DNA of 64,000 bases from NCBI GenBank assembly GCA_947493165.1, contig CANLPY010000001.1, forward strand, positions 1,588,501 to 1,652,500, written 5' to 3'. A program made the translations under genes and the position numbers. The stretch is from an uncultured Erythrobacter sp. Lineage in GTDB: Bacteria; Pseudomonadota; Alphaproteobacteria; Sphingomonadales; Sphingomonadaceae. The notes under the pieces were generated by a model. That model made no database searches. It had not been told where the DNA came from and saw nothing but the letters and a program-made list of their open reading frames with translations. How positions within the stretch are numbered: the first letter of the stretch is position 1; every line of letters starts with the position of its first letter. Shown here piece after piece: positions 1 to 64,000 of the stretch.

Positions 1-1
1 G

Positions 2-373
2 CTCGGTTTTGCTGATGCTGCGCCGAATGGCCTGATCGTCCAATTGCATGGTTTTGATGGCGCAAGACGTGATACACTTATCGCGCAAGAAGCGGGCATG
101 ATCCTCAGCAATGGCACGGATACGCCAAGCACAAGGTTGCTTGATCTGGCAGACTGCCTCAGCCTTGCTTTCGCGCCAGAGGCCGTGCTGGTCTATCCAG
201 GAGATACCGGCGAATTAGGCGCGCTAAACAACGCGCAAGGGCAGCTGCTAAGAGAGGCGCAGTTCGATGGCTTCGTCCACCTCGAAATCTCGGCCGAGTT
301 GCGAGCGAGCCTAGTCGAAGACGGCAAGATGCGCGCAAAACTCGCGACCTGCCTGATAGAGGCCGCAGCATGA
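2..373 (+). CDS. C-terminal part of a hypothetical protein, possibly poly-gamma-glutamate hydrolase-like; 5' end lies outside the window
   Basis: Frame is open from the window edge (LGFADAAPNGLIVQLHGFDG...); the track start at 44 is an internal TTG. C-terminal 'GFVHLEISAELRASL' resembles the 'vQLElSrgLR' ending of PGA-hydrolase-like proteins. ATGA overlap with the next gene. Confidence 0.5.
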   Translation, partial: LGFADAAPNGLIVQLHGFDGARRDTLIAQEAGMILSNGTDTPSTRLLDLADCLSLAFAPEAVLVYPGDTGELGALNNAQGQLLREAQFDGFVHLEISAELRASLVEDGKMRAKLATCLIEAAA

Positions 374-2385
374 GCCTCCTCAACAAAATCGCTGTAAACC
401 TTGCCGAACCGCAAGAGCGAATGCTGCAAGATCGGCTTGCATATGGTCTGGCACCGAAAATGCTTCCCGTATTCGAGGACATTCACGCAGAAATCTTGGC
501 AACGTCAGATCCGCAAAATCAATTCGCACTTCCGCGCGATCACGCCGAAGCGGTCTCTCAATACTGTATCGATCAAGCAGGCCGCATTGCGCAGCTTAAT
601 GAAGCGGAAAAACAGTTCCAGACCCGCCTCGCGCACGCTGTGGATGAGGCTGAAGAGCGCGCTTCTATCCTCGACTTTGCCCGAGCACTCGGAGCAGAGC
701 GAAAGCAATTGCAAAGCGACCGCAAGGCTTTCGGCGCGTGGTTTGATGCAGATGCCGTCGTCGAACGGTTTCACAAACGCGTTGGTGAACGCGAGCGCGC
801 ATTGGCTCACGGGATTGAGCGGCTTGGCTTGATTGTCGCTGATGCGGTTGCGATCGATCCCATGTTGGTCGACACCGCATTCTTTATCGACCTGTCAGAC
901 GATTTGCTTTCGCACATGCGCAATTGGCGCGGTGACGCCCGCGTTCGTCATGCAGCACACACTTGCCTCGCAACCATAGCAGCCCGGATCGATCATTGGC
1001 CATTTGGGGTTTGGTTTGAAGACGTGCTGAGTGCGACGCGCCGTGTTTGCTTGGACGAAAGCGAAGATGTGTGGGTGCAATGTGCTGCGTATGACGCCTT
1101 GCTCGCATTATCGCCGCCTTCGATTGCGACGGCTATCGGCGCGCGGCTTAACCAGCGACTTTCTGAAAAGAAGCCAAAGGCCGCTGATAACGAGCTGTTT
1201 TTGCGCCGCCATCTGGTTCGTTTGTTGAGTGGAAATATCACGCTTGATGAGGCCTTTCCTGTTGTCCTTTCGCGCCTCGCATCAGACGAGAGCGGCGCGG
1301 TCAGGCAATCGGTCGCAGATGTGATTCAATTGCTACCTGCGCCATTGGCTGCTGAATTTTGCATCGCCCTTCGCGACGACCGTGACCCGCAAGTTCGTGC
1401 GAGCATATTTGCCGATGTCCCGCGATTCCTCACAGTTATTCCGCCAGCCGACTATGCAACGCATATTTCACGCGTCCTGGCAGGCGATGAGGATGAATTT
1501 GTGCTGCGGATCGCACTTGATGCGGCGTGCGGCCTTGCCGCTTGGTGCCGCCAGCAAGGCTCAAAGCATGAGCCCATCATCACCGAGATCAACGCAGCTA
1601 TCGCTAACTTTCAAAAGCGTCGTTTGTCGCCGAAATTCCTGCGCTGGGCCGATGAAGCAAATGAACGCGTGTGGCTAGTTTCTGACATCGATGCACTTGA
1701 GATTGCAGCGACGGTTCGTGAAGTGACGCACGATCAACTCGAAGCCGACATCCGCCCTATAAAGCCGCTCGCGCAATGGCTCCCTGAAACTCCCGAAAAG
1801 GTTGGCCGGGTTATGGCTGTGCTTGCGCAGACTGACTTTGGCCTTTCCCTGCGCACCGGACGCAAGCCAAGCATCCAGCGCGGCGAATGGATCAAGCGGC
1901 GGCTGTGGCGGTTCCTGTTTGAAGGGGGCAACTCAGCAACCGATAAACGGCAGGCCCACGTTCATACAACCGGTCGGCACTATCACGGGACAATCATCGC
2001 TCCCAGCGCGCGTATGGCCGAACTTGCCCCCACGAAAGTGCCGGGTGAACCATTGTTTGAAAGCAAAGAAGGCGGGTGGCGAAACTATCTGCCGCTGATT
2101 GATCAGGTACTCTCATCGTTGGATCATGGGCGCGCAATGCAACTATATACCAGCGCTGGCATCACCGACATCAATCCACCATCAGGTGTTTGGAAACGCA
2201 TGCGCGCCTTCCTGCGCATCTCAAAAGATTTCGCCAATCTGGCAGCCTTGCGCAATCGCGAGCCAACAGAATTTCTCGAGGCTCTGCGTGCGTTTGGCTT
2301 GGAAATTCGCTTCCGTGGCTATGATGAAACACGCGCTGCCAACCCAGAAGTCACCAAATTCTTCGAGACGGAGGATAACGCATGA
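370..2385 (+). CDS. HEAT-repeat-like protein, 671 aa, in an operon with a PgsB-like protein
   Basis: Long ORF with alternating helical repeats (e.g. 'SRLASDESGAVRQSVADVIQLLPAPLAAEFCIALRDDRDPQVRASIFADV'); overlaps both neighbouring genes by 4 bp. Confidence 0.7.
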   Translation: MSLLNKIAVNLAEPQERMLQDRLAYGLAPKMLPVFEDIHAEILATSDPQNQFALPRDHAEAVSQYCIDQAGRIAQLNEAEKQFQTRLAHAVDEAEERASILDFARALGAERKQLQSDRKAFGAWFDADAVVERFHKRVGERERALAHGIERLGLIVADAVAIDPMLVDTAFFIDLSDDLLSHMRNWRGDARVRHAAHTCLATIAARIDHWPFGVWFEDVLSATRRVCLDESEDVWVQCAAYDALLALSPPSIATAIGARLNQRLSEKKPKAADNELFLRRHLVRLLSGNITLDEAFPVVLSRLASDESGAVRQSVADVIQLLPAPLAAEFCIALRDDRDPQVRASIFADVPRFLTVIPPADYATHISRVLAGDEDEFVLRIALDAACGLAAWCRQQGSKHEPIITEINAAIANFQKRRLSPKFLRWADEANERVWLVSDIDALEIAATVREVTHDQLEADIRPIKPLAQWLPETPEKVGRVMAVLAQTDFGLSLRTGRKPSIQRGEWIKRRLWRFLFEGGNSATDKRQAHVHTTGRHYHGTIIAPSARMAELAPTKVPGEPLFESKEGGWRNYLPLIDQVLSSLDHGRAMQLYTSAGITDINPPSGVWKRMRAFLRISKDFANLAALRNREPTEFLEALRAFGLEIRFRGYDETRAANPEVTKFFETEDNA

Positions 2386-4547
2386 TCGCCTCCTTCACAT
2401 CACTGGCTGACAAGGCGTTCGCCTATGCCACAACCGTCTATCAAAACAGCCTGATTGAGCTGGGCATCTTTGTTGCGCTGGCAAGCCTGTGGTTCTTCTG
2501 CCGGCACATGATCATGGGTTGGTACGCTCGGCGTCTGCGCAAGTCTCTAAAGCTGGTGCTTGGCGGGTGGGGCACGCGCGGTAAATCGGGCACTGAGCGC
2601 TTAAAGGCGGGCCTAATGAATGCCGTGGGCCCATCAATTGTCTCAAAAACCACCGGCTGCGAGGCCATGTTTCTGATTGGTACGCCATTTGGCGGGCTGA
2701 CTGAGATGTTCCTGTTCCGCCCCTATGACAAAGCGACAATCTGGGAACAGTTCAACCTGATGAAGACCTCCAAGGGGCTAAAAACGCGCGTATTCCTATG
2801 GGAGTGCATGGGCTTGAACCCATCCTATGTTCGCGTCTTGCAGCAGGATTGGATGCGCGATGACATTGGCACAATCACCAACACTTATCCCGATCATGAG
2901 GATATTCAGGGGCCAGCCGGTCGCAACATTCCCGAGGTGATGTGCGAGTTTATTCCGAACGGATCGCAGCTGCTCACGACCGAAGAGGAAATGCTGCCCA
3001 TTCTTGAGGAAGGCGCAGCCAAGGGCGCAACGGAAATGCGCACGGTCGGATGGAAAGAAGCTGGGTTGATCCACCAGGATTTGCTCGACCGGTTCCCTTA
3101 CGAAGAGCACCCCTACAATATCGCGCTTGTCACCGCGATGGGCGATGAGCTCGGCCTTGATCATGACTATTGCGTGCGTGAAATGTCTGACCGCGTGGTC
3201 GCTGACCTTGGCGTATTGAAGACCTATCCGCGCTCCACCATCAATGGCCGCACGCTAGAATTCGTCATGGGCATGTCTGCCAATGAACGCTTTGGCGCGA
3301 TGGGCAATTGGACCCGCATGGGCTTTGATCAGCATGACCTCGCAAAAGACCCTGAGATTTTCGTCAGCACGGTCGTCAACAACCGCGCGGACCGTGTACC
3401 GCGCAGCCGCGTGTTTGCCCGTATGCTGGTGCATGATGTGGCGGCGGACCGGCATGTGTTAATCGGCTCAAACGTTGAAGGCTTGATCGGTTTCATCAAT
3501 GAGGAATGGGATGCCTATTCCGCGAACCTGACGCTGTTTGAGGACGGCGAAGACCCATTGGCCAAGCTTGAGGCGCTGGCAAAGCATCAGCGTATTGCGC
3601 TCGATCAACAAAGCCTCAATGGTTTGCTAGCCGCGATGCTCAAACCGCAAAGCGGCACGATCACAGCCGATGAGGCCATTTCAGCGGCCGAGCAAAACCG
3701 GCTGGCGCAGCATCTTGAGCAAGCTGGCGCCCAGAATGCAGCGGCAATTGTCGCGCATTATGAGCACATGGCCGCCACCATGCGCGAATACGCCGAATTA
3801 AGGGATGCGATTGCCATGGGCGCGGATCACGCCGCGCTCGACACAAAAATGCGCGCACTGCTCAGCAAAGCGTTCCAAGCCAAACTGCGGCCAGTTCGCG
3901 ATGTCTACACGAAAGGCGAAGCGATTGTTCGTCTGGTTGCCGATAGCACCCCGCCCGGCCTCACCAATCGCATCATGGGCATGCAGAATATTAAAGGCAC
4001 CGGACTAGACTGGGTCTATCGCTGGCAAGCATGGGAAACGGTGTGGACGGCGTGTCAGCGCCTGCGCTCTGATGATCCATTAGAAGTCGAACGCGGATAT
4101 CGTGCGCTCGCCAGTTTCCAAGAATTTGGGGTGCTGAGTGACAAGCAAGTGCGTGAGAGCGTAGACGCGGCGCGCGCGATGCTCAATCAATTGCCTGCCA
4201 TTTCGGCGGCACAGTTGGACGCTTTAGAGGCGCGGGTTGAAAAACAAGTCGGCGATCAAGATGCGCACGATGCTGGCGATACCTCAGGCAGCGACACGGG
4301 CAGCTGGTTGGCGCAATGGGCCGATAACGTCGTGGCCACCACAGAAGGCTTCATTGATCCGAGCGACGCGATGCGACGCCGTGCGACCTCGGACAAGATC
4401 TACAAGGCGCTGATCGCAGAACAAATCTCGCTCCAAAAAGCAGCGGCACAGCTTAAGGAAATCACGTCACGTCAGAAGGGTGGTTGGCTGTCCAAATCGA
4501 TCAAAGCACGAAGCGGCAAATTGCTGTCTTTCCGCAAGGCTGCCTAA
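2382..4547 (+). CDS. PgsB/CapB-family (poly-gamma-glutamate synthase, Mur-ligase-like) protein with a long C-terminal extension, 721 aa
   Basis: N-terminal TM segment, then P-loop 'GGWGTRGKSGTERL', 'SKTTGCEA', 'ECMGLNPSYVRVLQQDWMRDDIGTITNTYPDHEDIQGP', 'VNNRADRVPRSRVFA', 'VLIGSNVEGLI'. These are collinear with Bacillus PgsB motifs recalled from memory. Confidence 0.85.
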   Translation: MIASFTSLADKAFAYATTVYQNSLIELGIFVALASLWFFCRHMIMGWYARRLRKSLKLVLGGWGTRGKSGTERLKAGLMNAVGPSIVSKTTGCEAMFLIGTPFGGLTEMFLFRPYDKATIWEQFNLMKTSKGLKTRVFLWECMGLNPSYVRVLQQDWMRDDIGTITNTYPDHEDIQGPAGRNIPEVMCEFIPNGSQLLTTEEEMLPILEEGAAKGATEMRTVGWKEAGLIHQDLLDRFPYEEHPYNIALVTAMGDELGLDHDYCVREMSDRVVADLGVLKTYPRSTINGRTLEFVMGMSANERFGAMGNWTRMGFDQHDLAKDPEIFVSTVVNNRADRVPRSRVFARMLVHDVAADRHVLIGSNVEGLIGFINEEWDAYSANLTLFEDGEDPLAKLEALAKHQRIALDQQSLNGLLAAMLKPQSGTITADEAISAAEQNRLAQHLEQAGAQNAAAIVAHYEHMAATMREYAELRDAIAMGADHAALDTKMRALLSKAFQAKLRPVRDVYTKGEAIVRLVADSTPPGLTNRIMGMQNIKGTGLDWVYRWQAWETVWTACQRLRSDDPLEVERGYRALASFQEFGVLSDKQVRESVDAARAMLNQLPAISAAQLDALEARVEKQVGDQDAHDAGDTSGSDTGSWLAQWADNVVATTEGFIDPSDAMRRRATSDKIYKALIAEQISLQKAAAQLKEITSRQKGGWLSKSIKARSGKLLSFRKAA

Positions 4548-4652
4548 TCAGCATCCTACTCCCGATATAACCACCTCAAAAATTTACTGGAGCGATCGCA
4601 GCAGATTCATGATAGGACGCAAAGCGTTACGTCTTATCCAAGGAGTTGCCGT

Positions 4653-5159
4653 ATGCTTTCACGTCGCTTTTCACGTCCGATTATGACCGTTGCACTGGTC
4701 GGCGCTGTCGCCGCCTGCGGAGAAAGCGCGGAAGCTCCCGCCGATGATGACGCTAGCGGAGGTGAAACAGTCGAAAACTCGGTGATTGAAACACGTCAGG
4801 CGAATTTTGAAGAGATAGGCGATGCATTCAAAGCCATTCGCGGCCAGTTGGAAGCGGGAGAGCCCGACTTCAGCGTGATTGAGGCCAGTGCCAACACGAT
4901 CAACGCCAATGCTCAAAAAGTCCCGGACTATTTCCCAGCAGGCACTGGCATTGACTCCGACGCAGATACCGAAGCGCTCGAAACGATTTGGGAACAGCCA
5001 GAAGATTTCGCCGCCGCCTCTCAAAAACTGGTCGACACCAGCGCTGCTCTCGCAGCGGCGGCAGCCACAGGTGAAGCGGCAGCGGTGGGTGAAGCGGTTA
5101 AGGCGATGGGCGGATCGTGCAAAGGCTGTCACGATCAATTCCGCCTCGACAAGGATTGA
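4653..5159 (+). CDS. Cytochrome c' family protein (exported)
   Basis: Lipoprotein/signal-like N-terminus, C-terminal haem motif 'CKGCH', helical region typical of cytochrome c'. Confidence 0.85.
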   Translation: MLSRRFSRPIMTVALVGAVAACGESAEAPADDDASGGETVENSVIETRQANFEEIGDAFKAIRGQLEAGEPDFSVIEASANTINANAQKVPDYFPAGTGIDSDADTEALETIWEQPEDFAAASQKLVDTSAALAAAAATGEAAAVGEAVKAMGGSCKGCHDQFRLDKD

Positions 5160-5192
5160 TCTTAGGATGAGCTCGCTCAATGGAATTGAGCG

Positions 5193-5867
5193 ATGACGAC
5201 ACGCACAGTTGCCATCTGGGATTGGCCTGTCAGGCTAACCCATTGGGGCTTTGCGCTGCTCATCCCAGCAATGTGGTGGACGGCTGAGAACGGAGAGATG
5301 GGCTGGCACATGCGGCTTGGCCTTGTTTTGCTTGCGTTCGTGCTATTCCGGATTTTCTGGGGTTTTTTCGGCAGTCAAACGGCGCGATTTGCGAGTTTTG
5401 TGGGGTCGCCATTAACCGGGATCGCGCACCTCTTTGGCCGTCATAAACACCCAGAACACGCCATCGGCCACAACCCGTCGGGCGCTTGGAGCGTTATCGC
5501 TTTGCTTGCAGCCATCCTAGCACAGGCGAGCATGGGATTGTTCGCAGGAGACCCGTATGATGGAGCGACCGGCCCGCTAAATGCCGCCGTTGGTGTTCTT
5601 ACAGCTGACACACTGACAGAATGGCATGAAACGTTTTTCTGGGTGCTGGTCAGCTTAGTTGCACTACACCTAGTTGCAGTGCTTCTCTATCAAACGTTTG
5701 GGCGCAAAAATATCATCGGGCCAATGGTGACAGGAGCCCGAAAAAGCGACGCCCTTACGGACGGCAACACATCTGGCAGTATTACAGCCCTGTTGGCATG
5801 TGCAATCGCTGCGGGCGCAATTTCCGGTCTGATTGGGACGGGCATGGTCGAGCAATGGTTTACATAA
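5193..5867 (+). CDS. Cytochrome b561 family protein
   Basis: 'VAIWDWPVRLTHWGFALLIPAMWWTAENGEMGWHMRLGL', multiple TM segments and His residues; directly downstream of cytochrome c'. Confidence 0.85.
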   Translation: MTTRTVAIWDWPVRLTHWGFALLIPAMWWTAENGEMGWHMRLGLVLLAFVLFRIFWGFFGSQTARFASFVGSPLTGIAHLFGRHKHPEHAIGHNPSGAWSVIALLAAILAQASMGLFAGDPYDGATGPLNAAVGVLTADTLTEWHETFFWVLVSLVALHLVAVLLYQTFGRKNIIGPMVTGARKSDALTDGNTSGSITALLACAIAAGAISGLIGTGMVEQWFT

Positions 5868-5989
5868 AAGCCTAGTGCATCATAGACTTATGAAAATACG
5901 ACCCATTTAGTCCGATTTTCGGGAAACAGCAGCGCGTTTGATCGTTAAGATTGAAACCATTTTTCTAGAATTCCCGAGGGGGTAAAGCA

Positions 5990-7198
5990 GTGATCGACAA
6001 AGTAGGCCTCGCGCTAAAGGATTTTCTTAAACAGGAGAGCGCGGGCGGTATTGTTCTGATTGTCGCTGCGGCACTCGCCTTGGTGGTTGCCAACAGCCCG
6101 CTTGCAAGCGGATATTTCGGCACATTGGGGACCTATCTCAATCTGTCTTTTGGCGACTTTTCGATCAACAAACCACTGCTGCTTTGGATCAACGATGGTT
6201 TGATGGCGGTGTTCTTCTTCCTCATTGGCCTCGAAGTGAAGCGCGAAGTTATTGAAGGCCAGCTTTCCAGCTGGGACAAAGCCTCGCTTCCGCTGGTCGC
6301 GGCCATCGGCGGCATGGCCATACCAGCGCTCGTATTTCTTGGCATCAACTCTGGCGAGCCAGCCAACCAAGCCGGTTGGGCGATCCCAGCGGCGACTGAT
6401 ATCGCGTTTGCGCTTGGTATCCTGTCCCTTCTCGGCCCGCGCGTGCCAGTGGCGCTCAAAGCGTTGTTGCTGGCCATCGCCGTGATCGACGATATCGGCG
6501 CCATCACGATTATCGCGCTGTTTTATTCAGGCACGCTAGACACCGATATGTTGATCGGTGGAGCTATCGCGTTCGCTGCGCTGATTGCCGTAAATCGTAT
6601 GCGGATCGGATCGAGCATCCCCTATGTATTGCTCACAATCATCATGTGGGTTTTCATCTTGAAATCAGGTGTCCACGCGACGCTTGCAGGCGTTGCCGCG
6701 GCGATGACTGTGCCTATGGTGGCGCGGGGCGAAGTACGTTTGCTGGAGCACATGGAGCATGGCTTGCACAAGTGGGTCGCGTTCCTGATCATCCCGATCT
6801 TTGGCTTTGCCAATGCGGGCGTCAGCCTAACCGGAATTTCCCCAGCTGACCTTGCGGCGCCGCTACCACTCGGCATCGCGCTGGGCCTGCTGATCGGCAA
6901 GCAGATCGGTATCTTTGGGTTCGCTTTTGCCGCGGTAAAGTTGGGCTTTGCCAAGCTGCCGGAACACGTCAATTGGCGCCAGATCCACGGGCTTTCGCTG
7001 CTCGCAGCTATCGGCTTCACCATGAGCTTGTTCATCGGCAACCTCGCCTTCCCAGACAGCGCAGAGCAGGTTGATGCGGTGAAGCTAGGTGTGCTGTCCG
7101 GTTCGCTCGTTTCGGCCCTGGCTGGTTTCTTCCTTCTTAAAGGCGCTTTGCCGAAAGAGGGCGTACAGCCAAATGGCGGAACCACAAAAGTTGCGTAA
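5990..7198 (+). CDS. nhaA: Na+/H+ antiporter NhaA
   Basis: 'LLLWINDGLMAVFFFLIGLEVKREVIEGQLSS', 'GWAIPAATDIAFALGILSLLG', 'AIVDDIGAI'-type motif 'IAVIDDIGAITIIALFYS'; GTG start. Confidence 0.97.
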   Translation: MIDKVGLALKDFLKQESAGGIVLIVAAALALVVANSPLASGYFGTLGTYLNLSFGDFSINKPLLLWINDGLMAVFFFLIGLEVKREVIEGQLSSWDKASLPLVAAIGGMAIPALVFLGINSGEPANQAGWAIPAATDIAFALGILSLLGPRVPVALKALLLAIAVIDDIGAITIIALFYSGTLDTDMLIGGAIAFAALIAVNRMRIGSSIPYVLLTIIMWVFILKSGVHATLAGVAAAMTVPMVARGEVRLLEHMEHGLHKWVAFLIIPIFGFANAGVSLTGISPADLAAPLPLGIALGLLIGKQIGIFGFAFAAVKLGFAKLPEHVNWRQIHGLSLLAAIGFTMSLFIGNLAFPDSAEQVDAVKLGVLSGSLVSALAGFFLLKGALPKEGVQPNGGTTKVA

Positions 7199-7225
7199 TG
7201 AGGGTCGCGGGCTAAAGCCTCCATC

Positions 7226-8095
7226 ATGAGGCAGCCGACAGGAAAATGGATCGAGATCGCGGGGACCAATATCCACTATTGGGATTGGCCCTGCGATCAA
7301 GACACGAATTTGCCAGTGTTAGTGCTCGCACATGCGACAGGCTTTCATGGCCGTGTGTTCGACGCGCTCATTGATGGCTTTCCGCAGAACCGGGCGATCT
7401 CGCTCGATTTGCGCGGACATGGCCGTTCTAACGGCGAACCAATCGAAAATTGGGTCACAATTTCTGATGATATCACGGCCCTGCTCAAAACATTGAACAT
7501 CACGAATGCCGTTGGGATTGGGCATTCGATGGGCGCGCACGCGTTGCTGCAATCCGCTCATGACGAACCCGCCGCCTTGTCCAAGCTGGTGCTGTTCGAC
7601 CCGACCATCTTTGCGCCTGAATTCTATGCCCAAGCTGGGCCGCTATTCACACCGGACAATCCGCACCCTGCGATCAAGCGCAAACGCCATTTTGCATCAG
7701 CCAAGGCAATGATGGAGCGGTTTTCAGATCGAGAGCCATACAGCCTGTTCGACCGGCGCGTGTTCGCCGATTACTGCACCTACGGCGTCTCTCCCACAAC
7801 TGATGGCGATGGGATGGCGCTTTCTTGCAGCCCAGAGTTTGAAGCCGGCATTTACGCCAGCAGTCGCAGCAATGCAGGTATTATTGACGCCGCTCGCGCA
7901 TTGCAGCAGCCCGCCCTCATCATCCGTGCAAAGCAGATTGGCCCGGGCAATTTCATGTCCTCGCCTACATGGCCTCAGCTGGCCTCAATCATGCCTAATG
8001 CGACCGACATGCATCGACCGGACAGAACGCATTTTCACCCCTTAGAAGACCCCGTTGATGCAGCGCGCATTATTGCAGCGGTAATCGCAGCCTAG
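7226..8095 (+). CDS. Alpha/beta hydrolase
   Basis: 'LVLAHATGFHGRVFDALIDGF', 'DLRGHGRSNGEP', nucleophile elbow 'GIGHSMGAHALLQ', C-terminal 'DRTHFHPLEDP'. Confidence 0.85.
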   Translation: MRQPTGKWIEIAGTNIHYWDWPCDQDTNLPVLVLAHATGFHGRVFDALIDGFPQNRAISLDLRGHGRSNGEPIENWVTISDDITALLKTLNITNAVGIGHSMGAHALLQSAHDEPAALSKLVLFDPTIFAPEFYAQAGPLFTPDNPHPAIKRKRHFASAKAMMERFSDREPYSLFDRRVFADYCTYGVSPTTDGDGMALSCSPEFEAGIYASSRSNAGIIDAARALQQPALIIRAKQIGPGNFMSSPTWPQLASIMPNATDMHRPDRTHFHPLEDPVDAARIIAAVIAA

Positions 8096-8101
8096 CTGGC
8101 A

Positions 8102-8479
8102 TCACGCGGCGCTCGCTGCTCGAGCCGCTTTCAGCAAATCATCAAAGTCTCCGCGCACTTGCGAGATTTCATCTGCTTGAGGGCGAGCCATATTGCGCTG
8201 GATTACAGTCGCCATACCGCCATAAAAATCAATGAGCGCATCGCGCAAAGGGTTGTCCCGCGCAACACCGCGGCATAGCCACAAGGCAATAGAATGGGCG
8301 CGAGATAAGCCATCGCAGCTAGACCCTTTTGCCACCGCTAACTCAGCCTGACGCAGCGCGGCGACCGCTTCCTCAAGGCAGATCCTAGTGAGGTCCTCTC
8401 CACCGGAGGCTTCGATGCGCGCATCAAGATCGACCTTGCGATAAGCGGCTGACGGCTTTCGAGAGAGCATCTGCATCAC
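8102..8479 (-). CDS. fliS: Flagellar export chaperone FliS
   Basis: Small helical protein directly downstream of fliD; 'AAYRKVDLDARIEASGGEDLTRICLEEAVAALRQAE', 'DFYGGMATVIQRN'. Confidence 0.85.
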   Translation of the reverse strand: MMQMLSRKPSAAYRKVDLDARIEASGGEDLTRICLEEAVAALRQAELAVAKGSSCDGLSRAHSIALWLCRGVARDNPLRDALIDFYGGMATVIQRNMARPQADEISQVRGDFDDLLKAARAASAA

Positions 8480-8482
8480 GAT

Positions 8483-9931
8483 TTACCGCGACTGATTGGC
8501 GTCAGCTTGCGCCTGCAGGAAACTCAAGGTGGACTGCGAAGAGGCCACCGTGCGCTCCGCCGCGAAGAGGTTTGTCGACAAGCGCTCACGCAGACGCTCT
8601 TGCTGTTCAGCGATACGCTCTAGCCGATCTTCATTGCGTTCAATCTGATCTTCATAGCGCGTTACGGAACCGCCGAGCGATCCGGGATCGCCAATCGTTG
8701 TGTTGCTTCGAGCGAGATTATCGATCGTCGCAAACAGGCCAAACGGCCCTGTGGTAAACATTGCTGAGACGCCATCGGGGCTGTCACTCAGTGCCGAATT
8801 CAAGCGATCATCATCAAAGGTGAACGTGCCCTCGGCAGTGAACGATAGGCCAATATCGGAAAGCGTCTGCGGCTCTCCATCTTGGGCGCCTGGCATTACG
8901 ATTTCGGTGGTCAGCCGGGCAAGATCGCGCTTTAATTCGCGTGCGCCGCTGTCTGAACCAAGCTCGCCGCCTTGCGCCGCGGCGCTCTCGTTGAGTACGG
9001 TCGCAATCTCATTCAAAGCAGAGACGAAATCCCTCATTACAGAGCTAATGGCGCTGGTATCGTTCGAGAAACTGATTTGTGTCGGCGCGCCAGTATTTGT
9101 GCCGGTCAATTCCAGCGTCATGCCTTCAGGAAGCCCCGTCACAGTGTTGCTTGAACTGCTCATCGGAACGGTATCAAGCGAAAAGAGGGCATCTTGAGAG
9201 GTCTGGCGAAGCTGCCCAGTGTCAGTTGCTGGTTGCCAAGACAAATAGCTGAGATCACCTGGTGTGGCCGTTGGCGAAGCAGCTGAACTTTCACCTTCAA
9301 TCACAAAGCCATTGGCCGCGCCCTCGCTCCCCTTGATGACCAGTTGTGCACCGCTTGTGCCCTGCGCCACATAAGCATCGAGAGCGCCGCCACTGGCGCT
9401 GGCAATCTTTCCGGCAAGCGTTTCCAACGTATCGCTGGCCTCAATCGTGATTTCCAATGGGGTGCTGGCGGCATCCTCGGCGAAGGCCGCGCCGTCCACA
9501 TTGCCAAAGCGCACGCGAAGTGTGCCTTCACCCACCGGATCTTCGGCGTTCGCAAAGCTGGGTGAAATCAGCAATTGCTCACGCGCCAATTGGCTGACCT
9601 CCAGTGAATAGGTGCCTTCGGGGCTTGTGCCCGGCAGGCTTATCACCTCGGCGACCGCACTGTTTCCAATCTGCGCCTTCGATGCCACATCGCCAGTGCG
9701 AATCCGGTCACCCAAGGAGCTGGCAAGATTGGTTAGCGAACTGCGCAGCAGCGATGCTGCCGAAATACGCGCTTCAAGCGCTTCATTGCGCGTTTCAAGC
9801 TGCTCTCGGCGAAAGCCAAAGCTGGCCTCGGCAAGATCTGTTGCGAGCTGTGAGAAATTGACGCCATTGCCAACGCCAAAGGCCGCGATAATTGAAGAGC
9901 CGGGGTTTTCCATGCTTTGAAGAACGGTCAA
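8483..9931 (-). CDS. fliD: Flagellar filament capping protein FliD
   Basis: 'LSSLGDRI...EVISLPGTSPEGTYSLEVSQLAREQLLISPSF', C-terminal coiled coil; in operon with flhB and fliS. Confidence 0.92.
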   Translation of the reverse strand: MTVLQSMENPGSSIIAAFGVGNGVNFSQLATDLAEASFGFRREQLETRNEALEARISAASLLRSSLTNLASSLGDRIRTGDVASKAQIGNSAVAEVISLPGTSPEGTYSLEVSQLAREQLLISPSFANAEDPVGEGTLRVRFGNVDGAAFAEDAASTPLEITIEASDTLETLAGKIASASGGALDAYVAQGTSGAQLVIKGSEGAANGFVIEGESSAASPTATPGDLSYLSWQPATDTGQLRQTSQDALFSLDTVPMSSSSNTVTGLPEGMTLELTGTNTGAPTQISFSNDTSAISSVMRDFVSALNEIATVLNESAAAQGGELGSDSGARELKRDLARLTTEIVMPGAQDGEPQTLSDIGLSFTAEGTFTFDDDRLNSALSDSPDGVSAMFTTGPFGLFATIDNLARSNTTIGDPGSLGGSVTRYEDQIERNEDRLERIAEQQERLRERLSTNLFAAERTVASSQSTLSFLQAQADANQSR

Positions 9932-9943
9932 AGCCGATGGGAT

Positions 9944-11113
9944 TTAAGCGGTCTCACCAAATCTTTCAGTGACTCGCTTGTCGCCGCTTTTGGTGCGGCC
10001 CTCAGCATCAAATTGCAACTCATCAGGCACGGTAATGTCTGGCTTTCTCGGGTGCTCACCGCGCTTTAAAGACAGGACAAAGGCCACCAGTGATGCGATT
10101 GCAATATACAGCTCTTCGCGCACCATTTGATTGGCGCGGGTGGTGTAATAGACTGAGCGGGCCAGTTGCGGATAATGGAGGACAGGCAGATCGCGCTCAG
10201 CCGCGATTTCGCGCATGGCAAGCGCGGTCTCATCACGCCCTTTCGCCAACACCACCGGAGCCGGGGCAAGCGCGGGATCATAGGTAAGCGCAACGGAGAA
10301 ATGCGACGGGTTCACGATCACGAATTGTGCATCGGTCATCGCCGTGGCGACACCGCCGCGCGCCAGATCACGCTGACGTTGCCGGCGGGCCTGACGCATT
10401 TCGGGAGAGCCCTCAGCTTGCTTGCTCTCATCGCGCATTTCCTTGTGCGACATCTTTAGCTTGCCGAGGCGGCGCACCAATTGGATCGGATAGTCAATCA
10501 TGGCGATGACCAGCAGGCCAAGAGCCAACAGGCTGAGCAAGACCACCATGGAATCCCACGCATAACCGAGTTGGGCCTCCAATTCTCCGCGGCCCAGTCC
10601 CAACAGGCTGGAGATATTCGCGCTTACCCAATACCAAGCGATGCCGACCAGCAAGATCAGCTTAAGAATGCTTTTGCCAAGTTCGATAAGCCCTTGCGTG
10701 CCGAACATGCGTTTAAAGCCGGAACCTGGATTAATCCGCGATCCTTTGAATGCCATATTCTTGGCCACGAAGCGCCCGTCACCCAGCAACAATTGCGACG
10801 CTGCAGTGATCGCCAGCACGACAAGCCCAATGACAATGATCGGCGGCAGAAGCTCGTCCAGTGCAAAGCCCATCAAAGCCATGGGCGCCTCTGCTCCGAT
10901 TGTCCCGTAATCGAAACGAAAAGAAGCGCGTGCGACGGTGTAAATCCCATCAAGCAGCCAAGGCCCAACCAGCAGGAGTGTAAATCCGCCGCTGGCCACC
11001 CCAGCCGCTGTCGCAACCTCACGCGAACGCAGCACGTCACCTTTCTGCGCTGCATCCTTTTTGCGCTTCTCGGTCGGCTCAAACTGCTTTTCACCGGTCG
11101 TATCTTCGCTCAT
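9944..11113 (-). CDS. flhB: Flagellar export apparatus protein FlhB
   Basis: 'EKQFEPTEKRKKDAAQKGDVLRSREV', cleavage motif 'VIVNPSHFSVALTYD'. Confidence 0.97.
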   Translation of the reverse strand: MSEDTTGEKQFEPTEKRKKDAAQKGDVLRSREVATAAGVASGGFTLLLVGPWLLDGIYTVARASFRFDYGTIGAEAPMALMGFALDELLPPIIVIGLVVLAITAASQLLLGDGRFVAKNMAFKGSRINPGSGFKRMFGTQGLIELGKSILKLILLVGIAWYWVSANISSLLGLGRGELEAQLGYAWDSMVVLLSLLALGLLVIAMIDYPIQLVRRLGKLKMSHKEMRDESKQAEGSPEMRQARRQRQRDLARGGVATAMTDAQFVIVNPSHFSVALTYDPALAPAPVVLAKGRDETALAMREIAAERDLPVLHYPQLARSVYYTTRANQMVREELYIAIASLVAFVLSLKRGEHPRKPDITVPDELQFDAEGRTKSGDKRVTERFGETA

Positions 11114-11910
11114 TGCGATACCCCTGCAGAGCCAGCAACGATACGCTCCACCTCTGTCAGCGATACGTCGAGCAAGGATGATAATTGCTCAATCACGATA
11201 GGCATGACAATGATCAATGCCGCGATCCCGGCTAGCACACCGGCGGGCAAGCCCAGCGCAAACAGGTTCAGCGCAGGGGCTGAGCGAGAGATGACCCCTG
11301 TCACCAATTGCACCAGCAGCAGGATAAGAACGACCGGCAAAGCCATCGCCGCAGCTGTGGCAAAACCATAGCCAGCGAAATTAATCATCTCACGCCCCGT
11401 CGCGGCACCTATGGCAAACTCGCCGGCGGGCAAAACACGGTAGCTTTCGATCAACAGTTCAAACCATAGCAAATGCGCGCCAGTGACAAAGAACAAGAGG
11501 TTGAGCACGAGCATGAAGTAAAGGCCAAGCGCGCCTGACTGCGTTCCGCTGCTGGGATCGATAGAGGTGGCGATGGCGAGGCCCATCGTACCTGCAATCT
11601 GTTCCGCTGCGATCAACGGAACAGCAAAGGCGATTTGAAGAACAAACCCCAGCGCGACCCCGATCAACACTTCTTGAAATAGAGCCAGCGCCGCCTCGAA
11701 AGACATCATTTCAGGTGGCTTGGGCAAGGGAACCCAAGTGGCGATAAAGAACGCCAGCACCACGGCCAGCATCGCGCGCGCCTGACCCGGCACCGCGATG
11801 CCGCCGACCATCGGAGCAGCAAGAAGCGCTGCGCCGACCCTGACAGACAAGAACAAAAGCGCCCACAATTGCTCTTCTAGTGAGCCAAATCCGGGATCAA
11901 GCAGCATCAT
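11110..11910 (-). CDS. fliR: Flagellar export apparatus protein FliR
   Basis: Hydrophobic 266-aa protein between fliQ and flhB; 4-bp overlap with flhB. Confidence 0.95.
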   Translation of the reverse strand: MMLLDPGFGSLEEQLWALLFLSVRVGAALLAAPMVGGIAVPGQARAMLAVVLAFFIATWVPLPKPPEMMSFEAALALFQEVLIGVALGFVLQIAFAVPLIAAEQIAGTMGLAIATSIDPSSGTQSGALGLYFMLVLNLLFFVTGAHLLWFELLIESYRVLPAGEFAIGAATGREMINFAGYGFATAAAMALPVVLILLLVQLVTGVISRSAPALNLFALGLPAGVLAGIAALIIVMPIVIEQLSSLLDVSLTEVERIVAGSAGVSQ

Positions 11911-11926
11911 CGCGCGGCGCCTGCCA

Positions 11927-12199
11927 TCAACCTGAAATCGTGGCGATCTGAGCGAATATCTCGCGCATGAAATCGCTCAAAAGCGCCATCATTGTGCCGC
12001 CCAGCAAGACGAAGACAACCGCAACAATCGCCAGCTTGGGGACGAAAGTGAGCGTTTGCTCGTTTACCGATGTTGCTGCCTGGATGATGCCAACCACAAG
12101 GCCAATAGCCAGCGCTGCGAGCAGCACAGGTCCAGCAATCAAGGCTGTTACCCATAAGGTCTGATCAGCGAGCGAGAGAAGTTGCGCATCTTCCTGCAT
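11927..12199 (-). CDS. fliQ: Flagellar export apparatus protein FliQ
   Basis: 90-aa two-TM protein, 'ALAIGLVVGIIQAATSVNEQTLTFVPKL'. Confidence 0.95.
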   Translation of the reverse strand: MQEDAQLLSLADQTLWVTALIAGPVLLAALAIGLVVGIIQAATSVNEQTLTFVPKLAIVAVVFVLLGGTMMALLSDFMREIFAQIATISG

Positions 12200-12214
12200 T
12201 GCAGCGTTCCGCCT

Positions 12215-13027
12215 TTACCCAAAACTCATGGCGAGGCTGCCCATCAGCAGCGCCCAGCCATCGACCAGCACGAACAGCAACAACTTGAATGGCAGCGAAA
12301 CAATGGTTGGCGAAAGCATCATCATGCCTAGGCTCATCAAAACACTGGCGACCACCAGGTCGATCACCAGAAATGGCAAAAACAGCATAAAGCCGATTTG
12401 AAATGCGGTTTCGAGTTCGCTTGTGATGAATGCAGGCAATAGAATTGAGAACGGCACGTCATCCGTGCTGGCGAATGGCGGCGTTCCCGCGATATCGGCA
12501 AACATAACCAGGTTCGCCTCGCGCGTCTGACGCATCATGAATTCGTGAAATGCCTCACCCGCCGCAGCGATCGCACCGTCCGCAGTAAGCGCCCCCGCAG
12601 CATAAGGTTCAATCGCATTCGTGTTCACCAGATCAATCGTCGGCGCCATTATGAACATGGAGAGAAACAGCGATAATCCCACGAGCACCTGCGTCGGCGG
12701 ACTGCCTTGCAAGCCTAAGGCCTGCCGCAAGATCGATAGGACGACCAAGATTCTCAAAAAGCTCGTCATCATCAGCACCAAAGCCGGCAAAATGGTAAGC
12801 AGGCTCATCAAAATGAGCAGCTGGAGCGAGAAGCTCAGCGGCGCATCTTCACCGCTATCCGCGCCGTCTAGCGCGCGCTCGATAGCCGTGCCGATCCCCG
12901 GCGTATCTGAGTCCGGTAACACCGGGGCGGTAATAGGTGCCGCGGCAGCCAAAGCGTCTACTGGCACCGCTGCCAGGATCGAAAAAGCGCCCAAGAGCGC
13001 CAACAGGGAAGCGAAATGCGGCCTCAC
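12215..13027 (-). CDS. fliP: Flagellar export apparatus protein FliP
   Basis: 'LLILMSLLTILPALVLMMTSFLRILVVLSILRQALGLQGSPPTQVLVGLSLFLSMFIM', C-terminal 'LPFKLLLFVLVDGWALLMGSL'. Confidence 0.97.
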   Translation of the reverse strand: MRPHFASLLALLGAFSILAAVPVDALAAAAPITAPVLPDSDTPGIGTAIERALDGADSGEDAPLSFSLQLLILMSLLTILPALVLMMTSFLRILVVLSILRQALGLQGSPPTQVLVGLSLFLSMFIMAPTIDLVNTNAIEPYAAGALTADGAIAAAGEAFHEFMMRQTREANLVMFADIAGTPPFASTDDVPFSILLPAFITSELETAFQIGFMLFLPFLVIDLVVASVLMSLGMMMLSPTIVSLPFKLLLFVLVDGWALLMGSLAMSFG

Positions 13028-13332
13028 TGCTCAGCGTCCACCGGAATAGGTGTCTGTAAATGAGTCTCTGGGTCTGAACCGTCAATCTCGCTCAGGCGGA
13101 CCATACCCTGCCGCGTGCACCCGATCAGGATTTCGCGATCATGAAAGCGTACCACGGCCAGCCGCATACCCGGCGCGATCAAGTTGGTTTCGACCAGTCG
13201 CACCGTGCGCCCCTTGCCGCCCGCATTGTTCAGTCGGCTTTGCAGATGGCGGCTCAGCCTGAGACTACCCCAAATCAGCAAGGCCATGAGCGGCAGGAGC
13301 AACGCCAGCCTCAGAAAATATTCTACCATCAT
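13024..13332 (-). CDS. fliO: Flagellar biosynthetic protein FliO
   Basis: One TM then 'LVETNLIAPGMRLAVVRFHDREILIGCT'; between fliN and fliP. Confidence 0.85.
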   Translation of the reverse strand: MMVEYFLRLALLLPLMALLIWGSLRLSRHLQSRLNNAGGKGRTVRLVETNLIAPGMRLAVVRFHDREILIGCTRQGMVRLSEIDGSDPETHLQTPIPVDAEQ

Positions 13333-13661
13333 GGCGCGGGGCTCGCGTGCGTATCATCGGGCACGGGCGCTTCTGCTAGGCTGCCTTTGGCTGGCGCAGT
13401 CGGGGCTGCTGGTTCGTCTCCGGCTAGGCTAACAATCCGAAGGGCAAACTTACCATCCTGAGCGATCACTTCGCCCTTTGCGATAGCGCGGCCATTAGCT
13501 GTCACATCCAGCAATTCGTCGGTGAGCCGGTTGAGCGAGACAACGCTGCCCTCTCCCAATTCCAGCACTTCGCGCAGCGGTAAATCGGTGCGGCCCAGCT
13601 CAACGGACAAGCGCACTTTTACCTCGCCAAATCGACGCAAGGGATTGGCAATATCATTCAT
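13329..13661 (-). CDS. fliN: Flagellar motor switch protein FliN
   Basis: 'VKVRLSVELGRTDLPLREVLELGEGSVVSLNRLTDELLDVTANGRAIAKGEVIAQDGKFALRI'. Confidence 0.95.
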   Translation of the reverse strand: MNDIANPLRRFGEVKVRLSVELGRTDLPLREVLELGEGSVVSLNRLTDELLDVTANGRAIAKGEVIAQDGKFALRIVSLAGDEPAAPTAPAKGSLAEAPVPDDTHASPAP

Positions 13662-14575
13662 GGTTTAAACCCCTCATTGGAAAAGCGGGTCAATCGCACC
13701 GCCATATGATCATCAACCGCGCCCAAGGCACCGCGCGCAAAGTCACGCGTATCAATGCGCAGGGGGATCTCACGCGGGGCGAGCAGCGGGATCTCATCGC
13801 CCACAGACAAAGTTTCCAACCTTTCCAATGACAGGTCGAATTCCGCCAAAATCGCATCAATGGGCATGGGAATATTGGCAAAAGGCGCCGAGCGCGGATC
13901 AGCTGGACCTTCAGGCTGGCTGCGCTTTTGTGCTGCTGCGCTAAGACCGGGCAGCATTCCGTCCAATTGATCGGCGCGCATAGCGATCAACATTGACCAG
14001 CTATCGCCGCCCTTGGCGCCAATGCTGAGCGGAAGAATGGTGCAATCGCTCACCGTCTCGAAAGGTTTAAGACGCACCGCGCTTTCGCTGCGTACGATTA
14101 CGTCGCCGACTATGCCGTCGCCGCCACCGCTCGCCCGCGCCAGAGACTGCGCAATCACCTGCGCTACCCGGTCTATCAAAATAGCGGCAGAGCTCGGCAA
14201 GGGCGGCTCGGCGCTCTCTGGCGGCTTGCCATCACCGCCGAAAGATCGATCCGTCAGCGCCAAAGCGTTGGCCAAATTTAGAGAAAGCAGCAATGTCTGA
14301 TCGTCCCGCCCGCAGCGCAAAAGGCAATTGACCGCGATCGGGCCAATCTTTGCGAACACTTCACTGCCCTGCATTGGCTCGGGCTCACCCAGCGTGGCTT
14401 GCAGTTTTTCGCCCATGAACAGCGGAGCCAGATCGTTTGCGATGTGACTGGAACCATCGCGCAGCCACATCGACAGAAACTCGGCCCGGTCCTCTGGTCG
14501 GGGCCCGCGCTCGGTTAGCTCTGGGCAATGCTGCGCAATCGCCCGCGCGCCCGCAAAGGATTGTTGCATGTTCAT
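13658..14575 (-). CDS. fliM: Flagellar motor switch protein FliM (divergent)
   Basis: Position between fliL and fliN; 'ALTDRSFGGDGKP' (FGGDG motif); C-terminal SpoA-like region 'LSLERLETLSVGDEIPLLAPREIPLRID'. Confidence 0.85.
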   Translation of the reverse strand: MNMQQSFAGARAIAQHCPELTERGPRPEDRAEFLSMWLRDGSSHIANDLAPLFMGEKLQATLGEPEPMQGSEVFAKIGPIAVNCLLRCGRDDQTLLLSLNLANALALTDRSFGGDGKPPESAEPPLPSSAAILIDRVAQVIAQSLARASGGGDGIVGDVIVRSESAVRLKPFETVSDCTILPLSIGAKGGDSWSMLIAMRADQLDGMLPGLSAAAQKRSQPEGPADPRSAPFANIPMPIDAILAEFDLSLERLETLSVGDEIPLLAPREIPLRIDTRDFARGALGAVDDHMAVRLTRFSNEGFKP

Positions 14576-15156
14576 TGGACCAACAGCCCTCTGAAATGGA
14601 CCGCCTCAACACCGCCAAAACCCTCTTGTTCTTCCAGAACAGTGTTGACCGCTCGCGCCAGACGTTCGGCAAGCGCCTGCTTACCTTGGGCAGAGAAGAT
14701 GTCGTCTTCAGGCGTCGCAGCAAGCTCTGTCAGCAAGGCAGAACGGATCGCCAACTCATGCTGATTCACCCATTGCAAGACCCGCCCGTCATATTGGGTC
14801 GAAACAGCAATATCAGTCTGAATCAGAGCGGGCGAATTAAACAGATTGGACGTGAACGTATCTTCAAATGCGTAATAGGCTGTGCGGTGCTCGCTACCGC
14901 CCTCGCCATGAACAACGCTAACTTGGTCCTTCTCATCTCCGGTTGAGAAAGCGTAAGGGTCTTCTGCCCCTTTTCGAACCAATTTTGGCATATCGGGTTC
15001 GTTGGCGCTGGCTTCATTGCCGAATAGACCGGCAGCGAACGCACCATAAGCACCGCCCGCACCAGCGGCGAGCAACAGGACCGCGCCTAAGATGATTTTC
15101 AAGAGCCCGCCTTTGGGCTTCTCATCGCTATCATCGTCTTTCTTCTTCTTGGCCAT
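14572..15156 (-). CDS. fliL: Flagellar basal body-associated protein FliL
   Basis: Lysine-rich N-terminus, single TM, 'YYAFEDTFTSNLFNSPALIQTDIAVSTQYDGRVLQWVNQHELAIRSALL'. Confidence 0.92.
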   Translation of the reverse strand: MAKKKKDDDSDEKPKGGLLKIILGAVLLLAAGAGGAYGAFAAGLFGNEASANEPDMPKLVRKGAEDPYAFSTGDEKDQVSVVHGEGGSEHRTAYYAFEDTFTSNLFNSPALIQTDIAVSTQYDGRVLQWVNQHELAIRSALLTELAATPEDDIFSAQGKQALAERLARAVNTVLEEQEGFGGVEAVHFRGLLVQ

Positions 15157-15189
15157 GATCTAAATTCTCCGGTGAAATCAATTGCCGTT

Positions 15190-16629
15190 TCAGGCGAACA
15201 GTCCGAGATTATTGTCTAATTCCGCGGTCGGTTGGCTGTGGCCGATTGAATCGGATTGCGGATGAGTGTCGCGATCCGCGCCTGCACTCTCCTGCCGAGC
15301 AGAGCCTGCGTCCGAACCAGCAGTTGAGCTGGAGCCTGCGAATTCGCGTTGGCCCTGCCCTCCATTGCCCTGCCCTCCATTGCCTTGCCCTCCGTGACCC
15401 TGTCCGCTCTGGTTGTTTCCTTGACTTGAGCCAGGTGAACCGTGCTGCTGGCCGCTACCTTGTTCAGTCCCGCGCTGACCGGTGTTGACGATTTCTGCGG
15501 ATGCAGCGGCTGCACGTTCGGCCAGCATGGCCTGTACCGCTGGGACAAATCCGGGATCACGGCTTGAAAGGGTAGCGCGCAAATCGCCATTGCCTGCGTC
15601 AATTCGCATAGCGACCAGACCAAACTCAGCATGACGGACCAACACCTCAGGTCGTGCGGCGCGAGCTGTGTCTCGAGTTTGGGCGATCTGCTCGATAGCC
15701 TGATCAAGCGCAGGAGCGGCGTTGGCTTGCCCGGCTGGATAAGCGCTTGCAGTAGGAGCAGTTGTGACCGGGGTAGGTGCAGTTAAAACCAGCGCTGATG
15801 CAGACGGTTTAGACTCACCAGTTTCTGCGATATCTGTTCGCTGCACCGCCGCGTCTGGCACAATGGTCGTTTTGCCAGGCTTTCCCTCTGGGAGCCCAGC
15901 GCCTGACTTTGAACCTTTCAAATGAGAAACGGGCTGAACTGCAAGAGGGCGGAGCGGATCGTTAGAATCAATCGGCGTTGATTCGTGTTTACCAAGTTTG
16001 GTCTGGGACGGCACGATTGCCATTGCTGTTGGGGCCAAGACTTGCGCGCGACCTGGCTCAGGGCCGGAGGGCAACTCGGATGGCAGCGATGGCGATGATT
16101 GCTTGCTAGACGCTAAGTCAAAATTCGGCACAGCAGCATCGGCGGGTTGCGGCTTTGCTGGTTTTGGCGTGGCTTTTAATTGTGCCTGGCTTGCAGGCAA
16201 TTCGGATATTGGCTGAAGCTGCTTCGCGTCAGATTTAACAAGGGGCTGGCTTAGCTGGGTCGGACTTGCAGGCGGCAATTCCTTGCCGCTCGGCAAAAGC
16301 ACGCTGTCTTGCGGCAAAGTATTGCCATTATGGTGATTCGCGTCAGGGACCGCCAGATTGGCAGCAAGGGGTTCACCTGACAGATCGATAACGCCGCGCC
16401 CGTTCTCATGCGCTTGCCCAGCCTTCTTTATGGCCAGATTTGATACCTCTAACACCGCCATGAAAGGCTCAGCAAAGCGCTCGGCATCAGATGCAGAGAC
16501 GAAAGGGTCTTGAGGGTCAGCGCCGAGTAGATCGCCAGCCCCCTCTTCAGATGCTGAGATCATATTGACCTTCGATGGGCGCACTTCAGAAGTAGGCCCA
16601 AGGAGCGGAGTAGAAAATGCCAGTGTCAT
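15190..16629 (-). CDS. fliK: Flagellar hook-length control protein FliK
   Basis: Pro/Ala/Gln-rich; C-terminal 'LVRHAEFGLVAMRIDAGNGDLRATLSSRDPGFVPAVQAMLAER'; between fliJ and fliL. Confidence 0.85.
   Translation of the reverse strand: MTLAFSTPLLGPTSEVRPSKVNMISASEEGAGDLLGADPQDPFVSASDAERFAEPFMAVLEVSNLAIKKAGQAHENGRGVIDLSGEPLAANLAVPDANHHNGNTLPQDSVLLPSGKELPPASPTQLSQPLVKSDAKQLQPISELPASQAQLKATPKPAKPQPADAAVPNFDLASSKQSSPSLPSELPSGPEPGRAQVLAPTAMAIVPSQTKLGKHESTPIDSNDPLRPLAVQPVSHLKGSKSGAGLPEGKPGKTTIVPDAAVQRTDIAETGESKPSASALVLTAPTPVTTAPTASAYPAGQANAAPALDQAIEQIAQTRDTARAARPEVLVRHAEFGLVAMRIDAGNGDLRATLSSRDPGFVPAVQAMLAERAAAASAEIVNTGQRGTEQGSGQQHGSPGSSQGNNQSGQGHGGQGNGGQGNGGQGQREFAGSSSTAGSDAGSARQESAGADRDTHPQSDSIGHSQPTAELDNNLGLFA
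15356..15400. repeat. Three 15-bp tandem units in fliK encoding a GGQGN repeat
   Basis: TGCCCTCCATTGCCC / TGCCCTCCATTGCCT / TGCCCTCCGTGACCC; protein reads 'GHGGQGNGGQGNGGQGQ'. Confidence 0.9.
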
Positions 16630-17099
16630 GTCTGCGGGTCCCGGTCAGAAGAGTGTGATGGCGACTGGGAATGAGAGAGCAATTTGCGTGCCATCATTGC
16701 ACCATCAGGGTTGTCCCGCAGAGCGGCCTGAAGGTTTGCTTCACGCTTTGCTTCGCTCAAATGCTCATCGATCCGCTCTAAACGCTGCTCTTGTACCGCG
16801 AGCGATAATGCAGCGTTATCGCGCTCCTGTGCTGACTGACCGCTGGCGCGCTGGGCATGCTTTGCAATCCCCGCGAGCGATGCTGCGAAACGTGTGCGGT
16901 CGTGCAGGTCAGCGCCAATTGTGCCGCGCTGAGAGACGCCAGATCTCGCTGCCAACGCCCGGCTGCGCCGCGCCAGATCTAGCGACTGCGTTTCGCTCAT
17001 TTGAGCGTCAGCCAGCGCGCTCAGCGCTTCGCGCCGAGCAATCACTGCAACGCGCTTTTGCCGCTCAAGCAATTTGATCTTTTTGCTGAGCTTAGTCAT
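16626..17099 (-). CDS. fliJ: FliJ-like flagellar protein
   Basis: Helical, charged 157-aa protein between fliI and fliK; 4-bp overlap with fliK. Confidence 0.6.
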   Translation of the reverse strand: MTKLSKKIKLLERQKRVAVIARREALSALADAQMSETQSLDLARRSRALAARSGVSQRGTIGADLHDRTRFAASLAGIAKHAQRASGQSAQERDNAALSLAVQEQRLERIDEHLSEAKREANLQAALRDNPDGAMMARKLLSHSQSPSHSSDRDPQT

Positions 17100-18423
17100 C
17101 TCTTAAAAGCAGATCGAGCTGCGCGAAGGCATTGGCCAAAGACACCTGCTCCCCCCGCCCCTGTTGTAGGAAATTATCGATCGCGCTGCCACTCGCCAAA
17201 GCCCGGTCCAGCTCCGCATCAGCGCCCGCCCGGTAAGCCCCCATCATGACGAGATCACGGTTGTCTTCGCGCAGGGCCACGAGCCGCCGCAACACCCGCG
17301 CTTGCTCGCCCGCGCCCGGCGCAACAATGTCAGCCATGACCCGGCTTAGCGAAGCCGGCACATCGATCGCCGGATAATGCCCGCGCTGCGCCAAGTCGCG
17401 CGACAATACGATATGCCCGTCCAAAATCGCCCGCGCGCTGTCCACCACCGGATCATTGGCATCATCGCCATCCGCCAGCACCGTGTAGAGCCCGGTCACA
17501 GCCCCGCCGCTAGAGGCAGAGTTACCCGCCCGCTCAACCAGCTTGGTAATCGCCGCCAATGCAGACGGCGGATAGCCGCGCGCGGCCCCCGGCTCCCCCA
17601 GCAACAGCGCCAATTCGCGCGCCGCATGGGCGACCCGTGTCAGACTATCGAGGATCAGCATCACGCGCTTTCCAGATGCGCGAAAATACTCTGCAATCGC
17701 GCTCGCATATTGCGCCGCGCGCAGCCGCAAATTGGGTGCATGATCGGCTGGAACCGCCACCACCACAATCCCGCCCCGCCGCGCGCCCTGCATATGCCGG
17801 GCAACAAAGTCAGACACTTCGCGCGCGCGCTCTCCGATCAGAGCCACCACCGTCACATCGGCTTCGCAATTGCCCGCAATCATGTCGATCAGCACAGACT
17901 TGCCCACGCCCGACCCGGCAATCACGCCCAGCCGCTGTCCCACGCCCATCGTCGTCAGCGCGTTGATCGCGCGGATCCCGCAATCGAACGGCTCGCTGAC
18001 AGGGGAGCGTTCCAGCGCCCCTTCGCGCTGGCCAGCGAGCGGCCACTGCACCCGTAAATCAATCGGCGGCCCGCCATCAATCGGATCGCCCAGCCCATCG
18101 ACCGCGCGGCCCAGCAAAGCCTCGCCCACGCGCACATTCCCCGGCGAACCCAGCGCGCGCACTGGTGCATCCGGGCGCAGCAGAACTGTATCGCCAAGCA
18201 GCATCATCAAGGAATGGCCTGCGCGAAACCCGATCACTTCAGCCAGACTTTCCGGCCCGCCGATCTCACTTTCAATCGCGCCGAGTGACCCAATGGGCAG
18301 CGGCAATCCGGACACTTCAACCAAGCCGCCATCGCAGGCAACAACGCGCCCGGTCAGCACGGGCTCAGCGCTGATAGAGGCAGCGCGCATACGCTGCAAT
18401 TCAAGCTGCATTTCAGCCAGCAT
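17092..18423 (-). CDS. fliI: Flagellum-specific ATPase FliI
   Basis: Walker A 'GVIAGSGVGKSVLIDMI', 'VMLILDSLTRVAHAARELALLLGEP'. Start placed at 18423 (MLAEMQLEL) because the track start at 18537 runs into fliH. Confidence 0.95.
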   Translation of the reverse strand: MLAEMQLELQRMRAASISAEPVLTGRVVACDGGLVEVSGLPLPIGSLGAIESEIGGPESLAEVIGFRAGHSLMMLLGDTVLLRPDAPVRALGSPGNVRVGEALLGRAVDGLGDPIDGGPPIDLRVQWPLAGQREGALERSPVSEPFDCGIRAINALTTMGVGQRLGVIAGSGVGKSVLIDMIAGNCEADVTVVALIGERAREVSDFVARHMQGARRGGIVVVAVPADHAPNLRLRAAQYASAIAEYFRASGKRVMLILDSLTRVAHAARELALLLGEPGAARGYPPSALAAITKLVERAGNSASSGGAVTGLYTVLADGDDANDPVVDSARAILDGHIVLSRDLAQRGHYPAIDVPASLSRVMADIVAPGAGEQARVLRRLVALREDNRDLVMMGAYRAGADAELDRALASGSAIDNFLQQGRGEQVSLANAFAQLDLLLRDD

Positions 18424-18430
18424 GGCGCGG

Positions 18431-19090
18431 TTATCCCGCCAGCGCAGCGGCAATCGCGCGGCGCCACTCACGCGGACCATCGCTAACCGTGCTGTCTTGC
18501 CCGGCCAGGCGCAAACTGCCGCGTTCCAATGCGGCATCTGGCTGCACCGACCAGCCGGCGGTGAAGCTGTCGCCCAGCATCGCGATATCTTCAGGATTAA
18601 GATGCAGGGTCAATGCGCCTGCCGCTTGGCCTATGCGCGCCGCTGCTGCCTCGCAGCGCGCTGCCAGCGCACCGCGTTCAAAGGCGTTTTCGCCCAGCAC
18701 TTGCTCGCAAAGCGCAGCCACGGTCTGCGACAATTCACCTGCAAGCGTATCAATTGCCGCCTGATCCAATGCGCGAAAAGACAATCGCATCGCCCGCGCG
18801 CGCTCATTATCCTGCGCCACTTGCGCCTGTGCAGCAGCGCGCCCAGCGGCTTCGCCATCGGCAAAGGCCCGCGTAAGCGCGCTTTCTTGCGCCGCCTTGG
18901 CGTCCACTTCGGGCGCGGCAGGTCTTGCCCGCGATGCCAAAGGAAAACGCTCAACAAAGCCAGTGCTGCCAGTGATTTCGCGCAGCCATGCCGGGCCGCT
19001 CTGATTAGAATCATCAGCGTTAGCGCTGGAAACGGATGGTTGGGCCGCCTGCTGGGCAGCGGCGAACCAATCAGACGAACTCGCCATCAT
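18431..19090 (-). CDS. fliH: Flagellar assembly protein FliH
   Basis: 'ALDQAAIDTLAGELSQTVAALCEQVLGENAFERGALAARCEAAAARIG', between fliG and fliI. Start moved to MMASSSDW. Confidence 0.85.
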   Translation of the reverse strand: MMASSSDWFAAAQQAAQPSVSSANADDSNQSGPAWLREITGSTGFVERFPLASRARPAAPEVDAKAAQESALTRAFADGEAAGRAAAQAQVAQDNERARAMRLSFRALDQAAIDTLAGELSQTVAALCEQVLGENAFERGALAARCEAAAARIGQAAGALTLHLNPEDIAMLGDSFTAGWSVQPDAALERGSLRLAGQDSTVSDGPREWRRAIAAALAG

Positions 19091-20078
19091 CAGCCCCCAG
19101 CACAATCTCACCTTGCTCTTTAAGCGCGCGCGCGACTTCGACGATTTTGCGCTGGGCTGCGCGCACTTCGTCCATGGACAATCGGCCGCGCAGCTCAATT
19201 TCGTCCTTCACGCCGTCGGCGGCGCGGCTCGACATGCCAGCAAAGAACAGACCGCGCTGTTCCTCTTCCAACCCTTTCAGCGCATCAACCAGCGCTTCAT
19301 TATCAACATCGCGCAGCAGGCGGCCCATACCTTGCGGATCAAGCTCAAACAGCATTTCAAATGTGAACATCTGGTCTTTGATTTCCGCTGCCAGCTCCGC
19401 ATCATCCTCTGCGATGGCAGGCAGTACAGTTTGTGAAACTGTGCCGGCGGCAAGGTTGATAAGATTGGCCGCTTCGCGCGGACCACCCAATTTCAGCGCG
19501 CTCGCGCCAAAGCTTTGCCCGATCCGCTGCGTCAGCAGTGCATCAATCATCTCAACCACTTGCGAAGAAATCGGTCCAATTTTGGCGATCCGCGCAACAA
19601 CCGACGATTGCACAGTCGCAGGCAATTCAGACAATACCTGTGCGGCAGGCTCCGGCTCTAGCATAAGCAACAGCGCCGCGATCACTTGCGGGTGCTCACC
19701 TTCGACCAGTTTGATCAGAATTGATGGGGCAAGCCAGCGCGCCATTTCAATACTGCGCGGGCGTTGCTCCGGCTCAATCCGCTGCATCATGCTTTCGGCT
19801 TTTGTCGGACCAAGTGAGCGTTCCAGCAGGCTGCGCACCTGCGCGCTTCGATCCTGTTTTGGCAAGATTTCACGGTCGGCCTCAGTCACAAAATCAGCTA
19901 GGCTTTCAGCAATACCGGTTTGGTCTATTTCCCCCAGCGCGCACATGGCGGTGCCAAGCTGCTCCAGTTCCACCGGGCCCAGTTTAGCAAGCAATTGCGC
20001 CGCCTCTTCATCGCCTAGCAGCATTAGGAAAACGGCCGCCCGGTCTGCCCGTTTCATGGTTGATACCGGCGCGCTCAT
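19071..20078 (-). CDS. fliG: Flagellar motor switch protein FliG
   Basis: 'RAAVFLMLLGDEEAAQLLAKLGPVELEQLGTAM', 'EHPQVIAALLLMLEPEPAAQVLSELP', 'MFTFEMLFELDPQGMGRLLRDVDNEALVDALKG'. Confidence 0.97.
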   Translation of the reverse strand: MSAPVSTMKRADRAAVFLMLLGDEEAAQLLAKLGPVELEQLGTAMCALGEIDQTGIAESLADFVTEADREILPKQDRSAQVRSLLERSLGPTKAESMMQRIEPEQRPRSIEMARWLAPSILIKLVEGEHPQVIAALLLMLEPEPAAQVLSELPATVQSSVVARIAKIGPISSQVVEMIDALLTQRIGQSFGASALKLGGPREAANLINLAAGTVSQTVLPAIAEDDAELAAEIKDQMFTFEMLFELDPQGMGRLLRDVDNEALVDALKGLEEEQRGLFFAGMSSRAADGVKDEIELRGRLSMDEVRAAQRKIVEVARALKEQGEIVLGADDGEFV

Positions 20079-21763
20079 GACGTTTTTGCCTGCGCTTGCG
20101 TGTCATCGGGGCTTTGCAACATGCGTTGCAAGGTGGCGACGGCGCGTTCAGGTTGGCTAACCGCGAGCTGCCGGGCCAATTCAACTTGCTCAGGCAGGCT
20201 GCCTGATGCCGCCTGATTGGTTTGCGCGCCCGGATCGCGCGCGGGGCTGTCAACATCATTCAGACCGTTTTCGTCTGCGCCCTCATCATCGTTCTTGTCA
20301 GCTTCTTCGCCACCTGCTTTGTCATCACCCCGCATCCGCTTTAGGATCGGGCGAACCGCCATAAGCAACACCAGCAGCACCGCGATCAGCCCGCCTACAA
20401 TCCGCAGCACATTGGCGAACCACGGCGTCTCATAAAACGCGAGCGGCGGCATTTCCGTGCTGTCAAACTTGCTGACCACCACAGTAACCAGGTCGCCGCG
20501 ATCATCACTGGCGCCAACCGCGGCGGTTACCAAAGATTGCACTTCTTCCGCCGTCATCGGCGCGGCGGCGGCCAGCGCCTCTTCACTAACCGCGACTGCG
20601 ACCGACAGTTTAAGGAGGCCGCCCGGGCTCGTGTTGGTAACGGCCACTTCGCGGCCAACTTCATAAGCGCGAGTGGCAGCCGTTTCAGTATCAGCGGCAA
20701 GCGCGGGGGTCGCTTCTGCTGCCGGATCGGTTTCGGGATTGGGCGCACCTTCGACAATTTCAGTTGGCGGCGGCGGCGTATTGGCCAGCACACCGGGCAC
20801 GCCCCCTGCTGCGCCTGCACCGGCTGCGCGTGAGGAATTGCGCTCACTTTCACTGCGAACAACGCCTTCAGGCTCATAGCTTTCACGCGCGGATGTAACC
20901 TCGTTCTGGTCAAGTTCGACCTGGACCTGGGCGGTGAAATTGCCATCGCCCAGCAATGGCATCAGCAGCGCGCTGACTTGCTCGCGCAGCTTGCTTTCAA
21001 ATTCACGTTGCAGCACCAGCCCATCCAACGTGCCGTCGCGCTCGCTCGATAGCAGGCGGCCGTTTTGATCTACCACGCGCACGCTATCGCTCGACATGCC
21101 GGGGACGGAGCCAGAGACGAGGTTTACGATCGCTTCAACCTGATTTTGCGACAATGTGCGGCCGCCTGCGAGCCGCACCATGACAGAGGCGCTGGGCGGA
21201 TTGGCATCGCGCACAAAGACAGATCTTTCAGGCGTGGCGAGGTGCACGCGCACCGCTTCAATCCCGTCGATCTCTTGGATGGTCATCATCAATTCGCGTT
21301 CACGCGCGAGCTTTAATCGCTCTCCTTCGAGCGTCCGGCTGGAACCGAGCGGGATGGAATCGAGCATGTCTGTCGAGCTTTGCGGGGCGGCAAGCCCAGC
21401 GTCACTGGCCACCAACATGCGCGCGCGGTAGACGTCTGCCTCTGACACAGAGACCATGCCCGTGCCGCTATCGATGGTGTAATTGATGCCGCCTTGTTCG
21501 AGGGTTTGCACGACTTGGGCGCGCTCCCCGTCGCTAAGGTTGCCATAGAGGATGCGCTGCGGGCCTTGCGCAATCGCCAGATAAAGCGCCGCGATGGCGG
21601 CAACCGCGCCCACACCGATCAGCGCGGGCAGGCTGCGGCGAAACGCGGGCTGCTGGGTCAGGCCGGTAAGGCGCGCGCGCCAGTCACCTGCGCCGACTGT
21701 GCCAGCGGGCAGCGTCATATTGGGCGCAGGGTTCTGCGCGGCGGGAAGAGCGGCTTCGGCCAC
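20075..21763 (-). CDS. fliF: Flagellar MS-ring protein FliF
   Basis: 'LYGNLSDGERAQVVQTLEQGGINYTID', 'RVHLATPERSVFVRDANPPSASVMVRLAGGRTLSQNQVEAIVNLVSGSVPGM'. Confidence 0.97.
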   Translation of the reverse strand: MAEAALPAAQNPAPNMTLPAGTVGAGDWRARLTGLTQQPAFRRSLPALIGVGAVAAIAALYLAIAQGPQRILYGNLSDGERAQVVQTLEQGGINYTIDSGTGMVSVSEADVYRARMLVASDAGLAAPQSSTDMLDSIPLGSSRTLEGERLKLARERELMMTIQEIDGIEAVRVHLATPERSVFVRDANPPSASVMVRLAGGRTLSQNQVEAIVNLVSGSVPGMSSDSVRVVDQNGRLLSSERDGTLDGLVLQREFESKLREQVSALLMPLLGDGNFTAQVQVELDQNEVTSARESYEPEGVVRSESERNSSRAAGAGAAGGVPGVLANTPPPPTEIVEGAPNPETDPAAEATPALAADTETAATRAYEVGREVAVTNTSPGGLLKLSVAVAVSEEALAAAAPMTAEEVQSLVTAAVGASDDRGDLVTVVVSKFDSTEMPPLAFYETPWFANVLRIVGGLIAVLLVLLMAVRPILKRMRGDDKAGGEEADKNDDEGADENGLNDVDSPARDPGAQTNQAASGSLPEQVELARQLAVSQPERAVATLQRMLQSPDDTQAQAKTS

Positions 21764-21766
21764 CTA

Positions 21767-22138
21767 TCAACTCCCCATCCGCATGATTTCTTGATAGGCG
21801 GTGATCAGGCGGTTGCGCACTTGCAGGGTCGCTTCAAAAGCAACGCTGGATTCCTGCCGTGCGATCATCACCTGCGCGATGTCCGTCACCTCGCCGCGCT
21901 CATAGGCGGCCTGCATGTCGCTGGATTTTCGCTGAGTGGCGCTCACCTGTTTCAGCGCGTCGCCCAGCGTGTCAGCAAAATCGCCCGCCGGCAGCTTTGC
22001 AGTGTCTGGCCCGGCGACTTTATCCGCCGCCGTGGTGGCCGCGCGCACATCTTTAAGTGATTGGCTGCGCGCCAGCACTTCTTGACGCAGCGCCATGATA
22101 TCCTGAATGCCGGAGCCGCCGGGGCGAACGGGGTTCAT
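21767..22138 (-). CDS. fliE: Flagellar hook-basal body complex protein FliE
   Basis: '[69 protein letters not shown]'. Confidence 0.95.
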
Positions 22139-23472
22139 GCGAGCGCTCCTGCGGTGAGAAAGCCGGATTCGCGCATGGATGCGAGCCGGTATCTAAGGGT
22201 GCGCTCTGATATGCCAAGGCTGCGCGCAGTGCGGGCGCGGTGGCCATCACAGCGATCAAGCGCATCAAGAATGGCCTTCGCTTCGGAGGCAAAGGCGACG
22301 TCGGACAGCGACCCTGCATCAGCCTCGGGCGTGGCCGGCCGCAAGGGCGAGGCAGCAGGCCGCTCTTCGGCAACGACCGAGCGAACCGGCTGATCGAACA
22401 CGATATGCTCTGACCCTATCTGTGGTGCGCCGCCTGCCAGCAAAATTGCGCGGCGGATCACATTTTCCAGCTCACGGACATTGCCCGGCCATGCATGACC
22501 TTCCAGCAACGCGAGCGCTTGCCCGGTCAGCCAGCATGCCTCACCAGCACCGCCAAGATGACGCAGCAACATACCAAACGCGAGCGGGGCAATATCCCCT
22601 CGCCGCTCTTTCAAAGCGGGCAGCTCAAGAGGGAATACGTTGAGGCGATACAGCAGGTCTTCGCGAAAACGCCCGGCCTCGACCTCTGCGGCGAGCGTGC
22701 GATTGGTGCAGGCGACAATGCGGATATCAACCTTGCGCGGCGTGGTCGCGCCTAGCGGCAAAACCTCACCTTCCTGAAGCGCGCGCAGCAGTTTCGCCTG
22801 AAGCGCCAGCGGCAGTTCGCCAATCTCATCGAGCAGCAATGTCCCGCCATCCGCCGCCGCAAACAATCCTTCGCGCGCTTCACCAGCGCCTGTAAAGGCG
22901 CCCTTGCGGTGGCCGAACAACAGCCCTTCAAGCATCGCTTCGGGCATGGCCGCGCAATTCACGGCAACAAACGGCCCGTCAGCTCGCGCAGAAGACGAAT
23001 GCACAAACCGTGCCAGCACTTCCTTACCCGTGCCCGTAGGTCCTTCGAGCAGCACGGGTATATCGCTTTGCGCCACCCGCTCCGCCAAAGTCAGCAGCGC
23101 AAGGCTTTGCTCATCACCGGCAATCGGAAATCCGCCATAGGCTGAAATCGCCAGCAACGCGGACCGTGCGCCCGCGACAGAGCGCATATTATAGGAAAGC
23201 TCAAACTTGGTCTCGCCCCAGCGGCGCACCGCGGTCTCTTCGCTGTGCTTTAACGCCAGATCGAGCGCGCCTTGCTTGCGTCCGCGCGGGCTCGCCACCC
23301 GATCGGCCGTCCCTGCACCGCTGACATCGCTTATCCGCAGCCGCGCTTGCTGCCAGCTTTTAGCCAATAGCGGAAAAGTCTGGTCGAGCAGCGCCGAATG
23401 CAGGCGTGCAATTTGCGGATCTACACCGCAATGATCGGAAAATGTGAGCTTTGGTTCAGTGTCTGAACGCAT
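22135..23472 (-). CDS. Sigma-54-dependent activator (FlbD/FleQ-like), no recognisable receiver domain
   Basis: AAA+ '[18 protein letters not shown]', '[18 protein letters not shown]', Fis-type HTH '[28 protein letters not shown]'. Confidence 0.93.
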
Positions 23473-23590
23473 GTCTTAATCACCTGTCGCCTCGCTGGTG
23501 ACGGTGAAATGGGGCTTTGACGTGCAAGATAGAGCGAATTTAAGCCCCCGTATTCATACCTATGCCGAAAATGCGGGCGGAACCAGAAAA

Positions 23591-23625
23591 GCCCTTAAAC
23601 ATCGCTGGCAGTGGCCGCTCTTAGG
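23591..23625 (+). promoter_or_regulatory. Candidate FliA (sigma-28) promoter of fliC
   Basis: GCCCTTAAACATCGCTGGCAGTGGCCGCTCTTAGG; same architecture as the flgM upstream region (40726-40760); TAAA-N14-GCCG resembles sigma-28 TAAA-N15-GCCG. Confidence 0.55.
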
Positions 23626-23677
23626 TTCAGCAGCGGCGAAAACCTCGCCCTCAACTGCACAACCAGGAGTTTTAAAA

Positions 23678-24496
23678 ATGTCAGTAATCAACACCAATAT
23701 CGGCGCAATGCGTGCACAAAATTCCAGCATGGACGCAGGTAAAATGCTCAACACCTCGCTTGAGCGCCTTTCCACCGGTCAGCGCGTAAACGGCGCAAAA
23801 GATGACGCCGCTGGCCTTGCCATTTCGACGAATTTTACCGCTGAAATTCGCGGCATCAACCAAGGCATCCGTAACGCCAATGATGGTATTGCACTGGCGC
23901 AAACCGCTGAAGGCGCGCTTGATGAAGTATCCAACATGCTTCAGCGCGTTCGTGAACTGGCCGTGCAATCACGCAGCGGCACATATGACGCGGATAGTCG
24001 CGGCTTTATGGACGCAGAAGTGACCGAGCTGCAGGAACAGATCGGCGATATTCTGGCCAACAGCGAATTCAACGGCGTGACCTTGTTCTCAACCACGGCC
24101 GGCACTGATGTCGATGTCGATATTGCTGTGAACGCAACCGAAACCGTCACACTGACGAGCACTGCGATTGATGGCACAAACGTTTCAGCTGCGGCGCTTG
24201 ATGTATCAACCGATGCACTGGCGGCGACCACGATTACCAACGTCGATAACGCCCTGAACGATGTGAACGGCACACGGGCATCCTTGGGTGCGGGCCAGAA
24301 CCGGCTGGAATCGACCATCTCCAACCTGACAACCAACGCAACGAACCTGTCAGATGCGCGCTCGCGGATCATGGACACAGACTATGCGGCGGAATCGACC
24401 GCTTTGGCCAAGGCTCAGATCCTCAGCCAGGCATCAACCGCAATGCTCGCTCAGGCGAACCAGTCGCAGCAGAACGTATTGTCACTGCTCCGATAG
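23678..24496 (+). CDS. fliC: Flagellin, 272 aa
   Basis: '[50 protein letters not shown]' and C-terminal '[44 protein letters not shown]'. Track start at 23498 moved to the flagellin ATG. Confidence 0.98.
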
Positions 24497-24540
24497 AACG
24501 CGCCAACCCTCCGGCCAGTCATCGATAGGCCGGCACCTAA

Positions 24541-24572
24541 AGCCCGGGGTCGCAAGACCTCGGGCTCTTTTG
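24541..24572 (+). terminator. Rho-independent terminator of fliC
   Basis: AGCCCGGGGTC-GCAA-GACCTCGGGCT followed by CTTTTGTG; preceded by a second hairpin CCGGCC...GGCCGG at 24510-24532. Confidence 0.88.
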
Positions 24573-24671
24573 TGTGCGAGTGCGGCGACTGTGGGTGAGC
24601 CGCTGCATTGCTTGAGAGCTTAGTTCGGGAGGAAAGCGGCCGAAAACTGCAGCCCGTCTTGGGCTATCACG

Positions 24672-26516
24672 TCACCCAATTACGGTGAATTGCAAGTCCG
24701 ACCCATCGGTCCCCGGATTGGGCAGCACTTGAGCGGGCCAGCCATACCTTTGCCAAGCGCGTACCAAGCCAATGCGTTCGGCGAAGGCGGGGAAGTCTTT
24801 ATGCCGCCGGACATTGGCGCATTCTTCTATCGGGTCCCACACCCGCGACAATGTGTAAGCAACGTATGGATTGGGTTTTTCGAGAACGTTTTTCATCCAA
24901 AGCTTGGGATCATTGACCAGCAGAAATCCTGCAACAAAGGTGGCTGTCGCCTGCCGATCAGGGTCGTTGAATCTGCTCTCCAGCATTTTCTTCACGATCC
25001 AGCGATATCCGCGTTTTTTCCGGAAATAGGCCCCAAACACCAGATGGCGGATAACGGGCGAGCCAAAGGTCGCCTGGTCCATTGCATCAAGCCCGCCAAA
25101 ATACTTCTTGATGAACTCTAAACTTTGTCCGGTCTCATCCGTGTGCATCTTCAAAGTGGCAACCGCAATGCCCGCAGCACCATGACCAAGATTGAACGCT
25201 TTTTCATAATAGAAGATGGCCTGCTCAATATCGCCCAATGCCCGCATGATCGCGCCAAGCAGCACTGGATAGATCGGTGAAAGCGGGTTTTGCGGCATCG
25301 TATTGCGAATGAATTTCTCAGCCTCTTTGTGAAGTCCAATGGCCATGAGAGTAAAAGCAAAATGCACTTCGGTTTCAGCATCGCCTGGGTACTGCCGGAG
25401 CGCCTGTTCACTTACAATCGCAGCTTCATCGAAGCGTAGATCATGCTCTAGGATATAAGCCTGTGTGAGCTTTGCCAGCAAGTTCGACGGATCAAGCTGC
25501 TCTACACGCTCAAGCGCTTTGCGGCTGGCCGCCATATGTTTGGCCCATTGCGAAGTCTTTGAATATTCCGGGAGAACGAAATGCGCCATGGCAAGTGCGG
25601 CCCATGCATCGGCGAATTGCGGGTCAAGTTCGACTGCATTCTCAAGGTGCCTGATTGCCGTAGGCAATGTCAGCTGACCAGTGCGCTTGTGATACAATTC
25701 GCGCCCTTGAACAAAGGCTGCATAGGCTTTGGGATTGCGCGTCAGATTGTGGGTAATGGATGGTGGAACTTCGATGTCGATAACGCGCGATAATTCGGTT
25801 AGAATAGAATGCGCGATACGTTCCTGCACATCGAAGATGTCTTCCAGTTTTTCGTCATATGTTTCTGACCAGAGCTGGAAGCCATCCTGCGCCTTGACCA
25901 ATTGAGCGGTGATGCGAAGTCTGCCGCATTCGCAGCGCAATGACCCTTCGATAACGTGCGCAACGTTGAGTGTCTTGGCGACCTCGCGAACATCTGCGTT
26001 CTGCCCCTTAAATACAAAGGAGGAGGTTCGCCCTGTCACTTGCAATCCGGGTAATTTTGAAAGCGCATTCAACAGCTCTTCGGTCATGCCATCGGCCAAA
26101 TGTTCTTGATCCGTATCCGCGCACAAATTGGCAAAAGGCAACACCGCAATTGAAAGCGCAGGCGCCTCGTGCGGGGAAGAAGGAAAATCGCCAGAGCGTA
26201 TCTCGATATTCTCAATCGGCGCAATCAAGCGATACCCGCGTTTGGAAATTGTCTCGATATGCTTATGATCGCCGCGTGTGTCGCCCAGCGCCTTGCGCAA
26301 CAGCGAGATCGCGCGGGACAATCGTTCATCTCCGCCAAAGCCCACACCCCAGACGCGGTCGATTAGGTCTTTGCGGGTGATCACATCGCCTTTGGCCTCA
26401 ATCAAAACATCCAGCACTTCAAGCACTTTGGGTTCGACCGAAATACGCCCGTTATCACCTTCAATGATGAGGCTAGCAAAATTGACGCGTGAATTGCCGA
26501 TGCGAAGCTGAGTCAT
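24672..26516 (-). CDS. CadC-like winged-helix transcriptional regulator with TolB-N-like and TPR regions
   Basis: OmpR-type wHTH 'KVLEVLDVLIEAKGDVITRKDLIDRVWG...LSRAISLLRKALGD...IETISKRGYRLI', then 'SIAVLPFANL...LADGMTEELLNALSKLPGLQVTGRTSSFVFKGQ', then TPR-like repeats. Alternative start at 26576. Confidence 0.85.
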   Translation of the reverse strand: MTQLRIGNSRVNFASLIIEGDNGRISVEPKVLEVLDVLIEAKGDVITRKDLIDRVWGVGFGGDERLSRAISLLRKALGDTRGDHKHIETISKRGYRLIAPIENIEIRSGDFPSSPHEAPALSIAVLPFANLCADTDQEHLADGMTEELLNALSKLPGLQVTGRTSSFVFKGQNADVREVAKTLNVAHVIEGSLRCECGRLRITAQLVKAQDGFQLWSETYDEKLEDIFDVQERIAHSILTELSRVIDIEVPPSITHNLTRNPKAYAAFVQGRELYHKRTGQLTLPTAIRHLENAVELDPQFADAWAALAMAHFVLPEYSKTSQWAKHMAASRKALERVEQLDPSNLLAKLTQAYILEHDLRFDEAAIVSEQALRQYPGDAETEVHFAFTLMAIGLHKEAEKFIRNTMPQNPLSPIYPVLLGAIMRALGDIEQAIFYYEKAFNLGHGAAGIAVATLKMHTDETGQSLEFIKKYFGGLDAMDQATFGSPVIRHLVFGAYFRKKRGYRWIVKKMLESRFNDPDRQATATFVAGFLLVNDPKLWMKNVLEKPNPYVAYTLSRVWDPIEECANVRRHKDFPAFAERIGLVRAWQRYGWPAQVLPNPGTDGSDLQFTVIG

Positions 26517-26580
26517 GGACCTCAAAGCTGATCTAATTTGATGGGTGCGAACCGGCTGTTTATCCTGCTTATACACAGAA

Positions 26581-26593
26581 TTCCGTTACGGAA
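26581..26593. promoter_or_regulatory. Candidate operator palindrome
   Basis: TTCCGT-T-ACGGAA inverted repeat between divergent regulator and UrcA-like gene. Confidence 0.4.
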
Positions 26594-26710
26594 AACAGGC
26601 CTCAGAAAAACCTAAGAACTTCCAAAACTTGGCCACAGGACTTTTGAGCGGCGCCCCGCCATCAAAGGTTCCGCAGCAAATCGCTGCCTTTTCTTCAGGG
26701 GAGTTATTCC

Positions 26711-27049
26711 ATGATGCGTTTCTTTAAAGGGGCCACTCTTTCGCTTGCTAGTGCAAGTCTGATTGCAAGCCCAGCATTCGCGGGGGAGAGTGAACACAAC
26801 ATCTCCATCGCCTTTACCTATAATGCAGAAGCGAAAGCCGAAGCGAACTATAAAGAGCTGCGCCGCGAAGTGCGCCGAGCCTGCCGTTCGGCAGATTTTA
26901 TGGTGTCGCCCGTTTTTGCCCGTGATGCTCGCAAGGAATGTCGGGGGCAGTTGATGGATAAAGCCGTTGCGGCAACGAAGCAGCCCAAGCTGATCGCGAT
27001 GCACGCCCAACTTGATGCGCGCCGCGTGGCCCAAGTCGCCTCGCGCTAA
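26711..27049 (+). CDS. UrcA-family-like secreted protein
   Basis: Signal peptide 'SLASASLIASPAFAG', two-cysteine pattern 'REVRRACRSADFMVSPVFARDARKECRGQLMDKAVAA' typical of UrcA proteins. Confidence 0.6.
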   Translation: MMRFFKGATLSLASASLIASPAFAGESEHNISIAFTYNAEAKAEANYKELRREVRRACRSADFMVSPVFARDARKECRGQLMDKAVAATKQPKLIAMHAQLDARRVAQVASR

Positions 27050-27086
27050 TTCTCAATCTCACTCAAAATTCAAAAGGGGAAATTCC

Positions 27087-27575
27087 ATGACCACAATCAA
27101 CACATCTCTTCGTCCATTGGCTGGCCTCAGCGCGGCAGTTGCATTGGCTACAGCAAGCGCAGCTCAAGCACAGCCCCAAGCGGATACTTTCACTTTCACA
27201 TCCGAAGCCACCTCGGAAGTTAGCATTGGCAGCGAAGGGACAGGTCCCAACCCTTATTCGGCCGCGTATTTCACCGGTAATTTCACTACAGCCCTTGCCA
27301 ATGGTTCCAGTGCAAAAGGTACATATATCTGCATCGCCATGACGCAGCCGCCCGCTGGAAAGCTCTTCGATATGCATATGCTGTGCGATGGCACAGACAA
27401 TCGCGGCACCTACAGCCTGACAATGGGCTGCACTGTTATCAACGCGGAAAACAGCAACTGGAGCTGCATTGGCGGCATGTACGGCAAAAGCGGAGGCTAC
27501 GCCGGCAAGCGCGGAAGTCTGACCAATTATACGGTGAACGGAAAGGCCACAGGCACCGGGCAATGGTACCGCTAA
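27087..27575 (+). CDS. Hypothetical secreted protein, 162 aa
   Basis: Signal peptide 'LAGLSAAVALATASAAQAQ', four cysteines; RBS-like AAGGGGAAATTCC before ATG 27087. Confidence 0.65.
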   Translation: MTTINTSLRPLAGLSAAVALATASAAQAQPQADTFTFTSEATSEVSIGSEGTGPNPYSAAYFTGNFTTALANGSSAKGTYICIAMTQPPAGKLFDMHMLCDGTDNRGTYSLTMGCTVINAENSNWSCIGGMYGKSGGYAGKRGSLTNYTVNGKATGTGQWYR

Positions 27576-27599
27576 CCACGCGGCATCTATGATCCGGAG

Positions 27600-27650
27600 G
27601 AGGCGTTGGGGCGATCGCATGGAAGCCGCCCCAGCGTCTCTTATGTTTTT
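27600..27650 (+). terminator. Rho-independent terminator
   Basis: GAGGCGTTGGGGCG ... CGCCCCAGCGTCTC stem (G-U tolerated) followed by TTATGTTTTT. Confidence 0.8.
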
Positions 27651-27714
27651 GCCCTAAGGTGGGTCGAAAGCAGAATGTCAGCTCCGTGTAGGCGTTGCTC
27701 GGCAAGATTCGTGT

Positions 27715-28659
27715 CTATGGCGCTTCAACCTCTGCCTCAGAGCTCGACACTTGCGGTGCACTCGCAATCCTCTGTGGCATTGCAGGCGTGGCTCTGTCAT
27801 CCAGCAGCAGCACCGAAATCCGGCGGTTGCGGGGGTCAGCCGGATTGTCTGCGATCAAAGGTTCCCGGTCAGCCACACCTTCGATGCGCGCAAAGCTATC
27901 TTCGGCCAAACCTTTTTGCATCAGCGCCTGACGGGTGGCCTCTGCACGTCCAGTGGAAAGCGACCAATTGTTCGCCTGTATGCCAGAGCGCCACGGCAGC
28001 GCATCGGTGTGGCCGCGCACGATCAATGGCGCGTCGTTCTCTGCCAGCGCGCCAGAGATAATCTCCAGCAGCTCGCGCGCCTCTCCGGTCAGCACGGTTG
28101 TGCCCAATGCGAACATGGAAAACTCTGCATCATCCACCAGATCAATGCGGATGCCCTCTGGCGAACGCAGCACGCGCACTTGCTTGGCCAGATGGCGGAT
28201 CTTGCGCTTGGCCTCCAGCCGCCGCTCAATCTCCTCGCGCAATTTGCGCATCTTGTCTTGGCCAGGATTGTCCCGCCCAGACGCCTCTAACGGGCCGCCT
28301 ACGGTGTCTTTGGGGATGGAAATGGCCTGTGTGCCGGTCTGCCCCATGGCGTGTGGGTAATTGTCGACATCGGTCAGCGAGCTGCCGCCCAGCAGCCCAT
28401 CAGACCCGGCGCTTTGCTCTTTCAATTTGACCAAAGTGGGCGTGAAGTAATCCGCCAGCCCTTTGCGCTGGTCCTCCGTGGTCGCGCCAAGCAGCCACAA
28501 CAGCAGGAAAAACGCCATCATCGCGGTCACGAAATCGGCATAGGCCACTTTCCAAGCGCCGCCATGATGGCCGCCCGCCTCAATCGTTACCTTTTTCACG
28601 ATTATGGGCGCGGGCATTGCCGCCGCGCCGCCGGTAGCCTCAGCTTCAGCCTCAGCCAT
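27715..28659 (-). CDS. motB: Flagellar stator protein MotB
   Basis: 'HHGGAWKVAYADFVTAMMAFFLLLWLLGAT' and OmpA-like 'IRGHTDALPW...STGRAEATRQALMQKGL...ADREPLIADNPADPRNRRISVLL'. Confidence 0.96.
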   Translation of the reverse strand: MAEAEAEATGGAAAMPAPIIVKKVTIEAGGHHGGAWKVAYADFVTAMMAFFLLLWLLGATTEDQRKGLADYFTPTLVKLKEQSAGSDGLLGGSSLTDVDNYPHAMGQTGTQAISIPKDTVGGPLEASGRDNPGQDKMRKLREEIERRLEAKRKIRHLAKQVRVLRSPEGIRIDLVDDAEFSMFALGTTVLTGEARELLEIISGALAENDAPLIVRGHTDALPWRSGIQANNWSLSTGRAEATRQALMQKGLAEDSFARIEGVADREPLIADNPADPRNRRISVLLLDDRATPAMPQRIASAPQVSSSEAEVEAP

Positions 28660-28660
28660 C

Positions 28661-29524
28661 TCAGCTGCCCCGCATCATATCGAGCAATTCGGTAAGCTTA
28701 GGGCGGTGCGCAGGCGGCAGGGCTGAACGCGCCGCCTCCAGCACCATTGGTTGCGGATAGCCGTGGAGCGAGGCGATGATGACCTGCTTGATTGAATGGA
28801 AAATGACCTGATCATGCGTGTTCACTTGCTTCAGGCGGTTCGCCATCGGACCGGCAAAGCCATAAGCCAGCAGCACGCCCAGAAACGTGCCGACCAGCGC
28901 GCCGCCGATCATTTTACCCAGCACTGCAGGCGGTTGATCGATGGACCCCATTGTCTTGATAATACCCAACACCGCCGCAACGATACCCAGAGCTGGGAAG
29001 GCATCGGCCAGCGATTGCACCGCATGTTGAGGCTCTTCCAATTCGTGCAGCTGGGTCTTGATGGCGCTGTCGATCACGTCTTCGACCGCGTGCGTGTCCA
29101 GCGTTCCGCTAGACACCACCATCAGCGTTAGCGGGTCGCAGATCAGATTGCGCACCGCATCATCTTTGAGCAGGCGCGGATATTCGGCAAAAATGGCTGA
29201 GTTTTCCGGCTCGGTGACATGGCTTTCGAGCGCAACAGCCCCTTCGGCGCGCAGTAATTTCATCAGCTTGCTGCACAGCGCGATCGCATCAATGTGATCC
29301 TGATCGGTGTATTTTGGCCCTTTGAACACTTTGCCAAGGCCGCCGCCCAGCAGCTTAATCTCATGCATAGTGTTGCCGATCAGAACCGCGCCAATCGCCG
29401 CCCCACCGATCATCATCATTTCCAGCGGCAAGGCGGCCAGGATCGGGCCCATAGAGCCGCCCGCCAGCGTATATCCGCCAAACACCATGACGATGAGCAC
29501 GACTATTCCGATACCGGCGAACAT
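28661..29524 (-). CDS. motA: Flagellar stator protein MotA
   Basis: 'LADAFPALGIVAAVLGIIKTMGSIDQPPAVLGKMIGGALVGTFLGVLLAYGFAGPMANRLK'. Confidence 0.97.
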   Translation of the reverse strand: MFAGIGIVVLIVMVFGGYTLAGGSMGPILAALPLEMMMIGGAAIGAVLIGNTMHEIKLLGGGLGKVFKGPKYTDQDHIDAIALCSKLMKLLRAEGAVALESHVTEPENSAIFAEYPRLLKDDAVRNLICDPLTLMVVSSGTLDTHAVEDVIDSAIKTQLHELEEPQHAVQSLADAFPALGIVAAVLGIIKTMGSIDQPPAVLGKMIGGALVGTFLGVLLAYGFAGPMANRLKQVNTHDQVIFHSIKQVIIASLHGYPQPMVLEAARSALPPAHRPKLTELLDMMRGS

Positions 29525-29548
29525 TGTCTTTTACCTCACAATCGCCGG

Positions 29549-30466
29549 TTAGATGGCGTTAAACAGGGAAAGCGAGCTGAGCCGCGCAAAGCTGGCTTGG
29601 CTGGCTTCGAGCACGGTTAGCGTCTGCTGCAATTGAGCAATGGCATCAGTCAGCTCGACCCCGCCTACGTCCGCTTGCTGTTCAGCGCGGCTGAATGAAC
29701 GGTCCGACTGCGCTTGCTGAATGCTTTCGATCCAAGCCAGACGTGCGCCAAGGATAGTCTGACCGCGCGTGCTGCTGTCTAGCGCCGCATCAATCCCAAT
29801 CAGCGCATCGCGCGCCGCTGCCGCCGGATCGGCAGCCCCGCCTTGCAAGGCCGCAGCCAGTCCGCCGAGCAATGCAAAGGCATCGGTCGGTCCGCCCCCG
29901 ACATCAAGTTCAAGAAATTCAGGTCCGGTAAGGCCGCGTTCAATCTCTGCGCCCGCACCCACAAAAAGCGAACCTGACTGCGCGCTGCCGATATAGCTGA
30001 CGAGACCGGCTGCATCCCTGGCATAGGCACGTCCGCCTGACTCGCCAGCAAACAGCGCCTCACCATCCAATCCGGTGGTGTTGGCGCGGGCGAACAATTC
30101 TTCGCCCAATTGCTCAATTTCGGTGGCAATCGCGGCGCGCTCTGGGTCGCCAAGTGTGTCATTGCCCGCTGCCAGCGCCAGCTCGCGCGCGCGGATCAGC
30201 AGATTATTGATGCCTGTTAGCGCATCGGAGGCGGCGCTCACATCCAGCTCAAGCAGGTCTGCGTTTTCAGCAAACACTTGTTCCAACCGGTCTTCGCGCG
30301 CCAAGGATCGCAGGCGCGATGCCGCCGCTGGATCATCCGACGAGCGTTCCAGTCTGACGCCTGTCGCGATCTGCGATTGCAGCGTGTTCAATTGACCGCG
30401 CAGTCCATCAAACTGGCTTATCGAACGCGAGTAAAAACCGCTTTGCGTGTTGATCGGAGCGGGCAT
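29549..30466 (-). CDS. flgL: Flagellar hook-associated protein FlgL
   Basis: Flagellin-like N-terminus 'INTQSGFYSRSISQFDGLRGQLNTLQSQIATGVRLERSSDDPAAASRL'. Confidence 0.93.
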   Translation of the reverse strand: MPAPINTQSGFYSRSISQFDGLRGQLNTLQSQIATGVRLERSSDDPAAASRLRSLAREDRLEQVFAENADLLELDVSAASDALTGINNLLIRARELALAAGNDTLGDPERAAIATEIEQLGEELFARANTTGLDGEALFAGESGGRAYARDAAGLVSYIGSAQSGSLFVGAGAEIERGLTGPEFLELDVGGGPTDAFALLGGLAAALQGGAADPAAAARDALIGIDAALDSSTRGQTILGARLAWIESIQQAQSDRSFSRAEQQADVGGVELTDAIAQLQQTLTVLEASQASFARLSSLSLFNAI

Positions 30467-31804
30467 CTAGCGAATCCCTAAGATGGAATTGAAAATGTCA
30501 TTGGCGACCTGCATGATCCGGCCAGAGGCCTGAAACGCCTGTTGGTAGCGCACCAGATTGGCCGCTTCAGCGTCGAGATCTACGCCCGTCTCCGCGCTCA
30601 GCGTTGATTGCGCGCTTTCGGCAATGGTCGAAAGCGCTGAACGGGTGATTTCCTGACCTGAAATGCGGCTCGACAGACCAAACAGCATCGCATCTGTGCT
30701 TGCCGCCGGACCGTTAATTGCCAACGCATCGCGCAAAGCGGTAAGGTTGGAAATGTCGCGGCTTTGTGGGGGTGAGCCAGCAGGCGCCGTCGCAAGGCCA
30801 GCGCCAGAGGCCAAGGCGATACCGATATCGCCTGCGGTGCTGCCAGAGAACAGCGACTGTCCCGCCGTACCATCGGGGGCAGTGCCGCCGGCTTGCGCGT
30901 TGTTAAGCGTAGTGATGGTGAGCGCGGCAACATCGTCGAGCTCAAGCTGAAGGTCGCGTTGCGCCGCCAAAGCCGCCGCTTCGCCAGCTAGCGATCCACT
31001 GGACGGTGCAACCGCAGCCGCGCCGACCGCGAATGATAGTGTGCCGTCGGCGGCAATGGTCATATTGAGCGGCGTTGTCTGCGTGCCATCGACAAGATCT
31101 GGCCCTGATGCATCACCCAATCTCACATTGGCCGTGCCATTGGGGCCAATCACAACAGAGCCGCCGAACCGCTCTGTGATATCAGACAGCGCTGCATCGC
31201 GCTGATCAAACAAGGCCGCTTGCCCTGCCGTACCCGGCAGCGCGCGAATAATCTGAGCGTTAAGGTCTGCCAGCAGACCGACTTGAACATTCAGCTCATC
31301 AACATCCGCGCTCGCCTGCGCCTGACTATTGGTGCGCGCTTGCCCTAATGCGGTATCAGCAAGGTTGAGCGTGCCCGCCAATGAACGCGCGCTTTCCAGT
31401 ACTGATGCGCGCAAGGACGGATCAAGCGGATCGCTTTGTAGCCGCGCAAGCGACGCTTCAAACTCAACGATGTTTTCAAAAACTCCGGCCCTTTCGATCG
31501 CAGTTTCAGCCGCTCTCAATCCGGTGATCTCTGCATCAGCGCGGGCCAGATCGCTGGCCGATGTACGGACCTGCGATTGCAGCAGGAGATTGTCTGACCG
31601 GCGCACGCCATCGAGCCGCACACCGCTTAACGCTGTACTGGTGAACAAGCCGACCGTCGCAGTACTTACCACTTCGGTTTGGCCCAAAGTGCGGCGCGCG
31701 TAATCGGGGTTGTTGGCATTGGCGATATTCTGCGCCGTCAGCTCCAACGCGGTGCGCGCTGCTGCGGCCCCGCTACGGCCAATATTGATAAGAACGCTGG
31801 ACAT
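30467..31804 (-). CDS. flgK: Flagellar hook-associated protein FlgK
   Basis: 'GRSGAAAARTALELTAQNIANANNPDYARRTL', C-terminal 'GVDLDAEAANLVRYQQAFQASGRIMQVANDIFNSIL'. Confidence 0.96.
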   Translation of the reverse strand: MSSVLINIGRSGAAAARTALELTAQNIANANNPDYARRTLGQTEVVSTATVGLFTSTALSGVRLDGVRRSDNLLLQSQVRTSASDLARADAEITGLRAAETAIERAGVFENIVEFEASLARLQSDPLDPSLRASVLESARSLAGTLNLADTALGQARTNSQAQASADVDELNVQVGLLADLNAQIIRALPGTAGQAALFDQRDAALSDITERFGGSVVIGPNGTANVRLGDASGPDLVDGTQTTPLNMTIAADGTLSFAVGAAAVAPSSGSLAGEAAALAAQRDLQLELDDVAALTITTLNNAQAGGTAPDGTAGQSLFSGSTAGDIGIALASGAGLATAPAGSPPQSRDISNLTALRDALAINGPAASTDAMLFGLSSRISGQEITRSALSTIAESAQSTLSAETGVDLDAEAANLVRYQQAFQASGRIMQVANDIFNSILGIR

Positions 31805-32124
31805 TACGTGCCCCTATTGCCCTCAAGATGCTGAGAAAGTTGCTGCTCGATACTACGGGCAAGCCCGAAGGTGCCCGTTTGCGAAGCGATATCCGCCAGG
31901 TTTTCATCGCGCATCGCCTGAAACTGTTTCATGCCCCCGCCGGTCAGCGGCGTATCCTCAGCAAAGCTGCCCGCACGCGCGCTTTCCAGCATGCGCCGAA
32001 CCATGATCGCTTCAAACCCCTGCGCTGCCTCGCGCAGGGCCGCGCGCTCTGGATCGAGCGGTTTGGCAGGATCAGGCGAAACGGGACGCTCAGCGGCAAT
32101 GGGAAGCGGACGCAGTTCCATCAC
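31804..32124 (-). CDS. flgJ: FlgJ-like rod-binding protein (no muramidase domain)
   Basis: 'REAAQGFEAIMVRRMLESARAGSFAEDTPLTGGGMKQFQAMRDENLADIASQTGTFGLARSIEQQL'. Confidence 0.88.
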   Translation of the reverse strand: MMELRPLPIAAERPVSPDPAKPLDPERAALREAAQGFEAIMVRRMLESARAGSFAEDTPLTGGGMKQFQAMRDENLADIASQTGTFGLARSIEQQLSQHLEGNRGT

Positions 32125-33233
32125 AGCACCACCATTTCTGCCTTAAGAGCGCCTGCTTGTTTCAGGCTTTCAAGGATTACGACCAGATCAGCCGCGCCGA
32201 CACCCAGCAGGTTAAGCGCATCGACAAGGTCATTGAGCGAAGCGGTTTGCGGGATCGTTGCAATAGTTGAAGATTGTTCTTCAACCGAGATATCGGTTGC
32301 AGGCTCCAGCGCGGTCTCACCATCGGTGAACGGTTCGGGCTGAACAATCTGCGGGTTTTCATCAATTCGGATGATCAGCTTGCCGTGGCTAATCGCCGCC
32401 GGGGCCAAACGCACCGCCTGATTGATTACGACCGTGCCGGTGCGACTGTTGACGATGACGCGGGCGGGCGTTTCTGCCGGCTCGACATTGAGCATTTCGA
32501 TATTCGCAAGCATGGCAGAGCGCGCATCATTGCCAAATGGCAGGGTCAGCTCAATGCTTACCCCGTCGGCGATCCGGGCAATACCGGGATAGGCCGCATT
32601 GATGGCATCGCGCACGCGCGCAGCGGTGAGAAAATCGGCCCGGTGCAGATTGAACCGCAAAGAGCCTTCGCGATCAAACCCGGTTGCAACCGCGCGTTCA
32701 ACCGTGGCGCCATCGGCAATACGGCCCACGGTGGGCACGTTGACGATCAATTGCGATCCATCCGCGCCCGACACACCTAGGCCGCCGACAGCGACATTGC
32801 CCTGCGCCATCGCGTAAATCTGCCCATCTGCACCATACAGCGGTGTCATAATCAGCGCGCCGCCGCGCAGGCTTTCTGCCCGGCCCAGCGTTGAAACAGT
32901 GATGTCGATGCGCTGGCCTGGCTTTGCAAAAGCTGGCAGTTCGGCGGTGATGATGACGGCAGCGGCGTTGTCCAGACTGGGGTTGACGCCCGCTGGTAAT
33001 TGCAACCCCAAACGGCCTGAAACGCCGCGCATCGCCTCTGTCAGATATTCAAGATTGCCGTCCCCTGTTCCGGGGAGGCCAACGACAATCCCGTAGCCTG
33101 TGATCTGGTTCGCACGCAACCCTTCGAACTGGCCGATATCACGCAAGCGCTCTGCCGAGGCATGAGCAGGGATAAGCACCGCTAGCATCGCCAGCAGCGC
33201 CATCAAAACTTTGGGAAAATGGCGTTTCATCAT
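32121..33233 (-). CDS. flgI: Flagellar P-ring protein FlgI
   Basis: 'ERLRDIGQFEGLRANQITGYGIVVGLPGTGDG'; signal peptide; start adjusted from 33251. Confidence 0.97.
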   Translation of the reverse strand: MMKRHFPKVLMALLAMLAVLIPAHASAERLRDIGQFEGLRANQITGYGIVVGLPGTGDGNLEYLTEAMRGVSGRLGLQLPAGVNPSLDNAAAVIITAELPAFAKPGQRIDITVSTLGRAESLRGGALIMTPLYGADGQIYAMAQGNVAVGGLGVSGADGSQLIVNVPTVGRIADGATVERAVATGFDREGSLRFNLHRADFLTAARVRDAINAAYPGIARIADGVSIELTLPFGNDARSAMLANIEMLNVEPAETPARVIVNSRTGTVVINQAVRLAPAAISHGKLIIRIDENPQIVQPEPFTDGETALEPATDISVEEQSSTIATIPQTASLNDLVDALNLLGVGAADLVVILESLKQAGALKAEMVVL

Positions 33234-33247
33234 CAGTCCTCCCCAGC

Positions 33248-33922
33248 TCAAAACGGTGCGATCATGCCAAAGAAGCGCGACAGCCAGCCCGGCTTGCTCG
33301 CCCGCTGCACTGATCCTTTGCCCGAATAGATGATCCGGGCATTGGCGACCTGCGAAGAGGCAAGGCGGTTGTCGGCGCTAATATCGATCAGACGGATCCG
33401 GCCAGCGAACTGGATCCATTCATCTCCTTGGCTAAGCGACATCTGCTTCTCTCCGACAACTTCGGCGGTTCCATTGGGGTAGATCGCAGCGATTGTGACC
33501 GCGACAGCCCCGTTAAGGCGGCTTTGCTGGGCAGCATTGCCCTGTCCAGAGAACGACGCTTGGCCCGCAGCATTAAGGGCATTGGGGTTGAGAAAATTGA
33601 GCGGCCCGGCGGTTGGCGGGGTTATGGAGAAGCCGCCATCGCGATCGGTTGAAGAGCTGGTGCTCTTGGATGTGCGGGTGTTTTCGGTCAGCACGATGGT
33701 GACCATATCACCGAGGCTGCGCGCGCGCGTGCCGACATGCAATCCGGCATAGCCTTGCGATGCGTTGAAGATCGCCCCGCTGCTTTCGCCCGTTACCGAC
33801 CCCGATACGGCCTGCGCCATTGGCGGCGGCGGAGCGATAAAGCCGGGCGGACGCTCGCCTGCGCCCATGCAGGCGGACAGCGTCAGCGCGGCGCCAGCGG
33901 CAAAAAATCTGCGAACCATCAT
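33248..33922 (-). CDS. flgH: Flagellar L-ring protein FlgH (lipoprotein)
   Basis: Lipobox 'LTLSACMG', 'HVGTRARSLGDMVTIVLTENTRTSKSTSSSTDRDGGF', 'NARIIYSGKGSVQRASKPGWLSRFFGMIAPF'; alternative start 33940. Confidence 0.96.
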   Translation of the reverse strand: MMVRRFFAAGAALTLSACMGAGERPPGFIAPPPPMAQAVSGSVTGESSGAIFNASQGYAGLHVGTRARSLGDMVTIVLTENTRTSKSTSSSTDRDGGFSITPPTAGPLNFLNPNALNAAGQASFSGQGNAAQQSRLNGAVAVTIAAIYPNGTAEVVGEKQMSLSQGDEWIQFAGRIRLIDISADNRLASSQVANARIIYSGKGSVQRASKPGWLSRFFGMIAPF

Positions 33923-33936
33923 TACGGCGCGCTCCA

Positions 33937-34725
33937 TCACAATGTCTGGTTGGCGTTGCGCAGCATCTCATCAACTGCGCTCACCATCTTGGAATTGATT
34001 TCATAGGCGCGCTGAGCCTCGATCATCTCGACCAGCTCTTCCACGACATTCACGTTGGACGCCTCCAGCATCCCTTGGCGCACTTGCCCGCGACCTTCTG
34101 CGCCGCCGGGGCCAATTTCTGCTGCACCGCTGGCGGCGGTTTCGGTCAGGAAGTTGTCACCGCGCGGGGCAAGCCCAGCTGGGTTAACGAAACGCGCGAT
34201 GTTCAGCTGACCAATCTCGACCGGCGCGGCATCATCGGCGGTCGTCGCACTTACCGTGCCATCAGGCGCGATGGTGATGGAGGATACGCCTTGAGGAATG
34301 TTGAGGCCCGGTTGCACGGCATACCCTTGCGCGGTGACAAGCTCTCCATCAGACGACAGCGAGAAAGACCCAGCACGGGTATACCCCAATTGCCCGCCCG
34401 GCAGCTCCACTTCGAAAAAGCCGGGACCATCGAGCGCCATATCCAGACTGTTGCCGGTTGTGTTGAGTGTGCCTTGTGTTTCGATCCGGCTGGTGCCGAG
34501 CACTTGCACGCCCGTGCCCAGATTTAGCCCGACGGCATATTGGGTATCGCCGGTTGATTGCTGTCCGGCGACGCGCTGTTGCTGATAGGCAAGCGTCGCA
34601 AAATCAGCCCGATCACGCTTAAAGCCGGTGGTGCCGACATTGGCGAGATTGTTAGCGATGACGCGCATACGCGAATCTTGCGCTTCCAGCCCGGTGCGGG
34701 CGACGTGGAGTGCGGAACTAGGCAT
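33937..34725 (-). CDS. flgG: Flagellar distal rod protein FlgG
   Basis: 'HVARTGLEAQDSRMRVIANNLANVGTTGFKRDRADFATLAYQ', 'LEASNVNVVEELVEMIEAQRAYEINSKMVSAVDEML'. Confidence 0.97.
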   Translation of the reverse strand: MPSSALHVARTGLEAQDSRMRVIANNLANVGTTGFKRDRADFATLAYQQQRVAGQQSTGDTQYAVGLNLGTGVQVLGTSRIETQGTLNTTGNSLDMALDGPGFFEVELPGGQLGYTRAGSFSLSSDGELVTAQGYAVQPGLNIPQGVSSITIAPDGTVSATTADDAAPVEIGQLNIARFVNPAGLAPRGDNFLTETAASGAAEIGPGGAEGRGQVRQGMLEASNVNVVEELVEMIEAQRAYEINSKMVSAVDEMLRNANQTL

Positions 34726-34755
34726 GGGTGTTTCCTATGTGTTTAATGGAATGGA

Positions 34756-35496
34756 TTAGCGCAGCGACATCAGCCGCGATCCGGCTTCGTCCAAATCGCT
34801 GGCGGTTGAGATGACCTTGGCGCGCTGTTCAAAGGCGCGCTGGGCCTCAATCATTTCAACCAAAGTTGTGGCGGTATCGACATTGGAGGCTTCCAGCGCA
34901 CCAGTGGCGATTTCAGCCGTAGGGTCAGCGGGCAAAGCGCCCCCGCCCGGCACCCGCAGAAAACTGTCGATCCCTTTGGCAATGGCGCTGCCTTCGGGTG
35001 AAACCAGCTTAATCCGGTCGAGCGCTTGCGGGGCGGCGCCGGGATCAGCCGGATCGCTCAGCAACACGCTGCCATCAGCGCCCAGGGAAACCGAACCGCC
35101 TGCCGGAATGGTAATCGGCCCAGCTTCGCCCATCACAGGCAAGCCTTCGCCGTTTTCCAGCAGCCCGGTGGGCGAGATGCGCAAGTCCCCCCGGCGTGAG
35201 TAAATCTCTCCGCCATCAGGCGCTTGATAAGCGATCAGCGCCTCTCCCTTCACCGCGATATCGAGCGGTTTGCCGGTCGGGATCACCCGCCCTTCGCTCA
35301 TATCGACGCCGCGCACCACGCCTTGCGCCATGGCGCGCGCTTCCAATGAGCCATTGCGCAAGGTTGCAGGGGTAACGGCGAACGCCTCTTTGCGAAAACC
35401 AGGCGTTGATGCGTTGGCGAGATTGTTCGCCACCGTGCGCTGACGGTCCATCGCGGCGTTCATGCCGGTAAGGGCGGTGTAGATCAGGCGGTCCAT
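34756..35496 (-). CDS. flgF: Flagellar proximal rod protein FlgF
   Basis: 'MDRLIYTALTGMNAAMDRQRTVANNLANASTPGFRKE'. Confidence 0.95.
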   Translation of the reverse strand: MDRLIYTALTGMNAAMDRQRTVANNLANASTPGFRKEAFAVTPATLRNGSLEARAMAQGVVRGVDMSEGRVIPTGKPLDIAVKGEALIAYQAPDGGEIYSRRGDLRISPTGLLENGEGLPVMGEAGPITIPAGGSVSLGADGSVLLSDPADPGAAPQALDRIKLVSPEGSAIAKGIDSFLRVPGGGALPADPTAEIATGALEASNVDTATTLVEMIEAQRAFEQRAKVISTASDLDEAGSRLMSLR

Positions 35497-35510
35497 AGCG
35501 GCTTACCGGC

Positions 35511-36326
35511 TTACGAACGCAGGTTGATGATGGTTTGGGTGATCTGGGTGGAGGTGTCGATTGCCCGCGCATTCGCTTGAAAATTGCGCTGGGCGGTAAT
35601 CAGTGACACCATTTCCTCTGCCAGATCGACATTGGACCGTTCCAACGCGCCGCTTAGGATGCCTCCGCGATTATCTGCGCCCGGTGAGCCATAGGCGGGC
35701 GCGCCGGAAATACCGGTCGCTTCCCAATTGGTCTGTCCGATGGCGCGCAGCCCATCAGGCGCGGCAAAATCGGCAATAGCAAGGCGGCCAGCTGCCTCAG
35801 TTGAGCCATCCGAATAAGACGCCTGAATCACGCCGTTCGGTTGGATCGTGACACTAGACAGCGCAAAACCGCCCGCATTTGTGACGGGAACAATTGCATC
35901 AGCCGGCACCGTGCTGGTCGGTGTGCCGTTCGCATCGACAGGGAAGGCCTGAACGCTTTTGCCCGGCGCATCTTGCAAGTTGCCAGCGCCATCAATTTGC
36001 AGATTGCCGTTGCGGGTAAAAACCGTTTCATTGGTTTCGACATCACGAATGGCAAAGAAACCGTCGCCATCGATCGCCAGATCAAGGCTGCGCCCCGTCT
36101 GCTCAATCGAACCGAGCGAGAAATCCTGATTGATCGCAGAAACGGTCGCGCCCAGTCCCACGGTCAATCGCGGGTCCGCACTGGCTCCGCTCGCGACAAT
36201 ATCAGCAAACTGCGCGGACGATTTCTTAAAGCCCGCCGTTTCAGCATTGGCGATGTTGTTGGCGATAACTGAAAGATCGGTTTCTGCGTTTCGCAGGCCG
36301 TTCAAAGAAGTGTAGAATGCAGTCAT
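35511..36326 (-). CDS. flgE: Flagellar hook protein FlgE (unusually short, 271 aa)
   Basis: 'FYTSLNGLRNAETDLSVIANNIANAETAGFKKSSAQFADI', 'LERSNVDLAEEMVSLITAQRNFQANARAIDTSTQITQTIINLR'; between flgD and flgF. Confidence 0.85.
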   Translation of the reverse strand: MTAFYTSLNGLRNAETDLSVIANNIANAETAGFKKSSAQFADIVASGASADPRLTVGLGATVSAINQDFSLGSIEQTGRSLDLAIDGDGFFAIRDVETNETVFTRNGNLQIDGAGNLQDAPGKSVQAFPVDANGTPTSTVPADAIVPVTNAGGFALSSVTIQPNGVIQASYSDGSTEAAGRLAIADFAAPDGLRAIGQTNWEATGISGAPAYGSPGADNRGGILSGALERSNVDLAEEMVSLITAQRNFQANARAIDTSTQITQTIINLRS

Positions 36327-36353
36327 AATGGTGGTCCTTGGTTGGGATAGGGA

Positions 36354-36746
36354 TCAGGGGGTAACGGGCGCGCCAGAAGCAGCGTTATTGGCAGCCTCAG
36401 CTGCGGCCTGAGCCGCCTCCGCAGCGGCGGTCGCAGCTTCAGCAGAGGCGGTTTGCACCGCGATCAAATCATCGAGCTTGGCCGAAATATCAGCCAAAGT
36501 GCCGCTTGATTCCGTGCTGGCAGCTAGGCTGGAAAATTGCGCCATTTGCGCCAGCATCTCTTCGTTATTCGCCGGCTCAAGCGGGTCTTGCAGCGTCAAT
36601 TGCGTGGTCAAAAGGCGCAAAAAATCCCCTTGATCGAGGCTGGAAAACGCATTCTGCTCGGGCCGCGTGGAAGGCGCGTTCAGCCGGTCGAGCGCGTCTT
36701 GTGCGGCTGGCCTTGCAGCCGGATTGGTGATCGTATTCATCGTCAA
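36354..36746 (-). CDS. flgD: Flagellar hook cap protein FlgD (short, 130 aa)
   Basis: 'LDQGDFLRLLTTQLTLQDPLEPANNEEMLAQMAQFSSLAAS'. Confidence 0.93.
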   Translation of the reverse strand: MTMNTITNPAARPAAQDALDRLNAPSTRPEQNAFSSLDQGDFLRLLTTQLTLQDPLEPANNEEMLAQMAQFSSLAASTESSGTLADISAKLDDLIAVQTASAEAATAAAEAAQAAAEAANNAASGAPVTP

Positions 36747-37159
36747 TTGCTCCTTAGTGTTTCGAGCATCAGTTGCTTGGCGGTTTGCAGCGCCTGAACC
36801 ATGTTTTGGTACTGGCGGGCGCTTTCCATGATCTCGACCATTTCGGCGGTCTCATCGACTGGGCTTTCCCAGACATTGCCTTCCTCATCGGCGAGTGGAT
36901 GGTTGGGGTCATAGCGTTTGGCGGGCGCGCTATCAGAGCGCATCAGCCCTTCGTTGCGAACGGTGGCAAGGCCGGATGCGCGGTCTAGTTCGGTTTGAAA
37001 AACAGGCCGCACCGGGCGATAGGCTTCCTCTGCGCTGCCAGCGACGGACCCCGCATTGGCAAGGTTTGATGTGGCGGCATTCATCCGCACCAACTGGGCG
37101 GACATTGCCTTTTGCGTCATGGAGAAAAGGGTGAGGCGGTTGTTATCAGCCATGCTCAT
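36743..37159 (-). CDS. flgC: Flagellar rod protein FlgC
   Basis: 'KAMSAQLVRMNAATSNLANAGSVAGSAEEAYRPVRPVFQ', 'VDETAEMVEIMESARQYQNMVQALQTAKQLMLETLR'. Confidence 0.96.
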   Translation of the reverse strand: MSMADNNRLTLFSMTQKAMSAQLVRMNAATSNLANAGSVAGSAEEAYRPVRPVFQTELDRASGLATVRNEGLMRSDSAPAKRYDPNHPLADEEGNVWESPVDETAEMVEIMESARQYQNMVQALQTAKQLMLETLRSN

Positions 37160-37503
37160 TCACCCTTCAGCGCGCGGGTGATGGTGTTGACCTTGCCTTG
37201 CACGAAAGACAGCGTCGCGCTGTATGCGACCGCATTTTCGGTGAAGGCGACCTGTTCATTGCCCAGCTCAACCGTGTTGCCATCCAAAGCGGGCATCACC
37301 GATTGGCGGTAAAGCGTATTGGCAGCGGCGCTGGCATCTGCGCCCATCCCGCCCAACCGATCATTAAGCGCCGCTGCAAAGTCGATATCGCGCGCTTTGT
37401 AACCCGGCGTTGCGGCATTGGCGATGTTAGAGGCGAGCAGCCCCATGCGCTGCGAACGCAATTCGAGCGCAGCTGCGTGGATGCCAAAAATCTGCTCATT
37501 CAT
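37156..37503 (-). CDS. flgB: Flagellar rod protein FlgB
   Basis: 'MNEQIFGIHAAALELRSQRMGLLASNIANAATPGYKARDIDF'; track start at 37746 is too far upstream. Confidence 0.95.
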   Translation of the reverse strand: MNEQIFGIHAAALELRSQRMGLLASNIANAATPGYKARDIDFAAALNDRLGGMGADASAAANTLYRQSVMPALDGNTVELGNEQVAFTENAVAYSATLSFVQGKVNTITRALKGE

Positions 37504-37565
37504 GCAAAGTCTCCGCTGCTGATCACGCGCCAAGTGGGGGTCACCTCGCGCTGCGTGATGATCGT

Positions 37566-37582
37566 TGCAGAGACCGTGCCAA
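37566..37582 (-). promoter_or_regulatory. Sigma-54 promoter of the flgB operon
   Basis: Minus strand TTGGCACGGTCTCTGCA versus consensus TTGGCACG-N4-TTGCW; about 65 bp upstream of flgB ATG. Confidence 0.75.
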
Positions 37583-37655
37583 ACACGTGGAAAGGGCGCG
37601 GAATACGCAGTTTTGCGAAGGTTCGGACGGGCAGCGGCAAGCGCTTGCCGGATCA

Positions 37656-37671
37656 TGGGCACGGCCTTGCA
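37656..37671 (+). promoter_or_regulatory. Possible sigma-54 promoter of the MotA/ExbB-like pair
   Basis: TGGGCACGGCCTTGCA; GG-N10-GC spacing correct, -24 element imperfect. Confidence 0.4.
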
Positions 37672-37803
37672 GGGTCTATGGTTTCCAAGGGCTTGCACCA
37701 GATCCACGCATTTCGCGCGGGGAACAGCGGCCGCACATGGACGCACGCGAGCTGCGGCTTCAACACGGCTTAATCTGACCCGCTGGGACCCGTTCTAACT
37801 TCC

Positions 37804-38481
37804 ATGCCCAGCGACCTTTCCATCCTGTTCGATCCAACCGCCTTAGCGGTAGTGATTGCTGGAACACTGATCGCGACGTTCGCGCGTAGCGGGTGGAATG
37901 ATGTGAAAGAGGCTTTGCGGGCGATTGTCCGCCTCCACCACCACAGCTTTGATGCAGACGCCAATCGCGCCGCGCTCGCCCAAACGGTCAGTGCGATTGC
38001 CCGCGATGGGCCTTTGCGCGCCGAAGTGCCACAAGCGCCCGATCCGCTGATCGCCAAACTGGTAGACATTTATCTGCGCCAGCGCTCCCCCGCAGCCATG
38101 CACTCTGCCCACCGCGCCGCGCGCGCCAAACGCGACATTGCCCGGATGCAAGCCGTGCGGACGATGGAACATGCCGGTGAGCTTGGCCCGGTGTTCGGCT
38201 TGGTGGGAACATTGTTTGCAATCACGCAGCTATCGCCCGGTGATGCAGGGGCGCTGGGCAATACAATGGGCGCTGTGGCAGGCGCGGCTGTCTCAACCCT
38301 TTATGGCGTGCTGACGGCGCATATGCTGTGGATTCCACTGGCGCGCGCGATTGAGCGTGAAGGCGAGTATGAAGAAACCCAGCGCGAACGCTTGATCGAG
38401 TGGCTCGACATTCAATTCGAAGAGATTGACCTGCCAAGTACCGTGTCCGCCAAATCCCCACCTTTAAGAGATATCGCATGA
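37804..38481 (+). CDS. MotA/TolQ/ExbB-family proton channel protein
   Basis: TM helices and 'MEHAGELGPVFGLVGTLFAITQLSPGDAGALGNTMGAVAGAAVSTLYGVLTAHMLWIPLARAIE'. Confidence 0.85.
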   Translation: MPSDLSILFDPTALAVVIAGTLIATFARSGWNDVKEALRAIVRLHHHSFDADANRAALAQTVSAIARDGPLRAEVPQAPDPLIAKLVDIYLRQRSPAAMHSAHRAARAKRDIARMQAVRTMEHAGELGPVFGLVGTLFAITQLSPGDAGALGNTMGAVAGAAVSTLYGVLTAHMLWIPLARAIEREGEYEETQRERLIEWLDIQFEEIDLPSTVSAKSPPLRDIA

Positions 38482-38876
38482 CTATTCGCCATGCGTTGCC
38501 TTGGCAGCTAATCCTAGCCGACCTGGCGCTGATCTTGTTTCTGGTGTCGCTTGCGGCACTTGCGGGCATGGGCACTATCCAAGCTGGAACGCCAAGGGAC
38601 GGCGAGACCATTGCGGTGGCACCGGCGCAGGCGCTCTATCGCCCCGCCGCCAATGTACCGGAAATCGGCGAATGGCTCGACGATCAAGCGATTGACCCGC
38701 GCGCCACTTTGAGCGTGTTCGCGCGTTACCGCACAGAAGATAAAGAGGCGAGCTGGGCCGAAGCGCGGCGGCTTGCTGAAACAGCGCAGATGCGCGGCGT
38801 GTCAGTGCGCGTGGTGCTTACCCCCGCTGAACAGACCGATGTTTACGCCAGCCTAGCCTTCGATGCCCATAAATGA
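38478..38876 (+). CDS. Small MotB/ExbD-like single-TM protein without an OmpA domain
   Basis: 132 aa; N-terminal TM 'LADLALILFLVSLAAL' with an Asp at the position of the MotB/ExbD channel Asp; 4-bp overlap with the MotA/ExbB-like gene. Confidence 0.6.
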   Translation: MTIRHALPWQLILADLALILFLVSLAALAGMGTIQAGTPRDGETIAVAPAQALYRPAANVPEIGEWLDDQAIDPRATLSVFARYRTEDKEASWAEARRLAETAQMRGVSVRVVLTPAEQTDVYASLAFDAHK

Positions 38877-38927
38877 GTTAGGGGTTTAAGGGGAATATCC
38901 GGGGCGCACCTGCAAACAAGGCACAGC

Positions 38928-39986
38928 TCAATGCGCAACAATCGTATTGCGGCCGGCCTTCTTCGCTTCATAAAGCGCTGCGTCTGCCCGCGCGAGAGCG
39001 CTACGCGGATCGCTGTCTTCGGTCACTTCGGCCACACCACCTGAAAAAGTGATCTTGCCAAACGGTTTGCCGGTTTCGCGGTTGAGCAATTGCTTGCTGG
39101 CCATCATGCCCCGCACCTTATCCAGCTTGTGCCATGCCTCTTGCTTGGTCAGGCCATAAAAAAGCAGCACAAATTCTTCGCCGCCATGTCGCGCGATAAA
39201 GCATTCATCATTGGCGATTGCATTCAACGTGTTGGCAATCGCGCACAGGATCCGGTCGCCCGCATCGTGACCATGGCGATCGTTGACCTGTTTGAAATTA
39301 TCGACGTCGCAAAAGGCAATGCAGAGCGGAACATCATTGGCGCGCGCTTCATCGCTGGCTGATTTGAGACGCCGTTCAAACGCGCGGCGATTGGGTAAAC
39401 GGGTCAGATGGTCGACATCCGCCTCATGCCGGGCCTGCGCCAAGGAACTGCGCAATTGCTGAGTTTCGCTTTCGCTGCGATCCATCGCCTTTTCAACCTG
39501 CTCAAGCCGTTCCAACATGGATGCAGACAATTCAATCACCCGTTCGACCCGCATTCCCTCGCTATGCGCCACCGAACCACTTTGAATTTCTTTTATCTGC
39601 CGGCCAATGGCCCCGCGATGTTGGCTGCTTTCATCTTGCGCTGATTTCGCCGTTTGGGCGAACCGCAACAGCGAATATTCAAGCTTGTCCATCAGCTTTT
39701 CCAGCTCAGCGATCCGGTCATGCGTGCCAGGGTCCAGCCGCGTCATCGTATTGATCCAGCGTTGATCAATTGGCTCACGACTGGTTTCGCGCGCGGCAAA
39801 TTCTTGGGCCAATTGCCGGTTTGATCCAGAAAGGGCTGCGCAAACCAGACTGAGGTTCGTGCCAGTGATATCCAGATCATGGCGGATCAGAAAATCGCTA
39901 ATGTGAGTCAGCAAATCGTGCCGCGCGGCTCTAACAGATGACTGCGGTGGAATGTCGTGAGCGTCAAATGGCATCGGGTGCGTCAT
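38928..39986 (-). CDS. GGDEF-domain diguanylate cyclase
   Basis: 'DHLTRLPNRRAFERRL', 'FCDVDNFKQVNDRHGHDAGDRILCAIANTL', 'ARHGGEEFVLLF'; start probably 39986 (MTHPMPFD). Confidence 0.95.
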   Translation of the reverse strand: MTHPMPFDAHDIPPQSSVRAARHDLLTHISDFLIRHDLDITGTNLSLVCAALSGSNRQLAQEFAARETSREPIDQRWINTMTRLDPGTHDRIAELEKLMDKLEYSLLRFAQTAKSAQDESSQHRGAIGRQIKEIQSGSVAHSEGMRVERVIELSASMLERLEQVEKAMDRSESETQQLRSSLAQARHEADVDHLTRLPNRRAFERRLKSASDEARANDVPLCIAFCDVDNFKQVNDRHGHDAGDRILCAIANTLNAIANDECFIARHGGEEFVLLFYGLTKQEAWHKLDKVRGMMASKQLLNRETGKPFGKITFSGGVAEVTEDSDPRSALARADAALYEAKKAGRNTIVAH

Positions 39987-40098
39987 AGGAGACCTTATTT
40001 CTATGCGCGTCTTAGGACGGGCGGGCATCGTCCCGCTCGACTAAGCCGGTTTAATTGACGCAGCCCCCGAAGCTCCCCTGCGGTAAATACTTAGGCGT

Positions 40099-40115
40099 TT
40101 GGCACGGCTCTTGCT
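40099..40115 (+). promoter_or_regulatory. Sigma-54 promoter of flgA
   Basis: TTGGCACGGCTCTTGCT, full match to TTGGCACG-N4-TTGCW; 46 bp before ATG 40161. Confidence 0.88.
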
Positions 40116-40160
40116 GCAACCACTGCAGGGATAACTTTGCTTAAAAGGGAGCGTGACGCC

Positions 40161-40700
40161 ATGCGATCACTATTCAACTGTCTATACTTCGCGCCAGCAG
40201 GATTGCTGATGATGATCCCATTGCTGTCGCCAGCATTCGGGCAACAAAGCGCCGCAGCATCATTCACTGATCCGGCCCAGATTGACCACGCGGTGATGCG
40301 TTTTACCGGAGCCAATATTGGCGATATCGGAGGCGCGCGGCTGCCCGCTGATCGCCGCTTGCGCCTTGCCCGCTGTGCCAGTCCGCTGGTCACATCTTGG
40401 CATGGCCGTGTGGGCCAAACCGTTCGCGTCGAATGCCCGGATGCGGGGGGTTGGCGCATCTTTGTCGCCACCCGTTCCGCTCCGTCCCCGGCGCAAGAGG
40501 CCAAACCCGTCAAAGTGATCAAGCGCGGAGACCCCGTTACCGTTGCAGTGCGCGGACGCGGGTTCTCGGTGCAGCAATCAGGCGAGGCAATGGGCAACGG
40601 CGCGGTGGGCGATTGGATCGCCGTACGCACAGCGCGCAAGCAGGAGCCCGTGCGCGCCCGAATTGTGCGCCCCGGCTATGCCGTGATCCCGGTTCAATAA
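40161..40700 (+). CDS. flgA: Flagellar P-ring assembly chaperone FlgA
   Basis: Signal peptide; SAF-type C-terminus 'VIKRGDPVTVAVRGRGFSVQQSGEAMGNGAVGDWIAVRTARKQEPVRARIVRPGYAVI'. Confidence 0.9.
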   Translation: MRSLFNCLYFAPAGLLMMIPLLSPAFGQQSAAASFTDPAQIDHAVMRFTGANIGDIGGARLPADRRLRLARCASPLVTSWHGRVGQTVRVECPDAGGWRIFVATRSAPSPAQEAKPVKVIKRGDPVTVAVRGRGFSVQQSGEAMGNGAVGDWIAVRTARKQEPVRARIVRPGYAVIPVQ

Positions 40701-40725
40701 TGGCGGCTCAAAAAATTTGCTGCCC

Positions 40726-40760
40726 GCCCTTAAACCGGCAGATCGCCAGCCGTCCTTAGG
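40726..40760 (+). promoter_or_regulatory. Candidate FliA (sigma-28) promoter of flgM
   Basis: GCCCTTAAACCGGCAGATCGCCAGCCGTCCTTAGG; nearly identical elements and spacing to the fliC upstream motif. Confidence 0.55.
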
Positions 40761-40786
40761 GCATAGAAACAAATAGGAACGGAGCC

Positions 40787-41101
40787 ATGCCTTCATTCGA
40801 ATTGAATAAATTACAAGGGGTTAGTGCCCCGCGCACGCTGAGTGAAAGCGACCGATCACAATTGCAAAGCCGCGCTGACAAGGCAGCCAATACGCGCCTT
40901 TCGCCCAGCGATAAGCCCGGTATTGCGGTTGAAGTCAGCCAAAACTCAGCGGCCGATAAGCCGCCTGTTGATGGTGAGCGCGTGAATGAAATCCGCAACG
41001 CTCTGCGCGATGGCAGTTACCCGCTCGTCCCGGCCAAAATCGTCGATGCGATGATCGCCGCGCGCGTCAGCCAATCTATCCCGCAAGGCCAACAATCATG
41101 A
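40787..41101 (+). CDS. flgM: Anti-sigma-28 factor FlgM
   Basis: 'VNEIRNALRDGSYPLVPAKIVDAMIAA' C-terminal FlgM signature; between flgA and flgN. Confidence 0.88.
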   Translation: MPSFELNKLQGVSAPRTLSESDRSQLQSRADKAANTRLSPSDKPGIAVEVSQNSAADKPPVDGERVNEIRNALRDGSYPLVPAKIVDAMIAARVSQSIPQGQQS

Positions 41102-41457
41102 GCAACGTCGCCGAGCGCAATACGAAGCAATTCAGCAATCTGAGTTCCGGTGATTTGGGCGGCGCGCTGCGGCAAATGATTGCCGTTCTGGAGCGTGAGC
41201 GGCAAGCGCTTGCCTCGCTAGACCGCGATGAGCTGGTCAGCTCAACCCGCGAAAAAGAGGCCCTGTGTGAAGTTCTGGCTCCGATTGGCCCAGATATGCT
41301 TGATCCCGATACCCGCACGCTGGCGGCGACAGCGCAGCAGCTAAACGAGGTAAATCGCCGGGTGCGCAACCTGCTGGCCGCCAATGTCGCCGCGCGACTT
41401 GATGCGCTGGGCGGCCCGCGCCCGACCTATCAGCCAGCCAGCGTGGTGCGCGCCTGA
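41098..41457 (+). CDS. flgN: FlgN-like export chaperone
   Basis: Helical 119 aa, 'LRQMIAVLERERQALASLDRDELVSSTREKEALCEVL', overlaps flgM by 4 bp. Confidence 0.75.
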   Translation: MSNVAERNTKQFSNLSSGDLGGALRQMIAVLERERQALASLDRDELVSSTREKEALCEVLAPIGPDMLDPDTRTLAATAQQLNEVNRRVRNLLAANVAARLDALGGPRPTYQPASVVRA

Positions 41458-41486
41458 TACGCAGCTTTTATTCTTAGCCGCGCAGT

Positions 41487-41503
41487 TTGGCACGGCAATT
41501 GCT
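41487..41503 (+). promoter_or_regulatory. Sigma-54 promoter of the SLT-flhA-fliA group
   Basis: TTGGCACGGCAATTGCT, full match to TTGGCACG-N4-TTGCW; 41 bp before ATG 41544. Confidence 0.88.
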
Positions 41504-41543
41504 GATCTTGTCTCAACCCGCGCGCTTAAACCTTGCGCGCGCC

Positions 41544-42506
41544 ATGAGTGAGACAGACGTGAACGACTTCACATCGCGAACCGGTGCTGCGGCGCCATTG
41601 GCCGCACCAACGCAGCGGCCCAATGTGCAACAGGCGATTGCTGGCGCAGCCGAGCGTTCGGTGGTCGAGTTCGATTACCTGCTAGCGCAGGCGCAGGTTG
41701 AAAGCTCACTAAACCCGCGCGCGAAGGCCCGCACATCCAGCGCCACCGGCCTGTATCAGTTCATTGAGAGCACCTGGCTTTCCACGGTCAAAAAGCACGG
41801 GCCCCGGTTCGGGTTGGAAGGCGTATCGGCGCAGATCAGCACAGCGCGCAGCGGCAAAGCCTATGTAGCCGACCCGGCCCAGCGCAGCGCGATACTGGCG
41901 CTGCGCAATGATCCGCAAATCGCGTCCTTCATGGCTGCTGGCCTAGCCGAAGATAACCGCGAACGCTTGCTGCCGGTGCTAGGCCGAGAGCCGGATCACA
42001 GCGAATTGTATCTGGCGCATTTCCTTGGCGCGGGCGGCGCATCGCGCTTTCTTACCGCGTTGCAACGCGATCCTGATCAATCCGCCGCCGGCCTGTTCCC
42101 CCGCCCCGCCTCTGCCAATCGCCCGGTGTTTTATGAACGCGGCGGGGGCGCTCGCAGCCTGAATGAAGTGATGGATTATGTGCGCGGCCGGATGGAGCGC
42201 GCGCTTGGATCAGTGCCAGCTGAAATGCGCAGCGCCTCTCCGCAGGCCCCCTATCTCATTGCGGATGAAAACGCCTTTGGTCCGATGTCACCGCCCGCGA
42301 TCACCTATACCCAGCGCGCCGCATTCCGAGGTTTTGGCGCGCCTGCACCCCTAGCGCCGCCGCAGGTCGCTGTGCCGCCCCAATCGCTTCCTGCAATGTC
42401 ACAGGTGCTCAAATCGACATTTGACGCGGTGGCAACTGCGCCATCAGAGCAATCCACTCACCAAATCAGGCGCGCCTATGACCAATTGAAGGCGTTCGGA
42501 TTGTGA
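41544..42506 (+). CDS. Lytic transglycosylase (SLT domain), flagellum-associated
   Basis: 'QVESSLNPRAKARTSSATGLYQFIESTWLSTVKKHG'; track start at 41487 lies inside the sigma-54 promoter and was rejected. Confidence 0.9.
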   Translation: MSETDVNDFTSRTGAAAPLAAPTQRPNVQQAIAGAAERSVVEFDYLLAQAQVESSLNPRAKARTSSATGLYQFIESTWLSTVKKHGPRFGLEGVSAQISTARSGKAYVADPAQRSAILALRNDPQIASFMAAGLAEDNRERLLPVLGREPDHSELYLAHFLGAGGASRFLTALQRDPDQSAAGLFPRPASANRPVFYERGGGARSLNEVMDYVRGRMERALGSVPAEMRSASPQAPYLIADENAFGPMSPPAITYTQRAAFRGFGAPAPLAPPQVAVPPQSLPAMSQVLKSTFDAVATAPSEQSTHQIRRAYDQLKAFGL

Positions 42507-44653
42507 GCGGCGCGGTAGGAAACGCGGCTGGCCCGCTTGCACGGATTGGCGGCATGTCAGCCGCAATCGCACTGCCGGTTGGCATATTCGCGCTGTTCGT
42601 GCTGATGGTGCTGCCGATCCCGACCATGCTGCTCGACATGTTCTTCGTGCTCAACATCGCAGTCACGGTTGCGGTGTTGATGGTGGCGCTGAACGCGCGC
42701 CAGCCGCTCGATTTCTCTTCCTTCCCCAGCGTGCTGCTGTTCGCGACGCTGCTGCGCCTTGCGCTCAACGTCGCCTCCACCCGGATTGTGCTGGTCAACG
42801 GGCATGAAGGCGGCGCGGCAGCGGGAGAGATTATTCAGAGCTTTGGCGAATTTCTGGTCGGCGGCAATTTCGCCGTTGGTCTGTTCGTCTTCACGATCCT
42901 GCTTATCATCAACATGATCGTCATCACCAAAGGCGCAGGGCGCGTATCAGAGGTTTCCGCACGGTTTGTGCTGGATGCTTTGCCCGGCAAACAGATGGCG
43001 ATTGACGCTGATATCGCCGCCGGTCTCGTCACCTCAGAAGAGGCCAAAGCCCGCCGATCCGAAGTGACGGTGGAGGCGGATTTCTATGGCTCAATGGATG
43101 GCGCATCCAAATTTGTGAAAGGCGATGCGATTGCCGCGCTGCTGATTTTGGGCGTGAATATCATCGCCGGTTTCGCGCTCGGCATGGTCAGCCACGGCCT
43201 CACCGCAGCCGAAGCGGGGGAGCTTTACATCACGCTTGCCGTCGGAGATGCTTTGGTGGCGCAGGTCCCCGCGCTGCTGCTGTCGATCGCTGCCGCTGCC
43301 ATTGTCACCCGCGTATCGGACAAGCGCGACCTTGCAGGCCAGATTGGCGGGCAATTTTCTGATCCGCGCGGCTGGCTGCCCGTCGCACTCATCCTGGCCG
43401 CCATCGGCACAGTCCCTGCCATGCCGCAAATGATTTTCCTACCTGCCGCTGGCATCGCCGGGGCAATCTGGTGGAATTTGCGAGAGCGCGCCAACGCGCC
43501 TGCCGCGCCGGAACCGGTGGTGGATGAAACCCCGCCCGATCATATCGCGATGAACGATGTCAGCGATCAAACCCTCGTCACGATTGAGCTGGGATACAGC
43601 CTCGTCCATCTGGTCGACAAGGCGAAGGAAGCGCCGCTTTTGACCCGGATTACCGGCATTCGCAAACAATTGAGCCGCGAGTTCGGCTTTGTTCTGCCGC
43701 AGTTCCGCATCCGCGATTCGCTTGATCTGGGCCCGCAGGATTACTCCGTTCTGCTCGGCGGGGTCAGCTTAGCTCAGGGCAAAGTGCGCCCTGACCGCGT
43801 GCTGGCGATTGACGCGGGCGACGTTGCCCAAGGCCACGGCCTTACCGGTGAGGCTACCCGCGACCCCAGTTTTGATTGCCCTGCCCTTTGGATCGAACCG
43901 CGCGAACGCGATCACGCCATCGCCGAAGGGTTCTTAACCGTTGATCCCAGCACAGTGATCGCCACCCATGCCAATCAAGTGCTGCTTTCCCACGCGCAGG
44001 ATCTGCTCGGCCCGCAAGAAGTGCGCGAGTTGCTCGATGCCCTCAAAGAAAGCGCGCCGAGCCTGGTGGAAACCGTTCATCCCGAACCGCTTTCGCTCGC
44101 TGCGATCACCCGCATTTTCCGCGCGCTGATTGCTGATGGAATTGGGCTGGGCCATCCGCAGACCGTTCTGACCAGCCTCGCGCTGGCGCTGCAACGCACG
44201 CAAGACTTTGATGCGCTGGTTGATGCTGTGCGCGCGGATATGGGCGCCAAGCTGATTGCGCGCGTGTGCGAACCGGGTGCGCGGCTGAAAGTGGCGACGC
44301 TAGATGCCAATCTGGAGGCGGCGATCCTTGGCAGCGTGCCGGATCCGTCCACCGGCCTGCCCTTGGTTGAACCCGATTGCGCCAGCATGATTGTCGAGGC
44401 GCTGAACACCGTGCTCGAAGCCGAAGGCGATGCCATTGCCTTGATCGTCCAGCCGCCCGCGCGCCGCCCGCTGGCCAATTTGCTGCGCCAGCGTGTGCCG
44501 CGCTGTCTGGTGCTGTCGATCAGCGAATTGCCAACCACTCAACCGGTCGAAGTCGTCAGCGTCATCGGTGCGCAAGATGCACCTGAGGCCCCGTCAGACA
44601 CCCAGCCGAACCTAGCCGATGAAAGTGCAGACGCAGGAGCGATTGCCGCATGA
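42503..44653 (+). CDS. flhA: Flagellar export protein FlhA
   Basis: 'MLDMFFVLNIAVTVAVLMVALNARQPLDFSSFPSVLLFATLLRLALNVASTRIVL', 'RVSEVSARFVLDALPGKQMAIDADIAAG'. Confidence 0.98.
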   Translation: MSGAVGNAAGPLARIGGMSAAIALPVGIFALFVLMVLPIPTMLLDMFFVLNIAVTVAVLMVALNARQPLDFSSFPSVLLFATLLRLALNVASTRIVLVNGHEGGAAAGEIIQSFGEFLVGGNFAVGLFVFTILLIINMIVITKGAGRVSEVSARFVLDALPGKQMAIDADIAAGLVTSEEAKARRSEVTVEADFYGSMDGASKFVKGDAIAALLILGVNIIAGFALGMVSHGLTAAEAGELYITLAVGDALVAQVPALLLSIAAAAIVTRVSDKRDLAGQIGGQFSDPRGWLPVALILAAIGTVPAMPQMIFLPAAGIAGAIWWNLRERANAPAAPEPVVDETPPDHIAMNDVSDQTLVTIELGYSLVHLVDKAKEAPLLTRITGIRKQLSREFGFVLPQFRIRDSLDLGPQDYSVLLGGVSLAQGKVRPDRVLAIDAGDVAQGHGLTGEATRDPSFDCPALWIEPRERDHAIAEGFLTVDPSTVIATHANQVLLSHAQDLLGPQEVRELLDALKESAPSLVETVHPEPLSLAAITRIFRALIADGIGLGHPQTVLTSLALALQRTQDFDALVDAVRADMGAKLIARVCEPGARLKVATLDANLEAAILGSVPDPSTGLPLVEPDCASMIVEALNTVLEAEGDAIALIVQPPARRPLANLLRQRVPRCLVLSISELPTTQPVEVVSVIGAQDAPEAPSDTQPNLADESADAGAIAA

Positions 44654-45390
44654 AACACGATCCCAACAGCTTCGCTGCGTCAAACCCCGCCAGCGCCGCG
44701 GGTTATGGCGCAGCCACTCGCGCCGAAGTGGAAGACCGCGTGCGCCGCTTTATGCCGCTGGTCCGCCGCGCTGCATGGCATATCAACGGAATGGGCCGCG
44801 AAGGGCTTGAGGTGGAAGACCTCATCTCTGTTGGCGTGATCGCGCTGACCGAATGCGCTCAACGTCATTCCGGTCCGACCGAAGATGGCTTTGCAGCCTA
44901 TGCCAAAATCCGGGTGCGCGGCGCGATGCTGGATCATTTGCGCAAGCTGCTGAACGACACTCGCACCGCGCGCAAGAAACGCGCCGCCTACGATCATGCG
45001 CTGAATGAGCTGCGCGGCGAATTGGGACGGGAGGCAAGCCGTGCGGAAATCGGCCAGAGGATGCAGGTCAGCGATGCAGAGCTGCTTGAGATTGAGGCCT
45101 CTGCTGTCACCGTGACATCAATCTCTGACGAATATGACGAAACCAACACCGCCTTTGCCAGCGATGACCCCGATCCGTTTGAAATCCTCTCTGACATCGA
45201 AGATCGCGAACGCTTGATCCGGGCTATGGGAGAGCTACCGGACCGGGCGAAATTGGTGCTGCAATTGTTCTTCGTTGAGGAAATGAACCTCACCGAAATC
45301 GCCGAGGTGCTGGAGGTTAGCGTCCCGCGCGTGCATCAGCTCCGCGCCAAGGCCCTTAAAGAACTAAAGGCCTTGGTCGAAGCGGACTAG
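44650..45390 (+). CDS. fliA: Flagellar sigma factor FliA (sigma-28)
   Basis: 'LEVEDLISVGVIALTECAQRHSGPTEDGFAAYAKIRVRGAMLDHLRK', region 4 'VLQLFFVEEMNLTEIAEVLEVSVPRVHQLRAKALKELK'. Confidence 0.95.
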   Translation: MKHDPNSFAASNPASAAGYGAATRAEVEDRVRRFMPLVRRAAWHINGMGREGLEVEDLISVGVIALTECAQRHSGPTEDGFAAYAKIRVRGAMLDHLRKLLNDTRTARKKRAAYDHALNELRGELGREASRAEIGQRMQVSDAELLEIEASAVTVTSISDEYDETNTAFASDDPDPFEILSDIEDRERLIRAMGELPDRAKLVLQLFFVEEMNLTEIAEVLEVSVPRVHQLRAKALKELKALVEAD

Positions 45391-45393
45391 CGC

Positions 45394-48300
45394 CTATTGG
45401 CTGCCTCCATCGCCATCTCCGTGGCTGTGCCCACCGCCAGCGTGAGTTGCCGTCTCTGACCCGCCAGCATTGCCGCCTTGGCCGCTCTCCCACCAATAGG
45501 CGCGCCGTCCCCCATTGCCAGTTGCGACTTCGCGCATGGTTTTGGTGTCATACATCCGCCCGCCGATCATCACGCTTTCGATCTTATCAGAATCGCGGAT
45601 ATTGGCGGTTGGATCGGCGGTTAACACAAGGAGGTCAGCGAGCTTGCCAACCTCCAGACTGCCGACGTCTTTTTGCATACCCAGCGATTCAGCCGGCCAG
45701 ATAGTTGCTGCCTTAAGCGCTTCGACCGGACTCATCCCGCCGCGCGCAAAGGTCCAGATTTCCCAATGCGCGCCAATGCCGGGCTGCTGCCCGTGCGCGC
45801 CGATGGAAACTTTGACCCCGCGATCCGCGATTTTCTTCGCCTCGCGCGCGGCATTGTCATCAACAAACGCCCATTCAGGCGCTTTGGTGCGGCGCGCCGT
45901 GGCGGCCAGCAAAACCTTAGGCGGGGTGTGGATCATCAGCGGGTGATCGAACACATCGGTTGCCTGCCGCCAATACGGATCACCTGCCAGCCCGCCATAG
46001 GTCACGTTGAGCGTCGGCGTGTAATTTGAGTTCGACTGGCCGAAAAATTGCAGCACGTCCTCGTAAAACACATCGCCCGGCACATTGTGTTCTATGGTGG
46101 AATTGCCATCGGCGATCAGGTTCATATCCATCCCGAACAGCGAGCCGCCTTCGGCAACATTGAGCATATTCTCTGCCGCCGCAGCGCGCGCCACCATCTG
46201 GCGCTGATCGCGCCGGGGCTGGTTGTAGTTTTTGACCGAGATGCCGCCCTGCGCCTTGATCCGGCGGACATGCGCCAGCGCATCGTCATAGCTGTCGATC
46301 CGGGCATACACGCTTGGCGCTTTCGCGCCGTAAATGATTTCGCCGGTTGAGAAGATACGCGGGGCGAGCAAAGTGCCCGCCATTTGCCGCTCTGCTGAGG
46401 CGAAGATCAGGCTCGAATTGCTAGACGGGTTGTGCGTGGTAGTGGTTCCGAGCGCGAGATCCTGCACGAGGCTCCAGTTCTGCTGCGGGACGAGATCGCC
46501 CGTGCCATGCGGCCCGTGATGGTGCGCGTCGACGAAGCCGGGCATCACCACTTTGCCGCTAGCGTCCACCATCGCCGCGCCGCTGGGCACGTTGACTTCG
46601 CCCGCCGCGCCGATCGCAGTGATCCGGTCCCCCTCAATCACGATCACGCCGTTCTCAATCACGCCCGCATCCTGTGCGCCTAGCCCAGCCGCCATAGTCA
46701 GCACTTTCGCACCGGTGATGACGACAGTGCCGCTTGGCTTGGCCGCGGTAACGCTGACCGCCATCGAAATGCTGGTTTCCGGCTGCTGATAGCCGCCCTC
46801 TTCATCATCGCCCTTTGGCCCATCCCGGAAAAAGTCGCTAACCTGCGCCTGTTTCAGCTCTGGCCCGATGGACCAGAACAAAGTCTCGCCTCCGCGCGCC
46901 CAGCCAAGGTAATCTGCGCCGCCGCTGGAAACCTTGGTGACCGGAACCGGGCCGTTCACCTCGTTCACATCGACCGGCTTGCCGCCGGGGATCACCGGCA
47001 TTGCGAACACTTCGTAATTCTGGCGAAAGGCAATGGTTTTGCCGTCCGGCGCAATCTGAAAATCATTGACCAAAGTGCCGGTCGCATGGGTGCGCTTTTT
47101 CTCGCCATCCAAATCAGAGGACATCAATGCGAGCTTGTCGCCGTCGCGGCCGATCATAAAGATCCGGCTGCCGTCTGCGCCGAATTGCGGACGCGAGCCT
47201 GAACGCGCAACCATCATCGGCGCGCCGCCGCTGACTGGTTGCAAATAAATGCCGGTGTTTTCGGAAAACTCTGGCGCGGTGAGATAGCCGCCGCTGCGCT
47301 TTTCATAGGCGATCGTGCGGCCATCGGGTGAAAAGGCGAGGTTGGCGTAGTGGCCGGGCTGACCCGACACGACCCGCGCGCCGCCGCCATCGGCATTGGC
47401 GACAACAATCTGCCCCAACCCTTCATCAGTCCAGCGGACAAACGCAATGCGCGATCCATCGCGGCTGAACGCCGGGAAGGCTTCCACAGCATCGTTATCG
47501 CCGCTGATTAGCGGGCGCGCACCGTCGCGGCCCCGCGCTGATTTGGTATGAAGCCGCCCGAGGCTTTCAAACACAACGCGGCTGCCATCAGGCGACAATG
47601 TGCCGAATTTCGCCATCTTGGTGGCAAAGCGATCTGGCGAAACTTCAATTTCAGGATGCGGCGCGTCAGCAATGCCGCGCGTGTCGCTGATCCGGAACGG
47701 GATCACCGCATGGCCCGATCCATCGCGGTTCACGCGGTTCAGCTTGCCGCCCGCCCAGAACACAATGCTGCGACTGTCCGGCGTCCAATCCATATTGGGA
47801 TAGACCCCGGTCACCGCCCAGGTTTCCTGAACATCAAGATCAAGCGCGCCGAAAATCATCCGTTCCTTGCCGCTCGTGATCTCCTTGACCCACAGCTGAG
47901 AGGTGTCTTTATCCCGGCGGACAAAGGCAATCTCTTTGCCATCAGGCGAAGGCGCTGGCCGGACAGCCCCGCCATAGCCATCGACCGCCGTGGTGACCTC
48001 ACCGGTTTCCAGATCGTGCCGCTCAATCGCGAAGATCCCGGCGTTGGAATCCTGCGCATAGATGAAGGTGTTCCCCGGCGTGGTATTGCGGGTGTAGTAA
48101 ATCGCGCTGCCATCGGGCGCGAAGACCGGCTCGCCCAGCTCTTTTTGCAAGGCTTCATTCGCGCGCTTCACCACCTGAACGCCGCCGCCGCCAGAGATGT
48201 GATACATCCAGATTTCACCCGTGCCGAGCGAGCGCTGCGTTGTGAAATGCTTCTTGGCGGCAATGAACCGTCCGTCCGGCGACCACGTCGGCTGGTTGAG

Positions 48301-48702
48301 CAGACGGAAGCTTTCCTTGGTCAACTGCCGCTTGTCAGAGCCATCGGCATTCATCAGCCAGATATTGTTGCCTCCGCCCCGATCGCTGGTGAAGGCGATG
48401 CGCGTGCCATCGGGCGAAAAGCGCGGATGCACCTCCCAGCTCAGTCCCTCGGCGATCCGCTTGGGCGTGCCGCCAGTGATCGGCAGGGTGTAAATATCGC
48501 CCAGCATGGTGAAGGCGATGGTGCGGCCATCCGGCGAGACATCGACATCCATCCACGTGCCCTCATCGGTCTCGATCGGCACTTGTTCGACGGTCGCACC
48601 CTTAGGCGCTTCAACGTCCCAGTCTTCGTCGTCCTGCGCGAAGGCCGCGCTTGGCATGGCAAGCATGGAACCTGCGAGAAGGATGGCGGTGAAGTGACGC
48701 AT
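45394..48702 (-). CDS. Exported amidohydrolase fused to a TolB/PD40 beta-propeller
   Basis: Repeated 'SPDGxxIAFxS' blades followed by 'GKVVMPGFVDAHHHGPHG' and 'ATIWPAESLGMQKDVGSLEVGKLADLLVL'; signal peptide from MRHFTAILLAGSMLAMPSAAFAQ (start 48702). Confidence 0.92.
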   Translation of the reverse strand: MRHFTAILLAGSMLAMPSAAFAQDDEDWDVEAPKGATVEQVPIETDEGTWMDVDVSPDGRTIAFTMLGDIYTLPITGGTPKRIAEGLSWEVHPRFSPDGTRIAFTSDRGGGNNIWLMNADGSDKRQLTKESFRLLNQPTWSPDGRFIAAKKHFTTQRSLGTGEIWMYHISGGGGVQVVKRANEALQKELGEPVFAPDGSAIYYTRNTTPGNTFIYAQDSNAGIFAIERHDLETGEVTTAVDGYGGAVRPAPSPDGKEIAFVRRDKDTSQLWVKEITSGKERMIFGALDLDVQETWAVTGVYPNMDWTPDSRSIVFWAGGKLNRVNRDGSGHAVIPFRISDTRGIADAPHPEIEVSPDRFATKMAKFGTLSPDGSRVVFESLGRLHTKSARGRDGARPLISGDNDAVEAFPAFSRDGSRIAFVRWTDEGLGQIVVANADGGGARVVSGQPGHYANLAFSPDGRTIAYEKRSGGYLTAPEFSENTGIYLQPVSGGAPMMVARSGSRPQFGADGSRIFMIGRDGDKLALMSSDLDGEKKRTHATGTLVNDFQIAPDGKTIAFRQNYEVFAMPVIPGGKPVDVNEVNGPVPVTKVSSGGADYLGWARGGETLFWSIGPELKQAQVSDFFRDGPKGDDEEGGYQQPETSISMAVSVTAAKPSGTVVITGAKVLTMAAGLGAQDAGVIENGVIVIEGDRITAIGAAGEVNVPSGAAMVDASGKVVMPGFVDAHHHGPHGTGDLVPQQNWSLVQDLALGTTTTHNPSSNSSLIFASAERQMAGTLLAPRIFSTGEIIYGAKAPSVYARIDSYDDALAHVRRIKAQGGISVKNYNQPRRDQRQMVARAAAAENMLNVAEGGSLFGMDMNLIADGNSTIEHNVPGDVFYEDVLQFFGQSNSNYTPTLNVTYGGLAGDPYWRQATDVFDHPLMIHTPPKVLLAATARRTKAPEWAFVDDNAAREAKKIADRGVKVSIGAHGQQPGIGAHWEIWTFARGGMSPVEALKAATIWPAESLGMQKDVGSLEVGKLADLLVLTADPTANIRDSDKIESVMIGGRMYDTKTMREVATGNGGRRAYWWESGQGGNAGGSETATHAGGGHSHGDGDGGSQ

Positions 48703-48766
48703 TAACAATTCCCCTTTATGTAAGGTGAGACTAGCGCGGCGTAAGGATATTACTAGGGGCTTCCGA

Positions 48767-49486
48767 ATGTTCAAAGCCATCAGAGAGAAACTCGCAGCGA
48801 GCAAGCGACCCTCTTCGCAGCGATCAAAGGAGCAAACCGACTATCCGGCGAGCGCAGCCACGGACGAGTATGTCTGGGTAAGTGCGATCTTCAAGAGCGC
48901 TGTGCTCAATCGCGGATGGGATGTCGATCTTTTCCACGAGGGCAGAACTGATGATGGAGCTCTGTACTTCAAGAACCAGAATGGTGAACCGATTCCAGAG
49001 GAATTGCGACCGCACAAAATCTGGGCGAATGCGGATAATCCTCCTATTAAGAAACTGCCGCCCGTCTTTGACATTGGCTATGCGACGCTCGTTTCCGAAG
49101 ATGCGTGCCGCCTCTTTGATCCGTTCGATCTAGGCAAGGGCAGCTTTTGTGCGATGCGCGAAGGCATATTCCAGTCCGATCAAAGCACGCGCTACGCGAC
49201 CAACTATTCGAGCTGGGTAATTGGCAATAAGAGAAGTGCGGTTTTGCTCGATCAAAGCGAGGGCAAGATGCAACTCAATCCGCTGGGTAGCGTGTGGCAC
49301 CTCGAGCATGAAGATGGGTTGGCTGATGATATGATTGCAGTGTCGGGTGCTGCGCTTGGGGGGCCTGACCAGTGGGTGGACCCGCTTCTTCAAGGTTCCT
49401 TGTTTCTAAGCCGTCAACTGGGTGATGCGATTGTCGAAGCTGGCCTGAAAAAGGCCTTCTTCCTGCATCGCGCACGCGTAATTTAG
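48767..49486 (+). CDS. Hypothetical protein, 239 aa
   Basis: ORF with RBS-distance ATG at 48767 (MFKAIREKL); no family recognised. Confidence 0.6.
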   Translation: MFKAIREKLAASKRPSSQRSKEQTDYPASAATDEYVWVSAIFKSAVLNRGWDVDLFHEGRTDDGALYFKNQNGEPIPEELRPHKIWANADNPPIKKLPPVFDIGYATLVSEDACRLFDPFDLGKGSFCAMREGIFQSDQSTRYATNYSSWVIGNKRSAVLLDQSEGKMQLNPLGSVWHLEHEDGLADDMIAVSGAALGGPDQWVDPLLQGSLFLSRQLGDAIVEAGLKKAFFLHRARVI

Positions 49487-49529
49487 TCGCTCAAGGGCCG
49501 CTCTAAGAACGAAACCAAAGAAGAAGTCG

Positions 49530-50816
49530 TTAGTCGAATTGCCCGCGTTTCGGCCCCAGATAGCCAAACAGATAGGCCGCCACTTTGCGCATCTGGATTT
49601 CTTCTGCGCCCTCGGTGATCCGATAGCGGCGGTGGTGGCGATAGATATGCTCGAACGGTTTGTGCCGTGAATAGCCGATGCCGCCATGCACCTGCATCGC
49701 CCGGTCGGCGGCCTCGCACACCAGCCGGTTTGCCCAGTAATTGCACATCGAAACCTTGTCAGAGATGCTCCGCTCAATCTCCTTGTGCGGCATATTGTCC
49801 ATCTGCCACGCGGTCTTGTAGATCAGCATCCTCAGCATTTCGCACTGCGTTGCCAGCTCCACCAGCGGGAACTGGATAGCCTGATTTTTCGCGAGTTCCT
49901 CCCCAAAGGGTTTGCGCTCCCGCGCGTATTTCACGCTTTCCTCAATGCAATATTGCGCCGCGCCGAGCGAAGACGCCGCTTGGCGAATGCGGTTTTGGTG
50001 AACGAAGCTTTGTGCAAGCGCGAGACCTAAGCCTTCTTCACCAAGGATCACCGTTTCAGGAACCCAGACATTTGCTATGGAAAGGCGCGGGTGGTCGGTC
50101 GGCATGTTGAAGGTCCACAGCCATTCCTCAATCTTAAGGCCATCGGTGGGATTGGGGACAAGGAAGCATGTGATGCCCTTCGCATCGCCGGCCTCTCCGC
50201 TGGTCCGGGCAAACACAGCGCAATGCGTTGCGTGGTGCATTCCGGTGATCCACATTTTCTCGCCATTTATGAGCCAACCGTCTTGGCCATCGCGGGTCTC
50301 GCGCACAGCGGTCGTTTCCATATGGGTCGCGTCTGATCCGTGCTCCGCTTCGGTTAGGCCAAAGGCGACGCGGCGTGTCCGATTAAAGCCGCCTTTGATG
50401 AATTCCTGTTTCTGCGCCTCTGTGCCGAACTGCTCAAACATCTCCACGAAGGGAAAATTGCCAACGATGCTGTGCTCATTCTGAAGATCATTGTGCAGGC
50501 CAAGCCCCTTTTGCGCAAAGCCATCGCGGATCACCGCCATCCATAGGTTTGAGCCGTCCTTGCCGCCATATTGCGCAGGCGCGGAGAAACGCCAATGGCC
50601 AGCTTTGTCAGCGCGCGATGTGGCTTCGCGCAGCAAGGCTTCCCATTCTTCATTGGGCAAGCCTTCGCGGTCCCAATCGGTGCGCGCGTCCTCACGCCGG
50701 TGATCAAAGAATCGGTTGTTGTCATCCTGCATTTGCAAAGGTGTGATCTCGGCATCGATAAAGGCGTCGAGCTCGTCGAGATAGGCCTGAAGGTCGGCGG
50801 GAATTGCGAAGTCCAT
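49530..50816 (-). CDS. Acyl-CoA dehydrogenase
   Basis: 'VAFGLTEAEHGSDATHMET', 'GEKMWITGMHHA', 'AMQVHGGIGYSRHKPFEHIYRHHRRYRITEGAEEIQMRKVAAYL'. Confidence 0.95.
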   Translation of the reverse strand: MDFAIPADLQAYLDELDAFIDAEITPLQMQDDNNRFFDHRREDARTDWDREGLPNEEWEALLREATSRADKAGHWRFSAPAQYGGKDGSNLWMAVIRDGFAQKGLGLHNDLQNEHSIVGNFPFVEMFEQFGTEAQKQEFIKGGFNRTRRVAFGLTEAEHGSDATHMETTAVRETRDGQDGWLINGEKMWITGMHHATHCAVFARTSGEAGDAKGITCFLVPNPTDGLKIEEWLWTFNMPTDHPRLSIANVWVPETVILGEEGLGLALAQSFVHQNRIRQAASSLGAAQYCIEESVKYARERKPFGEELAKNQAIQFPLVELATQCEMLRMLIYKTAWQMDNMPHKEIERSISDKVSMCNYWANRLVCEAADRAMQVHGGIGYSRHKPFEHIYRHHRRYRITEGAEEIQMRKVAAYLFGYLGPKRGQFD

Positions 50817-52172
50817 TTAGCTAAGGTCCTCTTCTTTTGGAGCCCATCTCTTCAACGCGACAGCCAAGGCGGGGTATTTGGGAACGTCCGCCATTGCCTT
50901 TTGAAGCGCTTGCTCCCTCAGAGATTGAAGCTGCCCTGGCTCATATAAGGATAGCACGCCCGACAAAATCGCCTGAGCCGTTTCCTGATCAGTACCAAGC
51001 GGAAAGTACTCCCGCTCCCGCTGGATCATACCCAAGGCGTTACGGGCGACCGCAAGTTGAAACCGGTCGTGGCCGCTAAGTTGCCCCTTGATGGTCGCGA
51101 GCCATTCCGACACTGCCTCCGCGATTTCACCCATATCGGCTTCACCACCAAGGCATTCCAATGGGCTTGGCGGATATACATGGCGTAGCCTTTCAACCGC
51201 CGGCGCATCCTCCTCCAGCAGCATAAGCAGATCGAGCTCCTGCTCGCTCGTCCGCCGCGAGATCACCACCCGCTCCAGCATCCTGTCTTCGCCGCTGCGC
51301 CAGACTGCCGCCATTTTCAGACACCCGAGCGCCCACCACACGGTGCGGTGGATCAGCCAATAGCGGAAACGGTCGCGGTCGACCTTCACCCCCGCCTGCG
51401 CTTCATAGGCGGCAAAGTAATCCTCCAAACTCCCCAACCCAAGCGCAGGCCGGTCGTATCGGTGGAAGCGCCACACCGCCATACAGCCGAAGGCGAGGTC
51501 TTCGTGATAATCACCGAAATGCGCTAGCTCCCAATCGAGCACACCGGTTAGCGAGCCATCTTGTGCAAGCAGGTTGCCCATGCGGAAATCGCCATGGATC
51601 AGCGCAGGTTCGATGGGATCGGGGCAATTGTCCTCCATCCATTTGAGACCCAGCGCGATGATCGGACGGTCGCCGCCCGCCTCTTCAAACTGAGCGCGAA
51701 GGTCCGCAATGGCCGCGCGGTAATCCATCACCGGAACCGCCTCAGGCAAGTCCTCGCGCGGGATCGCATGAATGCGCGCCAGATCGCGTGCTGCCTCACG
51801 CAGCAATTCGCCCGCGCCCTTCATCTCCAAGATATCTTTGGGATTGGGCGTGCCGGGCAGCGCCTGCATCACAAAGCCTGATCCGATGCCATCCTCCGGC
51901 TGCAATTCCGCAACGACACGCGGCGCGGTCACTCCGGCGGAATTGGCCGCGCGGATCACCGCCGCCTCAACATCGTGGCCAAACGGCCGGTCTTTCATAA
52001 ATTCAAGGCTGGGCGCGCGGCGCAGAACGAAACCCCTGCCGCCGCTGAAGAAATGCCAGCTCTCCATCGTCGCGCCGCCAGTCAGCCGCATCAGATCGCG
52101 CGGCGCATCATAGCCCACGCGCGCCATCGCCAGCGTCAGCCCCTCGATCAATTCGTCCGCGCTAGCGGTCAT
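50817..52172 (-). CDS. APH-family phosphotransferase, paired with acyl-CoA dehydrogenase
   Basis: 'ALIHGDFRMGNLLAQDGSLTGVLDWELAHFGDYHEDLAFG'; start moved from 52217 to MTASADEL. Confidence 0.9.
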   Translation of the reverse strand: MTASADELIEGLTLAMARVGYDAPRDLMRLTGGATMESWHFFSGGRGFVLRRAPSLEFMKDRPFGHDVEAAVIRAANSAGVTAPRVVAELQPEDGIGSGFVMQALPGTPNPKDILEMKGAGELLREAARDLARIHAIPREDLPEAVPVMDYRAAIADLRAQFEEAGGDRPIIALGLKWMEDNCPDPIEPALIHGDFRMGNLLAQDGSLTGVLDWELAHFGDYHEDLAFGCMAVWRFHRYDRPALGLGSLEDYFAAYEAQAGVKVDRDRFRYWLIHRTVWWALGCLKMAAVWRSGEDRMLERVVISRRTSEQELDLLMLLEEDAPAVERLRHVYPPSPLECLGGEADMGEIAEAVSEWLATIKGQLSGHDRFQLAVARNALGMIQREREYFPLGTDQETAQAILSGVLSLYEPGQLQSLREQALQKAMADVPKYPALAVALKRWAPKEEDLS

Positions 52173-52242
52173 GCCTTCCCCTTGCTGCCACTCGCTGCCA
52201 TGAGTGCGCGAACGCATAATGTCACAAACGAGAATGCCTGCA

Positions 52243-53601
52243 ATGAAGAAACGCCATATCGCCCTCGCCGCGCTTGCTCTGATCGGGATTGGAGCAGGAA
52301 CAGCCGCCTATGTCGCCAGCCCGACCATTCACGAAGGCGCTGATGGCGAAGCACCGGAGCTGGGCCGATATGGCGAATATTCAGTCGGCACGCAGGAACT
52401 GCTCATCGGCGTGCCTGACCGGGTGAACTTCTCAAAAGCGGGAATGATCACGGGACAGCTCTCTGAGGATGAAGAGATGCCGATGCTTCAAGTGCGCGTC
52501 TATTACCCAGCGGAAGCCCGCTCCGTTGCGCCGCCCATCACCTATACGCACACTATAAGGGCGGTTGCATTGGACCCTATCACGCTCGACTTTGAAGGAC
52601 GCGCTCATCCTGATGCCCCGGCGATGAGCGCCGAGCAATTGGGAGGCAAGGTCCCGCTTGTCATCATGAGCCACGGGTTCAACGGCTGGAGCACACAGTT
52701 CAGTGCGCTTGCGGAACACATCGCCTCTCGCGGTTATGTCGTCGCCTCGATCGACCATGCCGATATGCAAATCGAAGGGGTTAGCGATTTTGTTCATTCA
52801 TTCAGCAAGGTTCTGGCCAATCGCACGATTGATCAGCGCGCTGTGCTGAAGGAAATGCGCGGCAATATCGGGCAGGACGCGAGCGGGTTTTACAATCTGA
52901 TCGACCCAGAGCAGGTCGGCATTATCGGATATTCGATGGGCGGCTATGGCGCGCTGGCGACCGCTGGCGCGGACTATGATTACGCAAGCAGCACTTTTGA
53001 CACCGTGCCTGATGCGGCGCTCGATATGACCCGCTCAATCGTCTCAAAGGATGCTGGAATCGATGCGGTGATCGCCTTTGCACCGTGGGGCGGCCAGCCG
53101 GATAACCGCGTGTGGAGCGCGCAGACTTTGGCCGCGGTTACCGCTCCGGTGCTCGTTATCGGCGGCAGCAAGGATGATGTCTCCAATTATGATGAGGGGA
53201 TCAGCTGGATTTTCGAATCGCTAACCGGGACGCAGCGCCATATGCTGACCTTTCGAGAAGCGCGGCATAATATCGTTGGCAATGCCTTTGACGTGCCTGA
53301 AGATGCGCCATTTCGTGTCGCGGAGTTCCTTGCCGAACCTGTGTGGCGGCAAGACCGGATCAACGGCATCAACCAGCACTTCGTCGCGGCCTTTCTGGAC
53401 CTCCATCTGAAGGGCGACGAGGACAAAGCGGGCTACCTCAACGTGCCCGTGCCAAACGCCAATGATAGCGGCTGGGAAACCAGCTTTGGCGAGCAGTTGA
53501 ATGGCAAATTTGCAGGCGCGGATGAACCAGAGCATTGGCGCGGGTTTCAAAAGCGCTGGGCCGCGGGACTGACGATGGAGCGCAAGGCGACGGGGGAATA
53601 G
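52243..53601 (+). CDS. Exported alpha/beta hydrolase (acetylhydrolase/dienelactone hydrolase-like)
   Basis: Signal peptide, 'LVIMSHGFNGWSTQFSALAEHIASRGYVVASIDH', 'IIGYSMGGYGALATAG'. Confidence 0.85.
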   Translation: MKKRHIALAALALIGIGAGTAAYVASPTIHEGADGEAPELGRYGEYSVGTQELLIGVPDRVNFSKAGMITGQLSEDEEMPMLQVRVYYPAEARSVAPPITYTHTIRAVALDPITLDFEGRAHPDAPAMSAEQLGGKVPLVIMSHGFNGWSTQFSALAEHIASRGYVVASIDHADMQIEGVSDFVHSFSKVLANRTIDQRAVLKEMRGNIGQDASGFYNLIDPEQVGIIGYSMGGYGALATAGADYDYASSTFDTVPDAALDMTRSIVSKDAGIDAVIAFAPWGGQPDNRVWSAQTLAAVTAPVLVIGGSKDDVSNYDEGISWIFESLTGTQRHMLTFREARHNIVGNAFDVPEDAPFRVAEFLAEPVWRQDRINGINQHFVAAFLDLHLKGDEDKAGYLNVPVPNANDSGWETSFGEQLNGKFAGADEPEHWRGFQKRWAAGLTMERKATGE

Positions 53602-53706
53602 CCTCTCTTTGCGACCGGAACCACCCGCACCCTCCGCCCTACTCCTCTTTGCCCTACCGCTCCGCTACTTGAGGGTGGAAAACCGGATCATCACATTTTC
53701 CCAACG

Positions 53707-53742
53707 AAAACGGCCGCCTGAGTTTCCCCAAGCGGCCGTTTT
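53707..53742. terminator. Bidirectional Rho-independent terminator
   Basis: AAAACGGCCGC-N14-GCGGCCGTTTT between convergent genes. Confidence 0.9.
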
Positions 53743-53765
53743 ATTGTTCGAGAATTATCCCGTGA

Positions 53766-54539
53766 TTAGCTGATCTGCTTGCGCATCCGCTTCGCGCGGC
53801 TCGCTGGGCTCGGGTGGGTTTTCAGCAAATCAATGCCTCCGCCAGAGCTCATAGTGGCGAGCTTTTCCATCGCAGTCACGCAGCCTTCAACATCGTAATT
53901 GTTGGCTTTCATGAACTCGATTGCATAATCGTCTGACTTGCGCTCCGCCTTTTGCGAATGCTGTGCGGTCACCACGTCACCAAACATTTTGCCAAGCTCA
54001 GAATTGGCAATCCGGCGCACATCGCTGCTCGCCGTACCAGCAACGCTCAGCGCCGCGTCTTGCTGCATGCTGCGCTTCATGCGCTTTTTGCCATGCTCCA
54101 GCTTAACGTGACCGATTTCGTGGCCAATCACGCACCGCACTTCGTCGTCGTTAAACTGATCCATCAGGCCAGCCATAACCCGCACCGTGCCATCACCCAT
54201 GGCAAAGGCATTCACATCCTTCACCAGATAGGCTTTGATATCGAGATCAAGCCCATCATAATTATCGAGGCCTTCAGTGAGAGCTGCAAGACGCTGACCA
54301 TAGGGATCATCCATCGTCGCAATTGGGTTCTTGCTGTCCATGTCCTCCGAAATCTGGCTGAAGAATACGACAATTTCTTCGTCAGAATAGCTGGCCGCCT
54401 CAGCCACTTTCTTGGCCGATTTGATCGCATTTCCGACATTGAACTGCGCGTAAACCGGCACGGCCATCGCACCGCCAGCCACACATGCCATCAACGCCAG
54501 CGCGGCGCCTCGCGTTTTCGTGAATTTAAGACCCATCAT
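53766..54539 (-). CDS. M48-family metalloprotease (exported)
   Basis: 'VIGHEIGHVKLEHGKKRMKR' HExxH motif, 'THPSPASRAKRMRKQ'. Confidence 0.93.
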   Translation of the reverse strand: MMGLKFTKTRGAALALMACVAGGAMAVPVYAQFNVGNAIKSAKKVAEAASYSDEEIVVFFSQISEDMDSKNPIATMDDPYGQRLAALTEGLDNYDGLDLDIKAYLVKDVNAFAMGDGTVRVMAGLMDQFNDDEVRCVIGHEIGHVKLEHGKKRMKRSMQQDAALSVAGTASSDVRRIANSELGKMFGDVVTAQHSQKAERKSDDYAIEFMKANNYDVEGCVTAMEKLATMSSGGGIDLLKTHPSPASRAKRMRKQIS

Positions 54540-54608
54540 AAAATAACCCCACTGCTACAAAATATGCGGCGACCTCGCATCCACTTGCGAGGCCGCAACG
54601 GCCCGTCT

Positions 54609-56036
54609 TCAGGCCACTACATTATCTTTCTTAACAGTAATTACCTGCGGATAGGTAAATTCCTTTAGCCCTTCCTTGCCATATTCTGCGCCAAAGCCGG
54701 ATTGCTTGTGCCCGCCAAACGGCGCGAACGGCGACAAGTGCATGAATTCATTGATCCAAACTGTGCCAGTTTCAAGCTGCTCTGCAATCTCTACGCCTTT
54801 TTCGGTGTCGGCCGTCCAGACCGCACCAGCCAAGCCATATTCGGAATTGTTAGCGCGCTCGATCGCCTCTTCTTCGGTAGAGAATTTCATGAGCGGCATC
54901 ACCGGGCCAAACTGTTCTTCGGCCACAATCCGTGCGTCTTCTGGTGGATTATCAAGGATGGTGATCGGCACATAATAGCCAGAGCCTGATGGATCGGTTT
55001 CACCGCCGACAAGGAAGTTATAACCCTTGTCCTTGGCATCCTCGATCAGCTCAACCACGCGGTCGAACTGCTTTTTGTTTTGGATCGGACCAACGCCTGT
55101 GCCTTGCTGCGCGCCGTCACCCACTGTGACTTGGCTCGCATATTCCGCGATCGCCGCGGACAGTTCATCATAAATATCTTCGTGGATGTAGATCCGTTTG
55201 GCCGCGATGCAGACCTGGCCGGCGTTTTGGAAGCTGGACCAGAACAATTGCTCTGCCACCTTCTTGGGATCAGCATCAGGCATTACGATAGAAGCGTCAT
55301 TGCCGCCCAGTTCCAGTGTAATGCGTTTCAAGTCAGCGCTTGCGCCTTCCATGATCTTTTTGCCGGTCGCGGTTGAACCGGTGAAAGTGATCTTATCAAT
55401 ATCAGCGTGCTGCGTGATCATCGGGCCCAGCGCATCATCGCCGGTGATGATGTTAACAACGCCTGCTGGCACTTTATCCGCGATCAGCTCCGCAATGCGA
55501 AGGGTGGCGAGCGGGGTAAAGGGCGACGTTTTGAGCACAATGGTGCAGCCTGCCAGCATTGCGGGCACGATCTTCTGGATCGCCATCATCACTGGGAAGT
55601 TCCACGGCACAATGCCTCCGACCACGCCCACCGGCACTCGGCGCGTACGGCTGAGGCGTTCATCGCTGTCTTCGTTAATCTCGTCTTCGAGTTCCAGCGT
55701 GGATTGCGCGGCAGAAATGGCCGCTGCTCCGTAAATCTCGCCTTTGGCTTGTTGGTGAGGCTTTCCCTGTTCGCTGGTCAGTAGACGGAACAGCTCATCG
55801 GCGTTTTCCTTGATCGCGCCTGAAATCGCCATAATCGCAGCGCGCCGTTCTTCAATCGGAGTTTTCTTCCAGCTTTTGAACGCTGCGCGTGCCGCCGAGA
55901 CCGCTTGATCCAGCTCAGCCGCGCCGCAAGCAGGAACCTGCCCGATCACTTCTTCATTAGCCGGATTGACCACATCGAGCCATTCGCCGTTTTCGATCAA
56001 TTCGCCATTGATGAGATTTTTGTACTGGGTGACCAT
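54609..56036 (-). CDS. NAD(P)-dependent aldehyde dehydrogenase (succinate-semialdehyde dehydrogenase-like)
   Basis: 'VGGIVPWNFPVMMAIQKIVPAMLAGCTIVLKTSPFTP', 'ITFTGSTATGKKIM', 'LELGGNDASIV', 'FQNAGQVCIAAKRIYIH'; start moved to MVTQYKN. Confidence 0.93.
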   Translation of the reverse strand: MVTQYKNLINGELIENGEWLDVVNPANEEVIGQVPACGAAELDQAVSAARAAFKSWKKTPIEERRAAIMAISGAIKENADELFRLLTSEQGKPHQQAKGEIYGAAAISAAQSTLELEDEINEDSDERLSRTRRVPVGVVGGIVPWNFPVMMAIQKIVPAMLAGCTIVLKTSPFTPLATLRIAELIADKVPAGVVNIITGDDALGPMITQHADIDKITFTGSTATGKKIMEGASADLKRITLELGGNDASIVMPDADPKKVAEQLFWSSFQNAGQVCIAAKRIYIHEDIYDELSAAIAEYASQVTVGDGAQQGTGVGPIQNKKQFDRVVELIEDAKDKGYNFLVGGETDPSGSGYYVPITILDNPPEDARIVAEEQFGPVMPLMKFSTEEEAIERANNSEYGLAGAVWTADTEKGVEIAEQLETGTVWINEFMHLSPFAPFGGHKQSGFGAEYGKEGLKEFTYPQVITVKKDNVVA

Positions 56037-56225
56037 AAGATGTGCCTCTCTCGAATCTGTTGTTCTGTTGCCAGCAAGGTGGACCCTTGAGGCACAAGTT
56101 TCAATTGAAGATTGGCTTAATGCGGGCCAAGAGCGCAACCAGTGCGTGAGCAGGCCCTTGCCCGTTCGCAGCAATCTGACTTAACGCGCGTGAGTAAGCA
56201 CGCATCGCATCAAAGGACGACAGGC

Positions 56226-57092
56226 ATGGCAAGCCCATGGACAATCGGCATTATCGGCGGCTCTGGGCTTTATGCCATTGCCGGATTGGAAGAGCAGCAG
56301 TGGATTTCCATCGAATCCCCGTGGGGTGAGCCATCAGACGCTGTTCTATGCGGGCGGATCGGTGATGTGCGGGTGCGTTTTCTGCCGCGCCATGGCCGCG
56401 GCCACCCGATTTCCCCAAGCGAGCTAAACTCGCGCGCCAACATTGATGCACTGAAACGTGCCGGCTGCACCGACATTCTGGCGATCTCAGCTGTCGGGTC
56501 TTTGCGAGAAGAGATTGCGCCGGGTCATTTCGCACTGGTCGATCAGTTCATTGACCGCACAATGGGGCGGCCATCCAGCTTTTATGGCTCAGGCTTTGTC
56601 ACCCACGTCTCTATGGCTGATCCCGTCTGCCCGCGCTTGTCGCAAATGGCAGCAGAGGCGCTTACCGCGGCGCAAGGCACGATTGCCACTGGCGCGACAT
56701 ATCTTGCGATGGAGGGACCGCAATTCTCCACCCGCGCTGAAAGCCGGATGTACCGCGAATGGGGCGCGGATGTGATCGGCATGACAGCTATGCCTGAGGC
56801 GAAGCTGGCCCGCGAAGCAGAGCTGCCTTATGCATTGGTCGGCATGGTCACAGATTATGATTGCTGGCGTGAAGGCGATGAGGTTGATGTGGCACAGGTG
56901 GTCGCACAAATGCAGGAAAACGGCGAGCTAGCGCGCGATATGGTGCTGCGTTTCATCAAGGCGTTGCCGGCGGAGCGCGAACCGTCTCCGATTGATTTTG
57001 CATTGGATGATGCCGTGATCACCGCGCCTGATGAACATGATGAGGAATTGATCGCAAAGCTGGATGCGGTTTCTGGGAGGCTTTTCGGTTAA
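56226..57092 (+). CDS. mtnP: S-methyl-5'-thioadenosine phosphorylase
   Basis: 'IGIIGGSGLYAI', 'FLPRHGRGHPISPSELNSRANIDALKRAG', 'YLAMEGPQFSTRAESRMYREWGADVIGMTAMPEAKLAREAEL'. Confidence 0.96.
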   Translation: MASPWTIGIIGGSGLYAIAGLEEQQWISIESPWGEPSDAVLCGRIGDVRVRFLPRHGRGHPISPSELNSRANIDALKRAGCTDILAISAVGSLREEIAPGHFALVDQFIDRTMGRPSSFYGSGFVTHVSMADPVCPRLSQMAAEALTAAQGTIATGATYLAMEGPQFSTRAESRMYREWGADVIGMTAMPEAKLAREAELPYALVGMVTDYDCWREGDEVDVAQVVAQMQENGELARDMVLRFIKALPAEREPSPIDFALDDAVITAPDEHDEELIAKLDAVSGRLFG

Positions 57093-57117
57093 TCGACTAC
57101 GCGCAGACAGGCGCCGC

Positions 57118-57414
57118 CTATTGAGACGGGGGAGCCCAATCACCAGCCAACGGTTCAAATTTACGCGCCCGGATCGATTGCCATACACCAGCAGCAAAAT
57201 ATGGGTCGGCTTCAAACTTTTCGCGGGCTGATCCTTCATCATCAGCTTTAATGACCAGCAGCGACCCCAGCGTTTCGTCGCCATCCTTCAATGGCCCCGC
57301 AAGGGCGAAGTCATCCCGGTGAGCTTCCAAATGCTCAAAATGCACCGCGCGAAATCGTTCACGCAATGCCGGGCCATTTTCGCCATCAAGGCAGTAAAAT
57401 GCATAAAACGGCAC
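57118..57414 (-). CDS. YciI family protein
   Basis: 'FYAFYCLDGENGPALRERFRAVHFEHLEAHRDDFALAGPLKDGD...GSLLVIKADDEGSAREKFEADPYFAAGVW'. Confidence 0.9.
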   Translation of the reverse strand: MPFYAFYCLDGENGPALRERFRAVHFEHLEAHRDDFALAGPLKDGDETLGSLLVIKADDEGSAREKFEADPYFAAGVWQSIRARKFEPLAGDWAPPSQ

Positions 57415-57417
57415 GTC

Positions 57418-58167
57418 TCAGAACTCCGGCTTGCGCTTTTCGACAAACGCCCGCGTGCCTTCATCAAAATCTGGCAGCGTAAAGGCGCGGGCGAACATGG
57501 CGGTGGTCTCGTCGTTCTCGGCGCTCTGCCCGTCGAGCGCAAGGCGGATCATGCGCTTATTCTGGCGGATGGAATGCGGGCTTGCCTCCAGCAGACTGGC
57601 GATCATAGCATCAGGCGTTTCCGTGATACCTTCGATTAGGCCTATGCGCAGCGCTTCATCGGCATCGCATAACTCGCCGGTGTAGAGTATTTTACGCGCC
57701 TGTCCCGGTCCAACCAAATCGACCAGCAGCTTCACATCGTGAAAGGGATAAACCAAGCCCAGCTTTGCCGGAGTAATGCCAAAGCGCGCTGCCTCAGTCG
57801 CAATCCGCATATCACACGCCAGCGTCAGGCCGCACCCGCCGCCGATGCAATCGCCCGTTATCCAAGCGAGCGTGGGCATATCAAGCCGTGCCAAGCGGTG
57901 CTGAACTGCGCCAATGGCCGCCTGATTTGCCTGATGCCAGGCAAGATCATCCTTATGCTCAAGCATTTCGCGAATATCAGCTCCGGCACAAAACGCGCCG
58001 CTTTGCGCTGATCGCAAGACCAGCACTTTGATCGCGGGATCGCTTTGCGCCTGATCCAGCAGCGCGGGCATTGCGCGCCACATTGCCGCCGAAAACGCAT
58101 TGCGCTTGTCCGCGCGGTCGATCAGCAGGTGGCCAACCGGGCCTTTGTGTTCGAGACGCAAAGTCAC
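57418..58167 (-). CDS. Enoyl-CoA hydratase/isomerase family protein
   Basis: 'GHLLIDRADKRNAFSAAMW', 'SGAFCAGADIREML', 'GDCIGGGCGLTLACDMRIATEAARFGITPAKLGLVYP'; GTG start at 58167 overlaps the upstream stop by 4 bp. Confidence 0.93.
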   Translation of the reverse strand: MTLRLEHKGPVGHLLIDRADKRNAFSAAMWRAMPALLDQAQSDPAIKVLVLRSAQSGAFCAGADIREMLEHKDDLAWHQANQAAIGAVQHRLARLDMPTLAWITGDCIGGGCGLTLACDMRIATEAARFGITPAKLGLVYPFHDVKLLVDLVGPGQARKILYTGELCDADEALRIGLIEGITETPDAMIASLLEASPHSIRQNKRMIRLALDGQSAENDETTAMFARAFTLPDFDEGTRAFVEKRKPEF

Positions 58168-59261
58168 TGCGTTTCTCCCAGTTGCGGGGCCGGGCGCGGC
58201 GACCAGTTTTCCCCAGCGAACCGTATGGGCGAGGCAATGTGATGGCCCCCGCCATCCGTTTCTACCCACAGTCCGCGTTCGGCAATATGCGGTTCATCCA
58301 GCGCTTCACGAAAATTCAGCACAGGCGCGAACGCCACATCCTTATCCGCGAACCAATCCGTCCATTCATCGCGCGTTTTGCTGGCAAATGTCTGACGCAG
58401 GAAGGCAATGAGTTCGCCCTGCTCGCCAGCCGGAGCCTGCGCAATGGGCAATAAATCTTCGCGGCCCAGCGCGTTCAGTAGGTTGCGAGCAAACTTCACC
58501 TCGCGTCCGCCTAGCGCGATGTATTTTTGATCACGCGTTTCATAGACTTGGTAAAACGCCGCCCCGCCTAGCGATCTTTGCGCGGATGACCGAGGGCTAT
58601 CACCGTCTGCAATCGCCGCGCTGGCGGTATGCGCGCACCACGGCAGCAGGCTGTCAAACATCGCACAATCGATATACGCGCCCTCACCGCTGCGTTCACG
58701 CCCGAGCAAAGCCATCAGCACCGCACTCAGTCCGGTGAGACCAGCGGCCATATCGCTGCTGGCGACACCGGGGACGACAGGTGCGCCATCTGGCCCATCA
58801 TTGACAGAAAGAAACCCGCTCATCGCCTGCACCGCCATATCGTGTGCGGGATGGTGAGCGAGCGCGCCGTCCTGACCGAATGCTGTCAGCGAGCAATAGA
58901 TGATGTCCGGTTTAATCGATTTGACCGCGCTATAATCAAACCCCAACCGCGCCATTACGCCGGGCCGAAACCCTTCGACCAGCACATCGGCGCTTCCAAT
59001 CAGCTGCCGCAAGCGCGCCTTGCCGCTCTCACTTTTTAGATTAAGCGTTTCGCTGTGTTTGCCGCGATTGCAATTGGCGAACCACACTGATTGCGGGCCT
59101 TGTGCAGTGTCTTCAAACGGCTCTTGCTCGCGCGCTGGATCGCCTGCAGGCGGCTCAACCTTGATAACCTGCGCGCCTTGCTCCGCCATCATCATGGTCA
59201 TGATTGGACCCGGCAGAAACTGCGTCAGATCCAAAACGGTAATGCCTGTGAGTTTGCCCAT
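58164..59261 (-). CDS. CaiB/BaiF family CoA-transferase
   Basis: 'GITVLDLTQFLPGPIMTMMMAEQGAQVIKVEPPAGDPAR', 'LVEGFRPGVMARLGFDYSAVKSIKPDIIYCSLTAFGQDG'. Confidence 0.95.
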   Translation of the reverse strand: MGKLTGITVLDLTQFLPGPIMTMMMAEQGAQVIKVEPPAGDPAREQEPFEDTAQGPQSVWFANCNRGKHSETLNLKSESGKARLRQLIGSADVLVEGFRPGVMARLGFDYSAVKSIKPDIIYCSLTAFGQDGALAHHPAHDMAVQAMSGFLSVNDGPDGAPVVPGVASSDMAAGLTGLSAVLMALLGRERSGEGAYIDCAMFDSLLPWCAHTASAAIADGDSPRSSAQRSLGGAAFYQVYETRDQKYIALGGREVKFARNLLNALGREDLLPIAQAPAGEQGELIAFLRQTFASKTRDEWTDWFADKDVAFAPVLNFREALDEPHIAERGLWVETDGGGHHIASPIRFAGENWSPRPAPQLGETQ

Positions 59262-59384
59262 GCCGCGCGGCCTAGCCCGCCAAGCCTTGTGACTACAACA
59301 ACTATTGCGTGCGCTCTTGATTGCAATTGAAACCGGGTTCAGATCACGAGGAGACCTCCAACAACGAAGTGCGACTCACCTGCT

Positions 59385-62300
59385 TTGACAAACATCCAAC
59401 CGCTTGACCGATCCGAACTGCGCCGCGCCTATCGCATGGAAGAAAACGCCTGCGTTGCAGAACGGCTTGAGCAAGCTGCCCCCGCTGCGCGCGTGCATGT
59501 CGAAGCGGCCGGACTTGCAACCCAATTGATTGAGGGTGCGCGCAAGAAAAAGGCGAGTGGGATCGACGCTTTCTTGCAGCAATATGGCCTTGATACCGAC
59601 GAAGGCATTGCCCTGATGTGCATGGCAGAGGCGCTGCTGCGTGTGCCTGATGCCGATACCGCCGATGCCCTGATCAAGGATAAAATTGCGGCGGTGGATT
59701 GGTCAGAGCATTTGGGCGAAAGCTCCTCCACCTTCGTCAATGCAGCCACATTTTCTTTGATGCTGACAGGCGAAGTGATCGACCCGCCAGACCAGCATCA
59801 GCGCGGCATGGGATCGACTCTGCGCCGCACCGTGAACCGTTTGGGCGAACCGGTGGTGCGCAAGGCCACGCTTCAAGCGATGCGCATTCTGGGCGGACAG
59901 TTCGTCTTCGGCCGCACCATCGACGAGGCGCTGAACCGCGCGAAGCCGGAACGCGCCAAAGGCCTGACCCACAGTTTCGATATGCTGGGTGAAGCAGCAA
60001 TGACCTTTGCTGATGCCTCGAAATACCGCGAGGCGTATGAAGGGGCGATGGATCGTCTCGCGAAAGAAGCCAAAGGCGGGATCGGACCATCGCCCGGCAT
60101 TTCGGTGAAGCTATCAGCGCTGCACCCCAAATATGATTTCTTCCATGCGCGCCAAGCACGCGAAGACATTGTGCCGATTGTCCGGGCGCTTGCGGAGAAG
60201 GCTCGGGATGCAGACATTCACTTCACCATTGATGCCGAAGAGGCTGAGCGGCTCGAACTGTCGATGGACATTATCGAAGCGCTGGTCAGCGATGACAGCC
60301 TGTTTTTGCGCGATGATGGCACACGCTGGGAAGGGTTTGGCCTGGCGCTGCAAGCCTATCAGAAACGCGGGCTGACCTTGTGCGATTGGGCCGCGAAACT
60401 TGCGCGGCGGCACGGGCGTAAATTGTTCGTGCGGCTGGTGAAAGGCGCCTATTGGGACAGCGAGATCAAGCTATCTCAAGTGGGCGGTTACACCGATTAC
60501 CCCGTATTCACTCGCAAGCTTGCGACCGATGTCAGCTATCTCGCCTGCGCCGCGCGATTGTTTGAGCACGCCGATGTGATCCGCCCGGCCTTCGCGACCC
60601 ACAATGCCTATACCATCGCAGCGGTAAAAGCGCTTGGCCAAGACCGGTCCTTCGAATTTCAGCGTCTGCACGGCATGGGCGAAGAGGTTTACGACGCGCT
60701 GGGCGCGATAGAAGGCAACAATCGCACCCCGGTGCGCATTTATGCGCCTGTTGGCGGGCATAAGGAATTGCTCGCCTATCTGGTGCGCCGCTTGCTGGAA
60801 AACGGGGCGAACACCAGCTTCGTCAACCGCATGGGCGATGCCGATGTACCGGCCTCAGATCTGGTAACAGACCCGGTTGCGGACCTCGCCGCGCTTTCGC
60901 CTTATCGCAATCCGGCGATTCCGCTGCCTGCGGATATATTCGGATATCGCCAGAACAGCGCAGGGACCGACCTGTCTGATCCGCTGGTCCTCAACCCCTT
61001 GCAAAAACAGCTGGATCAACTGGCCGATCGCCAATGGCATGCAGAGCCGACTTTCCCGGCTGGGGAAGCTGGCGAGATCGCGCCGATCACCATGCCGCAT
61101 GACTTGACCAGCCAAGTCGGCACACGCCGCGATTCCACGGCTGAAGAGGTCGATCACGCGATCACTAAAGCCATCGCCATCCAGCCGGGCTGGGACGGGC
61201 TGGGCGGAGAGAAACGCGCGCTGCTGCTAGAAGAAACCGCCAATTTGTTTGAAGAGCATTCGGCAGAGTTCTTGTCGCTTTGCCAGCGCGAAGCGGGCAA
61301 AACGCTGCTCGATGGTGTGCTGGAGCTGCGCGAAGCGGTCGATTTTCTGCGCTTCTACGCCGCCGAAGCGCGGCGGCAGTTCAGTGAGCCGATTACTCTG
61401 CCCGGTCCCACGGGTGAGGAGAACCTGCTGCGGATGCATGGGCGCGGCGTTTTTGCGACAATTGCGCCGTGGAATTTCCCGCTGGCAATCTTCATCGGCA
61501 TGGCTTCTGCCGCGCTGGCCGCAGGCAATTCAGTGATCGCCAAACCGGCTGAACAAACCCCGCTGATCGCCGCTCTGGCGGTGAAGCTGTGCCATCAGGC
61601 CGGCATCCCGCAAGAGGCACTGCAATTGCTGCCCGGCGCGGGCGATGTCGGCCAGATGATCACGTCCGATCCGCGCCTTGCCGGGGTCGCCTTTACCGGC
61701 TCGACAGAGACAGCGCGCGCCATCAACCAAACGCTCGCCGCGCGCGAAGGGCCGATTGCAACTCTGATCGCGGAAACCGGCGGGCAAAACGCCATGATCG
61801 TCGATTCCAGCGCTTTGCCAGAACAAGTCGTGCGCGACGTTATCGCCAGCGCGTTTCAAAGCGCCGGACAGCGCTGTTCAGCCCTGCGTGTCCTCTATCT
61901 GCAAGAAGACGTGGCTGGCACCATGCTGGAGATGATTGAGGGCGCGTTTGATGCGCTGTCAATCGGCGATCCGGCTGATCTCGCCACCGATGTTGGCCCC
62001 GTCATTGATCCCGATGCGCAGGCCGCGCTGGAACGTCACGTCGCGCGGCGTGAACAGAACGGACAGGCCGTGCGCCGCAGCCCCCTGCCAGAGACGACAG
62101 CAGACGGATGCTTTGTCGCACCGACGATTATTGAGGTGGATTCGATCCTAGATCTGAAGCGTGAGAATTTCGGCCCCGTGCTGCATGTCGCGCGGTTCGC
62201 CGCCAGCGATCTCACCCAAGTGATCGGCGATATCAATGCGACTGGATACGGCCTGACGCTGGGCCTGCACAGCCGCATCGCAGCCACGCGCCATTTGGTG

Positions 62301-62519
62301 GAAGCGCGCGCGACGGTCGGCAATTTCTACGTCAATCGCAACCAGATCGGCGCAGTGGTGGAAAGCCAACCCTTTGGCGGCGAAGGCCTGTCAGGAACCG
62401 GGCCCAAAGCAGGCGGCCCGCACTATGTCGCGCGCTTCGCCACAGAGCGCGTTACGTGCGTCGATACAACAGCGGCAGGCGGTAATGCGAGCCTGCTGGG
62501 ACAAGAGCTTGCGCCTTAG
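59385..62519 (+). CDS. putA: Bifunctional proline dehydrogenase / L-glutamate gamma-semialdehyde dehydrogenase PutA
   Basis: PRODH 'RLVKGAYWDSEIKLSQ', 'FATHNAYTIAAV'; ALDH 'TIAPWNFPLAIFIGMASAALAAGNSVIAKPAEQTP', 'AFTGSTETARAINQ', 'FQSAGQRCSALRVLYLQ'. Start uncertain (TTG 59385 or ATG 59436). Confidence 0.97.
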   Translation: MTNIQPLDRSELRRAYRMEENACVAERLEQAAPAARVHVEAAGLATQLIEGARKKKASGIDAFLQQYGLDTDEGIALMCMAEALLRVPDADTADALIKDKIAAVDWSEHLGESSSTFVNAATFSLMLTGEVIDPPDQHQRGMGSTLRRTVNRLGEPVVRKATLQAMRILGGQFVFGRTIDEALNRAKPERAKGLTHSFDMLGEAAMTFADASKYREAYEGAMDRLAKEAKGGIGPSPGISVKLSALHPKYDFFHARQAREDIVPIVRALAEKARDADIHFTIDAEEAERLELSMDIIEALVSDDSLFLRDDGTRWEGFGLALQAYQKRGLTLCDWAAKLARRHGRKLFVRLVKGAYWDSEIKLSQVGGYTDYPVFTRKLATDVSYLACAARLFEHADVIRPAFATHNAYTIAAVKALGQDRSFEFQRLHGMGEEVYDALGAIEGNNRTPVRIYAPVGGHKELLAYLVRRLLENGANTSFVNRMGDADVPASDLVTDPVADLAALSPYRNPAIPLPADIFGYRQNSAGTDLSDPLVLNPLQKQLDQLADRQWHAEPTFPAGEAGEIAPITMPHDLTSQVGTRRDSTAEEVDHAITKAIAIQPGWDGLGGEKRALLLEETANLFEEHSAEFLSLCQREAGKTLLDGVLELREAVDFLRFYAAEARRQFSEPITLPGPTGEENLLRMHGRGVFATIAPWNFPLAIFIGMASAALAAGNSVIAKPAEQTPLIAALAVKLCHQAGIPQEALQLLPGAGDVGQMITSDPRLAGVAFTGSTETARAINQTLAAREGPIATLIAETGGQNAMIVDSSALPEQVVRDVIASAFQSAGQRCSALRVLYLQEDVAGTMLEMIEGAFDALSIGDPADLATDVGPVIDPDAQAALERHVARREQNGQAVRRSPLPETTADGCFVAPTIIEVDSILDLKRENFGPVLHVARFAASDLTQVIGDINATGYGLTLGLHSRIAATRHLVEARATVGNFYVNRNQIGAVVESQPFGGEGLSGTGPKAGGPHYVARFATERVTCVDTTAAGGNASLLGQELAP

Positions 62520-62545
62520 CGTGATTTCGCATTAAGCCTGCTGCC

Positions 62546-63070
62546 ATGGCACGTCTTTTCACGCTTGTTTTCGCAGTCTTAGCGCTCGTGTGGAGCGGCC
62601 CGGCGTTCGCTGCTGTGACAGTGCATTTTCATAGCTTTAACGGATCGGTCTTGTTCGGACGCTACCCGCACACCTTCATTGTTTTGGAAGGCAAGCTGTC
62701 CAATGGCACGCAGGTGAATGAGAATTACGGGTTTACCGCGAAAAAGGTCTCACCAGCGATTTTGAGCGGGCCGGTCTATCACGATATCAGCGTGGAAAAG
62801 CCGAAGTATATCAAGAAAACGAACCGGCATTTTTCGGTCGTAATCAGCGATGCGCAATACGCCCGCATCAAACGCGAAGTCGCCGCTTGGCGCGATGCGC
62901 CGGGTAAATATTACAATCTCGACACACGAAACTGCATCCACTTTGTCGGCGCGATAGCAAAGATCGCCGGGATCAAAGTTGAGTACCCTCAAAAGATGCT
63001 GCGCCGCCCGAAGAAATGGCTCAACCATGTGACGGGGCTTAACCCTGGATTGGGCGCGAAGAAGATTTAG
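62546..63070 (+). CDS. Hypothetical exported protein, possibly a permuted NlpC/P60-like fold
   Basis: Signal peptide 'VFAVLALVWSGPAFA'; 'YPHTFIVLEG' (His) upstream of 'NLDTRNCIHFVGAIAKIAGI' (Cys). Confidence 0.55.
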   Translation: MARLFTLVFAVLALVWSGPAFAAVTVHFHSFNGSVLFGRYPHTFIVLEGKLSNGTQVNENYGFTAKKVSPAILSGPVYHDISVEKPKYIKKTNRHFSVVISDAQYARIKREVAAWRDAPGKYYNLDTRNCIHFVGAIAKIAGIKVEYPQKMLRRPKKWLNHVTGLNPGLGAKKI

Positions 63071-63277
63071 ACGAGATTGTTTGGTGGCGCCGTCAAACGC
63101 CGGGCGCTGCGCATCCGCGTTGCTTGGCTTTCGGGTCATTAAGCGCGGCGTTCGTGTCCTATGAGCGAGGAAATCGCGCGCCAGATGGCATATGGAAAAC
63201 AAAAAACACAAACTCTCCCCACACCTAAAACCCTGACGGCGCTTGCCCCAGCGCGCTCGTTCGGGAATCAATCATGA

Positions 63278-63832
63278 ATGGCTATTCTTTCAGACAAATG
63301 GATTCGCGAGCAGGCTCTCAACAACGGTATGATAGAGCCGTTTGTTGAAGCTCAGCGGCGCGAAGGCGTGATTTCCTACGGTGTATCATCGTTCGGTTAT
63401 GACGCGCGGGTCGCGCCGGAATTCAAGATTTTCACCAACGTGAACTCCGCAACGGTCGATCCGAAGAACTTTGACGCGGAAAGCCTCGTCGACCGCGAAA
63501 CCGATGTCTGCATCATTCCGCCCAATTCCTTTGCCCTTGCGCGCACGGTCGAATATTTCCGCATCCCCGACGATGTGCTGGTCATCTGCCTTGGCAAAAG
63601 CACCTATGCCAGGTGCGGGATCATCGTGAATGTCACCCCGCTTGAGCCGGGTTGGGAAGGCCATGTAACGCTGGAATTTTCCAACACCACGCCGCTGCCT
63701 GCAAAAATCTATGCCAATGAAGGCGCATGCCAGTTTTTGTTCCTGCAGGGGAACGAACGCCCCGAAGTTACCTATGCCGATCGTGCGGGCAAATATATGG
63801 GCCAGCGCGGGGTTACGCTTCCCCGGCTTTGA
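63278..63832 (+). CDS. dcd: dCTP deaminase
   Basis: '[20 protein letters not shown]', '[20 protein letters not shown]', '[56 protein letters not shown]'. Confidence 0.98.
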
Positions 63833-63935
63833 GGGACTGCAGCTTTAATCGGCTGCCGGCGGAACTTACGCTGCCGTAGCGGCTTTGACTCTCTGACTGC
63901 GCGCGCGCATCAAGCGCGCCAAAGGAGAGCAATTC

Positions 63936-64000
63936 ATGGCCGATACTGAATTTGACGTAATCATCTATGGCGCGACCGGGTTCACCGGGCGGCTTGTGGC
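63936..64000 (+). CDS. Saccharopine dehydrogenase-like NAD(P)-binding protein (5' fragment, runs off the window)
   Basis: ATG with GGAGAG RBS; 'MADTEFDVIIYGATGFTGRLV' Rossmann start. Confidence 0.6.
   Translation, partial: MADTEFDVIIYGATGFTGRLV

Follow-up and report, generated by a model that had tools for sequence, protein, structure and literature searches.

The window, a 64,000-nucleotide stretch of an uncultured Erythrobacter genome, carries a flagellar cluster in which two small adjacent plus-strand genes, here called A2 (225 aa) and B2 (132 aa), lie next to flgB (Table 1). The minus-strand flagellar genes run in the order flgB-flgC-flgD-flgE-flgF-flgG-flgH-flgI-flgJ-flgK-flgL-motA-motB, and past a GGDEF gene the plus-strand run reads flgA-flgM-flgN-transglycosylase-flhA-fliA. 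A preliminary description of this DNA had reported two genes overlapping by 4 bp between the divergent flgB operon and flgA, with a canonical MotA and MotB encoded separately. Both open reading frames are present and share an ATGA, and profile matches locate the canonical pair at the far end of the minus-strand run. The placement beside flgB also holds; on the other side, in contrast, the diguanylate-cyclase gene separates B2 from flgA in this window. A GGDEF gene occupies the same slot in 39 of 80 loci (the best 80 of 204 relatives), these being the window's closer relatives, and is missing there in the others.

Table 1. Positions of the gene pair, its sequence features and related flagellar genes in the window.
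Feature	Position	Strand	Basis
FliL	14575..14877	-	
Canonical MotB with MotB_plug and OmpA domain	27715..28659	-	Profile search
Canonical MotA, ordinary stator	28661..29524	-	Above TIGR03818 cut-off
flgB, first gene of the divergent flgBCDEFGHIJKL-motAB run	37156..37503	-	
In-frame TAA, ten codons 5' of the A2 start	37771..37773	+	Sequence
A2, MotA/PomA-type channel subunit; predicted with three TM helices, without the canonical TM1	37804..38481	+	
A2 residues 66-74, counterpart of the MotA R90..E98 rotor-contact motif; the window's clade does not conserve the charges	37999..38025	+	Group alignment
A2 Pro129, equivalent of MotA Pro173, TM3; invariant	38188..38190	+	Alignment
A2 Thr165, equivalent of MotA Thr209, TM4	38296..38298	+	Alignment
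A2 Pro178, equivalent of MotA Pro222, TM4; invariant, not present in TolQ/ExbB	38335..38337	+	Alignment
ATGA stop/start overlap of A2 and B2, 4 bp	38478..38481	+	Sequence
B2, putative MotB/PomB-derived partner; mini OmpA-like domain joined by a short linker to TM helix 8-30	38478..38876	+	AlphaFold, Foldseek, HHalign
B2 Asp15 codon, equivalent of the ion-binding Asp	38520..38522	+	Conserved in 80/80 (best 80 of 204 relatives)
B2 residues 52-128, predicted degenerate OmpA/MotB_C-like beta-alpha-beta-alpha-beta-beta domain	38631..38861	+	AlphaFold, Foldseek
GGDEF diguanylate-cyclase gene between B2 and flgA	38928..40028	-	Pfam GGDEF, E 2e-38
flgA, P-ring chaperone; next plus-strand gene after the pair	40137..40700	+	Synteny; same order in an annotated syntenic copy

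The open frame of A2 could encode at most 235 aa. A longer A2 that includes the first transmembrane helix (TM1) of canonical MotA is ruled out by the in-frame TAA upstream of its start and by a group alignment in which TM1 is missing from 20 of 20 A2 proteins. Genes around the pair are flagellar: no tonB, tolA or pal lies beside it in the window, in the syntenic loci or in an annotated syntenic copy, and no type I secretion genes were found around it in the window or in that copy. The window encodes FliL elsewhere, which excludes the pair as a FliL replacement.

Inspection of the flgB-A2 intergenic region reveals sigma-54-type motifs (TGGCACG-N4-TTGC) directed towards flgB in most relatives, one of which (L108) has three copies, and no conserved equivalent directed towards A2. 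The sole plus-strand match of this type in the window's own gap is imperfect and lies at 37658. A conserved sigma-54 promoter for A2 was rejected, given that the -24/-12 motif faces flgB in most relatives.

Conservation of the pair with the flagellar cluster

With B2 as query, about 30 of the 151 family genomes yielded relatives. The order flgB (minus), A2, B2, flgA (plus) recurs in all 29 family loci fetched, as does the 4-bp overlap. Flagellated relatives lacking a recognisable B2 often hold a diverged pair in the same flgB-flgA slot; we refer to these provisionally as Sphingomonas-type (S-type) pairs and to the window's kind as E-type. The overlap is kept in 8 of 9 S-type loci. Among the best 80 of 204 B2 relatives in public genomes, A2 adjoins B2 in 79, the 80th locus beginning at a contig edge; flgB-A2-B2-flgA synteny extends across all 80 save at contig ends, and the source is a sphingomonad or erythrobacter wherever a genus is named. 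The expected conservation of the pair next to flagellar genes is thus borne out by the 29 syntenic family loci, and its absence is excluded.

A joint A profile covering both types detects the A subunit at high score in 65 of the 151 family genomes, comprising 64 of 103 with FlhA and 1 of 48 without it (Fisher p 6e-14, an indicative value since related genomes are not independent). The lone FlhA-negative genome is a fragmented metagenome-assembled genome in which flg genes still surround A2. Where the pair occurs, A2 lies within 15 kb of flhA in 60 of 65 genomes, and a canonical TIGR03818 MotA accompanies it in 63. The latter count eliminates the pair as a stand-in for missing MotAB, the two exceptions being a genome with broken flagellar genes and a fragmented one. 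Synteny, the association with FlhA and co-occurrence with MotA together uphold the preliminary claim of a second A/B pair of the 5:2 type that is tied to the flagellar cluster and additional to canonical MotAB. In the genome with broken flagellar genes, the flgB and flgF matches are split and canonical MotA was not found, with the A2 and B2 frames still open.

The pair is missing from 39 FlhA-positive genomes, among them clades in which flgB and flgA directly adjoin, and it is therefore dispensable for having a flagellum. Beyond the family, among the other families within the order and class, only full-length PomA-type proteins score against the profile, reaching at most 154 bits versus at least 174 bits for intact A2; a frameshift-split copy and a degenerate copy fall below this floor. 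Some pair-less FlhA-positive genomes, represented by three loci, have a flagellar cluster of a different type, in which full-length PomA stands beside a sigma-54-type regulator and FlhA.

Median dN/dS among close pairs is 0.21 for A2 and 0.18 for B2, such that both genes are under purifying selection. Together with an overlap kept in 29 of 29 loci, this shows that A2 and B2 are not a chance pair of open reading frames. Sequence identity of the pair among relatives is 27-51%, compared with roughly 60-80% for flgB, flgC and flgG. If the pair were the decaying, pseudogene-like leftover of an earlier PomAB stator, this would account for a stepwise reduction from PomAB through the S-type to the window's type, for the pair's absence from some clades and for a degenerate A2 lacking a B gene at one locus (L177). 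The selection estimate largely refutes this reading, and residues invariant across 80 genomes (the best 80 of 204) and the retained overlap also weigh against it, leaving it with hardly any credence. At L177 the A2-like gene (5842-6627, plus strand) stands alone between flgB and flgA with an altered TM4 Thr/Tyr-Gly motif, and the pair there is apparently decaying.

Ancestry and predicted structure of the two subunits

The MotA/TolQ/ExbB channel signature noted earlier in A2 is confirmed by a Pfam MotA_ExbB match that clears the curated cut-off with E 4e-9. At the equivalog level A2 scores best with models of the MotC/PomA type, namely PRK09109, which is matched by every member of the A2 family; the match in A2 starts at profile position 26. 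Searched against solved structures, a profile of 76 A2 proteins retrieves PomA first (8brd, E 1e-25) and then MotA, with no match to ExbB/TolQ. In a maximum-likelihood tree, E- and S-type A2 group with PomA-type proteins against canonical MotA (100/100), and 73% of bootstraps contain a branch that sets the A2 group itself apart. This tree was built without TolQ and ExbB; a tree including them placed them beside some A2 proteins on very long branches.

The AlphaFold model of A2 (pLDDT 92) is a helical bundle with TM3 embedded in one continuous helix, residues 96-141. The region between TM2 and TM3 is modeled as helices 31-45, 51-68 and 81-93 followed by the start of helix 96-141, and the cytoplasmic domain is PomA-sized. 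Foldseek ranks PomA and MotA chains at the top (best PomA TM 0.76) and TolQ/ExbB far lower. The group alignment indicates that the equivalents of E. coli Pro173 in TM3 and of Thr209 and Pro222 in TM4 are retained. The equivalent of E. coli MotA Arg90 is not conserved, and at the Glu98 equivalent S-type proteins have Asp and E-type proteins various residues. Judged from these profiles, the tree and the model, A2 is a member of the PomA-type flagellar stator lineage and not of ExbB/TolQ. Its alignment describes a PomA-type MotA minus TM1 and the conserved rotor-contact charges, with the channel prolines and threonine kept; the preliminary description had not noted these losses.

Identification of B2 is less direct. 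No credible Pfam or NCBIfam family match was obtained for B2, and MotB_plug finds no match within the B2 family. A hit to a pertussis toxin domain (Pfam E 0.03; 14.6 bits, with the cut-off at 27) was set aside as a chance match. The AlphaFold model, prepared from an 80-row alignment (pLDDT 87.5), predicts a TM helix at residues 8-30 and, past it, strand 52-54, helix 63-69, strand 76-84, helix 86-105 and strands 109-116 and 121-128. The size-matched Foldseek hits of this model include the SiiA peptidoglycan-binding domain 6qvp at the top, the OmpA-like domain of 3td3 and MotB_C from H. pylori (3s06); these OmpA-type matches have modest E values of 0.01-0.1 and probabilities of mostly 0.94-1.0. 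The statement in the preliminary description that B2 lacks an OmpA-like region therefore agrees with the profile search, which finds no match, and conflicts with the predicted fold, which resembles a short, degenerate OmpA/MotB_C-like domain.

The S-type pairs connect B2 to the stators. S-type A subunits have three TM helices and 218-239 aa, and S-type B subunits have 152-218 aa with a TM Asp. Most S-type B proteins match MotB_plug weakly and match OmpA (Pfam) with varying strength, and they retain the OmpA Arg. HHalign aligns the B2 family with S-type B over the whole length (probability 92, E 6e-7) and S-type B with MotB/PomB across the OmpA domain (probability 95, E 3e-8); direct profile comparison of B2 with MotB fails. 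Secondary structure had hinted at a relationship of B2 to ExbD/TolR. This candidate was rejected: the HHalign probability is 3.7, Pfam ExbD does not match, and Foldseek instead returns OmpA, MotB_C and SiiA. The comparison of S-type B with ExbD/TolR profiles likewise fails.

The residue proposed earlier as the ion-binding equivalent, Asp15, is correctly positioned and is invariant in 80 of 80 B2 proteins, as are Trp9, Trp66, Asp73 and Arg75, with Arg111 present in 79 (all among the best 80 of 204 relatives). In contrast, the HTD Asp and LSxxRA Arg of the peptidoglycan-binding motif are not conserved. The linker between TM helix and domain spans about 20 residues in B2 versus about 120-140 in the window's MotB, the latter estimated from a TM Asp at 41 and an OmpA region from 180. 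Given the chain of profile matches from B2 through S-type B to MotB/PomB, and the predicted fold, B2 is best read as a probable MotB/PomB descendant with a shrunken OmpA-like domain that has lost the plug, the long linker and the peptidoglycan-binding residues. With the intermediate forms alive in S-type genomes, the pair offers a natural deletion series for asking which stator parts anchoring, torque and ion flow require.

A unit without stator ancestry, brought into the flagellar cluster as an envelope energiser like ExbBD/TolQR and acting on an outer-membrane or periplasmic partner, would suit the layout of a three-TM A subunit and a short B subunit with a linker of about 20 residues, which is that of ExbB and ExbD. 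The sequence and structure searches that put A2 with PomA/MotA argue against it, and so do the TM4 proline, invariant in A2 and missing from TolQ/ExbB, the lack of ExbD/TolR similarity in B2 and the absence of adjoining tonB, tolA or pal. We regard this origin as very improbable. ExbBD/TolQR is disfavoured as ancestry and survives as an analogy of mechanism within the explanation preferred below.

Comparison with known units and candidate roles

Flagellar stators are set apart by a square-fold A subunit, a torque-generating interface, a plug and linker, and an expanded peptidoglycan-binding domain, with at least four cytoplasmic helices as the criterion for the torque-generating interface (PMC12505986). 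Stator traits present in the pair are a MotA_ExbB domain of the MotA/PomA branch, a TM3 predicted as continuous with the P173 proline, the P222 proline of TM4, the TM Asp of the B subunit and flagellar linkage. Those lacking are the four-TM square fold, the R90/E98 rotor charges, and the plug with its long linker. As for the peptidoglycan-binding domain, B2 offers an OmpA/MotB_C-like predicted fold alone, with no Pfam match and neither signature residue conserved. Since the square fold, plug and linker are lacking and the domain appears degenerate, we do not file the pair as a functional flagellar stator, though its ancestry lies in the stator lineage.

PomAB/MotCD-type stators (PRK09109, PRK08990; 8brd) share with the pair the A sequence family, the TM3/TM4 motifs, the TM Asp of the B subunit, the tandem A-B order and flagellar linkage. 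The pair differs from them in lacking TM1, the R90/E98 charges and the plug, and in having the short linker and the shrunken OmpA-like domain devoid of peptidoglycan-binding residues. Canonical MotAB (TIGR03818) shares the superfamily and, by homology, presumably the 5:2 architecture; it differs in having four TM helices, rotor charges, a plug and an OmpA domain, and A2 falls on the PomA side of the 100/100 branch. SiiAB, encoded by Salmonella SPI-4, is a MotAB-like unit with a task other than applying torque to FliG. Its SiiA domain (6qvp) is the top fold match of the B2 periplasmic domain; in contrast to SiiAB, the pair lacks type I secretion genes, and B2 is devoid of the residues for peptidoglycan binding, a property ascribed to the SiiA domain. 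ExbBD/TolQR resembles the pair in its three-TM A subunit, its short, unplugged B subunit and a possible periplasmic output, but shows no sequence affinity to A2 or B2, and no TonB, TolA or Pal partner gene lies nearby. At most, the pair works like ExbBD or SiiAB and is a member of neither.

The preliminary description had suggested that the pair might be a stator modulator, a brake or an export-energising unit. In terms of identity, A2 and B2 are very probably a reduced PomAB-type flagellar pair. For its role, we favor a flagellum-dedicated, reduced PomAB-derived 5:2 ion-driven unit, or 'pseudo-stator', acting as an accessory energiser or modulator (probability about 0.55), with a stoichiometry assumed by homology. 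Its output is somewhat more apt to be non-canonical than canonical, and is likely exerted in the periplasm or through regulation. The channel residues are intact, namely B2 Asp15 and A2 Pro129, Thr165 and Pro178, and the unit would still conduct ions and turn. It would transmit no torque to FliG through the usual contacts and would not be anchored to the wall in the manner of MotAB. Because B2 has no plug and little linker with which to reach the wall, the more likely working face is the small domain that B2 has in the periplasm, which bears invariant residues of its own and may act on a basal-body part located there, or on basal-body assembly, in the fashion of ExbBD or SiiAB.

An output that is periplasmic rather than purely regulatory is held only tentatively. 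More doubtful still is the full proposal that a stator-derived 5:2 rotary unit has been repurposed within the flagellar cluster from turning the rotor to periplasmic basal-body work, such as load sensing, passage through the envelope or assembly linked to the P-ring and FlgA; if true, it would constitute an energised flagellar part without a described counterpart. An assembly role was considered because flgA, the P-ring chaperone gene, is the next plus-strand gene after the pair. Several observations count against the preferred explanation: the Foldseek E values of B2 are modest and its direct comparison with MotB fails, a PomA-sized cytoplasmic domain in A2 would be odd if rotor contact were wholly gone, S-type A2 is still acidic where MotA has E98, S-type B keeps the OmpA Arg, and 39 FlhA-positive genomes do without the pair.

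The pair may instead be a genuine second stator, comparable to MotCD of Pseudomonas or MotPS of Bacillus, that is recruited to the same C-ring and supplies conditional torque, its rotor interface having been remodelled and its anchor being of short reach or provided by a partner. Such a stator would fit the PomA-type ancestry of A2, the cytoplasmic domain size and continuous TM3 of its model, the retained Pro173, Pro222 and Thr209 equivalents, the weak MotB_plug and OmpA matches of S-type members and the strict flagellar linkage. It must be reconciled with the loss of the square-fold TM1 in all members, the unconserved R90/E98 charges and, in the window's clade, the loss of the plug and peptidoglycan-binding residues and a linker of about 20 residues, compared with about 120-140 in the window's MotB. 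Stator torque interfaces are, moreover, normally not dispensable, as partial deletions of the E. coli torque-generating interface abolish motility (PMC12505986). On balance a second stator is rather unlikely.

Unlikely, too, and less readily entertained, is a regulatory decoy, brake or stator-exchange factor, in which weak or inactive units fill or vacate stator positions, perhaps in connection with c-di-GMP. The loss of torque and anchor features around a preserved A-B core would be expected of such a factor, as would evolution faster than that of neighboring genes and the GGDEF gene adjoining in 39 of 80 loci (the best 80 of 204 relatives). The invariant Asp15 and channel prolines argue in contrast that ion conduction is used, and the GGDEF gene lies on the opposite strand and is missing from the slot in many other loci.

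A2 and B2 are a stator-lineage pair inside a flagellar cluster that has kept its channel and shed or shrunk several stator-defining traits, which lets one ask whether flagella may house ion-driven units other than the rotor-driving stator. Searches of open-access literature turned up no paper on the pair, which is apparently undescribed there. In the syntenic copy in Qipengyuania citrea, public annotation names the two products 'MotA/TolQ/ExbB proton channel family protein' and 'hypothetical protein'. This copy lies together with a large run of flagellar genes and canonical motAB on a 270-kb plasmid (NZ_CP098495.1, 64161-96751), so the pair can travel with a flagellar cassette.
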